A stretch of DNA of 64,000 nt from Amphibalanus amphitrite (lineage: Eukaryota > Arthropoda > Thecostraca > Balanomorpha > Balanidae), in assembly GCF_019059575.1 (NCBI RefSeq), contig NW_024882028.1, positions 310,001-374,000 on the forward strand, given 5' to 3'. The position numbers were made by a program, and so were the translations under genes. Shown piece after piece: positions 1-64,000 of this stretch. How positions within the stretch are numbered: the first letter of the stretch is position 1; every line of letters begins with the position of its first letter. The notes under the pieces are model-generated. The model did not search any database and was not told the origin of the DNA. It saw nothing but the letters and a program-made list of their open reading frames with translations.

Positions 1-24
1 CAACCAACCTTTTCTGTCTCACAG

Positions 25-211
25 CTGGACACCTTCTTTGGCAGATGACCGAAACAATCGACGTCACCGTACTGGTGCTGGCCGGCGCTGAGGAGGGCGG
101 TGCGCGGCGACGCCCCAGCCTTCCCCGGGCGGCGGAGCTCCTACAACTGTACAGCGCCTACATGCGGTCGGCGGCACCGCTGGGCGCGCTCCCCGCCGTG
201 GTCGTCTGCAG
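25..211 (+). CDS. RPTP exon (D2 PTP loop, first half)
   Basis: The acceptor is the pyrimidine-rich TTTTCTGTCTCACAG ending at 24 and the donor is CTGCAG|GTAACG at 211/212. The frame that stays open has two bases of a split codon first, then GHLLWQMTETIDVTVLVLAG, and ends with AVVVC plus the first two bases of an Arg codon. The Cys at the end is the position of the catalytic cysteine of a PTP loop. Confidence 0.8.
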
Positions 212-901
212 GTAACGCCCGGCACACAGACCACCCCGGCAGGATGTCCCCTCTCAGGATCACAAATCCATCCTGTACACAATGTCCGAATGCAAAACGG
301 TTCCGGGTAGAACGAACAGCTCCACCACGCCAGGGTGCGCTCCGGATGGTACTAATCCAGGCTCGCTGCTCTCCCAGGAACGGCGTGTCCGGGTGCGGCC
401 TGTTCCTGACGGTGTGTTTCGAGCTGGAGCACCTGAGCGAGGAACAGGAGCTGGACGTGGCGATGGCGGTGTCGGTGGTGCGCCGCAGTCGGCCACAGTT
501 CATCACAGGCCTGGTGAGCGTCATGTCTAGCTCGTTGGGCAACGTATAGTTCGGCAATGGAAAAGGAATGCTCAAGTCGAGCGCTCGCCATTCATTCCGA
601 CATCTCGCTCCTGGGAGGCTTATAAAAAAGGGGCGAATCGGAAACAAAAACAGCCTTTTAGCTAGGCAAAACCACGTATCCTGCGGACAATTGATCATCA
701 AGATGTGGCATGTTCTTGATAGTTACAATGGGATAACCTGAGATGCCATACATCATGCAAGCCTCATAGGCGTCCACATAAGTTTTCAACACGAAACTAA
801 CCTTGAAGCTCTATCTCTCATTCCAGGAGCAGTACCAGCTTTGCTACGATGTGGCTTTGTCGTGGCTGGACGCATTCGCAACCTACGCGAATTTCCAGTG
901 A
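25..901 (+). CDS. Receptor-type protein tyrosine phosphatase, C-terminal end (three exons, 25-211, 378-513, 827-901)
   Basis: Three plus-strand exons join in frame into the end of a PTP domain. The spliced product runs through AVVVCRNGVSGCGLFLTVCF and then EQYQLCYDVALSWLDAFATY to a TGA at 899-901. The CxNGVSGCG loop and the later RPQFI...EQYQ(F/L)CYD block are typical of the C-terminal half of receptor PTP domains, and a stop soon after this block fits a membrane-distal D2 domain. In active PTPs the loop is HCSAGxGR; here the Arg six residues after the Cys is Gly, so this domain should lack phosphatase activity, as is common for D2 domains that regulate or dock. Exons upstream (transmembrane segment, D1 domain) lie before the window. 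The exact receptor subtype cannot be told from this fragment. Confidence 0.85.
378..513 (+). CDS. RPTP exon (D2 domain, helix after the PTP loop)
   Basis: The exon follows CTCCCAG at 371-377 and ends at CTG|GTGAGC. It completes the split Arg codon and reads NGVSGCGLFLTVCFELEHLS, then ELDVAMAVSVVRRSRPQFIT. This matches the conserved PTP stretch in which a (V/I)xxG(S/A)(C/S)G(L/V)F block is followed by VDVFxxVxxxRxxRPxxV. The junction to the next exon is phase 0. Confidence 0.85.
827..901 (+). CDS. RPTP terminal coding exon
   Basis: The exon follows CTCATTCCAG at 817-826. It encodes EQYQLCYDVALSWLDAFATY and then ANFQ before TGA at 899-901. EQYxF/LxYD is the last conserved PTP helix, so the protein ends only about 18 residues after the fold, as many receptor PTPs do. 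Confidence 0.85.
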   Translation, partial: EQYQLCYDVALSWLDAFATYANFQ

Positions 902-2095
902 CTGGTCTGAAGTATCAGTGCTCGGGCTGCGCTTCAGCAACAAGAGGGGTTCGAAAAGCAGTGCCCCGGCTTCCCTTTCACCTGTTTGTGATATACAGGA
1001 CATGTTGGCCAAAGAAAGACAGGCACACCAGCATATAAGTATCTTTGCATGCGGACGCGCGCCAGGGACCCGCGATATTATCTATAGTTACGTGCGGGTT
1101 CGTTTCACGCGTGAATATTTCCTGTTTTAGGACTTCAATGTAATCGTGACCATTGAGCTGGTTATTAGTAATACGTGATTACACCAGAATGAGAGCTTGG
1201 CTTATATTTGTAGCAGTAATTCTTCGCAGATCACTCAGTTCGTCATATGCCTGGGTGTCGCTTATCAGTTAGTATTGTCTGCATTATGTGTGCATGGAAT
1301 ATATAGTGATGTTGTTAATGCCTCCGCGCCAATACTCGCCCCTGGAGCCAAATGTCCTTCAACTGCTCTTACATATCCGAGCTTTTCGCTACCTTACCAT
1401 AGTCACGCATGACATATGTTTGATGTTTTATGCTTCGGTGTCATTGCGCGATGTCTGTAAGGCATATGCTTATGTTATAAAACTTTCAATACAAGATATC
1501 AGATATAGACTACTTAATCTATACTGAAAATACAGTAACAACTGTATAAGTTATTTCATCAGGGTTCTATTTAAAATGAAACAGTGGTGCCATCGTCAAG
1601 GAGCTCATTGGCACACTATTAGCACACTATACATCCCCCGTACTGCGTAGCTGACTAATGCGTCAATGCTTGATGAGAGGTGATTGGGTTGTAACTGGTC
1701 ACCGGCAACCAACACTTTGGTTCAGTTGGCTTATGCAGTAATATGCATCCTTGATGAGTGTGAGAGGTGTGTGGATCAAAGCCGACGCTGTCGACCTCAA
1801 ACTCTTCTTCCAGCCAAAACACAGACAATGGCTGTCACTGGACAAGTTAGTTGTACTTGTGATGTAAACCAGATGTAGGTAAACTAGCACATGGCTGTAG
1901 GGATGCCAGCATTACCAAGGCACACAAAGGTCAATGCCGATTATAAATCAGTTGTTAGCAGATGAGTGTCATGTACTAGATGGCCTAGCAGGTACAGAAA
2001 CAAGTTGAAGTCGCTTTTTAGATTAACATTTAGGGCAGGGGAACCATCTAGATGCCCAGGACAGGACAAGACACACAATGCTTATATCTATAATA
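902..2095. other. Probable RPTP 3' UTR and intergenic DNA
   Basis: No gene is seen here on either strand; the short open frames lack codon or family signal. The stretch directly after the phosphatase stop is presumably its 3' UTR. No AATAAA was noticed on the plus strand before 2113-2118, which lies inside a small transposon. Confidence 0.4.
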
Positions 2096-2279
2096 TACAG
2101 TATAATCCACTTAATAAATCCTCGGACAATTAATCCAACCGCTTATTGTGGCCACTTGAGCTGTTCACGGATTTTCTCCGTATGTAGAAGCATAACTGAC
2201 CTCGATTAATAAACCCACCGCTTAATAAATCCAAAAGGCTGTGTAACCGAGGTGGATCTATTAAGCGGATTCTACTGTA
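2096..2279. mobile_element. pogo/Tigger-like MITE, TA target site
   Basis: About 180 bp flanked by TA on both sides. The ends are inverted: CAGTATAATCCACTTAATAA on the left, and the right end read in reverse begins CAGTAGAATCCGCTTAATAG. TIRs starting CAGT(A)xAA with a TA duplication are typical of the pogo/Tigger branch of Tc1/mariner elements. There is no transposase, so it is non-autonomous. The inside also carries the AATAAA words at 2113 and 2213. Confidence 0.7.
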
Positions 2280-2339
2280 ACTGTATTTTAGATTCTTACA
2301 ACCTTCCAGTAGAAACAAATAGGGGAGACCAGGGCAAAG

Positions 2340-3180
2340 TGGCCACCCTAACGCAAAATTGACCTGACCTTAGGATCAAGTGACCTAACCTCAGAAAAAG
2401 TTAGAACCCTCGTCATAGCTACACCGACTGAACGATCGCCTTGAAACTGTCAGCGATTGATAAGGGTACCAGCATATATGAAATAGGTATATATTTCAGA
2501 ATTTTGATTTGAGTGACCTAAGGTCAGGTCAATTTTGCGACCTCTCCATTAGGTAGGTATAAGTCAATGGGAGAAAATTGAAAGGCGCCTTTTTTTGTAC
2601 GAACGTCATTCAAAGCACTCTCAAACACCGAGTTACGGGTAAACTCGATAAGCTGAAGCGAAAATGGCACCTGTGACCTCTCCTGATGTCGGATGTCCTG
2701 AGGTCATATCAGGTCATGAAAGATCCCCAGCATTGATAGAAACATGCTAGAGCGATGAAAATACCTCAGGTGTGTTCAGCTCGACGATACGGATCGACTG
2801 ATGTGCAACATGACCTATTCTCGTCTGGTCATGACCTTGACCTGAATTCAAATTTTAAAAATGACCTTTCAAGGTCAACTTATAATTCATTCGACGCGTC
2901 TCGACGAGAGGGGCACGGGGCTGGCAAAAGCAATATCGCGGCTCTCTTGAATTCGTGAAAACGGCTATTTTTAGTTGTTGCCCTCTGGAGGCAAACCGTT
3001 CACCTGAGGTCAAATCTGAGGACATGCAGGCGAAAGAGCATTAAAAGAGCTATCGAATGCGCTTTTCCGCGGCGCTGTAACTCTATTGGTTCCCGAGTTA
3101 GCCGTCGGGTGTTTCGAAAATTGTTGAAAGACAAAATTTGACCTTTGATGCCTCTGGTGACCAGACCTTTAGCCTCACCT
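2340..3180 (+). mobile_element. Fragment of the GGTCA-rich TTAA MITE family
   Basis: The stretch keeps the internal order seen in the full element at 30321-31520: paired TGACCTGACC motifs, a block containing CATAGCTACACCGA, TATATxTCAGAATTTTGAT, the TCAATGGGAGAAAATTGAAA block, TTCAGCTCGACGATACGGAT, and the GCTTTTCCGCGGCGCTGTAA block. The G-run/C-run ends and TTAA sites are missing, so it is a truncated copy. No protein is encoded. Confidence 0.65.
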
Positions 3181-3323
3181 TAACAATATATAATATTTTC
3201 ATGAAAAATGTGCTTAGCCTATAAGTAAAAGGGTAGTAACGATAGATTCAGTGGCGAAGCTATTAAAACTTCAACTTTGTTAAGCCGCAGGTAGGACCTT
3301 TTCGAGCATCTTAAAGTGAACAT

Positions 3324-3385
3324 CCCACCTTAACATTAGTTTTGAGTTGAGATAGCCAAATTGGTGGCCATGGCCAGAAAATAGA
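3324..3385. mobile_element. Small fragment of the 0.48-kb TTAA MITE
   Basis: CCACCTTAACATTAG followed by GAGTTGAGATAGCCAAA matches the inner end of the elements at 35079-35567 and 38176-38654. Only about 60 bp is recognisable here. Confidence 0.5.
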
Positions 3386-3894
3386 TTTGACCACATAGAT
3401 TTGACCCATCTTGAAGCTTTGACCACAGTTTCCCCGACCGAACTCTACCTTGCACGAACCAGAAGCAGAAGCACATACCTAAGTGATGGCTCCCTTGTAG
3501 CCATAACGGGAGCAAGATTCTTACAAATAAACGGAAATAAGTCGTTAAATTTGGGCTCTGATTAACAGTAAAGCAGTCATGAGAGGCTGAAATGGTAAAA
3601 AAATAACCGACTTAAGAAAAGGTGCCGCAGGTCCAAAAACTACAGTTTCATTTTTTGTATGATTAGTACTGTCTGGTGGGGCAATGTGAGGGGTAATTAA
3701 CTAATGCAAAGGCTTGGGTTGGGTGGCCTAATATTTTTTTGTTTAAAAAAGTTTTTTTTTCAGGTTTCAGTGCTGTGATGAAATAAAGGTGGCCTAAATC
3801 CAGTGAGAAAAGAGGAGTTAGGACTTAAGAGTAGTTACCCTAGGTTTGGCTCCTTCAGTCTCTAGCCATCCAGTGAAAATCTCTTAGATGAGGC

Positions 3895-3975
3895 CCTGGG
3901 TCACTTTATGTGACCTGACCTTCAGTGACCTAGGTCTGAAACTCACAACATGTGCAGAAAAGATGCATAATAAGG
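3895..3975 (-). mobile_element. Short reverse-orientation GGTCA MITE fragment
   Basis: The GTGACCTGACCTTCAGTGAC stretch followed by AACATGTGCAGAAAAGATG matches, in reverse, the segment near the start of the full elements (for example 30430-30490). The remainder of 3180-4680 shows only AT-rich non-coding sequence. Confidence 0.5.
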
Positions 3976-4684
3976 TTAACCAAAAACTGGGGCTGTTCAA
4001 ACAACTACCACTCACCAGCAGGTCACAGGTTAAGAAAATGGCAACTGACCATGCATGTCTATGTAGATCTAAGAACAGCAGAATACAGGGCACTGATTAG
4101 GTACCTATATTATTTTCTGTATCATTTCATACTCCTAACAGCTAGGCACCAATAAAAAATATAAATCATGTTCAAACTTTTGCCACATATAAAACAATAC
4201 ATGCTCACCAGAAAGTCATAGGCAATCTGTTAGCATTTTCAAAAACCTACTGTAAATTGCAAATTAAGCATCATTTAAAAAAAAAAAGATTTATGCAGAT
4301 TGCAGGGAGTTTAAGTGGTAGGTACAGCCCACCACTGAAGTAATGTGCGGCTATACCAATCTCAACAGAATGGCTTTGACTGTTGAAAAGGAGGTAATTC
4401 AGGAGTGTATAGCTAATGATAAATTTGCAGCTGAAAGCTTGACAATACATGTAATCTATATTTCAAGTTTCATTGTAGTCTGGCACATCATTCTTGTTCT
4501 TGAGATACAAAAGCAAAGCATAAGCATGACTGAAAGCACATGTTACCTCTGTGCTGGACTGTACACACACATCAATTTTAACTTTCAGGAGTGAGTGACA
4601 TAGACAGTGGTGAGTGATGTCTGGCCTGGCCTGCTCCAAAAGTGATCGCTGCCCTGTTCTAACCCTGTTTCACTATCCTATCAT

Positions 4685-4690
4685 TTTAAT
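4685..4690 (-). terminator. Possible TRIR poly(A) signal (ATTAAA)
   Basis: TTTAAT on the plus strand reads ATTAAA on the gene strand, about 290 bases after the TRIR stop. No closer AATAAA was found. This is weak evidence on its own. Confidence 0.25.
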
Positions 4691-4976
4691 ATCAAAAAAA
4701 TTGTTTTTGATGATGACATATATTGAATGTTGTTGATGAAGCTTCCACTAACTTTGAAGCAGCACTGCATGATAAATGGACAGACACTTGCCTGTGAGTG
4801 CGATAACCAGCAGGAATCAAAACTTTGCACTGCACTGCTGGCAACCATCTTCAGAGACAGGGTTGGCCATTGATAGTTGATACCAACCTCTTTCAATGTA
4901 CATTGGACATACACACATCCTCATGGTTTTTTCAAATTGAGACAGTCAAACTGACAAAACCAGTCCACTGTTTCAG

Positions 4977-5438
4977 TCATTTCACCAGTGGCCTCGTCTT
5001 TCCTTCCTCCTGACATGACTGATCCTTGTATTTCTTGACTTCCGACATGTACTGCGACCATGCATCTTTCTTTTCAGTGTCTTCATCTTCATCCTGCTTT
5101 GCCTTTTTCACTTTTCCTGTGGGAAGTATCTTCCCACCACGCCTTTTGCCCACAAATCCATACTTTGGTCTCGGTATCTCCTTTGCAGACTTCTTACTCT
5201 GCTCAGGTTCACTCTCTGCTGCCTGAGACGAAACCGGCGCAGGGCCACTGACTTGACCGACCGTAGACGTGCTTGGCTTTGAAGTACCACTTTGCTGAGC
5301 TTTTTTAAACATTTCTAGAAAGCTTCCATCATTTTTGAAAACGTTTGCAGGCATTTTAACTTCATCTGGAGTAGGGATTGTTCCTCGTTCACGTCCAAGT
5401 CGCCTGTCACCCGACGCCATATTCGTCAAACTTACCAA
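4977..5438 (-). CDS. TRIR: TRIR (telomerase RNA component interacting RNase) homologue, single exon
   Basis: The 153-codon frame reads minus from ATG 5438 to a stop at 4977-4979. The second Met (5420, MASGDRRLGR) may be the true start, because the family starts with a short basic Met-Ala stretch. The C-terminal half carries the family signature in order: VFKNDGSFLEMFKKAQQ, a linker rich in Ser/Pro/Gln, YGFVGKRRGGKILPTGKVKK, an acidic run, DAWSQYMSEVKKYKDQSCQE, and the terminal KTRPLVK that also ends human TRIR (C19orf43). Human TRIR is reported to be an exoribonuclease that trims telomerase RNA; activity here is inferred only by homology. The human gene has introns but this copy has none, so it could be an intact retrocopy or a lineage with intron loss. 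Confidence 0.9.
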   Translation of the reverse strand: MVSLTNMASGDRRLGRERGTIPTPDEVKMPANVFKNDGSFLEMFKKAQQSGTSKPSTSTVGQVSGPAPVSSQAAESEPEQSKKSAKEIPRPKYGFVGKRRGGKILPTGKVKKAKQDEDEDTEKKDAWSQYMSEVKKYKDQSCQEEGKTRPLVK

Positions 5439-6289
5439 GGACTCAATATTTATTTAACGACGAAGTTACGACAAAACAATCCTCAGTGTAAATGACGTCA
5501 TTAGTTTGAACCGAGATCTACGAGACGTCCCTCACTGTCGCCTGCATTAGTAGGGGAAGGATAGTGCATAATGCCGGGGCAATATGAGACAGTGCATACT
5601 GCATTTTATCGTAATTCGTAACCCGCGCCGGGCCGGTGCTCGGCGCCAACCCTGCCGGGCCGGAGAGGTGTCTGAACTCTCTTTTACGATTTTCGTAAAA
5701 ATTACAGGGTACCTAGGTATACTTTCGAAGGCGATCTAGCTGATGGCACCGGTCGCTACTCGCTCAGAATTCTTTTGCGCGTGGCACGTGCGTTTCAATT
5801 TTCGGCTTTCGCCCATGTTTATAAGTCAATGGGGTTTTGGGACACTTTTTGCGCGATCGCAAATGGCGGGAAAACGAGCCAAGGAAGAGGTGGTTTTCTT
5901 CCCAGCATTTTATGGCAAACACGTTCCGGTACACGCCCGTGTGCGCCGGTTGGGACTTTTCAATTAAGAACAATCACTATTCTTTAGAATTGTGATTTTC
6001 TATTGAAAATCCCAACCTGAGCTACCTCTCTAAGGGGGTGTTTAACGTTTCTGCCGCGATTTTGGTCATTTTGATCGCCGCCGAAACGGCACGGTCAACT
6101 TTCTTGCCATTTTCAGCGTTTGGTCTCGTATGGGGGAGCTAACTTCTGGCAAAGTTGCATAGAATATAATGGGCCCGTTTTGGGGTAATCGGCACGTGCA
6201 TTTTCCAATAGGGTTAACATGGGAAAAATTTAAAATGCGATTAAATGCGATTAAAACATCGATTAAAACATCGATTGCGATTAAAACGT

Positions 6290-6680
6290 CGTATTAGAAG
6301 TACGATGTTTGAGAGCGTTCGGAATGACTTCCGTCAAAAAAGGCGCCTTTCAATTTTCTCCCATTGACTTACATAATGGAGAGGCCGCAAAATTGACCTG
6401 ACCTCAGGTCACCGATGTCTTAATTCCGAGATATACATTTTGTGTGTGATGTTACTGTTATCAATCGTAGAAAATTTCAAGGTGATCGTTCGGTCGTTGC
6501 AGCTATGACGAGGATTCTAGCTTTTCTGAGGTGAGGTCGCTTCACGTAACCTGGTGACCTGACCTTGAGTGACCTGGGTCTGAAATTTTCACAACATGTG
6601 CGGAAAAGATGTATAAATTTGCGCTCCGCCGTTTTTGAGATATCTGCGGAAAACTTTAGAAGGGGGGGGGGGGCTGTGGA
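6290..6680 (-). mobile_element. Reverse-orientation GGTCA MITE fragment with G-run end
   Basis: Read in reverse it has the family order: a G/C-run end (G-run at 6663-6673), the CGGCGGAGCGC-like block, the CACATGTTGTGAAAATTTCA block, GGTCAGGTCACCAGG, the TCATAGCTGCA block and the TTGACCTGACC/GGGAGAAAATTGAAAGGCGC block. The far half is missing. Confidence 0.6.
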
Positions 6681-7399
6681 ACATGTGCACGGTGCGCGAA
6701 TGAATAATGCAGCCCATGCATGTAAAAGGCTTGGATATTGACGTCATCAGCGGTGACGCCATCCACTGGATGACGTCACCGCTGATTCATCCGCGCACCA
6801 CACAGTGCGATTCTCGGAATCGCGATCCAACGCCACCAGCCGGACCTCGGAACTCGTATCGTGATTTCAGCTATAGCCCGGTAGTGGCGAGATCAGCTCG
6901 CTTTCAGTTGATTCATCTTGTCGGTTGTGTACCGATAAACTGAAACACAAAATACCTACTGCAGTTCTCTCGACCAGAGATTGGAATCCACAAACCCAGC
7001 GGCCTCTGGCCTCTGCTTGGACCACAAGTTTGCGCGGCGTCACGCTGCTGGCTCTGAGTTCTGACCTCTATGGGTCACAGGTTACGACCCTGGCTTGGCC
7101 TCCCGCAGCTTGGGAGCGGCGCAATTCCCGCACTGGTAGCTCGAGGTGAAGCCAATAACGGGTGCGGCAGCGAAGCTATCACATAACTAAATAATAAAAA
7201 CTTGTGTGTGACAGCCGAAAAAAGAACGGCGGGTGGCGCGAGTTTGGGTACAAAATTGATTCCTAAGTTTTCGGTACCCGACTTAGCGTAGTGCTAAGCG
7301 TTACTTTTGAATGTATAATGTAAGATCAAAAGTTGTTGGTTTTATTGAGCTCTTGAGCCATAACAAGACCCTCTCTCCCACGCCGAGTTTTATTCAATA

Positions 7400-7618
7400 T
7401 TTTCACCGTGCGGTCGCGTCTGGCGGGCTGTGGTGACTGGCAGCGCCGGAGGCACCTCCAGCTCGTGGAGGCCGCACGGCGTCGGTCGGTCGGGCTCGGC
7501 CACCGGCTCAGTCCACCGTACCAGCTCGAGACAGGAGGGGTGCGCCCGGAACGGCCGAGGCGACAAGGACCGCTGCTGGCAGACGAGAGGAGGTTGACAG
7601 GAGCGGCCAGGTTACCAG
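7400..7618 (+). other. Possible untranslated first exon of the zinc-finger gene
   Basis: A GC-rich block ends at a good donor, GTTACCAG|GTGAGG. It lies upstream of the zinc-finger exons on the same strand and is flanked by AT-rich DNA, as expected of a promoter-proximal exon. There is no direct proof that it joins the exon at 8983, and the block could also be unrelated. Confidence 0.25.
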
Positions 7619-8227
7619 GTGAGGAGGACCCTGGGGCTAATTATGCGGCTGGCATTGGTACTTACAAGTGAGAAGGTTCGGGATCCGGTGTGGCGAAATG
7701 TGGGACGCCGTCGTGGTTCTTTGCGGTCGACGGGTGCTCCGTTTGGGACTCGATCGTCCAGACTCAGAGTGACCGGTTGAATTAAGTACTGGGATACCAT
7801 CCCTGTTCTAAGGATATTTCAGGTTTTGTTCTCGACCTCAGCTCTTGTGAGTGTGACGCACCAGCCAATGGTCTCAATCGTCTCCTTGTTATTTTCTCAT
7901 CCCTTGGCCCAGAAATGGACCCGAAATAAATAGAAGGATATGAAACTGACAAAACAACCCGAACAAAACCCAAAGCATTTGTATGTTGTACATGCGGCAT
8001 GTCCCTACTTTGCAAATAGATTACTACCAAAAATGTCTCAAATGTCGGACTTAATGCCGACTAAAATGTCGACAAAATGTCGGCTTGAGCAAAACAGCTC
8101 TGTTATGCGCGCTAGTCCAGTCTCGGTCTTATCCATGTGCGTTGGCGGCCCAGGGTCAGGCGTAGGTTTCGTTTCCTTGAATTGTCCGCTGGCCGCCAAC
8201 CAGGCCACCGACCCGGCAGTCAGCGCC

Positions 8228-8435
8228 CAGTTTGTCCCCCCCCCCCCACCCAGTGTCTGCGTCCCACCAGACAGCCAGTGTCTGCGTCCCACCCAACACT
8301 CCCGGCACCTGCAGTGTCTGCGCACCGGCCCGGGCTTTCCTACAGTCCGCCCAGTCGCGGCACCAGTCGCGGCACCAATCGCGGCACCAATCACGACACC
8401 AGTCGCCCACCAGTCGCGGCACCACTCGCTTACCA
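8228..8435 (+). repeat. Two short tandem-repeat arrays (CAGTGTCTGCG and GTCGCGGCACCA units)
   Basis: CAGTGTCTGCGTCCCACC recurs at 8250-8325 after a C-run. From 8352 to 8430 a 12-bp unit close to GTCGCGGCACCA is repeated about six times, with variants. Frames crossing it are low-complexity and are not considered genes. Confidence 0.7.
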
Positions 8436-8982
8436 ATGGCCCACCATGGGCGCTCGCCCGGCCGTCACGAGGCTCCGGTTTACACGCAGCCCGCTGCCGG
8501 AAACGGTGACATCATGGCGTCATTTACCTGCCGATATCGGAGCCCCAAATAAGGTCCTGGAATGTGGTTCGCCTTCATGTCATTGTCATGACCACTTTCA
8601 GTGACTTATGCGTGGAGTAGGTATACATGTTGGCTGGGTATATATTCGACATGGGCAGCGCCATTCGTCCCCGTGCCGTCATCCAGACGGTATGTGGAGT
8701 CGCAGTACCAGGAGCTCCATCAGGTTCATAGTCGCCAGTCGGAACCCCAAATAATAATTTTCTTTTCGTATGGCAGCTCTATTATCACGGTGTACGTTTT
8801 TTGGCTCTGATCCCCAATCTTAAAACCTTTTGCTCTGCAGATTGTTTGTCCCTATGTTCAAACTTTAACTCGGTCAGATCCAGATTAATAACAACCATGG
8901 CCGAAACAATCTTGTTTAGGCTGTGACTGAATGGAAGCTAAGCCACTCCCTCCGCGCGGTCACTGCCACAGTCGTTTTTCAG

Positions 8983-9070
8983 GTGCCGACTCGCAGTTCG
9001 GAGAACATGTCCCAGACGATGAGGGTGCAGCGGCCACTGCGCTGCAGTGACTGTGACATCGACTTTCCGA
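8983..9070 (+). CDS. Zinc-finger gene exon with CSDC pair
   Basis: Acceptor GTCGTTTTTCAG ends at 8982 and the donor is TTCCGA|GTGAGT. The frame reads VPTRSSENMSQTMRVQRPLR and CSDCDIDFP. The first Met in the exon is at 9007. Confidence 0.55.
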
Positions 9071-11360
9071 GTGAGTGGACACGCGTGCACTGTCGCAGCT
9101 ACTCCGTGTGATTAAACCGATGGGTTAAGAAATGTGGCTGCCAGCTACTTAAAGAGGAGATTCAGCAGTAGATTATGCATAGCAAACTGTAAATTATCGG
9201 CAAATTATTTCATACCGAATTAGGGGTTAAATGTAAGCTGATTAAGTTTGCTTTTAAACGTGCTTAACTGCGTCCTTACTTTCTTTAACAGTTATATGTT
9301 GCAACTTAAGCATCAGGAAAGTCCATATTGTTTATCGTTCGGTGTAGTGTATGTTTTTGTATAAACAAATTATACGATTTGTCGACATTTATTTCAGATC
9401 TATGGATGAAAGCTCTTCATGACGAAAAGGACCACCCTGACTGGTCATTTCATGGTAGGAAAAATACCTTACTATTCCGCGCCGTGCTGGGGGGTGGGGG
9501 GGGGGGGGTACGCCCCGATCAAGTTTTGCCCGAATATCTATTAAAGTGACAGTATCATCGAAAAAAAAATCCAGGTAAGGAGCTGATTTTTTTTTTTACT
9601 AGCATTTCTTATTTTTCTGAATCAGAAAAACATAGTTTGAGGACCGAACTCGGTGAAAAATATTGCAACCACATTTCATTTTCATGATTCATTTTCATGA
9701 GCGAACCACCACTATACAAGCATGGCCGCCAGTTTGGAAGCATGCAAAATTACTACAGAACTGGCGCAGATAATACATTATTGACGCTACGCTTACGCGG
9801 TCGTTCTTCTGATTGAGTTGTCCTTAGGGAGAGGTAGCCTTAGGTATTGCCTATAAAAATATAACGTGACAATTGGAGGGAGTGACAATTGGACGTGACA
9901 ATTGACAATGGGAGAAAATATCACGTGACAATCACGTGATAAACGTCACACATTGGAGGGAGATTGTGATTCCAGCTGGAGGAATTCCTTTGTTGAGCCG
10001 CTAGAATCCGAAGGAAACAGCGGAAATTGCCTACGACTATTTAATGAATTTAACGGTGATGAATAAGTGCGAAAAACGTTTTGGCTTTATAAAATTTGAT
10101 GAAATGACCAGGGTAAAAGTTTTATTACTGGCGGTCAATTCAAAACGGCGCAAACATTTAAACAGTGAAGATAGTGAAGCACGATTCAAAGTGTGGTACA
10201 CCTTTCGTACTTTGAGCGGCGATAGCGGGATAACGGTGTGGAGCTTCGAGGATCGGTCTTCAGTTCCCGGACCAGAAAGGTGGGGCCTATGCAATGTCAA
10301 ATTTCATCAAAATGGTGATACTGTCCCTTTAAAAAAAAAAAAACGGCTGCGCGCAACGTCGCGGTTTTTAGTACTCTGTTCATACATCTTTTCTGCACAT
10401 GTTGTGACAATTTCAGACTCGGTCGTTCAAGGTCAGGTCACCAGGTCACGTCAAGTGACCTTACCCCATAAAAGGTTCCAATGCTCGCTTTAGCTACACC
10501 GACTGAACGATCGCTTTGAAATTTTCAGAGATTGATAACAGTAAAAGTTTGTATAAAATGTATAAGGTATATCTCGGAATGTCGACATCTGTGACCTAAG
10601 GTCGGGTCAGTTTTGCGACCTTTCCATTAGGTATAAGTCCAAGGGAGAAAAATTGAAATGCACCTCTTTTGGATTAACATCGTTCAAAACACTCTCAAAC
10701 ATCGGCTTATGGGTAAACACTAAAAATGAAATATTGAAACGGAAAATTGCACCCATGAACCCTCTATGTGCTTCTGAGGTCATCTCAGGTCATGTAAGGT
10801 TTCCAACAGTTTTTTTTTTGACAAAAACTTTTAATAGAGACATGCCAGAGCGGACGCCATCTACATGATCTCTATTTTTCGCTTTACGCATTTATTTTCT
10901 CCTTATTCTTTGTTCACTTTATTTACATTATCGCTATTATTTTTTGTTTTATAATAGATAATGATGTTCTATCTTACTGTTTTCGATATCAACTGACATT
11001 CGTTGACAGGCACTAAGCGCTCACTGAGATGCCACCAGTGTTCTGCCAAGTTTGATGACCCGAATATGCTGGAGGAGCACAAGCAGCGGCTTCACAACAG
11101 TAAGTGAGACAATTTTAGGAGAACGGACGGGTGCATGCTGTCACCGTCTTTTGTGTGAATATTTCGCTACGACGTCCGTAATATTGTTAGCACGAGATGT
11201 GCCCGGCAAACGGGTTGTTTTGTCTCAATGCTGCTGAGCTAATACTTAGATATGCTATACTATTCTAGATATACTAGGAATTGATGTTGGTATGCTTATT
11301 GATTGGATTTAACTTGCGACATCTTTTCCAGCGGTTCGAGGGAAGAGGTTCTTCGACTAG
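8983..11360 (+). CDS. Small C2H2 zinc-finger protein (exons 8983-9070, 11010-11099, 11332-11360)
   Basis: Three plus-strand exons share one frame with phase-1 junctions. From the ATG at 9007 they encode 60 residues that begin MSQTMRVQRPLRCSDCDIDF and end HNTVRGKRFFD at TAG 11358-11360. Residues 29-50 form a complete classical finger: CHQC, a 12-residue loop containing F and L, then HKQRLH (C-x2-C-x12-H-x4-H). A CSDC pair comes before it without matching histidines. The frame is also open upstream of 8983, so earlier coding exons are possible and this may be the end of a longer protein. I do not recognise the family. A DNA- or RNA-binding role is only inferred from the finger. Confidence 0.6.
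9855..9965 (+). repeat. Degenerate repeats of ACGTGACAATTGG
   Basis: GTGACAATTGGA is repeated four times with gaps, followed by CACGTGACAATCACGTG, which is itself nearly palindromic. It lies in the first visible intron of the zinc-finger gene. Confidence 0.55.
10320..10865 (+). mobile_element. GGTCA MITE fragment in a zinc-finger gene intron
   Basis: The family order is clear: CATACATCTTTTCTGCACAT, GTCAAGGTCAGGTCACC, AGCTACACCGACTGAACGAT, TATATCTCGGAAT, and the GGGAGAAAAATTGAAATGCA block. The copy is cut off at both ends and lacks TTAA sites. The poly-A run at 10331 replaces the G-run seen in full copies. Confidence 0.6.
11010..11099 (+). CDS. Zinc-finger gene exon with the complete C2H2 finger
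   Basis: The exon lies between TTCGTTGACAG and CACAACA|GTAAGT. It encodes TKRSLRCHQCSAKFDDPNML and EEHKQRLHN, a full C2H2 finger. Both ends are phase 1, so the exon is a symmetric 90-bp unit. Confidence 0.7.
11332..11360 (+). CDS. Zinc-finger gene terminal exon
   Basis: After the acceptor ATCTTTTCCAG the frame completes a Thr codon and reads VRGKRFFD before TAG. It is a short basic tail. Confidence 0.55.
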
Positions 11361-11544
11361 AAGACACCGAAATTCCCGGGTGCATCCGTTCGATTTTATG
11401 AACATATAACCCTACAGCTCAACGATGGAACATACAGTATTCAAGACCAGTCGTTCGCTGGGTAAACCCAGTCCGATAACAATACTACATGACCCAAGTT
11501 TTAGGTTTAAAAACTAACAACAACATCCCGACAGGGCGGTATAA

Positions 11545-11607
11545 ATAATCAAACCTATAGGTTTGATTATTTCAATATCATGTCAATATCAAACCTATAG
11601 GTTTGAT
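11545..11607. repeat. Pair of near-identical perfect palindromes
   Basis: 11545-11570 is a perfect 26-bp palindrome with arms ATAATCAAACCTA/TAGGTTTGATTAT. The core ATCAAACCTATAGGTTTGAT occurs again at 11588-11607. The two copies are 40 bp apart, centre to centre about 40. Confidence 0.75.
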
Positions 11608-12544
11608 TATTGGCATGAATGTGGTGCAGTTATCCCAGTAGTTGACGTTCTCGTGTTTGTCCCTATATAAATGGCGATGAACGGTCGACTAGATTCATGC
11701 CATTACGTCGCTTATGCGCTGCAGCTTACTTTCTAAGCGTTATCATGGACCGAATTATGATTTCTAATTACAATTCCTGATACGGACCTCGACGGCGACT
11801 GCAAACTGTCCCGCTCGGCGTGATGCAGGTATCTTATAGGCATGCTATGTTATGCATTATTTTAATTATAATTACCATGGTAGCATTACATTTTATGCAT
11901 TTTTGGTTGGCATTCCTAAAGAAGTGTCGATGGTTATCTCGGCATGTCCTGCACCGCACAAAGTGTTTCTGTTTGACTTGGAGTTGGAACGCTATATTTT
12001 CCAGCAAAGTTATTGTCCGATTTATCATTTATGGACCGTAACTATTAGCGTTAGTGTTATCAGCGTTTCTATAGGTATCTATCTACTATTGTTTAGGTAT
12101 CCTACATATTCATGAACTACTTGCCAACATGCAATAGCGTATTGATAAAGCAATTGTTCATTTTTGTTTGTGTCGACATTTCGACAATAACTTCAAGGTC
12201 GCTTATCGCAAATATAAAGTCAATCACTTCTCTCGTCCGGTTATTAATACATTGTAGAAAATGTTCTACTTTCTGATTTTTGAATCTCTGGACTGTGAAT
12301 ATTTCACCCTTGCTGTTCGTCTTATTTTTCTCGTAGCTTGGCAACGAGCTTTGCAGTGGTGTCCATGACCCCGAATACATAAGCAAGTTAATAAGAGTAC
12401 ATATCACAAACGGGTTGTCCCATTCGCTCAGCATTATAATCTATATGTAACTAATACGAATTACTCTGCTATGTACTCGTATATCCGGTAAGGTAATATA
12501 TCATAAGTCTAATACTATAATGTGCCTGGATCCTGCAGAAATAG

Positions 12545-12783
12545 GTACCGTAAAGTGGGGCTATTTGAGACAGTGGGGCTATTTGAGACAGTATTTAAAA
12601 TCGCTATAAAATGAAGATCGTTTGATTTTTGTGTGATATTTTTGCTCGGGGAGGTGTGGAATCGAGCAGTTAATCGCCTAAACAAAAAATTAAGCATGAA
12701 TTTTAAGTGATTTTTATTTTATAGCAATTTTAAATACTGTCTCAAATAACCCCACTGTCTCAAATAGCCCCACCCTACGGTAC
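12545..12783. mobile_element. Foldback MITE with GTACCGTA ends
   Basis: The left arm (12545 to about 12612) has GTACCGTAAAGTGGGGCTAT and a second GTGGGGCTATTTGAGACAGT. The right arm is the reverse complement and ends CCCTACGGTAC at 12783. Arms are about 65 bp and the loop about 105 bp. There is no coding. Confidence 0.75.
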
Positions 12784-15780
12784 ATACAATTTTCTATGAT
12801 GGACGTACCAATACAGGTATACGAATAACAAACTTTTTTTCGCTAACTTGACCCCAGTTATTTAGCGATCGGAAATCGCCCGAGCCGGAACCGTTCAAAT
12901 AACGCGCCGCTGCCTATAGACATTCCACACAGGCACAGGCTGGATGTAGTTATTCACATGTATTCTATAAAGTATACTTGTGATCAAATTGCACAGCTGC
13001 ATCGAGACGAGGCGAGAGTGGCAGCAGATGCTCGTGTCCACGTGCGTGCTCGAGCGGCGCCCATCGACACAGCGGTGAGCTTCCAGCTGTCTACGCCTGA
13101 CAATAAGGCCGACAGAGGGCGAGCGGGGCCGGGGCGGTCACGGGGCTGTTCGAATCCAACTCGGGTAGGCTGGGACTCGCCCAGCAGGTACCGCCGTCGG
13201 AAGTGTTTTGTTAAATGTATGGCCAACGAGTTGCTACAAAAATTTACACGGAAAAGATGTGCACAGAGCTGTTCACAGAGCGCGAGCAATATAACACACA
13301 CACGCACACACATTAAACTATTGATATGAATGCACTAAGAACATAAAATAAACACACGACGCTTTTACATATACACTGAAAATCATACGCGCCTGACATT
13401 GCGGAGTGATTTTTTTCTGTTTTTCTCCCTTAAAAGATAAAATTCACCACAACACAAGCAGACGGGGACGCGCCGCGGCGCGGGTCGTCCTCTGGCCGAC
13501 TGGGCAGAATGACCCGGGCGCGACCCGTCTCCGTCGCTCCGGCCGGGCCACTCCGCCGGCGCCGGGCCGACGTCCGTCGGTCAGGGCGGGCGGTCGAGCG
13601 CAGCGCCACCGGCGCCGGCGGAGCGCGCCCCACTCAGAGCTTCATTAAATGGCCACCAGATGGCAGTGCTGACGTCACAGGGGCGGCCGACCCGCCAGCG
13701 GCACCCTGTGCGTCGGCCCCGCCGCGCCAGATTTTGCCCCGTAGCTGACTGGATCACCCCAAAGACCGGTGTCACCTGAGGGGGCGGCGAGCGCCACAGC
13801 CGAGCCCGACACCAGGGCGCCGCCGCGGGAGCGGCCGCCTCAGAGACGACGTGCAATAGCAACCAACCGGAAGCGAGCAAAGCAAGCAAACTAACCTAAC
13901 ACCACTCGAGATTTACAATCAAGCGCCAAGGTGACCATAGCAAGTTGGATTACCGAAGAAGAGCCGCCGTCCCGCCGGGATTATCATATTATGCTTAGAA
14001 TGAAAAGAGCGCCGCTCTCACGCTGCGCCATACGACGGAACCCTCCGCGTTTGGTGTTACTTGAAATCACGCCCGATATTTCCGTCCCTCACCTCCACCG
14101 CATGCCGAAAATAGCCCGATATCCCACACCCAGATGTTTCTCTTTCTCACTCCGAATGTCAACTACGGTGTATCACAGACAAGCGGCTGGGTCTGAACCC
14201 TGGTGGGTCAGGTCAGGTCAGGTCGAGGGCCAGGTCCTGACACCGTGGGCCCGAGATATTATGAGCAACAATGAGATGATGCTGCCCTAGCTCCGAGTGG
14301 CAGTGCCCCTCCCTTGTACATTGTCATGGGCTATGTGGCGGTGTGGTTTGACAAGACACGGCGGCACCACTCCACGGCACAGACTGCCCCGGGAGGGCAG
14401 TCGTCTGACAAGGCGACCTCCTCAGCGCAGCTGGGGACAGAACTGTCCGACTGCACTGTCCGGCAAACCGACAGGACAGAACCGCCTGAACCAGACATCT
14501 GCCCGACAGCCCGGACAGACAGACAGTCGGACACTCTCTCCGCCGCAGTCTGACAGAGGTCACCTGAGGACGGAGCCGGGGTCGCTCGGCGCTCGTCCCG
14601 CCGGGGAGGGTGCCACCGTCACCAAGGCTCACCGATAAAACTTGAGCCGCGCTCCGCCGCGGGCCGGCCAGCCTTTCAGAGCCGCCTCGAGGCGCACACG
14701 CCGGAGAGCCGCCGGGGGGCTAACTCCGTTCCAGACGAGTCGGGGCCGTGCAGGGGCGTTCGCACCTGGTCATGTTACCATATCACAAAACTCAAACAGA
14801 CTAGGCGTAAAACGGGTCACTTGAAAAACTCCAGCCGGGGGCACGGCACAGAGCGAGAACCGAGGTTCCAGCATAGGTGGAGCTGCCCATTGTGACAAAA
14901 TGACCGCCACTGATCAATTAGAAATGCATTTGGAATGTTTGGTTCGAAATGGAGCCGCTTAGGAATGCTGAAATTTGTCAAAAATACCTTTCTGGGTCAA
15001 AATCCCGTGCTACCTTTCTTTCAAAATCCTTCTCACCCCTGCCTTGCATATGCTCTGCCACTTTAGACTGGGCAATAGGGCTCGCGCACGGAATTTACAC
15101 GTGGAATGGCGACAGTATTCAGATTCAGAGCAACTGCGCTGGAGCGCAGTGCTGCACCTTAACTAATCACTCACTACATAAAACACATTCAGCTAAATGC
15201 AAATAAGGCACGTCGAATGCATGATTGTGCAAGAACGCAATTCTTGGCTAAAACAAACTATGTACAGGTTGCCGGGCCGGACGGAGCACGACGCACTACG
15301 CGTGACTCCAGCCGGTCCCGACGCACGCAGGGAAGACTCTGTGATAATGTTGACATAAACATCCGTACAGTTAACGAACTAGCTAAACGGCTATGTATAT
15401 AACAGAGGACTGTCTGGCTGCTGGTGCGGATCGACCTGCTGTGCGCTCGCCGGCGGCAGGGCCGGGACGGTCTGCGGGATGGGTGGCTGCGGGGTGGCAG
15501 CGCTGCCGCTCCGCACCTTCCAGACCCGGCCACTGCGCCGGCGGCGGCTGGAAGCTCATGGGAAGACAGTGGCAAATTACTGCAGTTGAAATAAAATACA
15601 AAACTCTGCGCCTGTCAGCGCGCCCCAGACTGCTCAAAAATGCATCTGGGCGCGCACGTGACAAAGCGCGTCACACAATCGCTCTTCTGCCGCTCTCGTT
15701 TCCTTTCTTTCTCTCTTTCGCACTGGACTCTCGCCGGTAGGCATTGCACAAACGGCCCCCGCATTCTCAGGGCGCCCGTC
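12784..15780. other. GC-rich and mixed DNA without a recognised gene
   Basis: Frames over 100 codons occur in several frames at once around 12960-13890 and 14300-14640, which reflects GC content, not coding. 14206-14226 holds three tandem GGTCA units. No RNA gene was found; a tRNA B-box-like word at 13146 has no cloverleaf around it. Confidence 0.4.
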
Positions 15781-15789
15781 GGCCTTCAG

Positions 15790-15896
15790 CCAATCGCGGC
15801 GCAGGCTGTCACGCGTCAGCCAATCGGAGACCTCGCCCTGGTAGAGGTCACCGGCCGCCCGCCAATCACCGCGCGGCCTGGCCCGAGTCCGCCAAT
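15790..15896 (+). promoter_or_regulatory. Array of four CCAAT boxes
   Basis: CCAAT occurs on the plus strand at 15790, 15820, 15862 and 15892, each within a GC-rich context (GCCAATC or GCCAATG). The spacings of 30, 42 and 30 bp resemble NF-Y arrays in promoters. The array sits just past the stop of the minus-strand ESRP gene and points towards it, so it could drive an antisense transcript. It could also be a promoter for a gene not visible here. Confidence 0.4.
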
Positions 15897-15951
15897 GAGC
15901 GAGTGGACGCTGCTTAGCGCCGGCCAGCATACCGCAGGGGCGACGCAACGT

Positions 15952-16113
15952 CTAGGACGCCATGAAGAGCTCAATATAGCGCGTGCCTATGTGCTGCTTG
16001 TTCTTCTCGAGGATGGCGCGTTCTGCCTCAGTGCGAGACGCAAAGGAAACCATAGCCTCACCGGATGGCTGCCCCTCTGCGTTCTGCTGAAGCTGGATGC
16101 ATTCCGGAGCAAT
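15952..16113 (-). CDS. fus: ESRP last coding exon (second half of RRM4)
   Basis: On the minus strand the acceptor is CATCTGTTCGCAG and the exon reads [20 protein letters not shown], a Ser/Arg/Glu-rich helix, then [16 protein letters not shown] and TAG at 15954-15952. The G(R/Q)xxGEA and RYIEL(F) blocks are the RNP1 strand and last strand of hnRNP F/H-type quasi-RRMs. It joins in phase 0 after FFEGFE of the previous exon. Confidence 0.9.
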   Translation of the reverse strand: MAPECIQLQQNAEGQPSGEAMVSFASRTEAERAILEKNKQHIGTRYIELFMAS

Positions 16114-19100
16114 CTGCGAACAGATGGGTTCAGTCAGGAAACGAACAGACCGGGATAGCCTCGCCAGCGATATTATCTTAGAAAGTTTTGAACAGTCTGA
16201 ACAATTTATAAATGGTTTGATTTTGCTGTGCATCCGAAACGGATTTGGATTTAGGTGCGTTGGCAGGATAGCCGAGGAATGTATCAGGTAAAACGGACTT
16301 AGGACTTCGATATTACATTTCCGACTTTTAGTCCATTTCAATCGATCTGCTTAACCCTCACGATGACCCCGTTTATCTCATTGACCTTGGTCGGAGTATA
16401 GAGCCTCAGCCGGACACCTGAGATGGTGTTCCGCTCGGATCGGGCGGCCGACAGGACCGTTGGGCGAGACATCAATAGGTAGGTACTTACCGGCGGCGCT
16501 TCCGGTCTCGGATGGGTTGCTGGGCTCGGTGCCGGGTCGCCACACACAGGATCAGAGGACGACTGGCGCAGGCTGGAGCTGGTTAATTGCTCAGTTTGAG
16601 TGATAGATACGAAACGGATCGGTTAGAGCGGATAGATTAGGTATGTGACGGATGCACAGTTGAATCGGATAAACTGTCCTATGACGCTTTTTTCGTAAAA
16701 ATATAAATTGCCAAATGCTTTCTGTTTCGGCGAAGTGCTTGAAATGACGACTATCTTTTTTGTGTTTGTTATTGCAATGGGAACAATTAATAAAGACATC
16801 TATTAAAGTAGGTACTCGGCCAAAAATGCCTTGGCATCTCATAAAGCTAGCCAATGCAATGTGTAGGTGCATGTGCATTGTATCACCGAGATTGACGATG
16901 ACTACCTATAATAGGCGGTTGGTATGCCATTAACATGCATATTAAGTTGCATCGCAATGTTAATAATTTTAGTGAAGCAAGTGGCAACCATGCGCCGAAA
17001 AGGGTATTATAACGTAGAGTACGTATATCTGTATTTGCATCACTTACGTACATGGACCTATAATACACCTATACTGTGCCTATCATATACCTTTTATTTG
17101 TTTCATCCCCCTCCGTGCTCGTAGGAAACGACATTACGTGAGTGTTTTGGACACAATAACTTCTTATGCACAGTGCGTGGTACAGGAAAATTCCGAGGGA
17201 CGCTTTGTTAAACCTTTTCAAAATAGATAGATGATCGCATTCTTGAATTAAAATTAAACCTTTCATATAAATTCAATACCAGTGCTTGCAATGTCAAACC
17301 ACTCTGAACGTTCTGAACGTTAAACGTCACCGACATATACAAGCCGAGGCGATAACATATCTGTTGAAAATGTTACGGGCCAACGCTTTCGGTGCTAGCA
17401 CTTCATACGACTGGGTAGGTAAGGTAACTGCATAGGTACATGCCTATTGTGACCGATTTAGGCATATTAACCCTCGCCGGCACAGGGAGGGGGGGTTGAT
17501 GCAACCCCCCTAAGGTTTTTCGCAAATAACTCGCGTAAAAAGCGGCCGATTGCAACGAAACTTTAGGTACCCTCGCATTGATCAATTTTACACCTACCCT
17601 GAAAATTTCACGACCCTGACCCAAATGACCTTTGACCTGTGACCTCTTTTCCGAGACCATGTTTGGCCGGAATCGCGATTCCGCGTATGTCGGCTCGCAT
17701 TAGTCGCGCGTTTGCTAGCTTTTCGTGATTTCAAACGTTCAAACATGCGATTTGATGTTGCTCTCATACATTAGGGTGGGTGTCAAGGTCACCCGAAGGT
17801 AAGGTCAGGTCATTGACCTTTGGTGACCTCGGGTGACCTCGGTTCGCTTTTTCGAGTTTTGCATGTTTCTAGGCTAGTTTTTGGAGCTGAATTCGAATTT
17901 AGCAACCATTTGAACATTTACGAAGTAGTTTTGGTGCCTTCGTAACATGTTACGAAGCTGTCAGAGGCGGTTGACACGTATTACGAATACCCGTCACAAC
18001 CCCTACCGGTTGACCTGACCTGACCTGACCCGACCTGGTCTAAATGCTTACAGACATCATCTCTGATCAAAACTATTATAACACGATATTCGTGATCAGC
18101 ACCCCGGAAAACCACTTAGCAGCCACACTTTACGACTTTCTAACAGGTCCCGATTTTCCCGGTTTTCGGGTCATTGACCTGACCTGGAAGGTCACCCGAT
18201 GACCTAGGACCTTAAAATTGGGTATCATCGGCTTCCTCTCGTGACGGGCAACACGCTCGTTTTTTCCGCGAAGCTCTAGCTCGATCAGGGGCCAAACGCG
18301 AGGGGGGCGGGTCGTACCAACCCCCCCCCCCCCTTGTGCCGTCGAAGGACGCAAAATGGCCTGTGCCGGCGAGGGTTAATAGTGAAAAATCATGACACCC
18401 ATTCTGCTTCTTCTACTGAAGTACAAATATGTTCCAATCAAATATAAAATATGCGCTTCCCATTTTTACGGTCAATTCTCATTGAAACACAGAGCCTAAA
18501 TCTATACAATCCCAAAATATAATACTGTGAATAATGTCCGCCATCACCGCCGTCCGCCACCACAGTTGGTTAGTTCATTTATATGCAGCACAGTTGATGT
18601 CACAGAATGGTATAACCGACCACTGCCAGGCGAGGGCAGCTAGGATGTATCCGACACCGAAATGACTGATCATGCCTATTGCCTGCATGCGTTTGATCAT
18701 GCCAAATTTGCCTAATTGACTATACTATATCGCACATGAACAGTGCCAAAGCTGGATGCACGTTATGCGAAATATGAATTATCAATGCAACACGGCTTTA
18801 GCCAAAGTTAAAGTAAACATACAGTAAGCAGGCACGTTTATCGCGTTCCAACACCATCACAACCACCCTCAGGGAGGTAGCCGAAAGATAACAAGAAATG
18901 TATGCAAAAAAGTAAGCTGAAAAAATGAATGAAACTTTAACATCGATATTGTGAACAAGAACGAGATACAGCAGCATAAAAAGCTGGCACATGCTAATTG
19001 GCCGAAAAAAAAAAACTGTTCCTTGCAGTGCATATGCGACAGACGGTTGCTGCCAACATTATTTGGGCTACCTCCGTGAAGGCGGGACACAGAATGGCCG

Positions 19101-22100
19101 CTGGCGCGGCCACGGTCCTGGCATATTTGGCCAGAGACGGCGGTCCGATCGGGGTGGGTAAGGGGTTAAACAAGTCGACCACAACCCAATCGAGGGAGTT
19201 AGAACTTAGAACCACCAAGATACAGCGCTCTAAGTAGGCATAAGTACAAGTATGAGTATAAGACCATGGGACCTCCGACTTGCGGACCGCCACCGACCGT
19301 GACCGCGCCAGTGACGCTGGATGACGCCAGACGTCATCCGGCGTCAGCGGCGCCATGCCACCATGCCGTGTTACGGGCGGACGGGCGGTCCGGGGACCGC
19401 GCGTCCGTCCCATTGCCGCCATCGCCGCGGGCCAGGGACCGGACCTCAGCCGACGTCCAAATACTCGAGGTGAGAACACTCACCAGACTGAGACAAAGGC
19501 AACACATCGGTCGGTCTGCATCCCCGCGCGGCGACGGCGGCACAGTTAAAAGAAAACCCATAACCAGAAAGACCCCTAACCTCAAAGCCTTCGAAGAATT
19601 TGAGTATGTCAACTTTGCTGGAGGAGTATGGCAGGCCTCGCATCCTCACCAGGGCTGGTGACGGCCCAGTGGTTACCGGAGGGGTCAGCCCGTTGTAGTA
19701 GGAGGTCGGTGAGACAGGCGGCGACGGGTACGCCTGCCAGTAGTACAGGCTCGGCGGGTACGAGTAGGCCGGTACCCGCGGCGTGAGCGGCGCCACGGGC
19801 GGTAGCAGCGCCGGCGGCGCCGCGTACGTGTACAGGCCGTAGGGTGGCGTCAGCATCCCGCCGCCTGAGGGCACACAGAGGTCAGTCGGGGTCGGGCGCC
19901 GCCGGCGGACGGAGACCGGCAGCCGCGGCTCACGGCGGGCACACAGACAGAGACGAACTGATGGAAATGCTGGAGCCCGTGAGGCGGAGCTCGGTGCGCC
20001 GTGACCGGAGGGGTCGGCAGGCGGCGCCTCTCACAAATGTGACGAATGACCAGCTCGTGACGCTCGCCAGCGGCAGTGAACAGTGACACCAGAAGTGGCC
20101 GTAATGTCACGCGTCAGGCATCCGTGACGTCAATGTCACAGCGTCATACGCTCAAGGGCCCAGATACAAAGCTGAAAGAGGTTCGATGAAGAGGTCAACG
20201 TATTCTACACTTGATTATATGTCCTCCGACAATGGGAAGAGATCACACAATTGATATAATTTCTAGCTCACTTCTGGTGCCACTAACACAGCGCATGTAT
20301 TTAATATCTACAAATGTTTTTAATCTACTCTAAGCCTATCTACCCAACCCGCTGCAACCAGCATACCATTGTTAAAGCAGGGCATGCGATCCCACACCAT
20401 CGTGCAAACCAACACCGAGTTGTGGACAAAAGTGGCTGGGTCCGCTTCCGCAGTTAGCCCTGGCCACGGCTGTCCGTTCATGCAGAGAGCCCAGCGCCGA
20501 GACGGGACAGGCCGCCACCGACCACACCGACAGCACGAGACAGACGCACCACCACAGAGGAGAGACAGCCTGCAGAGTGGACAGAGTGGACAGCCCAGAG
20601 AGCAGAGCAGCCGGAGAGAGTGAGGGGAGAGAGCCAGATGAGCGACAGAGAGGCGCCGCCACCGGTGAAGGCCCCCGGAACCAGGACATAAGCCCAACAT
20701 ACCTGCACTTTGCCGCCGCTCCCTCGCACCACCAAATTCGCCACGCTTACAACTGAGCCCGTCCGACAGACACGCACGCACACCCAATAGGCCAACAACT
20801 GTTTAGTTTGCCCGCTAGGGTGACAGAAAGGTAGGTAGGTAGGTAGGCAAGTAACTCAACGTAGCCCAGCCGGAAGAGACCAACCACTGTGGAGACAGCA
20901 TGTGTTTATTTTAGTGCGTCTGCATCATACATGTAGGTCAACCGGGCCCAACATCTCCAGTGCGTTGGCGGCGGACGCGGGATGAGGGAGGCACTTGGGA
21001 GAGAAACAGCCAGGATCTCGTCGAGACGCGGCCTCACGATACACTAGGACAACAACGGTCATGCAAAATATCTGGGAATGTCTCAACGGCCGCCACTAAC
21101 CCGACGAGATTCTCAGCGGGAAGACTTGGTTCGGCCCGAGGCACGTTGCAGGCCGGCGGGACCGGCAGGTCACGGAACGGCACTGGAGTCTGGGGCAGCA
21201 GGATCGGGGAACAACGCCGTGGAGGTGCCGCAGGGCCACTACGGCGCTACAACAAAGCTACCGTGAAGCATACACGCGCTCCGACGAGACGCCCCCGGCC
21301 GTGCATTGGCCGCCCCGACCCGCGGCAGGCAGCGGGCGCCGGCGCGTCCGGCGCGCGGCCGCCCGGCCAGTTAATAGCGGAAGGAGATGCGCCGTGAATC
21401 CCGTGACCCCGGCCGGCCGGCTGGCGGCGCTATCGTGAACAAGCTAGGCACCTTCGTGGCCCGTCCAGATCCCGTGTCGCGCGACCACTGCCAACCGGAA
21501 CTGGGACTTCCAGCAACGACCAACGACCAACTCTCGCCGAAACTGGGCCGGGACATGCAGCGCAAGTCTGATACCGGTACATCATCAACCGGAGAGCAGG
21601 TGTCTCCGTGTGAGGGAATGTTTGTTCACTATTGCTGCTTGGATAACCGGGCCACAGTGTCTGAGAGCCGTTTGTCATTGCTGTCTGTCCGTCAGCACAT
21701 CCCGACTATGGAGAGGAGAGAGAACATTATGTACACACCACGCAAACGCATGCGCCCTAAACGTTAGTCGGTCGTCCCGCTGCCTGGAACGGCCAACAAC
21801 CTCACGCCGGCCCCCCAAGCCTCCCCCGGACACATGCACAGAGCCGGCCGCGCCCCGCCCGCCCGCCCGTCCAGGTCACTACGGGTCAAGGTCAGTGTCA
21901 TCGGGCCGTCACGGGAGCCTACACCCTCAAGCCGCCGAGAGTCCGGCAGAATCACGAGGAAGGACTTGATGGGCCTCTGTCTTTTTCCGTCTCACTGGGA
22001 CGGACAAAGGAAGTCGCTAAAATTATTGTCACGCTGATAACAGCTAAAACGGTTCACAAGTCACGATATTTATGTCTATCTACAGCTGAGAGACCGAATA

Positions 22101-22578
22101 AAAGACAGATCGGGAGTCTCATCAACACATAACAGTCAGTCACTAGCGTAGCGGAATGTTGAGCAGAGGACTGCCCATGTCAGGTTGTTCGTTGTCTAGA
22201 GCGCCGGGTACAGGTGGTGGGAGGCGGAGTAGGAGGCGGGCAAGGCGGCCGCGGCCGCGGCGGCCGCCGCCGCACTGCTCGAGGAGCCAGCCATGCTCAT
22301 CAGCGGCAGCGAGCCCGACTGCCAGGCGCGCTTCACGGCGCCGCTGGCGTCTGCCGCCGACACCGGGAACGCCTGCTCCCAGGAGCGTTTGACTCCGTAC
22401 GGGAACTGCATCAGGCCCTGCTGTACGGACAGTGGCTGCATCTGAGGCTGTGCCTGCGGCGGCGCCGTCTTGGCCAGGCTCTGCAGGTCCACCATGCCAG
22501 GCAGCATGGCGGATGCCGCCGACACCGGCATCTGCAGCATCTGCTGGGTGGCCAGCCCGGAGCGCTGCAGCAGCATCA

Positions 22579-22610
<32 letters not shown>

Positions 22611-25600
22611 TGTTGCTGCTGCTGCAGCGCGGCCATGTAACTGAACGGCACGGCGCCGCCCAGGGTCTGCACCATCGGGGAGGAGAGGGAGGTGACGGTC
22701 GGCGGCGGCGGCGGCATCGACTTGATCGGACTCTGGGGCGACAGGAGGGAGGGCGTCTGGGGCATCGGTTTGCGTCGGAGCGCGGCGGCGGCGGCAGCGG
22801 CGGCGGCCGCGGCGGCCTGGCCAGAGGGGTCCCACGAGGTGGCGGGCAACATACCGGGAGATACGACCAGGGCCTGCTGCGCAGCCGCGGACACGGAGCC
22901 GCTCAGCACCAGGTTCATATCATCGCCGGAGCACTGAAACACCTCGATGTAGCGCTGCTTCTTGCCAAACGGCATGTAGCGGTGGTGGCGGTCCTTGGAG
23001 GCCAGGAACGCCGCCTCCTCGGAGACCATCTGAATGAACGCCTCACCCGACGGCTGACCCTGCGGCACACACGCACACAACACGCACACGCACGGGGACG
23101 GGAACGTCAGGGCCGCGGCAGGGCAGACGGGGTTCAGCTACCGCTCGTTACACGAGAGGCGTCTTCAGTCTTCACATTCGAATAGGCATTTTGGTATCGA
23201 AATCCGAATTCACACATCGATGCTTTTGACGGTTGATAGTTTGAAGCTTCCTCGTCCTATTGGGTCAAATGAATAATGCAAGCTATCCATTTTTAATCCA
23301 AACGTTTTGAACGAATAAGTTGACAAAGGAAGACGTAACCCAAGCATTTAGCCCGGTCTGTGACGTTCGTTCGGCAAATAACATGTTAGCGATAAAATGT
23401 AAGCGTTTAAGTTCTAAAATTCATCCTAGGCCTTCTAAAAGATCATTATAACGAACGCTCTCCAGTACCCTCCTCTCCTCTCTCCTCCCACCCCTCTTTT
23501 CCCTCCTTACCTGCGCATTGATCACCATATGAACGCCCTGCACTTTGATCATGTGCGCCAGATCGCCGAGGAACTGCAGGATGTGCTCCACCTGCGCCTC
23601 GAATGGCAGTCCCCGCAGGCGGATGCAGTCCTTGCGCGACCCGGACGTGATGATTTGCTGCGGTATCACGGGGAACGGCTGCGGAACCTGCGCGATCAGA
23701 GGCGGCTGCTGTTCGTACGTGCGCGGGTCCATCGAGCGGTTCAACACCTGTAAACACAGAGAGGGAGGTGGAGATCAGGTCAGGTCAGGTAGGGTCGGGT
23801 CGGGTCAGGTGCGAGAACGTGGTCAGGGAGGTCAAAGTGAGTGTGAGAAACTCGTTGATGCTTGCAGATCAAATGCTACTTCAGAAAGCATTATATTTGA
23901 AGTCGTATGGCCTCACAAAAAGTATTCATCTGATTATCAATGGCGGGACAGCATCCACGCTGAACATTTGTTCTACTAAGTCGTAAACAAATGACCGGGA
24001 CGCAACGTAGACGCGGCCAGCTGGAACGGCCCGGCCCAGCCTACACAGCGTCAAATCGATTTACACGGGGCGCATCGCGTTTGCGTGTTACTCGAACACA
24101 AACGTGGCCAGTCAATTAAACCGTGTCACGCTCCGACCCGCCATTCATGCCGTCTACCTGTAATGGTCTGAGTCGATAACGCTCATTGCTCAGGTCATTA
24201 CCGTTAGACTATGGCACCTATGAGCCAGCAAAACGACATCGTTTGTTAGAGGCCATTAGACTCGTTGCCCCCACCCTCTCACACGAGCTGATCGGTCCTT
24301 CGGCCAATGACTGGTAGGTAGGCATGGTGTGCACGTTTATCTTGAGGTAGCGCAAATAAATCAATTTTGCGATGCATTAGCAGACATGTCGAAGATTAAA
24401 AAGATGGTTTAATATTCTTGAGAAAGAAAAATAAGGAACCAGATGGGGGCATTTAATACCTAAGCAAACGCAACACGATCAAAATTCCATTTTTGCATAC
24501 TGCGATATTTCGACAAGCGTGGCGGTTAAGTTAAACTGTCCTCTGAACTTCGATCGAAGACCTAACTTTGGACCGAACGAGCGTCTAATAATCCGCGGGT
24601 CTGTAACTTTAAAGATAAGTTGTTTGACGTTCTAGTGCAATTGGACCCACAAATGACGCACAAAGCATTGAAGTACAGCGACATTTCTTGCAAAAGGGGC
24701 CAAGCACCCACCGAAGGATCATCTAAGAGGTTGTTTATTAGAAACTTTCATGTCATATAATCAAACATTCCTATATTTAACCCGCGCGGGGCTGGGGGGG
24801 GGGTAAATTTTACCCCCCCCCCTCGCGAATATTTGCAATATCTCAAAAACGGCGGCGCGCAGCGCCGCCAAACTTTCAGTACCTTTTCTTACATCAGTTT
24901 GACACGTTCTCTGAAAATTTGAGCGAAATCCGTCGGAAATTTTTTGAGAAATTGACGTTTTAGTGACGTCATGTTCGCCATTTTCGCCTCAAAAACGGCA
25001 AAAGTTCAAACGCCGCTAACATCTTCATTTTTAAAGTCGTCGGGACGTAACAAAAAAGGATATACGTAATGTTATTTTGTCTATCAAATGGCTATCTCGG
25101 TTTTTTGAAAATTTTGGATTTTGGCCCAAATTTTTTCAAAAAACTGACTTTTTTGGAAAAATAACTATAAAATCCAAAATTTTGAGTGTATCGAAAAAAC
25201 CGGAATACCTATATGTCAGAGAAGTGGTCTATGTGCACCTACATACCAAGTTTTAGAAGAATCGGTTCAAAAATGTGGGAGTTATTCAAAATTGTATGAC
25301 GTCACGACACACAAAATTTTTGAAAAATGACTTTTTTGGAAGTTCTAGACCTCGTACGGAAACAAAAATAGCACCATTCGATTCGCCGTGAAAAACTGCA
25401 TCAGATAGACACCTTTTTAGGCCTTAACAACCAACTTCACAATTTGACCTCACTTGACCTGACCTTCACCTGACCTTGGCCTGAAATTCATCCAGAGGTG
25501 GTCCATATCACTTATTGAGTGTGCCTATTGAATTCTATGAGTAAAATGACCCATAAAACATGTGTCGCACATGCCCTTTTCTATATTTTGTTTTTGGTGA

Positions 25601-28600
25601 CCTGACATGACCTGACCTGACCTTGACCTTGACCTCTGAATGATATTTTATGCAACGAATATTGTCTTGGTAGCCTAAGAACACGTTTTGGGCGATCAGT
25701 CTCAGTCCATGACTCCATTCTTCGGCAACTACGGTGCAAGGCCGATACTGTAGGAACTTGCAATTTGTACCCTTGACCTGACCTTGACCTTGACCTCAAA
25801 CTTAAAATTAAGTACATGTTTTTAGTTGTTCGTGATGAGATCTTTCGATTGCCGTTTGAATTTTCCAAATCGGACCATTAGTTCGGGAGATAACAGGGGG
25901 GGGGGTAAAATTTACCCCCCCCCCCAGCCCCGCGCGTTCGGCTGGAGACCCCAGCCCCGCGCGGGTTAATATTACATATATAATCATCAATTAATTGTCT
26001 GTTTCAATCTATATCGTTAGGATATCAATGCTGCCTACAACACTTCCGAAAGAAGATTGATGTGTTCAGTACGGACCGCAAGGGTGACGGCTATTAGTGG
26101 CAGGGGGGGGGGGTGTTTTCATCCACCCCTCAGGTTTTTTCGGGAATATCTCCGAAACCGCCGAAGCTACGATGGTGAAATTTTCTGACTTTCCCTAAAA
26201 CTAAATTGGGCACATTCCCTGAAAATTTCAAGTTCATAACTTTACCAGGGGCGGCTCCAGAGCACTGGGAATTGGGGGGTCCTATTCGTGAAGCGAGTCA
26301 TTTGGGCGAGCATCACGATGCTGATGTATTATAACTGTATGCACCAGTTTTACGAACAGTGAATGAAAGGTATCATGTGATATCATATACAAAGTTATTG
26401 TGCATCCTCTTTTGACACGTTTTTGCTACAATAGGCGGATCCAGGCGTCCAAAAAGGAGGGTTATGTTTTACCTCCCAACATAGGTGCCCTGACACCGCC
26501 TATGCATGACCAATACAATTGTAGTCGTTCTCTCATAAGAAAATTGTAACATAACAAGACCATTACCGCCCTTTTTAGAAACAGCACCTATAAAAACCTT
26601 ATTTACTATACTTTTTGTGTACCCCCAATCTCAATGATCTGTATCCGCCTATGATTTTTGAAAATGCATATTTTTAGGATCCATGTGAATTCCTGGTTCA
26701 TTCTCTATCGATCGACAAAAGTTGCGTTAAGATTGGTTCAGAAACCTGGCCGTGATAAACAGTCTAAAATGTATCTGCAATTTGCCCGTTTTTACATCCC
26801 CTCTACCCCCTATTGACATTTTCTTAATTTTTATTTTCTAGAAATGTAGATCACGTTGAGCGAAATCGAATGCCGTTTGAATTTTGAAAATCGGCCCGTT
26901 AGATCTCGAGATATCAAGGGGGGGGGCGTAAACAGCCCCCCTGCCACTAATAGGGGTAGCCAGGAGCCTGCCACTAATAGGGTTAACTTAAAGGATGCGA
27001 TCAATAAAAATGGTATAATTGACCTTATGCTCATAATATCGGATAAATTAATTGAAAAAAGGTCCAGAATATATTTTCGAACTTGGTTCTTCTTCGGTGG
27101 AATCATTTTTTTTTTATTTCACGGAAGAAGAACCAAGTTCGAAAATATATTCTGGACTTTTTTCAATTAATTTATCCGTTATTATGAGCATAAGGTCAAT
27201 TATACCATTTTTATTGATTACAATCATGCTCAAAGAAACGTTGTACCATATAAAGCTAAAGGATGCGTGTTTCGTGACTGCTCCGAAGGAATCCACCCAT
27301 CAGTCGGGCCCTATGTGTCTCAATCCGGGCCCTGGAGCCGTCGTATACGATGATGGACAGAGTGCAGAGACAGTCGGCAGTACCGCCCTCCGCCAGTATA
27401 AACTGCCAGTCACAGCCAAGACCGCTGGATGCTGGCTGACCAGCGCTCTGGAGGGGACACCGACCAGCGCTGGAGGGGACACTGACCAGCGCTGGAGGGG
27501 ACACTGACCAGCGCTAAACAGGGCACTCACTAGCAGTGGGGACACTGACCGACCAGCTCTGACCGTGACATTGTACTTCACATCTTCATTTCTGAGGTCT
27601 ACGCGGGAATCATAAAACAGCGCAGATCTAATGCTTCCAAACCCGGATTTAGCTGATAAAACATCGAAAACAATCCATGACGCGACGGTTTCGCACGTGA
27701 AGTTCTTCGGTTCTGGCTAAGTCTCCATTCGGTCACCAGCACGAAACAAAACCAGAGCCCCCGGCTCAGTATAGGTATCCAGCAGAGCCGCCTGATGCAC
27801 CCCGCCCCCGTGTCCGACCGGTCGCCGAGGCTTCATTTCGATCCGGCTGATGTAACAGAACGCAGCTCTGGCGAGTGACACGCGAGAACCAAACAAATGA
27901 CAGCATCTGTGGGACAGCTTATAGCCCGGCATTTGGCCCATGGCTGGTCGAGGAAGCAGCCCACAACACAGCGTTTTAATTAATTTTACCTGAGATTGAC
28001 CTCATTAATTGAATAGCTAAACACTAGTCATTATTCCAAAATGCGAGTGCGTTGCTGCTCAAACGATTATGAGAAGCGAGGCGAAGCCCAGTCACCCAAA
28101 CACATAGCACGGGTAACGGGCTCCCGAGCAGCGCCCCGGCAGTGAGCGCCCACTACCCCAGCCAGCGGCTGGCCGGTCAGAATACACAGCTCTGCGCCTC
28201 GGCACGGGGGCCTGGTCGGCGTCTCGGCGGCCATCGCCGCTGGACTTTGGCCGAACGGCCGGGCTCGGAGAGGCGACCAGCGGCACACACCGAGAGCCTG
28301 GCCGGCGCTGAGTCACATTCCAAGACTGTGCACTCTGCAGTGCCGCACTGCACGGCAGCGCAGACGAAACACGGTGGCCAGGCTCCATCGGACCGGCAGC
28401 TCCGTAACTGTATCGAGAGTTGGTCGAGGACGCATGCAGTCTCAGAGGACCACGGTAAGATGATACAGAGCCGCTAAAAATCGGAATGGAGTGCAGACTT
28501 ATAAATATAAGGGCACTGCACTGGGCTAAAATAAACGGATTGCAGTATGTGAGCCGTATCGAGCCGCAAACGAGTGATGTACCGAACTAAGCAAAGCGCG

Positions 28601-31600
28601 TACCAGCCGAGCTACATAGATAGGAAAGCGACAGAGCCCAACTGGGGTAGGACGATGTACTGAGCTAAGTACAGAATATAATACCCAAGAACAACAGAAA
28701 ATATATTGAATTTGACATAGGCCTCTGTATACAGATGTCTATGAACTTGATAAAAAAGAACGATGCACCGGGCTAAACCGGGCACCAAGGCGAGTAGGGC
28801 GATGAGGTGCACTGGAGCGAACACTTAAATAGGACGATCTACTCCTTGAAGGCAAGCGACAGACGGCCGATGTAGCACGGCCACAGCGGAGCCGGCGAGC
28901 GATGGACCGCTGATAGAACGCTTCTGTCCGCACCAGCAGGTAAAAACGAGACAGCGAGGGAGGCTCAGCAGGGAGAACGAATGCAGTGTCCCTAAGGTAG
29001 TGCGACGGATTCTCCACTCCGTGCTATTCCACCGCCATTTCCATAACAGCAATCAAACTCGTAACTCGAGCGCCATTCATTTGTCGCCGTCCAGATATCG
29101 ATTGAATGCAAAAAGAAGTTGCCTCGGAAGCTTTTTATCAACAGAGGCACTTGTGGTTATTTGGACTATGCTTATAGTATAGCAACGGGGACGTTGAAGG
29201 CCCGTAAACGAATATGAGTCGTATACGACTCTGAAGAGTCATTTGTCCGTTTGGAGAGATACGTTGGCCATCGTATGTTGCATGCGACAGTAGCGTTATC
29301 TGTGCTGTGCTCTAGTCAAACAACGATAAGGGCGCAACAGGTGTGCGATTTCTCTGAGCTTAGTCCTCACAAGTTCCGAATTCATGTGGAAAACGACGGC
29401 ACCGTCTCAGCCTACAAAACGCCATTTGTTAGAGCAACGACCCACTTAAGGTCACGCTCGATATCACGGTCATATATGTAATACAACTTATCGACATTCG
29501 ATAGTTTATCAGTTAGGTTTATCAGGTGATGACAGTTCATTGAGGCATATGATTCGGTGTCCACGTATAATATAAGAACATCGGCCTGCGAGCGTGTGAA
29601 ACCAGCCGTACCTGCAGGACCGAGGCGGCATCGAGCTTCATCGCTGCCTCCAGCGTGACAGGTCGAGCCGCGTCGGAACGCGACAGCGAGCACCGAGCGC
29701 AGAGCACCACACCGGGAACACGGGAACACGGCAGCGCACCACCCCTCTACGAGCACCGAGCCAGCACTGCCGCCGGTGCCGCCCTCCGCCCGCCGGCCGC
29801 AGGGCAACCCATAGCGGCCCGAGGGCCTCCAGCCGCCCCGCGGCACGACCCGCCGCGCGGAGCGACAGCCGGCGCCGCCGCCAGGGTCCGCCACCGGCGC
29901 GGCCCGCCAGCACGCCTCTCGGCACTCTGTTTATGATTTTTTGTTCGTCCAATAGTTCTGATTAATATCGGATAAACATAGGGCGGCTCGCCGGGCGCGC
30001 AGCTCGTCACATGACGGCCAGCTGACGGCGGCGCCAGCTGACGGCCGCGTCAGCTGATGGGCCACGTCAGCGGCCCTCGGCAGGGCCGGCGCCGTCAGGG
30101 GGCGCCGAGAGGAGGCCGCGAGGGAGGCCTGGAGACGCCGCGGTCACCAGCAGAGGGCAGCACGGCTCCGGTGAAACGTCATCTGGGAGCTCCGGTGGCG
30201 GCCGGCTCCAGATGATGGTGAAACGAAACACCCACGAGAAGCCTGAAGTCGACCGCCAGCACGAGGCAAGCCAGCGTGGCCGAGTATAAGCTTCGATATC
30301 GTCATACCAAGAAGCATTAACCCGCGCCCTGCTGGGGGGGGGGGGGTGTTTGAACACCCCCCCTTGTGGTTTTTCGCGAATATCTCAAAAACGGCGGCGC
30401 GGAGCGCCGCCGTTTTTGGTACACCTTATCATACATCAATTCTACACATGTTGTGAAAATTTCAGACCAAGGTCATTCAAGGTCAGGTCACCAAGTCACT
30501 TGAAGTGACCTCACCTCATAAAAAGTTTCAATGTCTGTCATAGCTACACCGAGTGACCGATCGCTTTGAAACTTTCAGCGATTGCTAAGTGCAATAACAT
30601 GTATAAAATGTATATCTCAGAATTTTGATATCGATGACCTAAGGTCAGGTCAATTTTGCGACCTCCCCATTATAAGTCAATGGGAGAAAATTGAAATGCG
30701 CCTCTTTTGGATAAAAGACATTATAAACACTCCCAAACACCGAATTACAAGTGGTTTAGACACACTGAACATGAAAATGGTGTCCGTGACCCTTGTTTAT
30801 GCCCTGAGGTCATCTTAGGTCACGAATGGTATCTAACAGTTTTTCGCAAATAACTTTTGATAGAGGCATGCTAGAGCGATGAGAACGCCTTAGATGTGTT
30901 CATCTCGACGATACGAATCGACTGATATGCAACATGACCCTTTCCGGTCAGGTCATGACCTTGACCTGAGGTCAAATTTTCAAGTTGACCTTTCAAGGTC
31001 AACTTATAGTTCATTCGATGCGTCTTGACGAGAGAAACACAATGCCGGTAAGAGTAAGCTCGTACAAGGCTTGGGTCAAAAGTTATTGCAGAAAAACTGT
31101 TTCCGAAAAAATCGGCTATTTTTGCAGTTTTTGCCCCCTGCAGGCAAAACCGTTGACGTTAGGTTAAATCTGAGAGAATTACTCAGAAAGGGCTTTAATA
31201 GGGCTATCGAATGCGCTTTTCCGCGGCGCTGTAGCTCTATTGGTTCTCGAGTTATGCGTTAGCTTCTTGGAAATTTTCGACATTCGACCTGGAAATCGGC
31301 GAAATTTTGCCTTCAATGACCTCTGGTGACCTGACCTTTGACCTGACCAAAAAATTGACCGAAGTGATTTCGTCATTATTTTTAACGCTCTCTCGAACGC
31401 CGCCTTCCGCGTATCGCTACGTGGCCCAGGAGCCGAGTTACAAGGGGGGGGGGGGTGTTCAAACACCCCCCCCCCCCCCCAGCAGGGCGTGGAAATCCAG
31501 GACCCCCAGCCGGGCGCGGGTTAAAGAAACGAGCGCTCAGCACAAACATGAAAGAAGACCGCAGAAACCATCAATTCAAAATGTCCAGGAAATTGAAGAC

Positions 31601-34600
31601 ACCGACGGAGCACTAAACGACCTGAACTACTCGTTTTAGGCGTGAAAGAAGGCCGTAACTCAGGGTACCCCATCGACATCTAATCGTCCAGAGCCGCTAC
31701 AGGCAACCACTCATAGTCCATCGTACCCCAGGCGGGTCGATGGCCCACACACCGCCGACAGCACAGAGAACCATCAGTGCAAGGATGGTCAATAGCGGCG
31801 GTGGGCGGCGGTATCCACATGCGAGGCACCGGCGCCGCCGCTCCTGAACCCATACAATGCACACGATCGGTATAAGACAGCACAGGCGCTGCGGCGACGG
31901 TGTTAGGTTGGGGGGGGGGGCACCGGAGGGAGGAGAGGGGCACCGCACACACAAGCGCTTCGCAAATAGTAGACGCTCGATCGTAGCTGAGTACTTAGCG
32001 GACGAACGGAGCAGAAGTGCGAACCTGCTAAAACGCGAGGTCTGGCTGGCGAAAAGAAACTGAGGACAGCTGCCAGGTCAATGTTGTATGACGTCAAAGG
32101 TCAGCTGACGAAGATGAAGGATGCGATTCCTCAGTGACTCACTAGAGACACGTGATGAACGTCTCGATGTTGAAGTACGGCGTGGGCGACAGACAGACGT
32201 GTCAGAACAGAATCGTCACAAAAACTAACTAAGGGCTACTCGAACTCGAATCACTCTGAATAATCTGATGACGTGATGACGTCCTAGACACCCAAGGACG
32301 CCTGATGACGCACTGGGACTCACGGAGCGACTTTACCTGGACGGCTGGGTGCGTACCGGTCCCCTGCTGCCCTGCGGACTGGGAGCGCTGCAATGGCGGG
32401 GCTCGGGACAACGCTGTCGAGCCAGCGGATGGCAGACTGTCGGACGGCATGTCATGCCGCACCTGTGCCGGGCCCGCGCTCCGGGCCACAGGTGCGCTGT
32501 CGCCCACAGCGGCCGACGGTCTTATCTGCCGCGTGGCACCGCCTCAGTGGCTGTCCGCCGGCGGACGGGCGGCGCTGCCACCAGCCGAGGAGCGCGCACT
32601 TGTGGCGTCCGCCGTCACCCCGCGCCGCAGGCATGACATAGACGCAGTCCAAGCCACAGCCACAGCCACAGTCACAGCCACAGCCACAGCCACAGCCGTC
32701 CCAGCCAAAGCCACTGCCGTACTGACCCAGCCACCCGCCACAACCGCAGCCACAGAAGGCCAGCTGTTAGAACAGCTCACTTTTAGAAGTTAGAATAGCT
32801 GTTGCATACTAGCTAATAGGTAACCATCGACCCTATTATAGCCAACTCAATGAAATCGATTATATAATGTATGGAGGAGCCGAAATGAAAAGCGAAGAAG
32901 CCACAAACAGCACCACTAAATTACCTAATGCTTCTTCAGTTTGAAGTTTACGCAATAGCCGGTTCCCTAACGAATGCTGATTCAATTGCGTCCAAGGAAA
33001 TCGTTTAGAATTAACTTTAAAGGCAATTGGGACTAGTTGCATTCGTCCGTTCTATTTGGCGAAACCGACCGGAGGAACATTCACGAAAGAATAACGATAT
33101 AAGTGCAAACATATCCGTTTGTTTGTTACACACATGTGGTAATAGTAGATCCCTTCCCTTACAAACACCCACCGCATAACACGGCTCTGTCATAAGTGAA
33201 GCCATAATCGGCTGCTCCAATTGACAGCTGCGTCGGCGCAGGGGTGAAGTGAAGCCCCCTAAACACCCACGCTGTTGACAGCGACAACACGTTTAGATCA
33301 TAATAGGGGAGGGGCGGTCGGCACTCCGGCCAAATTGACCGCTGTAACGTGGGAAGGGGCGAGATACCTAGGGAGCGATACCATAGAAGAAAGACGTTCA
33401 ATTATATTGACATCTTATAGCGTCATGCAAACTCGATTATTACTCATCGGTTTTATTTAAAAAGAATAACGGAAAAACCAGTTGGTATCATTTTTGAATA
33501 TTTTGAAATAATCACACCTTCAAATCTTATTTCGAGCATGAAAGTAAACTAAATTTGTATTATTCGTCATAATACACATTGCTACCCCAAGTTAAAATGG
33601 TTAATTAAGTACTAACTAAAACTAAAAGTAATTATTTGCATCGATAAAAATAGATTGAAGATTTGGGTGCAATTCAGGGTCAAATAACTTGACACACTGG
33701 TGCTCCAACTATTTTCATTAAATTTGGTGCCATTTATCCTGTCGCACGTCCATTGACCATCTAAGGAACCAAGACACGTAAAAATATTTAATTCCTTACA
33801 GTCACCTACCACCTCCCCTAGACGCTTGGTGACCCTCGTTTGTCCCCTACCGCCCCTGCTGATCGCCAGTGACCCCCGTTGACCCCTGAGAACCTTGTGA
33901 CCTCTACTGACCCTATTGACCCGTGACCCCCGGGCGACTGACCTGCTGCACCTCTGCCACGGTGCTCCGGAAGAGCTCAATGTACCGCGAGCCGATGATC
34001 TCACGGTGCTTGCTGAGCGCCTTCGGAGCGTCGTCCTCGTTCTCGAACTGAACGAACGCGTCGCCGGTCGCCCTGCCGTCGGGCTTCTTGACGAACAGCA
34101 CACCCTTTTCGGCGAACATCACCTGACAGCTTGACTCGCCGGCCTCGAAAAACTCCAGCTGAAGAAGGAGACAAGAAACACCGAGTCAGTTAAACACTTA
34201 ATATACCTCTGTATCCCGGTCCACAGAGGTCTTTGGTTCAATGAGACGCTAAATGGAACACAGAAAACAACGCTAAGAGCCATATGAGAGACCTATCACT
34301 GTTCCGCGTTTTCTTCATGATTTCTATTGAGGTGGTGTGACACAATGCGATATCACACGATCAGCTCGAATGATCTAGTCATCTCACTTGCGGAGTCAAG
34401 AAGTGGCCATTATCAGGTTATCGTTCTACAATCATTTAGGTATGAGTACGCATTATTTCGTCTCCTAGAGGGATCGACAAGGGTTATCTGTCGTGGAGTT
34501 TGAGACGAATGACGTGTTACCATACTGTGGAGCGGCTACTCGAAAGATAGCTCACGAAGGCCGCTGTGGGGTAATGTCAGAGAGACACGCCACGCCGACC

Positions 34601-37600
34601 AAAAGCGCAGATACGCAGGAGAAGGAAGACAGCAAGCACGCCTGATTAGACTCTCCTATCGGGTTTTCGACAATTTGGTTATACGAATCCGGTGCAGCAA
34701 CCTCTTCCTATCAACAACAAATTAAATCGTACATTTCTTTTTCAACTCAAGATAAACGTTTAACTTAGTTACTGTCTAGTTCGCTCAAGCCTTGATTAAC
34801 TCGAATCTCTGATGACACCCTTGCGCGACTGGACGTTTTACATAAATATGACGTTCTTCTGAGAGCAACGCTCTGATTTTGTAACCCTGGGACGTAACAA
34901 CGATAGTGAACCGCTGATAACGACCCTCGCTTTTTAGATGGCACAACATAGGCATTAACGGCCACTTGGGAGACAATGCTACAAAACCACGCGAAATTTC
35001 AGTTTTACAGTTGCGAAACACATGGGTTTTTGAGGATGATCACCAACGGCATTTTTCTTTGAAAAGTAATATCATTAAAGGGACCCTCCCACCTTCAAAA
35101 TAGTTAATGAATTGGCATGAAAGTGATGTCCCTTGGTTCAGAAAGAGCGAAAACGAATATCTACCAAATTTCACCGAAAAATATTCACTGGTTTTCAAGA
35201 TATTAGGCTTTTACTTTTGTTTACTTTTTGGGATCTCCCCTGTTACTAGCGACTTTATTTGGAAGCAATAATTTGGCAGCCCTTAAGTGCGGCAGACGTT
35301 GCGCGCAAAGCAGCGTATACCACCACGTGTAAACGATGGTTTTAGTCTAAGATTTAAAAATCGTTAGATCTCCGCTGACGTCACAAATTCTAAGGGGGCA
35401 TTCCAATGCATTAGCCCCTTAGAATCCGAAAACTGCAAGTTTGAAATTCCATATCTTCGAATTAAAGCATTTTTCGATGTTGTGAGTGTCCAAACCGGTA
35501 TTTGCAGGTCATGGCCACCAATTTGGCTATCTCAACTCAAAACTAATGTTAAGGTGGGAGGGTCCCTTTAAAGTGCATGCCTGAGTTAAGCGCGCATCCC
35601 TGAACGATCACCAGCACGGCAAAGTACGTCTCCCAGAGCGCCCGATAGCCACATGGCGTTTTCGCTGCCCGGTACGCCGCCCCTACCATCCCTCCAATCG
35701 CCTGCAGGCTGTCAGCGAATCCAAAGTCTGCCGATAGACTACCGGCCCTCGAGAAGTCTATCTTGTTTGCTGAGCTCCGATAGGAAAAAGAAACTTGGCA
35801 TCGAACACGGCGATAGGCAGCGAATAGCGACATGAATATAAAAGCTATATTTGATAGATACATAGGTAAGTACCTACTTTTTAACAAAGATGGGACCAAT
35901 ATTCTATGGCGTTGTTTGTACAATGGAATAAGCCCGCATCATCAATATGAACATCTTTTAACACTTCAAGTCAAATAATTGTGAATAGTTTATCTTTTGC
36001 AAAACGCTCGTTTTTCTTGTTAATTCGTTTTGAATTCAAGTAACAAACAATATTGTAGTCAGACATGTGCATGAATCCGAGAAAATGGATCTGGGATCTG
36101 ATCCCGCGGATCCTGATCTCGGATCCGTCGGGATCATAGATCCAGCTCTTTAATTTATCGAGAGATCCGTAGGGATCATAGATCCGAGTCTAGTATTTTT
36201 GCTTGAGATCCAGTGGGATCATAGATCCTCATTTATTTTTGTTCAACACAGAAATCCCAAAAGATCACTCGTTGCAACTCACAAACGTTCTTATTTAGTG
36301 CTTTTATGTGATAACACGTCATAATCCATAGTTTTATGGCACTTATTGACATAGAAACACTTGGAAACCTGGTTTCGAATGTTGTTCATCAGGTGGGATC
36401 CACTCAGATCATAGATCCATGCTTTTGGTTTATCGTCAGATCCTGTGAGGTCATAGATCCAGGATAAAATTTTCACGCCGGATTCGGTGGGATCATAGAT
36501 CCAAACCTGTAATGTGCCTCGAGATCCACTGAGATTGCATAGATCCATCACTCGGATCCATGCACATGTCTGATTGTAGTGGTATAATATAGTATTACCA
36601 ATGTCTGTGTCTAACTGACTTGCACTGACACCAAATCGTCCACTCTGCTGTTCAAAATCAGTGTGACGTACTCCACTCAACGATCCCGTCTAAAGGTCGG
36701 TTCACCAGTGATCCGCAGATAAAGGTCAGTTCACGCCGCTTCTTGTCAGCGCGGCTGCTGGCGTGGCCGCGCCGAGCGCCGTCCCTCTCACGCGCGAACC
36801 GGGCGCCTGCGGCGAGCTATGCGCCCGCGCGCTGACCAGTGACCGGGGGCCTGGCTCGGCCCGTCAAGGTCCGAGTTCGGTAAACATCGGGCCCTGCGCC
36901 GAGATAAGGCGACGGCGTGCAGTCAACCAATAAACAGCGCCGCCGCCGCCGCCGCCGCAGACTTACGGCTATTTAAACAGAGACCTCTCCTCCATGGTCG
37001 ATGGTAAGTAGTAGTAGAATCGAGAATGAATTCAATATGCGTTGTCTAGGATCATCTTTTCAATTTTTTCCGTTTTCACGAGGTCGCCATTCTGGCTGCC
37101 TGCTTAGATATTCAACAACGCTTTTTTGCCTGGCGTTCATGACAAAACTAGCCGTCTCTGCTATATTGAAGGCAATATAAGACGTTTGCGAATTTAATAT
37201 CATTCCACAAAGACAACGAATGAGGGCAATCATCTGACTTACCACTTGTTTCGCCGTGCAGTCATAGGGCAGCCCCCGCATTCGAACGATGACCTGACCA
37301 CCGAGCTTCAGGAACTCCTGGGCCTCGGTATTTACACCTGGGAATAAAAGCACGACGTTAGTCACACCGGTCGATAGGTACCGAAATAATTGGAAACTCT
37401 CGACAACGAAATACCAAATGTGAGAACAATTAATTCTTTAAGAGTCGAGCAGCGTAGATGAACATGACAATGCTACTGGAACGAGCGACACATCACCTCA
37501 ATGATTATTCGTGCAGATTAAACATGTTGCAGGGCTGCCATCAGACTTCTGTGGCCTTTTTGGAATTTGTCCCCCCAGAGACGGTCTGGTAAGACCCTTC

Positions 37601-40600
37601 CATCCTGTGTGGGCCGCTGACAGTGAGCAGCACGACTAAGATCAACAATTTGATCCCGTGATCGGCGAGCGTGGTCAGCGGTTTGCCGGCGTGTTCCAGC
37701 TCCGAGCCTGTCGACACCATCCCAACACCACGGCCGCCGCCTAATAGAAGGCCATGAAGATAAACATTTACATATTTGCAGAGGCGGGGAGGGGACGGGG
37801 AGAGGGTGAGGTCACTACTGGTCAGTGTCACTGGAGGACCTCAGTCCTGGCCGGAGACAGGCCGGGACAGGCCGAGGGAGGACTGGTGGCAGTGAGTTGT
37901 CCGGTCTGGAACCATCGGTCCGAACATCGCACTGACATGCGTCAATCGGTACAGCTTTGTACAGATCAGTAGAGAGCGCTTGATATTATAGATCAAATCT
38001 CGCCATACGGATATTAGAGGTCGCCAGACACTATCGATCTTATTGCCTTATCTTATGAAAACGGCATCGGATAAATAGAGCTACCTATGTGCAAACGAAT
38101 AATGTGACAAAAGGTAAGCGACTATTGGTAGCTTTGCGTAGTAGTAAGATGTCAAACCTGTAATATATTCGTTAAAGGGACCCTCCCATCTTAACATTAG
38201 ATTTGAGTTGAGATAGCCAAAATGGGGTCCCTGGCTCACAATTACCGGTTTCGGCACTCACAACATCGAGAAATGCCTTAACTCGGAAATATTGAATTTC
38301 AAAATTGCAGCATTTTGATTCAGAGGGGCTAATGCATAGGAATACCCCTCTGAATGTGTGACGTCAGTGCATATTTCTAACGATTTTTAAATGTTTGACT
38401 AAAACGTTTTGTAGCACGCGGTGGTATATGCTGCTTTGCGCGCAACATCTGCCGCGAACGCCGCACTTCCAAAATGAAGTCGCTAGGAACAGCGGAGATC
38501 CAAAAAAAGTAAACAAAAGTAAAAGTCTAATATCTTGAAAACCGGTGAATATTTTTCGGTGAAATTTGGTACACATTCGTTTTTGCTCTTTCTAAATCGA
38601 GCGACATCACTTTCATGCTAATTCATTAACTTTTTTGAAGGTGGGAGGGTCCCTTTAAGCATGAGAAACGTTTAGTCGTTTTTATGCTAAGCCAACATTG
38701 TCAATTTCGAGCTACGCGCAAGAGCGTGTTACCCATGCTCAAAACGAAACCCTCATATGGCAACAACACCAATAAATCACGCAATTCCACCCGTCAAATC
38801 AATCACACGGGTCGCACCCGCGACTGTAAAACACCATAAACCGACGAGTTCCCCTCCATTATCAGCCACCCCGACGGCTAGTTCTGGCCTTTACGGTCCG
38901 TGTGACTTGTATCGAACAAAACGAAAGGCCGACCGACAACATATCGAGGGAGGTGGGGACGGGCAGGAAGACAAGAAGCCAAGAAGACCAGAAGCGTTCT
39001 CTTACTCTGAGCCGTGCTTTATGAGAGCAGATGGTGATTGCATGGAAATGTGAGGACCGATACACAGTCAACCGATCTTTGGGAATCACCATGGACCCAG
39101 TCTTCTCTAGGACCACGTATATCTTGGTAGAATAACCGTCAGACCATCAGAGACCACCAGAGACCTTCGCAGACCATTAGAGATCGTCCGAGACAATAAG
39201 AGACGATCAGAGACCACCAGGACCGTAGCTGATCATAGACCGTACAGCGCACCGCCAGGGACCGTCGCGGCGGTCGGGGATAGCCAGGGACCGTCAGGGA
39301 CCACCGGGGACTGCCGAGGACCGTAGGGCTACGTGGCGCTCCAGATGGCCACAGAGGGGCTGTTTTTATAGCAGGGGAGGGGCGGCCGGTCCTCGGGCCG
39401 GCCGGTCGACTGGGGCTGGGCTGGGCTGGGGCTGGGGCCGAATCTGGTGGTTGTGTGTGTGGGTGTGTGTGCGATCACGCGTCGACGCTAGGCCGCCGTC
39501 GGCTGACGCGCCCGCACCACGTGGGACGCTGACGGACGAGGGGAGAGCCGCAGTTAGGACGTGAGGTAGTCACGCGACCAGTGGGTGCTGAGACTGGAAA
39601 GCATTCAATAGCACATTCCAAGAGACCCCAACGAATGATCCTTCCCGCGGTACGGACTTCGTACTCTGACGCTCTGACAAGACCTGTGTGGCAACAGGCG
39701 ACCCCTGTCCACCCCGATACCACGTGGCCTGGATAACTCCCCCACACCCGGAGACATGCAGCTGCACACGCGATACCACTCTCCGCGTGAACATTCTTCC
39801 GTGCCTCATGGACCTTGAACCCGGCGAAGCAATCTCCACGGTCACGGAGGGACCCTGGGGACCCTCGGGGCCCGCCGACGCGCTCCCTGTCGTCCCGTGT
39901 GCCGGCCGGCCTGCTGACCTATCAGTGGAACGTGCCGGGACGGGGTCGAGGCGTGCTGCAGCTACCAGGCCACGGTCAGGGACTGGGACCAAACACTGTG
40001 CCGGCCGAGCGACCAACGGACGGCCGTGGAAACACTCCACAGCGTGCGAGAGTGGGTATGTCAGTTCCTGACGCGCTCGTAATTTATTGAAACATTTTAT
40101 TACCACCGGACGTTATGGGAACTAATTCAGAATGCATATTTTTTTTTTTTTTGCAAAAATAGATGAATGACTAAGGATTATATGGGACCAAGAGCGGCAT
40201 ACAGGGTGTCTCAAAAGTTCGTATACACATTTCCCATGCCCATAAAGCATATAAAAACCGGCCAAAAACCTAAGGTTTTTGTGTCTGTGTGCACACTAGA
40301 CAAATATGCATGCTTTGACAACTGATTCGGGAGGTTGGAAATCAAACCCTTCGCTGTATCTCCAAAAAATATTTGCCCATAACGATTTTCGTCGCTCCGC
40401 CAGCTGCCGGAGGCTGATAAAAGGTTACAGCGGCGTATTTAGAAAATCGCGAAGGGGGGGCCAAGGGTTTGGAGGGCGCCACCTCACCCAAGGAGGGCGC
40501 CATACGGTCGCGAGATAAAAAATCACTCAACGGGGGGGGGGGGGGGGGTTGGGAGGCGTTTTTTACCATGCCACCAGTTTTTTTTTGCGTAACCTCGTAT

Positions 40601-43600
40601 AGGTCGTGCTGCATTGATTTTGCATCGTGTGTATTCTTTATACTCCAGGTCACAAAAGGTCAAGTGGTCTTGAAATGCTGCGCCGAAGGCGCGCGAAATT
40701 TTTGAAAACAACCTCTTCCTCCGCTTTTTAGGCACGCCTTTTATACGATCACTGTTCAAAGCTCCTCTCGCTCTTTTACCAAATTTGAAGGTATAAAAAA
40801 TACCTAAGGTTTGGTCGGGCCGCTGCCACACAAACTGTATAGAAAGCTTGGCTCATGGGTGTCGATGTATACAAGTTTATTGGCGGTGGCATATCTACGC
40901 ACCAGATCACCGTATCGGATTGATACCGGAGCGCGAGATGCGTAAACATCATCCAAATTACCTCAGACCAGCCTTCATAGCCTTCTCACAGGTGCATACA
41001 GTGTACCCACATAACCAGTTTCAATCACCGAAACTTCAGATGCCTGCTGTTGCGGCCGAACCTGTTGACAATACTTAATCGTAATACATATAGATGCCAT
41101 GATGCACGTAAAGTAGGATCATTCCGTTAAGACCAAAGACGTGTTTTATGCATCGTAGAGCGTAGATAGTTTTGGTAGGTATAGGTACTTCATTCATTGT
41201 GCTGAATGCACGTTCATTTGTGGCAGTTTTCACAGGCAAGACATCAACTATGTGCAATAGAACGACTAAGTTGAAGAACATGCCAAAGGAGTAAATAAAT
41301 GATAGGAGGGCAGCGATCAACGGATGTTGCCAATAGGTAGAAGGGCTGCGATCCACAGGAGGGCGCTAATAGGTAGAAGAGCCCCGATCAACATCCCGAG
41401 TTTCGACAGTAGGGCACCGATAGGTAGGAAGTTGGCGAGCAGCAGGAGGGCGCCAATGGATAGAAGGGCAGCGATCAACAGGAGGGCACCAATAGGTAGG
41501 AGGGCCCCGATCAACAATCAACAGGAGGGCGCCACCAGGTAAGAGGGTGGCGAGGAACAGGAGAGCACCAATAGGAGGGTGGCGATCAACAAGAGGTCGC
41601 CAATAGGTGGGAGGGCGGTCATCAACTGCAAGTCGCCAATGAGCGGAAGGGTGACGATTAAAAGGGGGTGGCAATGGTGAGGAGGGCGCCTTTGCTCAAG
41701 AGGATGACACGAACAGGACGGCGTCTGTGCGGAGGGCGCTGGTCAACAGGAAGGTGCCAGTAGATAGGAGGGCGGTGATCAACAGGAGGGTGCCAGTGGT
41801 TAGGAGGGCGGCGATCAACACGAGGGCGCCAATAGGAGAAGGGCCCCGATTAGCATTCAACAGGAAGGACTAGGGAACCAATAGGTAGGAGGGCGGCACT
41901 GAACAAGAGGGTGCCAAAAGGGAGAAAGGCGGCCTTCAAAATTTCACATGAGGGCGCAATAGGTAGAAGAGCGCCAATAATTATGAGGACGCCGATCAGC
42001 AGAAGGGCGGCAATGTGTAGCAGGGTGGCGACCTACAGGAGGGCGCCTTCGGGTGAGAGGGCGCTTATTTACAGGACAGCGGCTTACATAGGCGACCACC
42101 GTTACGCTTAGAGAGCTACAGCCTACAAATGTGGTTGGAGGGCGCCCGAGGGAGCCCTCCAACCGTATTTGGAGGGCGTATTTGGAATGGGCGTCCTCCG
42201 AGGGCGCCCTCCATCCGTATTTTCCCTGTAAACACATTCGCGATTGGAGGGCGCCCTCCAGTCGCGATTGTTTTTCGATTCGATTATATCACAATTGCAT
42301 TTGCGATTGGAGGGCGCCAAGGCGCCCTCCAATCGCAAAGGGCGCCTTCGGCGCCCAAGGGGGGGGGGCATGGCCCAGTGGCCCCCCTGCCTACGCCCCT
42401 GAAAGGTTACCAGCTTTCAAGCTCTTGTAAGGGAATCCCCTGCAGTTTCTGCGTCGGAATTAGGTTTGATGAGCTCCCCGGCAACATCCGCTTCTCCCTG
42501 AAAGCCGACAGCGTGCATCGACACCATCCGTGAGTATTTTGTAGGTCTTCTCTGGCGCTAACTCCTTCAAGAATGACTGGCGCCGACCTCCCAAGCACCA
42601 TTTTCCTTTTCAAAACAACCCCATTTCTGAACAAATGGGAAGTGCCAGGGGAAAATTTTTCGCAGCATATCGTAGAAGAATGTGTCGGCCATCTGTTTCT
42701 TAGACACATTGTGCAAATTTTGCAAATCCCAAACGCTCGTCATTCCCCATGCCAAGACCTTCGCTGGGTTGCGGAGTGTTTTCCTCAGGAGAGGTTCTGC
42801 TTTGTAAACGGCCAAAACCTGTCCATCGTGTGGTTTTGTCGGGATTTTGTGTCTAAAAGAAAGCTATTCGCTCCAGATCTGCCTCTTGAAACTTCGTAAG
42901 ATAAAACTTTACATTAATTGACACTTTTGGAGGGTCAGTTGTCCTTGGTATTGATGATTTTCGTGTTATTTTCCCCAAAAATGTAGTGTTCTAGATATTA
43001 TAAACAATTTCAAATGATACTTTGTCTTTATTTTACGATGACCTGCAATTTTTGAAACTGGGTAACCTCTGTCTGTGAGCTTCTTGTCGGTTTTCAATAG
43101 TTATGCCTTCATTTTCAGCTGCTTTCCGGAGCACGAGTCTGCTGCCGTACGAGGGTCGTTCAAAACGCTGTTAGTCTCGCATGGTTTTGTCCTTCAAAAA
43201 TTTTAGCCACGTTTTTATTAGATGATCATCATGTTGTACTCATCCTCGCCGACACTTTGCCATGTGTCATTTCCGACTTAACCATTCCCATTACTCCTGA
43301 AACAGAGAGTTTCTCAGCCGATCCGATTTTGCGACCTCCATTTTTATCCTTGACCCATGGTCAGAGATGAACCCTTTTTGTGGGCTCATGAAGGGTCGAA
43401 TGCGTTTGAAAACAATGAGACTGCTTGAGGAAGGTTGTTACCAATGCCCATGCAAAATTTCGACTGTTTATTTATTGTTGATTCAGAATTATTGACAAAA
43501 AAGCATGGCTGGTACCTGTCAACGAACTTTTGAGACACCCTGTAATTAGGTACTCGTGACATCAGCAGTCAGCACTATACTTTCGCTTACTTTTATCACC

Positions 43601-46600
43601 TACTGAAACGTTTCTTTATTGTACAATTAATGCTCCCTTAGCATCAAGTACCTAGGTGATATTTAATTGTAAGCATGTAAAAATACCTAACCTTTACCAC
43701 TCGTGGAAAGTAATAGTACCGAACATATTAGTAGTTTATATCGTCTTCACTTTTTGAAAGCAAATAATCGACCCCTGAGAAACAATACCGTTCACAATTA
43801 ACTAATAACTTCCTTACGTCTGGAGAACCGATTGTGAATACACGTGTGTATACACGAACAATGAAACGTCCTTGGCCTAAAAACAGACGCCTTCGCCAAG
43901 TCCCCGACAGTCAAAAGCCATAACCCAAACAAGACGCGTGTTCAGACCGGCGAGTTACTCGGATCGAGGTGCTATAGGCCACCCTATATGGGACACCCTA
44001 CACACTATTCAGTGCTACCCCCCACTCCTGCGGCAAACAGTCATATACCGCGTGCACAGCGGGCTGACGTTTGCCTCCCCTCCCTCCCTCCTGACGGCAA
44101 ACCTATCGATCGATTGCAAAAAGTGCACTACTGACGTTTAGACGATGTCACATCGGCTGTTAGCCGGGCTAAAGCGGTGGTTTTCCACCTCAGCGCGCTC
44201 TCGAAAACCCAAGTGTTCCACGTCGCTGCATCTAGTGCGACCTTCATTACACCAGGTCACCAGTGGGGAATGGGAGCAGGGAGGGATCAGAAAGGGCAAG
44301 AAGGTAAAAGATGGTCACCGCAACCGCAACGCCGCAACGCGGCATATGCCGTCGCTTTGCATCAGCACGCTTAACCGTCCGTATATGTAGATACAGAGTG
44401 CATGGTGCTCTGCACACTGCACAGTGCAAAATGTACACGCACACGGCACGGCCGTCAGATGGCGTGGCGCGGCGTGGCAATCGTGACGCGGTGACGCGTG
44501 TCGCGATGTGTCGTTTTTGCCGCGGTGCACCACAGCCGCCGCAGCACATGTACCGGCGGATAGCGCCGCACTGTGCGGCCATTTCTCTGCCTCAGGTGTT
44601 CGCTATTGATTAGAAACGGCCGCTTGGCGGCTGACGGGCAAGAGGGCCGACCGACATCGATGCAGCTGCGTTACCCCCCCCCCCCCCCACTGTTTCCCCG
44701 TGTCTTGTCCCACCTGTCCCGTCACCCCCTCCCCCCTCCATTCTGTCCGACATGGGCCGACAACCAACCGAACGCGTTCGGTAGCGTGACGTGGCATACG
44801 TATAGTCGGTCAAATATGTATCTTTCCCGGCCGCCAAGTGGCGCTACGGTCTGGATTCGATAGTTGGCTGAGCCCACACCCCAGCTGCCCTGGCGGCTCT
44901 GGCGGCCCTGTGACGTCACGCGCGGGGGGCGGAGCTACACAGCGGCCGGCTGGAGAGTGACCGCAGACCAGCACTGGACGGCCTCGCCGCCGGGTGCTCC
45001 GGCGGGTCTGGCCGGGAGAGGCGAGCAAGCGGATGCGTTAGGAATCTAACGAATGTGAGGGCAGCGCGATGGTCTAATGATGGCTGTGCTTTCATGCGCC
45101 GTGTAAATTGTAGACTGAGTGCTATGAGCTATCAAAGGATTATCTGGTGTTTCAACAGGGGTCGCTGACCTAAAAATTAAGATGGTTGCTCTTGATACGA
45201 TCGAATGCTTGGTTACGGAGCGAGCGAAGCGAGCGTAGTCTTTCCTTAGATTAACGGAAATTTCTGAGTATGAGCGGCCGGCCGGCCGGCCGGCCGGCCG
45301 GCCGGCCGGCCGGCCGGCCGTGGTCACGCTTTTGCGAGGCTTATATCTCAGCAACCACTTGACCGATTTACACGCGGTAATTTTTGTAGGGTAGCTTCAT
45401 TCCTTCTACCAAGTATTGGACTATTCCTGATGCATGTGGATGACCCCTTATGCACGTGCCACGTGCAAAACGAAGAGATGTCCGTTTTGTAATTGTTGCA
45501 ATATCTCAGTAACTACTTGGCCGATTGCGCTGAAAGTTGGCATGTAGGTAGGCACCCACTAGGCACTGCATATCCATGTGCCAGAGTTGGGGCGCTGCTG
45601 CACGTGCGCACGTGCAGGGGTCGTTTCCAGATCTCGAGAACGGCTCGACCAATTACCCTCAAATTTGGTACACAGTTAGGGACCGGTTAGTAGGGTGCCG
45701 TGCACAAGTCAGTTGGGACCCATTTCGCACGTGCGCACGTGCAGAGTGCCGCTTCCAGATCTCGAGAACGGCTGGGCCGATTGTGCCCAAATTTGGCACA
45801 TCGCTAGAGACCGGTTAGTAGGGTGCCATGCACAAGTCAGTTGGAGGTACCCCCTCGCAATTGCGCACGTGCAAGGCCCACCCTCTCGCTCGCTCCGTTA
45901 GTCGCCCCAAAAGGCGCTATACTGGTGATATGATGATTAGCGCAAGAGAAATATTTAATCGAATTATGACCGGTTATTTACGACCGGCCAATTATTTATT
46001 TATGACCGGCCAACTTGATGTGCGATTTCTGCAACCGTTCTACCCTCATCACTCAACTGAATAATTCTCCCCTTTTCAAAAACGGTGCAGTGATACGGCA
46101 TCTCAAACCTAGAGCGACTACACTCAAGTTCAAGCTAACGGTCTCCACTCTCCAATTCAGATACCTATCGAAACCTTTCCGCGACCCGGTGCTGTGGCTC
46201 AATCAGTGGGCCAGCTGGCCGCAGACCATACCCGCAGGGCATGAACCTTTGACCATATTAGGTCAACACGCCGTGGCCCCAGCCCGCTCGCCAGGTCCGC
46301 GCTCATTGGCCGACGCGGCAACCGCACAACCTGTCCCCTCCCCTCCGTAGTACTCGCAGCGGCCGGCGGATTCAGCCAAGTTACCGACCTGCCCAGCGTG
46401 GGGTGGGCCGGCCGGGAAAGATACATATTTGACCGACTATACGATGAAAAGAATAGACAAACGCTGCACTTGCGTAGCGCGCAATACGCGAGTGAGGTGA
46501 CAAATTTACTCAGCATTTTTGGAATGCGTCAAAGGGAACGGCAGACGCTTTTGGAATGGGGCATCGCCCGAGATATCGCTTCAGTTTAATGTTCAAATGG

Positions 46601-49600
46601 CGTTCATTTTGATAACGTGACATTCATATAACTTATATCGATAAACTTTTGCAGGCTTCTTATTATTTGATTGTTAGCCTGAGAATTGCGCTAAAAATAA
46701 CACATGTTTCCCTTAATTTAGTACCGGTTCAGACTTCAGTGCTAAATGGGACCAGTGCCACTGTTACATGAGGGCAATTTATGTACATAACTTAATAGCT
46801 CCAAAGGAAGTGAATATTTACGATGCCAGTGCACATTATTACTTACGTTAAAGCTCAGTTATTTTCAAAATAAAGAAAACGTTTTTAAGACAATAACTAT
46901 GCACCATTATAAGTTTTGTCACAGATAGGCATCGCAAAAATGTGTCGTATCATGCCTGAAAATGAATTATAATTTATAAATAATCATCGCTGCCGAAAGA
47001 ATTGTAACACAATTATAAATTGACGCCATAATGAGAGCGACACTGACCAAATTAAACATTAAACTTACAGGATATTAATTAACAAGGAAGCACCCTCGTA
47101 ACTCATTGGCCTCGTTGCGCAACAACTGGTCAGATGGTCGGATGTCTTACAAGCGCGTGAGGCTGACGGCAGCCAGCCTGACGTTATCCATTAACGGACA
47201 TCAACCGATCCCGTACCTACAGCGTACACAAACACATGCAGGGTGGGCTTCTCTTGAAGCAGCCTCCGATGAACCACCTCCGACTCCTCCCACGTTTACC
47301 AATCTCCCCTCCCCCGTTTACCAATCTCCCTCCCCCGTTTACCAATCTCCCTCCCCCCATTACCAACCTCCCTCCCCCGTTTACCACTCTCCCTCCCCCG
47401 TTTACCACCCTCCCCCCGGTTTACCACTCTCCCTCCCTGAGTTGCTTACCTCCTGCGACATTGACGAAGTCCTCGCCGGTGGCCTTGTAGATCTCGATGT
47501 AGCGGTTCGAGATGTGGTGTTTGTGCCTCTTCAGCGCCATGTCGCGATGCTCCTGACTGACGAACCTCACAAGCGCCTCGCCGTTGCGCCGACCCTGTTG
47601 GCTGAGACAGAGCGCCACGCCGCCCCTGGCGCCGTACGGCGAGGGGTAAGGATAGCTACCAAAGTGCGACTGTGACGTACTGGGCAGCATGGCTGGGGCG
47701 CGTGCTGCGGCGGCGGCGGCGGACGCGACGCGACTGGTCCTTGTCGCGGCGGCTGCGGTGGCGGCGGCGGCAGCGCGGCCTCAGCTGCAGACCGACACAG
47801 GTGCACACTGGGGGACGGCGAGCGGCAGAGAGTCGGCCCGGCGAGCGGCGATCGGCGAGCACCCAACCGAGTGGCCGTCGCGTCCCGCGGCGCGCGCTAT
47901 CTTATCAGCTGAGGAGGCGCTCGCCGGCACTATCAGTGGCCGACACAGCTCAAGCGCGGCGCACGACCAACGGAGCGTCTTCAGCACGTCTCAACAGGGC
48001 TCCTCCGCCCAGCGTGACGCAGCGAGGTCGCTCTCCTCACCACTCGCACGGCTCTCCGTCCGCCGACTCGGGACGCACCAGGCCCCGCGACCGCGCGACA
48101 CAGACGACCGACCAGACGTCCCGTGCGCCAGACCACCCCGCGGAGCGAGCCGGTCTGTCGGCGCACAGGACCGAGCGCGCGCGAGACAGCACCTCGCGTC
48201 CGCGGAGCGCACCGCGGGCGCGTTTCACAGATCGATAATCGTGTTTGTCAGGTAAACAGCGCTGTCGGAGTCGGCGACGTTCTGCACAGTGCACCGAACA
48301 CGGCGTCGGCACCACGACTGACCGTCCGCCGAGCCCCGAAACAGAGGGCCAACGGCGAGCCCCGACCACTCCGTATGAGCCGGCACGTAATTGCTTCGAT
48401 TAGGAGCTCCGAGGCGACAGGTTGTCGACGCGTCCGGCCGAGGGAAGGACCTCTACGACCGGCCACAGCACCCCGGGGAGTACAGCGCAGGGAACGGGCC
48501 GTGTCAATAAATGTCATTGGCGGCCACAAACGAAATCTACTGAAATGGAAAACGCCGAGAGAGACATCGGGGTATTTTCTTTTGGTGATTAAATTTCTAC
48601 GTGAGTTATCCGTAACATGATAGCCTGATAATCCCCAATGACCTAACTCTAAACCTGACTCGACCTGACCTGACCTTTCACCCACCTCCGGCCACCGCGC
48701 CCTGACCTGCCGGCCCGCCACGCGGCTCGATGACAGGCCGGGCGGTGTGACAGCTCTGAAGGCTGTGTCGGACGGAGGTGTCGGGTTGACAGCTGCGGCG
48801 TGGGCTGCGCCACCAATACCGGCTGCGATCGATGGTCGCCGCACTGAGACCGACTGAGTCGGCGAGCAGTCACTGGTCGCCCCCGCTGCGGCCCACTCCG
48901 CTCCCCTAATGTCCGGCGCAGAGACCCGTAATGGCCCGCCGCCATCCCGTAGAGCCCGTCCGTCCGTCCCGTATCGTCCCTGCCCGTGCCGACTTGCTGA
49001 CCAGTTTCGCGATGTTCGGCGAAATTTCGAAGTTCGCAAAGCTCGAAGTGTCGCAAATGCTTGCGGAACATTTAACTCCCTCCCCTTTTCCCGTCTCATG
49101 TGTCCTTTGTATAATGACTGGAACTTCCGGTTGGCGACCACCGACCAGCTGTGCTTCCCAGTCTCCCTCCCCCACGCCCCGCCTTTCTGCCATCCAGCTG
49201 TCCCCCCGTCCCACCGTCCCAGCTGTCCCACTATCCCTCCACTCTTTCTCCTCTGTCCCGGCACTCCGCCGTCCCGTAAATCTTTCCTCGCGATGTCCAC
49301 TGTCCCTTCCTCCGCCTCGCTGTCCCACCGCGACCGTCCCACTGTCCCACTGCGACTGTCCCACTGTCCCTCCGTTCTCCCACTATCCCCCAGCGCCCCT
49401 GTTCCGTCGTTCACGCCGTCCACACAGCTATTGCCACGTATTGAACCGCCACGCCGCCGCCACTGCAGGCCGCTTTGTTACCGCGCCGTTCCGATACGAT
49501 ACGCGGCAAAACGCAACACCATTAGCGCTAAAGACTCGTCAGTGGTGGCTTGTCGACGGTGAAATTGATTATCGATATCGCATAAATGCCGCGAAGGATG

Positions 49601-52600
49601 CGAAAATATGCTTGAAAACAATTGAGTCATTACTAAGCACACAAAAAGTGACAGTAATATAATTAATGGCCGTACAATGGTAATGCTAACATGATAAAAA
49701 TACAGCCTACATGAGTTAATACTGTGCCGATAACGTTTCCACAGAACCTAATGAACCATCTGGCATGGATTTCACAGATACGACCCCAGTCCCTCCATGA
49801 CATCTCCGGCTAAAATAACACGCCTGGAACGCATCACGGCCGCGCGATACGGCCCAGCCACGCGTCGGCGTCTCTTGACCGTCAGCACGCGCAGGACGGC
49901 GCGGCGGCGGAGGTACTCACTTGACTATGTTGAGTCCCCTGAAGAAGTTGGCAATGTCCTGGTCGGACGACTGCCAGGGCAGACCGCGGGCTCGCACCAC
50001 ACAGTTGCTGTCGACCACCTCCTCTCTGGAGCTGCGGACGGCGCGGCAGGCAGACTCGTCAGCCGGCGGCGCAAATGAGTCGGTGACGGGCCGGCCCGCT
50101 CGGAGCCCTGCCCGCGCCCCGCGCCCTCCCTCTCCCCCCCCCCCGGGTCCCTGCGCTCCGGGCCGGCCACGTGTGGTCCTGTCCGCCATCATAGGGGAGG
50201 GTGGGGGCCCCGGGGCGGCGGGGAGGCAGCGAGGGAGATCGACAACTGTGTAAATGTCAGGGAATGGTATTTTCAGTGTCCGGGTGAAAAAGGACGGCCC
50301 GCCGGTCCGCAGCGCCCGCAGGATGCAGTGACTCGGCTGCTGCGTCCCGTTCGTTTGCAGGGGTGGGTCCCAGTGAACAATCAACACAGGCTCTGCACGG
50401 TGAAACCCAGGCCCATCCTGTCAGTCGGAATGTTTGAGCTGCATGATTCCCTTTCAAATGGGGGCTTATCTACCCTTCCATTTCACATTTCGATTGCCGT
50501 CCTCCGCCCATTTCCCCTTCCGTAGGACGCTCCGTCCTTCCTAATCTCTTACCCCGCCTCCCATTCGTTAGGTATGAAATCGGAAAATGGGACGATAAAA
50601 GATGCATAAATTAAATCGACACAATAACCGTGAAAACAGGACAATCTACATTCTAAGATCGCCATGGTTATGCACAAACCTACCAATGGACTAAAGTCAA
50701 CATCTTTATACTAATATAAAAAATGTAATTGTAATTCAATATTGCTAAGATTAAGCCCTTTATTTCACGTGAGCTTTATTTATCCTTCATATAGGTATCC
50801 CGTCCATTACGAATAGCCACTCACCAGATTCCTGGCTCCAACCGCTGATTGATAGGTTCTGGAGAGTCGAATTTACAGCCTGAAACACAAGAAAATAAAC
50901 CTTAGTGACGACGGATAGGAGGCACGACCAGACATCACCAGGCGGGCCCCCGGGCTCACCGAAAAGGACAGTGGACGAGGCGACCAGCCTGCCACCTGCC
51001 AGACAGGGGCAGAACTATTAGTACAACCAGTCAGCACTAGTGGCATCGTGATAGCAGCCGTATGCGGTTCAGAGGTAGATGGAGGCTGGCAAGTATCTCA
51101 TAAAAAGTTTTAAACAAAAATCACCAGACGCTGTAACCCAGACTTCGCTATGTTGTCTGTGATGTGTAGGTATGACATGTGCCTTTGAACCGTGGTGATA
51201 GGCCTGCTTAATTCTAAGGACGAGAACGATCGAAACCAGCCCGCAAGTGCAGTATTATTTACTGGCCCGAATGTTTATAACGAGCCAAGTGCCCCAGGAT
51301 GCTGTTAATAATCAATCGTAAGAAACTCTGCCTGGTGTCTGAGCAGTGAGCACCCTCAAAAGATGAGCAGATCACCCATTGCCAGAAGCATCCGGTTAAT
51401 GCACAATGAGACAGAAAACAGAGACATACCACCCAACACCAACATAAACCATATTGGACCCATTCCTCTGCAGTTCTCAAACCACTGCAAACCAGATCAC
51501 ATTTCAACGGACCACCAAGCAACTGCATCTTTGGTAACGGAGATGATCATGCCGCTAAACCTCACCCAAGAGCCAGCGAGGAATATGCTTCACGCTTCAG
51601 TAGCATAACTGTGCACGTGCAGCCAGCCGTGTCTATGATTGGCCGCAAAAGCCACATACCGTATCACCCACGCAACGATACCCCGATCGGGAGCAACAGA
51701 TGTCATGAAAACACGCTAGCATTCTAGGGTGAGCTAGCTATCCGCACTCCGGGTCGCTCTGCTCAGTGCGTCGCGAACTGTTGTGTCATCGCGACCCCAC
51801 ATCCCGGTACCGTGGATTGCGGGGGCTCAAGATATTTAGATGAGGGGTAGGTAGGTGACTTTTCATAATCATCTACTTTGAGTTCAACCAGAGCGAAGAG
51901 TGAAGCCCTGGATACCGGTGTGTGGTCTGACGAGTGACGAGTCATCACACCCTGCATAAGTGTTGCACAAAGAACGAGGAAGCTTCAAGTATCTTTGATA
52001 AATGCGATCTTATAGCGGTTGTGTGTGCTGAGCAAGTTAGTATGCTCAGTTAGCGTATCACGTCTTTGCGCGTTGGCACGAAGCAGAGTCACGATAAGTT
52101 GTATTACAGATGAACGTCTAATGATTGATGATGATATAGTGCCTATCTGTGTGCTTTGTCAGGATGACGACCTCGGGTTGTCTAACCCTTCTGGTAAATA
52201 TTTGTTCAAAGCTCAGAGCTGAGAATCGACCAGATTGCCTTGACACTTTGCTGAGTTAGCATTTACCAGCAAACCCCAGCGACAGCGGCGGTGGCCGCAG
52301 CGCCCCCTGCCGGCGGGTGGCACAGGTGGCGCTGCCGTCGCGGCCCGGCGCGTCCCCGGCGGCTGTAGCCCGGGGCGGGGGCGCGGCGACTCGCGGTCAG
52401 TGGCACCGACTCCCGACCGACCGAGCCTGTCTGTGACTGCGCGCCGCGCCGCCAGCAGTGAAAGTTAGAGCAATCATGGCGCGGTACGCACTCCCTCCCC
52501 TCTCCCCTCCCCTCCCCCTGCCCCGGCACGTCGCTCACAATTATACATGCACGCGTGAGCGAGATAGCACGCGTCGGTTTGATTCGAGGGCCCGAGCAGG

Positions 52601-55600
52601 GACGAGAGCTGGTCGAACTGCGCTCGTGGAGTGCGCTCGAGCGTAATAAGCTGTTTACCGTAGTAGGGGTGTTTCACGCACCATGGGCGACCTTGGGTAA
52701 TGGGTTTACCCCACTAGTTCGGGAGGAGCGAGGTGGTTCAAGTTACAGAGGACCCTAACCACTCTTAGATAAGTAGAGGCCTTTTGCCATGTCTCAATAT
52801 TCTGACGCAAGCGGCTTCGTTCCAGAAACTAATGACTTCTTTATACCTAGGCCTGCAACAAACTACCTAAATAATAGATAGGTACATACGAAAGTAAAAA
52901 CAAAATAAAGTTATTAATCGGCTTCAAGACCACCGCTCCCTTTCTCTGTGCTCTGCCCCTCTCTCCTGCCATGGTTGATCGGCCCTCAGAGCGCTCAGAC
53001 CAGATTTCTCGCCTCCATGGGACGACCGCAGCCGTCGTTTGATGCCTGCCGAGCCGGGGACAGGACTGGACTGACGCCCGAAACAAGTCGCAGTCGGCCG
53101 GGACGCCGTGGTTTCGGATCACTTTCACTATCGGTGAGCTGACCGCACTATACCGCCGCCGGCAGTTAGCCTCAGGGTGACTGACAGCAGCATGACCCTG
53201 GTATAGACAGTCGACACCCAAAAATCCAAAAAGTGACCGAAGGTATACCGAGAGATGAGAGCACAATTTTGCAAGCTAGAAACTAACGGGAACAGTTCGA
53301 GATTTCTTTGACAGGTTAACATGCTCACTGTCCGGCGGGCACATGACAACACAGTGATTGTTGGGAGGGAGGTTTCTGTGAAGGCAACAAATGAACTTGA
53401 AAGGGAAATTTTAAGCTACCAGCCAAAATGCATAGCAACAAAAGTAAATGTTCAGCCTTATAATATGTTGTTCCTAGTTCCTAGGCTTCACAGGAGTACA
53501 GGGAACTTTTTCTGAGGTATGCCAGTCAACCCCCAGCAAAGGAAAGTCCCTAAACGGTTTCACCACCTTTCTATCGAGTCCCACACAAGATAAAGCGTCC
53601 AGTTACCGTCATATGACGTGTAGCAAGTAATACATGGTATCGTCTACAATTGCTAGCGTGCTGCCCACTGGGTCGAAAGTCGTAAACGTGCAGGTGACAT
53701 TGAATGTCGCATAGGCGTAGGAACAGGGGGGGCCAGGTGGGCAAGTGCCCACCCACTTTTCGAGGTGGGGGGGCCAACCATGTGTTTTGGCCCACCCACT
53801 TTTTACTCGAGGCCCCTCTTCTCGATTTGAGAGGACGTCGTCACCTTCCAGAATAAACAAACTCGGTAAAAATAAGTTCCACGAATCCCCACGCACGGAC
53901 TCCATGGGGCCGTGATGGATCCAAGGAGGCCCTCTGTTCATACTTGTCAGTCGAAGCCCCTGACACTGATGGCCTGAGAGGCCCTAGTGGATCTGAGGAG
54001 GCCCCAATATCCACGCTGGTCTGGGGAGGCCCCAATATCCACGCTGGTCTGGGGAGGCCCCTGACACTGGCGGTCTGGGAGGCCCCTCTATCCACACTAG
54101 TCAGAGGTCTGAGACTGGTGGTCTGGGAGACCCCTCCATCCACACTAGTCAGAATAAATTTAGGCCCCTGACACTGGCGGTCTAGCCGAGGCCCCCTACC
54201 CTCACTAGTCAGAGGAGGCCCCTCTATCCTCAATAGTCATAAGAGGCCCCTGAGACTGATGGTCTGGGAGGCCTATCCATCTACACAGTAGTCAGAGGAG
54301 GCCCCTGAGACTGATGACCTGAGAGGCCCTTATAATCACACCAGGCAGAAGAGGCCCATGATACTGATGGACTGAGAGGCCCTTCTATTTATACTGGCCA
54401 CAGGAGACCCCCAAAACTTTCGGTCTGGGAGGTCCCTCAATCCGGCACCAGTCAGAAGAGTCCCCTGAGACTGATGGCCTGGGAAGCCCTTATATTCACA
54501 CTAGGCAGAGGAGGCCCCTGAGACTGATGGTATGAGAGGCCCTCATATTCACACCAGTCAGAAGAGGCCCCCGAGGCTGATGGCTGTGAGGCCCTTCTGT
54601 TCATATAACTGGCCACTGGAGGCCCCTGAAACCGGTGGTCTGGGAGGGCCCTCTATCCACACTAGTCAGAAGAGGCCCCTGAGACCGATGGTCTGAGAGG
54701 CTCTTATATTCATACTGGCCACAAGAGGCCCCTGAGACTGATAGTCAGAGAGGTCCACTCCTAATGAATCTGAGGGGCCCTCTATCCACATTTACACTTT
54801 TCTAGGGAAGCCCCCGAGACTGATGGTCTGAGAGGCCCTTTTATTTATACTGTCCACAGGAGCCCCCTGAGATTAATGGTCTGAGAGGCTCTTCTATTTA
54901 TACTAACCAGAGGAGGCCCCTAGGATTGATGGTCTAACAGGCCCTTCTATTTATACTAGCCAGAGGAGGCCCATGAGACTGATGGTCTGAGAGGCCCTTC
55001 TATTCAAACTAGGCAGATGAGGCCCCTGAGAATGATAGTCCGAAGAGCCATGCGGCGGCAACTGGCCGTGGCCATATTTCGGCTCGGTAGGGCCCCACAG
55101 AGCTCATGAGAGCAACTCAAGGGCTCCTAAGTAGACACGCTTATCCCCACGTGCCACGCCGGCTTCTGAAGGCTCCTTGTAGGCATCTAAGGGCCCTTTC
55201 CGGCCTCTAACGGCTCCACCCGCCTGTGATGGCTCAACACCAGTGTTTATGAGCGCCACACAGCGGCGCCTTTGAGGGTCATACTAGTGTCTCTTAGGGC
55301 CCTATATCGGTGGCTCTGGGGGCCCCACACCGGCGCCTCTGTGGGCCACCACACCTGTGCATCTCAAGGCTCTATAGTCTATAGGTACATCTGAAGGACC
55401 CACACCGACACCTCTGAGGGCCCCAGACCAGTATCTCGGAGCTCGGAAGGCCCCACACCGGTGACTCTGAGGACTCACCGGCTCCTGAGAGCACCATGTT
55501 GATGTCTAACGGCTCCACAAGGCCACTGAAGGCACAACACAAGCTCTCACTGAGCTCTTATGTCCATGTACCGGCCTCTGAGGGATTTAAGCCAGCGCAT

Positions 55601-58600
55601 TCATAGCTCCACACCAGCAATTGTAAGGGCTTCACACTGAAGTATCTGAGGGTTCCACACCGGTGTCTCTAAGGGCCACATACCGGCATCTCTGAGGGCC
55701 CCATGCCGGCGTCTCCGAGGGTCCACATCTGGCGGGCACCCATCAGCGACTGAAGGTCCCACACTGTCGACTCCGAGAGCCCCATCTGCGTCTGGGAGCA
55801 CCATGCCGTCTCTAAGAACCACAGCGGCTCCTCCGTACGAAAGGTGGGCGTCTCCATGCCAAAGGGGAGCGGTTCTGAAACAGTAGTGCACCTACGTGCA
55901 ATAGAGGGGCGCCTATGAAGCCCATTAGGAACGCCTCAATGCGAAAGAGGGGCGCCTCTGAGGCCTACATATATGGGCGTCCACATGCAATAGAGGTCTG
56001 CAAATTGCAATTGATCAATGCCATGGGGGTGCATTCATAAGAAACAGGGGGCGCCGGCATGGCAAAGAGAGGTGCCTTCAAGTGTCCATAAAAGAGAGAC
56101 GCCTATGATAAGCGCACATTGTATGCGACAATGGGGCGACTGTGGGACATATAGGTATGGGATGTCTCTGATGACTATACATAGGGCGCTTATATGCCAA
56201 AGAGGGCGCCTATGAAGCTAATGGGGGCACCTGGGAAACGAGGAAGACATTTGTGTAAGGGTTTTCAGTGGTCATGCGCCGTTTGCGGCTAATACATTCT
56301 AAAAAAAAAAATCGGAGGGGAATGAGTTTTAAAAATGGTGCGGACTTTCTGCACTGTTCGCTTAAGCGGTTACGCTCCTGGGTATATCTGCCCGATCTCA
56401 GAAGCTAGATTTGGAGGTCATACTTGAAAGCAGCCAGCAGGACGAGGCAAAAGTTGGAGGCCCCTGAAAATAGGAGGCCCCCTGGAAAAGGAGGCCCCTT
56501 GACAGGGTGGCCCACCCACTTTTCATGACGTTCCTACGCCCATGGAATGTCGTTCTATCGCATTCGCGCCCTCCGTCTAAAACCAGGGAACTGTGCCATG
56601 TAGGTTTTGTAACGGATAGCTAAACGAGATTGTCAACACTGGGATAGGGTAATGCCGTTGAGCGATGCAGGCGGGAATACAAACCCAAATGGTTTTTGTG
56701 TCTTCCATTTATGATTCTAATGATTTACTTTTTTGCTATGTTGTAACATTGTAAAACCCCGTTAGGCAACACTAATACGTTGATTTGTTATTGAAAGTGT
56801 AGAAAGACCCACCCACAGAACTCAGAAGTCAGACTCGTGACTATCTCCTCTTACCACAAGACGCCAGGCACTAAAACTGCACAGTCGACCTTATCTCCCG
56901 TATTTATCTGGCGCCGGTTCTGTGCATTTTTAATCCGGATCTGTGTATCGGCCTCCCTCCATCCCCCGTCCCCTCCCCTCCCCTCCCGCGGGCCCCCCGG
57001 CGGACCGGGGCAGGGTTCAGCGGCCGCCGCTCCCGCCGCCTCTCCCCGGCGGCAGTTTTAATTAATGGCCGGCCGGCCGGCGGCGCAGGTGCGCTCGCTT
57101 TGCACGGAATGCCGGCACCTGTTGTCGCCCCGGGCTGATCAGCGCGTCTCGCTCCGGTTCGCCGATCAGCTGACTGGCCACCGGTGCCAGCGGCGAGGCC
57201 AGGCACCGCGCCGGGGAGGCTGGGAGGGTGGGGAGTCGAGGGGGACTCGGGTGCCGCCGACCGGAGGGAATTTGTAATTAAGCTAAAACTTTGGCTGGCG
57301 CAACAGTTACCTTCACACCATGTTCTGAAGGTCTCGAACGTTTTGATAACTAACAAATTGATAAGCTAAGAGACAGTATCATGTAAGATCGGTGCCTGTC
57401 GCTCATTCCATTGGCAATGAACAATATTCGATGATATTGATTAAACAAATATCCTACATATTTGAATAACGCAACCACCTTTCATTTGACATCAATTTAA
57501 CGCTCGCAGAGAGGCCTTTTCTGAGTTTTCACTGTTACTATCGTCTACAGGGAAGCCATAATGAACGACAAAATCAGTGATTAAAATGAGAAATAAACGA
57601 TATTTTTGTTACTGTTGCTCTAACAGAGCTTATTTCAACACTTCATGCAAAAGTGCTGCCAAACGATCTTATAGATAAAAGGTCACATTCTGCAAAAGCT
57701 ACCATGACTGACTCCATTGATAATTTACCTACGTGACAAGAACCAGGCGTCTTCAATCTCGATGACCTACAGGGACGTATGATAAACAGCGTGGCCTTTA
57801 TTGGAGACTCTTTCTGAGATATATCAGACCACCTATTGGCACCTAAATGTCAGGCGACCAGGATCAAAATTATCTCCAATGCTCACGATACACTGTCCCT
57901 GACGGACTACTATCCACGATCTAGCTTACATTACTCTCCATAGATGGCGCTGGTAGTAGGCGCCTGAAGTTAGGCTGTACCGGCATACATGGCTTAACGC
58001 TGTTGCCTTTCAACGTTCCGCAGTTCGCACGCACACCATTTTTTGGAATTTGGTGGTTTAAAAATAAACTAATAAACTTTGGGTGCTTTTTATTTCAACT
58101 GATGCATTGATGAACTTCTCAAAGCGCTGTCTGAGCCTCTGCACGGGGATTCCCTATGCACATTAGACTGGGCACTGATTAGTGCGAGCACCGCCGCGCA
58201 CCATCTGCATAAGGCCGGGCCGCGCCAGGGCCAAGGTGGCAGGGTAAACAAAATCAACGCCACCCATCCCCGCCATTCGGGGCGGCATCCGACCATTTTT
58301 CATTCCAGCAGTCCGCCGTCGGGAGGATACAGGCGAGCCTCGCTCGGCCACCCCGAGCCTGCAGCGCCAGTGCGGAGCACACGTGTAGTGGGCGACCGTC
58401 TGCACTGAATACCTGCCTGCGAGCCGGGTCCCGGGGACTCCACTGTGCCTCCTCTGGTCCGGGCGGGGGATTAGGTGGGGGGGGGGGGGGTGGTCCGACA
58501 GGTGCTCAAATCCCCATATCTCGGGGGGCGCCACGGCAGAGGCTGGGCTGATCGGTAGAGAGATACCGAGGTTACATTAGTTCTTAGAGCTCCCGTCTTT

Positions 58601-59852
58601 GCGTGTTGTCCCGTTTGCTGCGGTCAGGGAAGAAAATCCCCGGGTTGCTGAACACCGGACTGTCATGAATGCGGTGGCTGCACCGCAGTGTCTTCGATAC
58701 ATAATGACAATGAATGTATTCATTAGATTCCCGGATAACTCGGTGCACTTGGATTTGCTATAACGAATTTGGTCTTTGGAGTATGCAATGCACGTCTATT
58801 TTCGATGCACATTTTACACAAATCTCTAACTTCAGCGCGAGTTGAAAGCCATCGGCTGTTGGCTGCATGCGAGAGTTCGACGATCATCCCATTATGACTT
58901 GATATTTTTCACTTTAGAATTCCAGTGCAATTCAACTGATAAGGAGTAAATGTGCAAAAATCGGTCGGTGCTTGTAAAATTAATTCGCTAAGCATTCGAT
59001 GTCATATCACAATTCGTACCCTATACCAACCACCCGTAATCCCACGATTCATTTGAAACTATCTCTTCGCCCAATTCTTTGATATTTTATCCCACGATAA
59101 TCCAGCATAAGCCATAATTCTGGATGACTGAGCGATTTCTCGAGACTGTGTTCAATGTCCAGTTTGATCGATCACGGGTAGCTTGTCAGAACAGAGACGG
59201 TCTCTGTTCCGCTGTGCGACCGGGGTGACTCGGCCCTTACACTATAAAGAGCGCCGACCACCACCCTATGCACCCTGCTGGTCACTATATGCACTGAGCT
59301 GCCTATGTGCATAGTGCACGCTCAGGTCACCTGCTGTGCTCAATGGTGCACCTCGTTCGAACACGACGGAGCACAAGGCACCTCCAACTGCTGCAAAACG
59401 TCTCCCTCCTCCACTCTCTCGCTCTCTTTTCCTCTCATTCTCTTTCTGCAGGCAACAAACAGCATACACAAGCTAGCTGTATGCCAAAAATGTTGTCTTG
59501 CAATCTACAATCGACTTACAAATGCACGCTATTTTATATAAATGTAAGTGATGTGTTCTTGAATTTAAATATTTTAAATAATTTTCTCTCTGTTTTAGAG
59601 TAAAAATACATTGCTTCGCTGCTATGCAACAGCAAAGCTCAGACCCCAGCCAACAGGTTGGATCAGTGTCAGTGTGGGTGGCAACCAGTCTCCCCGTATC
59701 AGACTGCAACTAACACACCTGACCGCCTACAACTACAGCAACACATTGACTCGGGGACTTACCGTCGTGGATCATCCTCTGCATGATTTTCGCCATGTCT
59801 TGCACTGTCCTCGAGCCCAGATCTGACGACTGGTCCGACTCGACGGACAAGT
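15952..59852 (-). CDS. fus: Fusilli / epithelial splicing regulatory protein (ESRP), all but the 5' end
   Basis: Ten minus-strand exons (59763-59852, 50825-50879, 49921-50031, 47450-47625, 37243-37337, 33943-34158, 23511-23747, 22855-23059, 19581-19864, 15952-16113) keep one frame through every junction and give about 542 residues. The product holds the end of the N-terminal domain, then four quasi-RRMs: [20 protein letters not shown] (RRM1), [19 protein letters not shown] (RRM2), [20 protein letters not shown] (RRM3) and [20 protein letters not shown] (RRM4). ESRP proteins bind UGG/GGU-rich pre-mRNA and control alternative exons in epithelia; Drosophila fusilli is the fly orthologue. Unlike vertebrate ESRP1, RRM4 is complete here. 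The N-terminal exons were not found before 64000. Two C-terminal forms are predicted. Confidence 0.93.
17471..18375 (+). mobile_element. GGTCA-rich TTAA MITE, complete 905-bp copy
   Basis: TTAA flanks both ends (17467-17470 and 18376-18379). The ends are inverted: CCCTCGCCGGCACAGG on the left and CCTGTGCCGGCGAGGG on the right, followed inward by G-run/C-run stems. TTAA duplications and CCC-starting ends are piggyBac-like. The inside is dense in TGACCT/AGGTCA, including four in tandem at 18008-18031. There is no open frame of note. It lies in the last ESRP intron. Confidence 0.8.
19581..19864 (-). CDS. fus: ESRP exon: Pro/Tyr-rich linker and first half of RRM4
   Basis: The acceptor is CTCTGTGTGCCCTCAG, read on the minus strand. 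The exon encodes a Tyr/Pro-rich linker ([20 protein letters not shown] onwards) and RRM4 up to FFEGFE. The donor is GAG|GTTAGG, a poor match to consensus, yet it alone gives a full RRM4 with the next exon. The linker resembles the Pro/Tyr-rich segment before the last RRM of vertebrate ESRPs. Confidence 0.9.
20905..20910 (-). terminator. Candidate poly(A) signal for the long-exon ESRP isoform
   Basis: TTTATT on the plus strand is AATAAA on the gene strand, about 1.3 kb after the in-frame stop at 22196-22198. It is the first such hexamer seen downstream of that stop. Confidence 0.3.
22196..22854 (-). CDS. fus: ESRP alternative C-terminal extension (polyQ/polyA-rich)
   Basis: If the donor at 22854 is not used, the reading frame runs on for 219 codons to TAG at 22198-22196. 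The sequence looks like true protein: an Ala-12 run, Pro/Ser motifs ([20 protein letters not shown]), a 15-Gln run at 22580-22624, Gln/Met/Leu-rich segments, a second Ala run and the end [10 protein letters not shown]. Such low-complexity tails are common in insect splicing factors. This form lacks RRM4. Confidence 0.7.
22580..22624 (-). repeat. CAG/CAA repeat coding for 15 glutamines
   Basis: Fifteen Gln codons in a row on the minus strand, CAG with two CAA interruptions. It lies inside the long ESRP exon form. Confidence 0.95.
22855..23059 (-). CDS. fus: ESRP exon: second half of RRM3
   Basis: After the acceptor GTGTGTGCCGCAG the exon reads [20 protein letters not shown], a basic loop, [19 protein letters not shown] and then a short linker ending [14 protein letters not shown](A/G)(E/D)(E/D)MN is near-identical to vertebrate ESRP RRM3. 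A strong internal donor CCCG|GTATGT at 22855/22854 is phase 1 and joins exactly to the phase-1 start of the exon at 19864. Without it the exon reads on to 22196. Confidence 0.92.
23511..23747 (-). CDS. fus: ESRP exon: linker and first half of RRM3
   Basis: Acceptor TGTGTTTACAG, donor GCGCAG|GTAAGG. The exon begins [20 protein letters not shown], passes a Pro/Gln/Ile linker and enters RRM3 at [20 protein letters not shown], ending GVHMVINAQ. It is 79 codons with phase-0 ends. The start VLNR follows VAEVQQ exactly as in vertebrate ESRP. Confidence 0.93.
24781..25965 (+). mobile_element. GGTCA-rich TTAA MITE, complete 1185-bp copy
   Basis: TTAA at 24777-24780 and 25966-25969. The ends are inverted: CCCGCGCGGGGCTGGGGG and its complement CCAGCCCCGCGCGGG, each followed by a G-run/C-run stem around TAAATTTTA. 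The inside holds GACCTTGACCTTGACC and TGACATGACCTGACCTGACC tracts. A second partial end (AGCCCCGCGCG) at the right suggests a doubled terminus. It lies in an ESRP intron. Confidence 0.8.
26091..26982 (+). mobile_element. G-run/C-run TTAA MITE, third copy, left end damaged
   Basis: The right end CTGCCACTAATAGGG is followed by TTAA (26983-26986) and is preceded by another copy of the same words 30 bp inward. The left end CTATTAGTGGCAGGGG at 26091 is its complement but lacks TTAA. G-run/C-run stems are present next to both ends. It has few GGTCA motifs, so it is a related subfamily. Confidence 0.6.
27000..27218. mobile_element. Near-perfect foldback with about 96-bp arms
   Basis: The left arm from ATCAATAAAAATGGTATAAT to GAACTTGGTTCTTCTTC returns as its reverse complement from GAAGAAGAACCAAGTTC to 27218, with only small differences (for example ATATCGG against CCGTTAT). 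The loop is about 27 bp and T-rich. TAAAGGATGCG occurs both just before (26989-26999) and about 40 bp after the foldback. Confidence 0.85.
27452..27518 (+). repeat. Three copies of a 22-23-bp repeat
   Basis: ACCAGCGCTGGAGGGGACAC followed by TG is repeated in tandem; neighbouring sequence has more diverged copies up to about 27560. Confidence 0.7.
27560..30316. other. ESRP intron without recognised features
   Basis: A stretch of mixed composition. GC-rich blocks at 28090-28470 and 29640-30060 give overlapping open frames on both strands, none of which resembles a known family. It is part of the 10-kb intron between the RRM2 and RRM3 exons. Confidence 0.4.
30321..31520 (+). mobile_element. GGTCA-rich TTAA MITE, complete 1200-bp reference copy
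   Basis: TTAA flanks at 30317-30320 and 31521-31524. The outer ends are CCCGCGCCCTGCTGGGGG and, at the right, GCCGGGCGCGGG; inside them are GGGTGTTTGAACACCCC-type stems of G and C runs on both sides. The body has GGTCAGGTCACC, AGCTACACCGAGTGACCGAT and GGTCATGACCTTGACCTGAG. No protein is coded. Fragments at 2340, 3895, 6290 and 10320 match this copy. Confidence 0.82.
31525..33942. other. ESRP intron, no gene seen
   Basis: Apart from the CACAGC microsatellite, the stretch has a G-run at 31911-31920 and GACCC/TGACC words between 33826 and 33940 next to the RRM2 exon. No coding signal was found. Confidence 0.4.
32652..32756 (+). repeat. CACAGC hexamer microsatellite
   Basis: CCACAGCCACAGCCACAGTC and further copies form an imperfect hexamer array. 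It lies in an ESRP intron. Confidence 0.85.
33943..34158 (-). CDS. fus: ESRP exon: second half of RRM2
   Basis: Acceptor CTCCTTCTTCAG, donor CAGCAG|GTCAGT. The exon reads [20 protein letters not shown], then [20 protein letters not shown] and [21 protein letters not shown](P/A)TGDAFVxF and RYIELFRST(A/V)AEVQQ are hallmarks of ESRP RRM2. It is 72 codons with phase-0 ends. Confidence 0.95.
35079..35567. mobile_element. 0.48-kb TTAA MITE, copy A
   Basis: TTAA at 35075-35078 and 35568-35571. Inverted ends AGGGACCCTCCCACCTT and AAGGTGGGAGGGTCCCT. Inner sequence is the reverse complement of the copy at 38176-38654, including the GTTGCGCGCAAAGCAGC block and the CTAAGGGGGCATTCCAATGC hairpin-like block. 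No coding. Confidence 0.85.
36060..36572. mobile_element. hAT-like MITE with internal GGATCATAGATCC repeats
   Basis: An 8-bp duplication ATTGTAGT flanks the element (36052-36059 and 36573-36580). Ends are inverted: CAGACATGTGCATGAATCCG, and in reverse CAGACATGTGCATGGATCCG. An 8-bp duplication with CAG-starting ends indicates a hAT-type transposition. Inside, GGATCATAGATCC or close variants recur seven times in two clusters at about 42-bp steps (36131, 36173, 36216 and 36403-36535). There is no transposase. Confidence 0.85.
37243..37337 (-). CDS. fus: ESRP exon: first half of RRM2 (95 nt)
   Basis: Acceptor CTTTTATTCCCAG, donor CAAGTG|GTAAGT. The exon completes a Gly codon and reads [20 protein letters not shown] then [20 protein letters not shown] is the first strand of ESRP RRM2. 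Its length is not a multiple of three, so skipping it would break the frame. It lies between two inverted MITEs. Confidence 0.93.
38176..38654. mobile_element. 0.48-kb TTAA MITE, copy B (inverted relative to copy A)
   Basis: TTAA at 38172-38175 and 38655-38658. Ends AGGGACCCTCCCATCTTAAC and GAAGGTGGGAGGGTCCCT. It runs opposite to copy A, 2.6 kb away. Confidence 0.85.
39135..39330 (+). repeat. Degenerate tandem repeats of CAGAGACCA / CAGGGACCGT
   Basis: About 15 imperfect units of roughly 10-18 bp containing GACC, running from AGACCATCAGAGACCACC into CAGGGACCGTCAGGGACCAC. It has no coding signal. Confidence 0.65.
41280..42060 (+). repeat. Minisatellite of GGAGGGCG(CCAATAGGTAGAAGGGCGGCGATCAACA) units
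   Basis: About 18-20 imperfect units of roughly 36-45 bp combine AGGAGGGCGCCAATAGGTAG and GGGCGGCGATCAACAGG. Open frames across it are repeats of [17 protein letters not shown] peptides on one strand and are not considered real proteins. Confidence 0.8.
42301..42338. repeat. Perfect 38-bp hairpin
   Basis: Eighteen-base arms TTGCGATTGGAGGGCGCC and GGCGCCCTCCAATCGCAA are separated by AA. A similar arm pair with a changed base is at 42238-42268. Confidence 0.9.
44799..46443. mobile_element. Inverted-repeat element of about 1.6 kb
   Basis: CGTATAGTCGGTCAAATATG at 44799 and its reverse complement ending at 46443 begin inverted arms that match for about 34 bp (to TCTTTCCCGGCC) and then weakly for 30 bp more. 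Between them are a GC-rich stretch, a CCGG array and a nested repeat block. No transposase was found. Confidence 0.65.
45219..45905. repeat. Nested block: CCGG array and 126-bp tandem repeats between inverted GAGCGAGCG words
   Basis: ACGGAGCGAGCG near 45216 and CGCTCGCTCCGT at 45889 are inverted. 45275-45322 is a run of CCGG. From 45480 three copies of a roughly 126-bp unit follow, each with CACGTGCGCACGTGCA, CCAGATCTCGAGAACGGCT, CAAATTTGG and GACCGGTTAGTAGGGTGCC. Confidence 0.75.
47288..47431 (-). repeat. Intronic G-rich 21-22-bp tandem array with GGTAAAC units
   Basis: On the gene strand about seven units of GGGGGAGGGAGATTGGTAAA type (AGAGTGGTAAACGGGGGAGG variants) begin 19 bases after the donor of the ESRP exon 47450-47625. 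Each unit holds a GTAAAC word preceded by G, like a 5' splice site, and G-runs able to form quadruplexes. Confidence 0.85.
47450..47625 (-). CDS. fus: ESRP exon: second half of RRM1
   Basis: Acceptor GTACGGCGCCAG, donor GGAG|GTAAGC. After completing a Lys codon it reads [20 protein letters not shown], then [20 protein letters not shown] and [18 protein letters not shown]. [22 protein letters not shown] and YKATGEDF are nearly identical to vertebrate ESRP RRM1. The frame is also open upstream of the acceptor to an ATG at 47690. Confidence 0.96.
47690..48260. promoter_or_regulatory. GC/CpG-rich block upstream of the RRM1 exon
   Basis: The block is rich in CpG and has long open frames in four or more frames at once, which signals base composition, not coding. 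It could be an internal promoter. No TATA or initiator could be singled out. Confidence 0.3.
48260..49920. other. ESRP intron with degenerate GTCCCACTG repeats
   Basis: No gene recognised. 49195-49395 holds many GTCCCACTGTCCC-type words on the plus strand. 48655-48680 has four tandem GACCT units. Confidence 0.45.
49921..50031 (-). CDS. fus: ESRP exon: first half of RRM1
   Basis: Acceptor CCGCGCCGTCCGCAG, donor GTCAA|GTGAGT. It completes a Cys codon, then reads [20 protein letters not shown] and [16 protein letters not shown] with a Lys split to the next exon. [25 protein letters not shown](A/V)K is the ESRP RRM1 signature. Confidence 0.96.
50825..50879 (-). CDS. fus: ESRP exon: linker before RRM1 (55 nt)
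   Basis: Acceptor CTTGTGTTTCAG, donor AATCTG|GTGAGT. In the required frame it reads [17 protein letters not shown] plus two bases of Cys, aligning with the (R/K)FSDPE...KFESGTCS segment of human ESRP1. Phases fit both neighbours. Confidence 0.85.
50960..50995 (-). CDS. fus: Candidate 36-nt ESRP microexon
   Basis: On the minus strand CCCCTGTCTGGCAG precedes the exon and TTTTCG|GTGAGC follows it. It would insert 12 residues ([12 protein letters not shown], with split codons) between MIHDG and CKFDSPE, in frame and with matching phases. Leaving it out gives a better length match to human ESRP1, so it would be an optional exon or a false one. Confidence 0.4.
51000..53709. other. ESRP intron, no gene recognised
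   Basis: Mixed composition with a GC-rich block at 52270-52460 and a C/T-rich tract at 52487-52523. Several 60-90-codon frames occur but none has a recognisable family pattern. Confidence 0.4.
53710..56544. mobile_element. hAT-like element filled with GAGGCCC minisatellites
   Basis: An 8-bp duplication GAATGTCG flanks it (53702-53709 and 56545-56552). Ends are inverted: CATAGGCGTAGGAAC, and in reverse CATGGGCGTAGGAAC; inside both ends are CCCACCCACTTTT blocks. The interior is almost wholly minisatellite. It shares its GGCGTAGG end and G-run with the element at 40438-42401, so the two appear related. No transposase is seen. Confidence 0.8.
53925..55040 (+). repeat. Minisatellite, unit about 60 bp (GAGGCCCCTGAGACTGATGG...)
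   Basis: About 18 imperfect units of GAGGCCCCTGAGACTGATGG, then TCTGAGAGGCCC, TTCTATTTATACT and AGCCAGAG. It passes at about 55060 into a second, shorter family with GGCGCCTCTGAGGGCCCCAC units (to 55860) and then GGGGCGCCTATGA units (to 56240). Confidence 0.85.
56553..59762. other. ESRP intron, no gene recognised
   Basis: Features are a C/G-rich block at 56950-57260, a G-run at 58478-58490, and T/C-rich runs at 59403-59450. No coding or RNA gene signal was found. Confidence 0.4.
59763..59852 (-). CDS. fus: ESRP exon: end of the N-terminal domain
   Basis: Acceptor CCAGTTTTTGTACAG, donor CACGACG|GTAAGT. After a split codon it reads [20 protein letters not shown] then KIMQRMIHD plus the first base of Gly. 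This aligns with the YLNFEKSSS...GASQVEDMGNIILAMI region of human ESRP1. It is the most 5' exon that I can support. Confidence 0.85.
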
Positions 59853-60789
59853 CTGTACAAAAACTGGTTAAGGCTAACGAACGACATAGGTGGACGATTG
59901 TGTCGGCAGTCAGCCGGCTGACGAGCTGTCTACCCGGCCGAGGTTCTTATGCGCGACGCTCGCTATCGTTGCGTCAAGCGGTGGGGCAACTGGCAGTCCC
60001 ACAGTTCGGTGGCGAGTCGGGGCGGCCAGGGGGCGGCAAGAAGTGGTCCGAGCTGCTTTCCATCGGTGGTCATTAGGCGAGGTACGATGCGCAGTGATAG
60101 TGGAGGTGCTGTGGACAGGAGGCGATCGATGAGGCGATCGCACGGGCAGGGGGCCGGCCAGCCAATTGGACCAGTCGGGCGCAGCCGTGGGGCAGGTTGG
60201 GGAAAACTTGGGATCGGGTTGCCTAGTCTGGGCTAGACTAGAGGGTTCAAAGTGGCTGGAAGGGCAAGCGCGACTTGTAACAGCCGGTTGACCGCAACGT
60301 TGAATATATGAAGGAAAAAGGTGGTCAATAACCATATAATATCAGTTGATTAATATAAATTAAAGGGAAAGTTGTTCGTTAGTTTATGCTTACCTACCAC
60401 TGTCCGAAAGCTCAAATTCATCAGTGACATTTTGATGTTTCCAGAGAACATTTCGATAAACATGTGTCTAGCCCAAAACAGTGCCTGGAACAAAGGTTTG
60501 CCATACAATGGTCCTCAAACTGGACATTTTTGCTGTTAGCCAAACAGGATCTTGTTTATGGATGGTGAGACAAGGACCACCTCACCCGTACGCGGTAAAT
60601 CAGCTTACGGAGAGGAAATTCTCAGAACAAGCTCTCAGGACGGTGCAGAATATGGCAGATTGAGCAGTCGTGCACATATTTTCCCATACCTGCTACATTG
60701 CATGATTAAATCGAGACATCCAGGCATTTAAACGGCACGTGCACTGTACCACACTTTTCAAAGTTTAATGCAATGCTTTAATATTACAA

Positions 60790-60835
60790 GCCGTGTGGTT
60801 CAAGGGGTGTGGTTAAACACGTTGAACCACACGGC
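60790..60835. repeat. Hairpin with 14-bp perfect arms
   Basis: GCCGTGTGGTTCAA (60790-60803) returns as TTGAACCACACGGC (60822-60835) around an 18-bp loop. Confidence 0.85.
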
Positions 60836-60901
60836 TGCTGACGTCACTATCATAGAGTTGTGAGCTTTTTGGCAGGTATGGGAAACACCTTCCAGCCCTA
60901 A

Positions 60902-61015
60902 GGCCGGGAATTCAATAAATGTCACCTCGCTTTTTTAGCAAAATCACCTCGGGCCTAACGGCCCTCGGATTTTTCGCTAAAAAACCTCGGTGGCATTTAT
61001 TGAATCATCCCGGCC
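60902..61015. mobile_element. Foldback of 114 bp with about 55-bp arms
   Basis: The left arm GGCCGGGAATTCAATAAATG, CACCTCG, TTTTTTAGC and CTCGGGCC is mirrored by GGCCCTCGG, GCTAAAAAA, CGGTGGCATTTATTGAATCA and CCCGGCC. A few mismatches and 1-2-bp gaps break the arms. No coding. Confidence 0.8.
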
Positions 61016-64000
61016 CCGGGCAGGAATATATTGTAATTCTCTGCAGTCCCTGTCTGGCGAAAACAGCTCTGCTTTGCACAGCATCACACGTCTGTTTTAT
61101 CCAATTTTCCTGCACACGCGGAGGAAAAATGACGCACCGGATGCATGCGAAAAGAAAACGAGAACTAGCGAAAAACTGTCTGAGAACACCACGCCTGCCG
61201 AGGGCGGACTGACGATTGAGTTTACGAACCTCACCGGCAGGGGGTATCTCAACCCAACCTGACCATCTCGGCACTCAAGGGCCCATACTTCACAACTGTG
61301 CGCGAGACGGAAAACGCCGCACGGCCGCGCCGGTGCGATGACTGGGGAAAAGTCACACGCCGGTGGCGCCAGGTCACAAAGGACCGGCCAGGACAGCCGG
61401 CGCTGCGGGCGGCCAGTTCTCGAGTCTCGGCCGGCAGCAAACTGGTTTCCTCCGCTCCTGCGCTCCTCCGCTCGGCCGGCGGACGAGCGGAGGTCGCCGG
61501 GGCGGCGGCGGAGGAGGCGGAGGCGGCGGCGGAGGAGGCGGAGGCGGGCTCCGGGCCGGAGCCGCGCCCGGAGCCGCACTGAGGTGATCAGTCAGCTCCC
61601 ATGGTGCGAGCCTGAGCGAGCTCGCTGGTCCTGCTTATAAGGTCGATACCACGCTGCGAAGGTGTATCCGCCATTTCAGCACGAGATCGCGGGCTGGCCG
61701 AGCCGACCGGACCTGGCTGGCTCTCATCGCTCTCATTCTATGGCCTTCGATCTCTTCCTGCTTGCATCATAGTCGTTTTATTTTCAAATTTATTTACATC
61801 GGAGATCATTTCTAACCTTAGCGTCCCGTGATATGCCGAAGCAAAACGTTAAACCATCCCACCACAATTCCAACTTTTTGTCTACAGTTTCCTGGAAAGT
61901 AAAAGCAAACGGTTCTATCGGCGTTTTTGCAATCTTAATGCCACAACAAGGCTGTCGCCTGCTGCTGGTCGGGTAGCCGTCATCTCATGTCGCACATGGC
62001 CTTTGCTGTCGGTCACTGTCGCCCAAGCTGCGGGACAGGCTGCCGGACTACCAGGATTACAGTTCAGCTCGCCGTGTACCTCCAACCGGTCCGGCCAGGT
62101 CGGCGTTGTGAAATGCCTCCGTCGAATCACGGACCACAATCAATGGCTTCTGTCGGCCATCGACCACGGCTCATGACCTTCAGACTGTGCGCTGAAGGTC
62201 AGATCCCAGCGCCCGAAAAGGCCCGCAGCACCGGCCGGGAGGAATACATTATGCTTATTAAGTCGTGAGGTCGATGTCTATCGCGGCTTCGGCGCCCAGT
62301 TTGACTCGAGGCCTGTTTGTAGAAAACGACTCACGGCAAACAGTATGTAAACGTGCAAACTGGCCGCGAGTAGGCCAGACCATGGTATTGATATGCTCGT
62401 GAAAAGCTTCAGGTGATTTAAGTGGGTGTTAATACGCGCGCGGTGTGTGTCGGTACCCGGCGGCGGCGCCTCCCACGTGCGGCCTCAGTGGTCTGTGGGC
62501 TGCAGCGCCATAAACAGCTGCTGACAGACACCCTGGTCCCTGGTCCTCCCCAGCGGCCCGGCCCACTGCAGAGGCCGCAATGCGAGGTAATCATCAAATA
62601 TCAGAAGGGCTCTGGGGACCGTGTTTAGTGTTACCATCGGAGACTGGAAGCTGTGCCATGAACGGCATGCCAAACACCCTCAATGTCCAAACAACTGGGG
62701 CAAGTGAAACACCACAGATTGCCCGAGACATTTGCATTGGTATCTAACGAATTACTGGATCGCTTTCGGTGATCCATTTATCATTTTTGCAACATATATT
62801 ATGGCATTATATTATAGTGTATAACACATACTATAAAGTATAATGAACACACATTGATTTTGATGTACTCATCTCCATTCAAATAATTCACTTTCTTCTC
62901 TCACACCACCTACCTATTTAGGAATAAAAACGAAGCCAGACTAGCTATCGCTGGTAGCCGGCTCACTCTAGAATCGATCACGGCGACTCAGCCCGGTCGG
63001 GGAGGCGAGGCACACCTGTCTCGACGGGACGGGCCACAGGTGTTCGGTGCGGGGCGCGACCCATCATCACCCCGACGGTACGTCGTCAGCGACGTCAGCG
63101 GGGCGGGGACGCCGCCGGCGGCACTCACCACTTGGTGTCGGAGTCAGAGTCGGAGCCGGAGCCGGAGTCGAAGTCGGCGGTGGAGGCGGCGGCGGCTGTG
63201 CGGCGGTGACACGCGCCCGGTTTCGGCAGTCGCCCACCGACTGGCCACCGTGCCGGCCGCCACCCGCCGCCGACCCCTCCTGCCGGGCTGTGTAAACACA
63301 GGACAGCGGCAGCTGGGCTCGTCCCAGGCAGCCAGCTGATAATTTTTGTCGACGTGGGCTCCATGTGGACCGTCCGACCGGCCACCAGACTAGACAGACT
63401 CGGACACAAGTCGGCAGACTCGCCCGCTGCTAGAGGTCCGTCAGGGCCGGCGGTGCCCCCGAGCTTGGCAAATATAAACTCCGCCCGTCACGGACACTTT
63501 TTGCGGGGTGCTGTGCACATGGCGGCTGCTTACGTGTTATCGCGAGGTGGTTCTAAGCATACTTTGTGTCTGGGACAGATCGCCAGTCCACTGGTTACAT
63601 CAGAAACGGCCAAACATCGTGTCCTCGACGATCGCCCCCCACCCAGGCCGACCCCGCCCCTTCCACGCCCCAGACGGAAGGAAACGAACAGGGCAAACCC
63701 AAACGGGGCGTGACACGGAAGACTTCCGCATCAACGCGGGCATAGGCAGGGCGAAATTGCGCAACCAAAACCAGCTGCGGCGGTGTGTGTCTTAGATCGC
63801 CTTGCAGAGCAGACAATGGGCGTTATTGTCGTGCTTTGCAGATTATCTAGAAATTCCAACATTGGCCAGGGACGATCTCGGTTGTTGGAGAGCATCTCAC
63901 TAACTATCAGCGTAACATAAATCGCCTTAAATGGAGATGAACCAAGATGGATGAAATGGTTCACATGCCATCATACACAGAGTCGCCTATTTAATTGGAC
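61016..64000. other. Upstream ESRP intron or 5' region, no exon identified
   Basis: GC-rich blocks lie at 61290-61580 (with a GGC/GGA trinucleotide run at 61490-61550) and 63000-63300. A consensus donor AAGTG|GTGAGT on the minus strand at 63130/63129 follows a Gly-Ser-Asp-rich frame, but its phase does not fit the exon at 59852. The ESRP N-terminal exons were not found here. Confidence 0.4.

Follow-up and report, generated by a model that had tools for sequence, protein, structure and literature searches.

The minus strand of the 64-kb window analyzed here, a continuous stretch of the Amphibalanus amphitrite genome (contig NW_024882028.1), contains eight fusilli/ESRP exons with GT-AG splice sites and a single open frame. 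The 3' end of this gene probably forms a regulated C-terminal switch, in which an end with a fourth RRM (RRM4) and no NLS-like motif alternates with three RRMs followed by a tail that carries an NLS-like motif. Because the tail carries a nuclear-localization motif, the choice most likely shifts the protein between compartments and also adds or removes a domain. Thus, the window most likely holds an ortholog of the localization switch of fly fusilli.

In the proposed switch, use of the donor at 22855/22854 would lead the mRNA into the exons at 19864-19581 and 16113-15952, and the resulting protein would have four RRMs, with a quasi-RRM (qRRM) as the fourth at its end, and no NLS-like motif. If this donor is not used, the exon would extend to the stop codon at 22196 and probably on to the AATAAA at 20910. 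Such a protein would lack RRM4 and end in an Ala/Pro/Gln-rich tail with a KRSxExAF nuclear-localization motif. By analogy with fly, both mRNAs would be made, with the long form in the nucleus and the short one chiefly in the cytoplasm, and the choice of splice site would be coupled to that of the poly(A) site.

The gene model covers the exons from 50031 down to 15952, which are the 3' part of the gene. Three ESRP-type RRMs were found in the expected order. RRM1, RRM2, and RRM3 matched the solved human ESRP1 chains 7wrn (E = 7.2e-46), 7vki (E = 3.1e-31), and 7vkj (E = 9.7e-32), respectively. Given that each of the three matches an ESRP1 chain, the gene is identified as fusilli/ESRP. Members of the ESRP/fusilli family also possess an N-terminal exonuclease-like domain. 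An exonuclease domain is mentioned in the accessible part of PMC5703972. An Rfam scan of the 64-kb window returned zero matches at gathering score.

Table 1. Features of the fusilli/ESRP gene in the window, in order of transcription.
Feature	Positions	Strand	Basis
Exon, RRM1 first half	49921..50031	-	gene model; ESRP1 7wrn match
Exon, RRM1 second half	47450..47625	-	gene model; ESRP1 chain match
Exon, RRM2 first half	37243..37337	-	gene model; ESRP1 chain match
Exon, RRM2 second half	33943..34158	-	gene model; ESRP1 chain match
Exon, RRM3 first half	23511..23747	-	gene model; ESRP1 chain match
Exon, RRM3 second half; 205 nt, entered in phase 0 and left in phase 1 at the deciding donor	22855..23059	-	gene model; ESRP1 chain match
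Deciding 5' splice site CCG/GTATGT, cut at 22855/22854	22849..22857	-	7.44 bits (approximate matrix); identical in second copy
Read-through extension, Ala/Pro/Gln-rich tail, 218 residues and stop TAG	22196..22854	-	codon-position GC; 9 synonymous : 1 nonsynonymous between copies
15-Gln run, 13 CAG and 2 CAA; two Gln fewer in second copy	22580..22624	-	sequence; two-copy comparison
VKRSWEQAF, match to the fly fusilli-D nuclear-localization core MKRSYENAF	22367..22393	-	core scoring; 14-mer scoring; peptide from PMC5478600
VKRAWQ, partial second motif copy	22319..22336	-	motif scoring
AATAAA, likely polyadenylation signal for the tail-bearing mRNA	20905..20910	-	sequence; present in second copy
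Short-form exon, Pro/Tyr-rich linker and RRM4 first half	19581..19864	-	gene model; two-copy comparison
Last short-form exon, RRM4 second half and stop TAG	15952..16113	-	gene model; structure match; two-copy comparison
AATAAA, possible polyadenylation signal for the mRNA with RRM4; only one in 15948-12000	12713..12718	-	sequence

The exon that starts at 23059 ended in phase 1 at CCCG/GTATGT, and the acceptor CCCTCAG/GCGGC, whose exon begins at 19864, joined this donor in frame. The coordinates, phase, and in-phase junction proposed for this donor in a sequence-only reading of the window were all reproduced by the gene model. Scored with an approximate matrix, the deciding donor had 7.44 bits, vs. 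8.55–11.45 bits for five other donors and 6.23 bits for the donor of the RRM4 exon, which was the weakest. At least 7.44 bits were found at 67 of the 4048 GT sites on the strand. The deciding donor is of moderate strength, which may be true of a regulated site. Moreover, none of the best 12 donor-like sites in 23059-19865 was located within 12 nt of 22855.

RRM4 had been assigned to the region 19581-23059. Its first half lies there, but its second half and the stop codon are in the exon at 16113-15952. The best match of the joined RRM4 was qRRM2 of hnRNP H (7zug, 4.2e-18; 6dg1, 4.6e-18), and its match to ESRP1 7wrn was 3.8e-15. Judged by these matches, RRM4 is a complete fourth qRRM. Within the gene, RRM4 was identical to RRM1 at 32 of 78 columns, to RRM2 at 31 of 84, and to RRM3 at 27 of 84; it was thus about equally near RRM1 and RRM2 and less near RRM3. 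The RRM4-form protein ended three residues beyond YIELF. With Pfam RRM_1, three stretches of the spliced protein, not four, passed independently, and the open reading frame of the last exon alone gave 3.7e-4.

When the donor is unused, the frame stays open for 218 residues past the split Gly codon and ends with TAG at 22198-22196. The open frame to 22196 with its 15 Gln that had been reported earlier is present, and its 218 residues do not include the split Gly codon. The length of this frame was rejected as evidence for coding. Two long open frames overlap it, one of 258 amino acid residues in sense (22919-22143) and one of 340 in antisense (22163-23185). In addition, 218 open codons also arose by chance in 140 of 3000 random frames drawn from a first-order Markov model fitted to the tail and in 20 of 3000 whose composition was that of 22854-21800. 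Since overlapping frames and random sequences are open too, the open frame alone is weak evidence.

The codon pattern of the tail was of the coding type. GC contents at the three codon positions were 0.69/0.55/0.91 for the tail, 0.62/0.53/0.91 for the tail without its homopolymer runs, and 0.64/0.37/0.83 for the RRM1-3 exons. None of 1239 overlapping window-frames of 654 nt, taken from five stretches of the fusilli/ESRP gene outside its exons, reached the GC3-GC2 difference or the synonymous-codon score of the tail. Moreover, this pattern stopped at the stop codon of the tail. A Pfam search with the tail-bearing open reading frame (22196-23137) found zero families at E ≤ 1, and a PDB search with the tail gave nothing useful (best E = 0.028). 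Searches for relatives of 22196-23059 gave 591 pattern matches in genome_contigs and 600 in viral_contigs, of which 0 were confirmed in either. Given that these collections are of microbes or viruses, the absence of relatives there says little.

A second copy of the gene was found on another contig (C131) of the assembly, with 97% identity over 3.6 kb, when a 3601-base query was searched against 2644 contigs (807.55 Mb). This search returned the window itself, the second copy, and 7 short matches of 36–45 bases, all of which fall within the part of the tail that encodes poly-Ala and is rich in GCC. All eight exons were present in the second copy and in order. Many RRM matches in the assembly also came as equal-scoring pairs (150 of 451 candidates were scored). 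Because of these two observations, the second copy is probably the other haplotype. It may instead be a recent duplicate, and the selection test holds either way.

Between the two copies, a codon-wise alignment of the tail showed 10 substitutions, of which 9 were synonymous and 1 was nonsynonymous (Gly/Ala), as well as a 6-nt indel that keeps the frame and removes two Gln from the polyQ run. The BLAST tally of 9 mismatches and 1 gap differed from these codon-wise counts because of the placement of the polyQ gap. With 25.6% of the sites being synonymous, 9 of 10 synonymous changes corresponded to p = 3.7e-5; after removal of the polyQ run, the ratio of synonymous to nonsynonymous changes was 7:1 (p = 5.7e-4). 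In the same test, p ranged from 0.06 to 0.97 for the five other frames of the tail region and from 0.31 to 0.92 for three pseudo-frames taken from the following 1.29 kb. The corresponding ratios were 17:0 for RRM1-3 and 5:0 for the short C-terminus with RRM4. Furthermore, the donor, the acceptor, and the AATAAA at 20910 were unchanged in the second copy. Thus, the synonymous-biased changes at the tail (9:1) and the RRM4 end (5:0) provide good support for selection on both C-terminal ends as protein. The earlier suggestion that both forms are coding was borne out by the codon bias and by these changes, and one donor separates the two ends.

These results also bear on whether a single end is in real use and the other a relic that has decayed or was never spliced. 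With the approximate matrix, the deciding donor ranked below five of the six other donors, and the weakest was that of the RRM4 exon, as would fit a relic. However, neither end was damaged in either copy, and the changes between the copies were almost all synonymous at both ends. We therefore regard a relic as quite improbable.

The tail also contained a match to a known nuclear-localization peptide. Yang and colleagues showed that the peptide QSMKRSYENAFQQE of the fly D tail is sufficient for nuclear localization and is conserved across flies and other insects, according to the available text of PMC5478600. Its counterpart in the window is at 22399-22358 on the minus strand. The nine-residue core, which was picked after the match was seen, had a score of 32, a value attained by none of 50000 shuffled tails and none of 50000 shuffled cores. 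Among 88234 stop-free 9-mers from the six frames of the window, VKRSWEQAF was the best, and the next score was 23. The whole 14-mer had a score of 28; in sets of 20000 shuffles each, 42 tails and 157 peptides did as well, and an unrelated site at 3034 on the plus strand tied this score. The partial copy VKRAWQ begins 19 residues after the start of VKRSWEQAF, with 10 residues between them. In the short C-terminus with RRM4, no comparable motif (best score 12) and no pair of basic residues were found. The tail therefore likely carries a nuclear-import signal, as judged from its sequence; its conservation between species rests on one published peptide, as given in the available text of PMC5478600. 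The sequence-only reading had described a choice between RRM4 and a low-complexity tail. Its two ends and one donor stand, but its tail is more than low complexity, with an NLS-like motif.

If the choice mainly tuned RNA binding or assembly, RRM4 would contribute affinity or specificity, the tail would be a disordered interaction region, and localization would be secondary or unaffected. Both the completeness of RRM4 as a qRRM and the predominance of Ala, Pro, and Gln in the tail are consistent with such a role. Against it, the motif in the tail matches a peptide that is sufficient for nuclear localization in fly (PMC5478600, available text) and is absent from the RRM4 end, so that a role mainly in RNA binding or assembly is unlikely.

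Two candidate AATAAA signals, which may serve the two forms, were found, one between the tail stop and 19864 and one past the RRM4 stop. The AATAAA at 20910-20905 is the only one between 22195 and 19865, where two ATTAAA, at 20324 and 20305, were also found. It is very improbable that the read-through is a non-productive RNA, in which a donor past the stop codon at 22196 would be spliced to 19864, leading to nonsense-mediated decay and lower ESRP. A strong donor-like CAG/GTATGT at 20703 (9.74 bits) could serve such splicing, but it is preceded by the AATAAA, and both the selection on the tail as protein and the match of its motif argue against decay.

The localization switch proposed here is of a kind known in outline from Drosophila fusilli and vertebrate ESRP (PMC5478600, available text). 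In our literature search, fusilli isoforms and their localization were clearly treated in PMC5478600 only. The new parts are possibly the fourth qRRM at the other end and the deep homology of the donor; the fourth RRM may have been described under another name. Another genome, in which both ends show evidence of selection, is added here to the known ESRP localization switch, and the switch is tied to whether a fourth RNA-binding domain is present.

The fly precedent for the C-terminal event, the tail, and the localization is given in the available text of PMC5478600, in which isoform D of Drosophila fusilli was found in the nucleus of all 41 cells scored and isoform G in the cytoplasm of all 39 (Table 1 of that paper). 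Similar to fusilli D/G, the barnacle gene has, past RRM3, an internal 5' splice site beyond which the reading frame continues as an open coding tail if the site is skipped. On sequence, it also has a match to the nuclear-localization peptide in this tail and not in the other C-terminus. One tail in each species contains KRS[YW]E[NQ]AF, which is sufficient for nuclear localization in fly (PMC5478600, same text). Different from fly, where transcripts and localization were demonstrated, those of the barnacle are predicted. A fourth RRM in fly isoform G and the exact place of its alternative 5' splice site are not stated in the available text of PMC5478600. The barnacle gene also differs from fusilli D/G in that its tail has a second partial motif and its other C-terminus completes a fourth qRRM. 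Similar to the quasi-RRM proteins hnRNP H/F, this domain has hnRNP H qRRM2 as its best match, but RRM1-3 place the barnacle gene in ESRP/fusilli.

The distance of the deciding donor from RRM3 appears close to that of the exon-12 site in human ESRP1. In mouse Esrp1, exon 12, which is downstream of RRM3, has two donors 12 nt apart at its end, and the +CKLP protein is nuclear while the -CKLP protein is cytoplasmic (PMC5478600, available text). The 12-nt insert printed there gives KLP only if the splice follows the first base of a codon, which places the site in phase 1. Thus, in both vertebrate Esrp1 and the barnacle gene, a phase-1 5' splice site shortly past RRM3 sets, or in the barnacle would set, the nuclear or cytoplasmic fate. 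These similarities hint at an intron and switch point common to both, which is not stated in the available text of PMC5478600. In vertebrates, however, four residues are added or dropped and the downstream exons are the same, whereas the barnacle gene exchanges a tail for a domain. No CKLP-like peptide was found in the barnacle read-through, and because a second donor with CKLP was not found, the vertebrate mechanism itself is absent here. We tentatively propose, as a possibility, that the phase-1 donor after RRM3 is an ancient nuclear-vs.-cytoplasmic switch of vertebrate and arthropod ESRPs whose signals have changed, and that in the barnacle its use also replaces the nuclear signal with a complete fourth qRRM. 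If so, RNA recognition by the cytoplasmic ESRP would differ from that by the nuclear splicing factor. Should the donor prove homologous to the exon-12 site of vertebrates, a single splice site would have controlled ESRP localization for a very long time, and the poorly known role of cytoplasmic ESRP would become testable in invertebrates.

With 150 of the 451 candidates scored, many equal-scoring RRM matches were paired across different contigs of the species' own genome assembly, such as C119/C647, C86/C644 and C122/C1262. The 807.55 Mb assembly therefore probably contains both haplotypes, and thus coding could be tested allele against allele.

The read-through tail of the fusilli/ESRP gene carries two occurrences of the NLS-like motif, VKRSWEQAF and VKRAWQ, whose starts are 19 residues apart. 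They may represent a duplicated signal. The top-scoring donor-like site of 23059-19865 was a strong one, CAG/GTATGT (9.74 bits). It is intronic and downstream of the AATAAA at 20910, and no exon was recognised at this site.

Features located in the window
Feature	Position	Strand
158-aa frame, protein-like sequence MPANVFKNDGSFLEMFKK...	4977-5453	-
Donor-like site	20703	-
NLS-like motifs in the tail	22319-22393	-
Degenerate tandem array, unit ~53 bases, 10.1 and 4.4 copies	54017-55040	

No Pfam family was found for the 158-aa frame, which we take to resemble TRIR/C19orf43, a small conserved nuclear protein.
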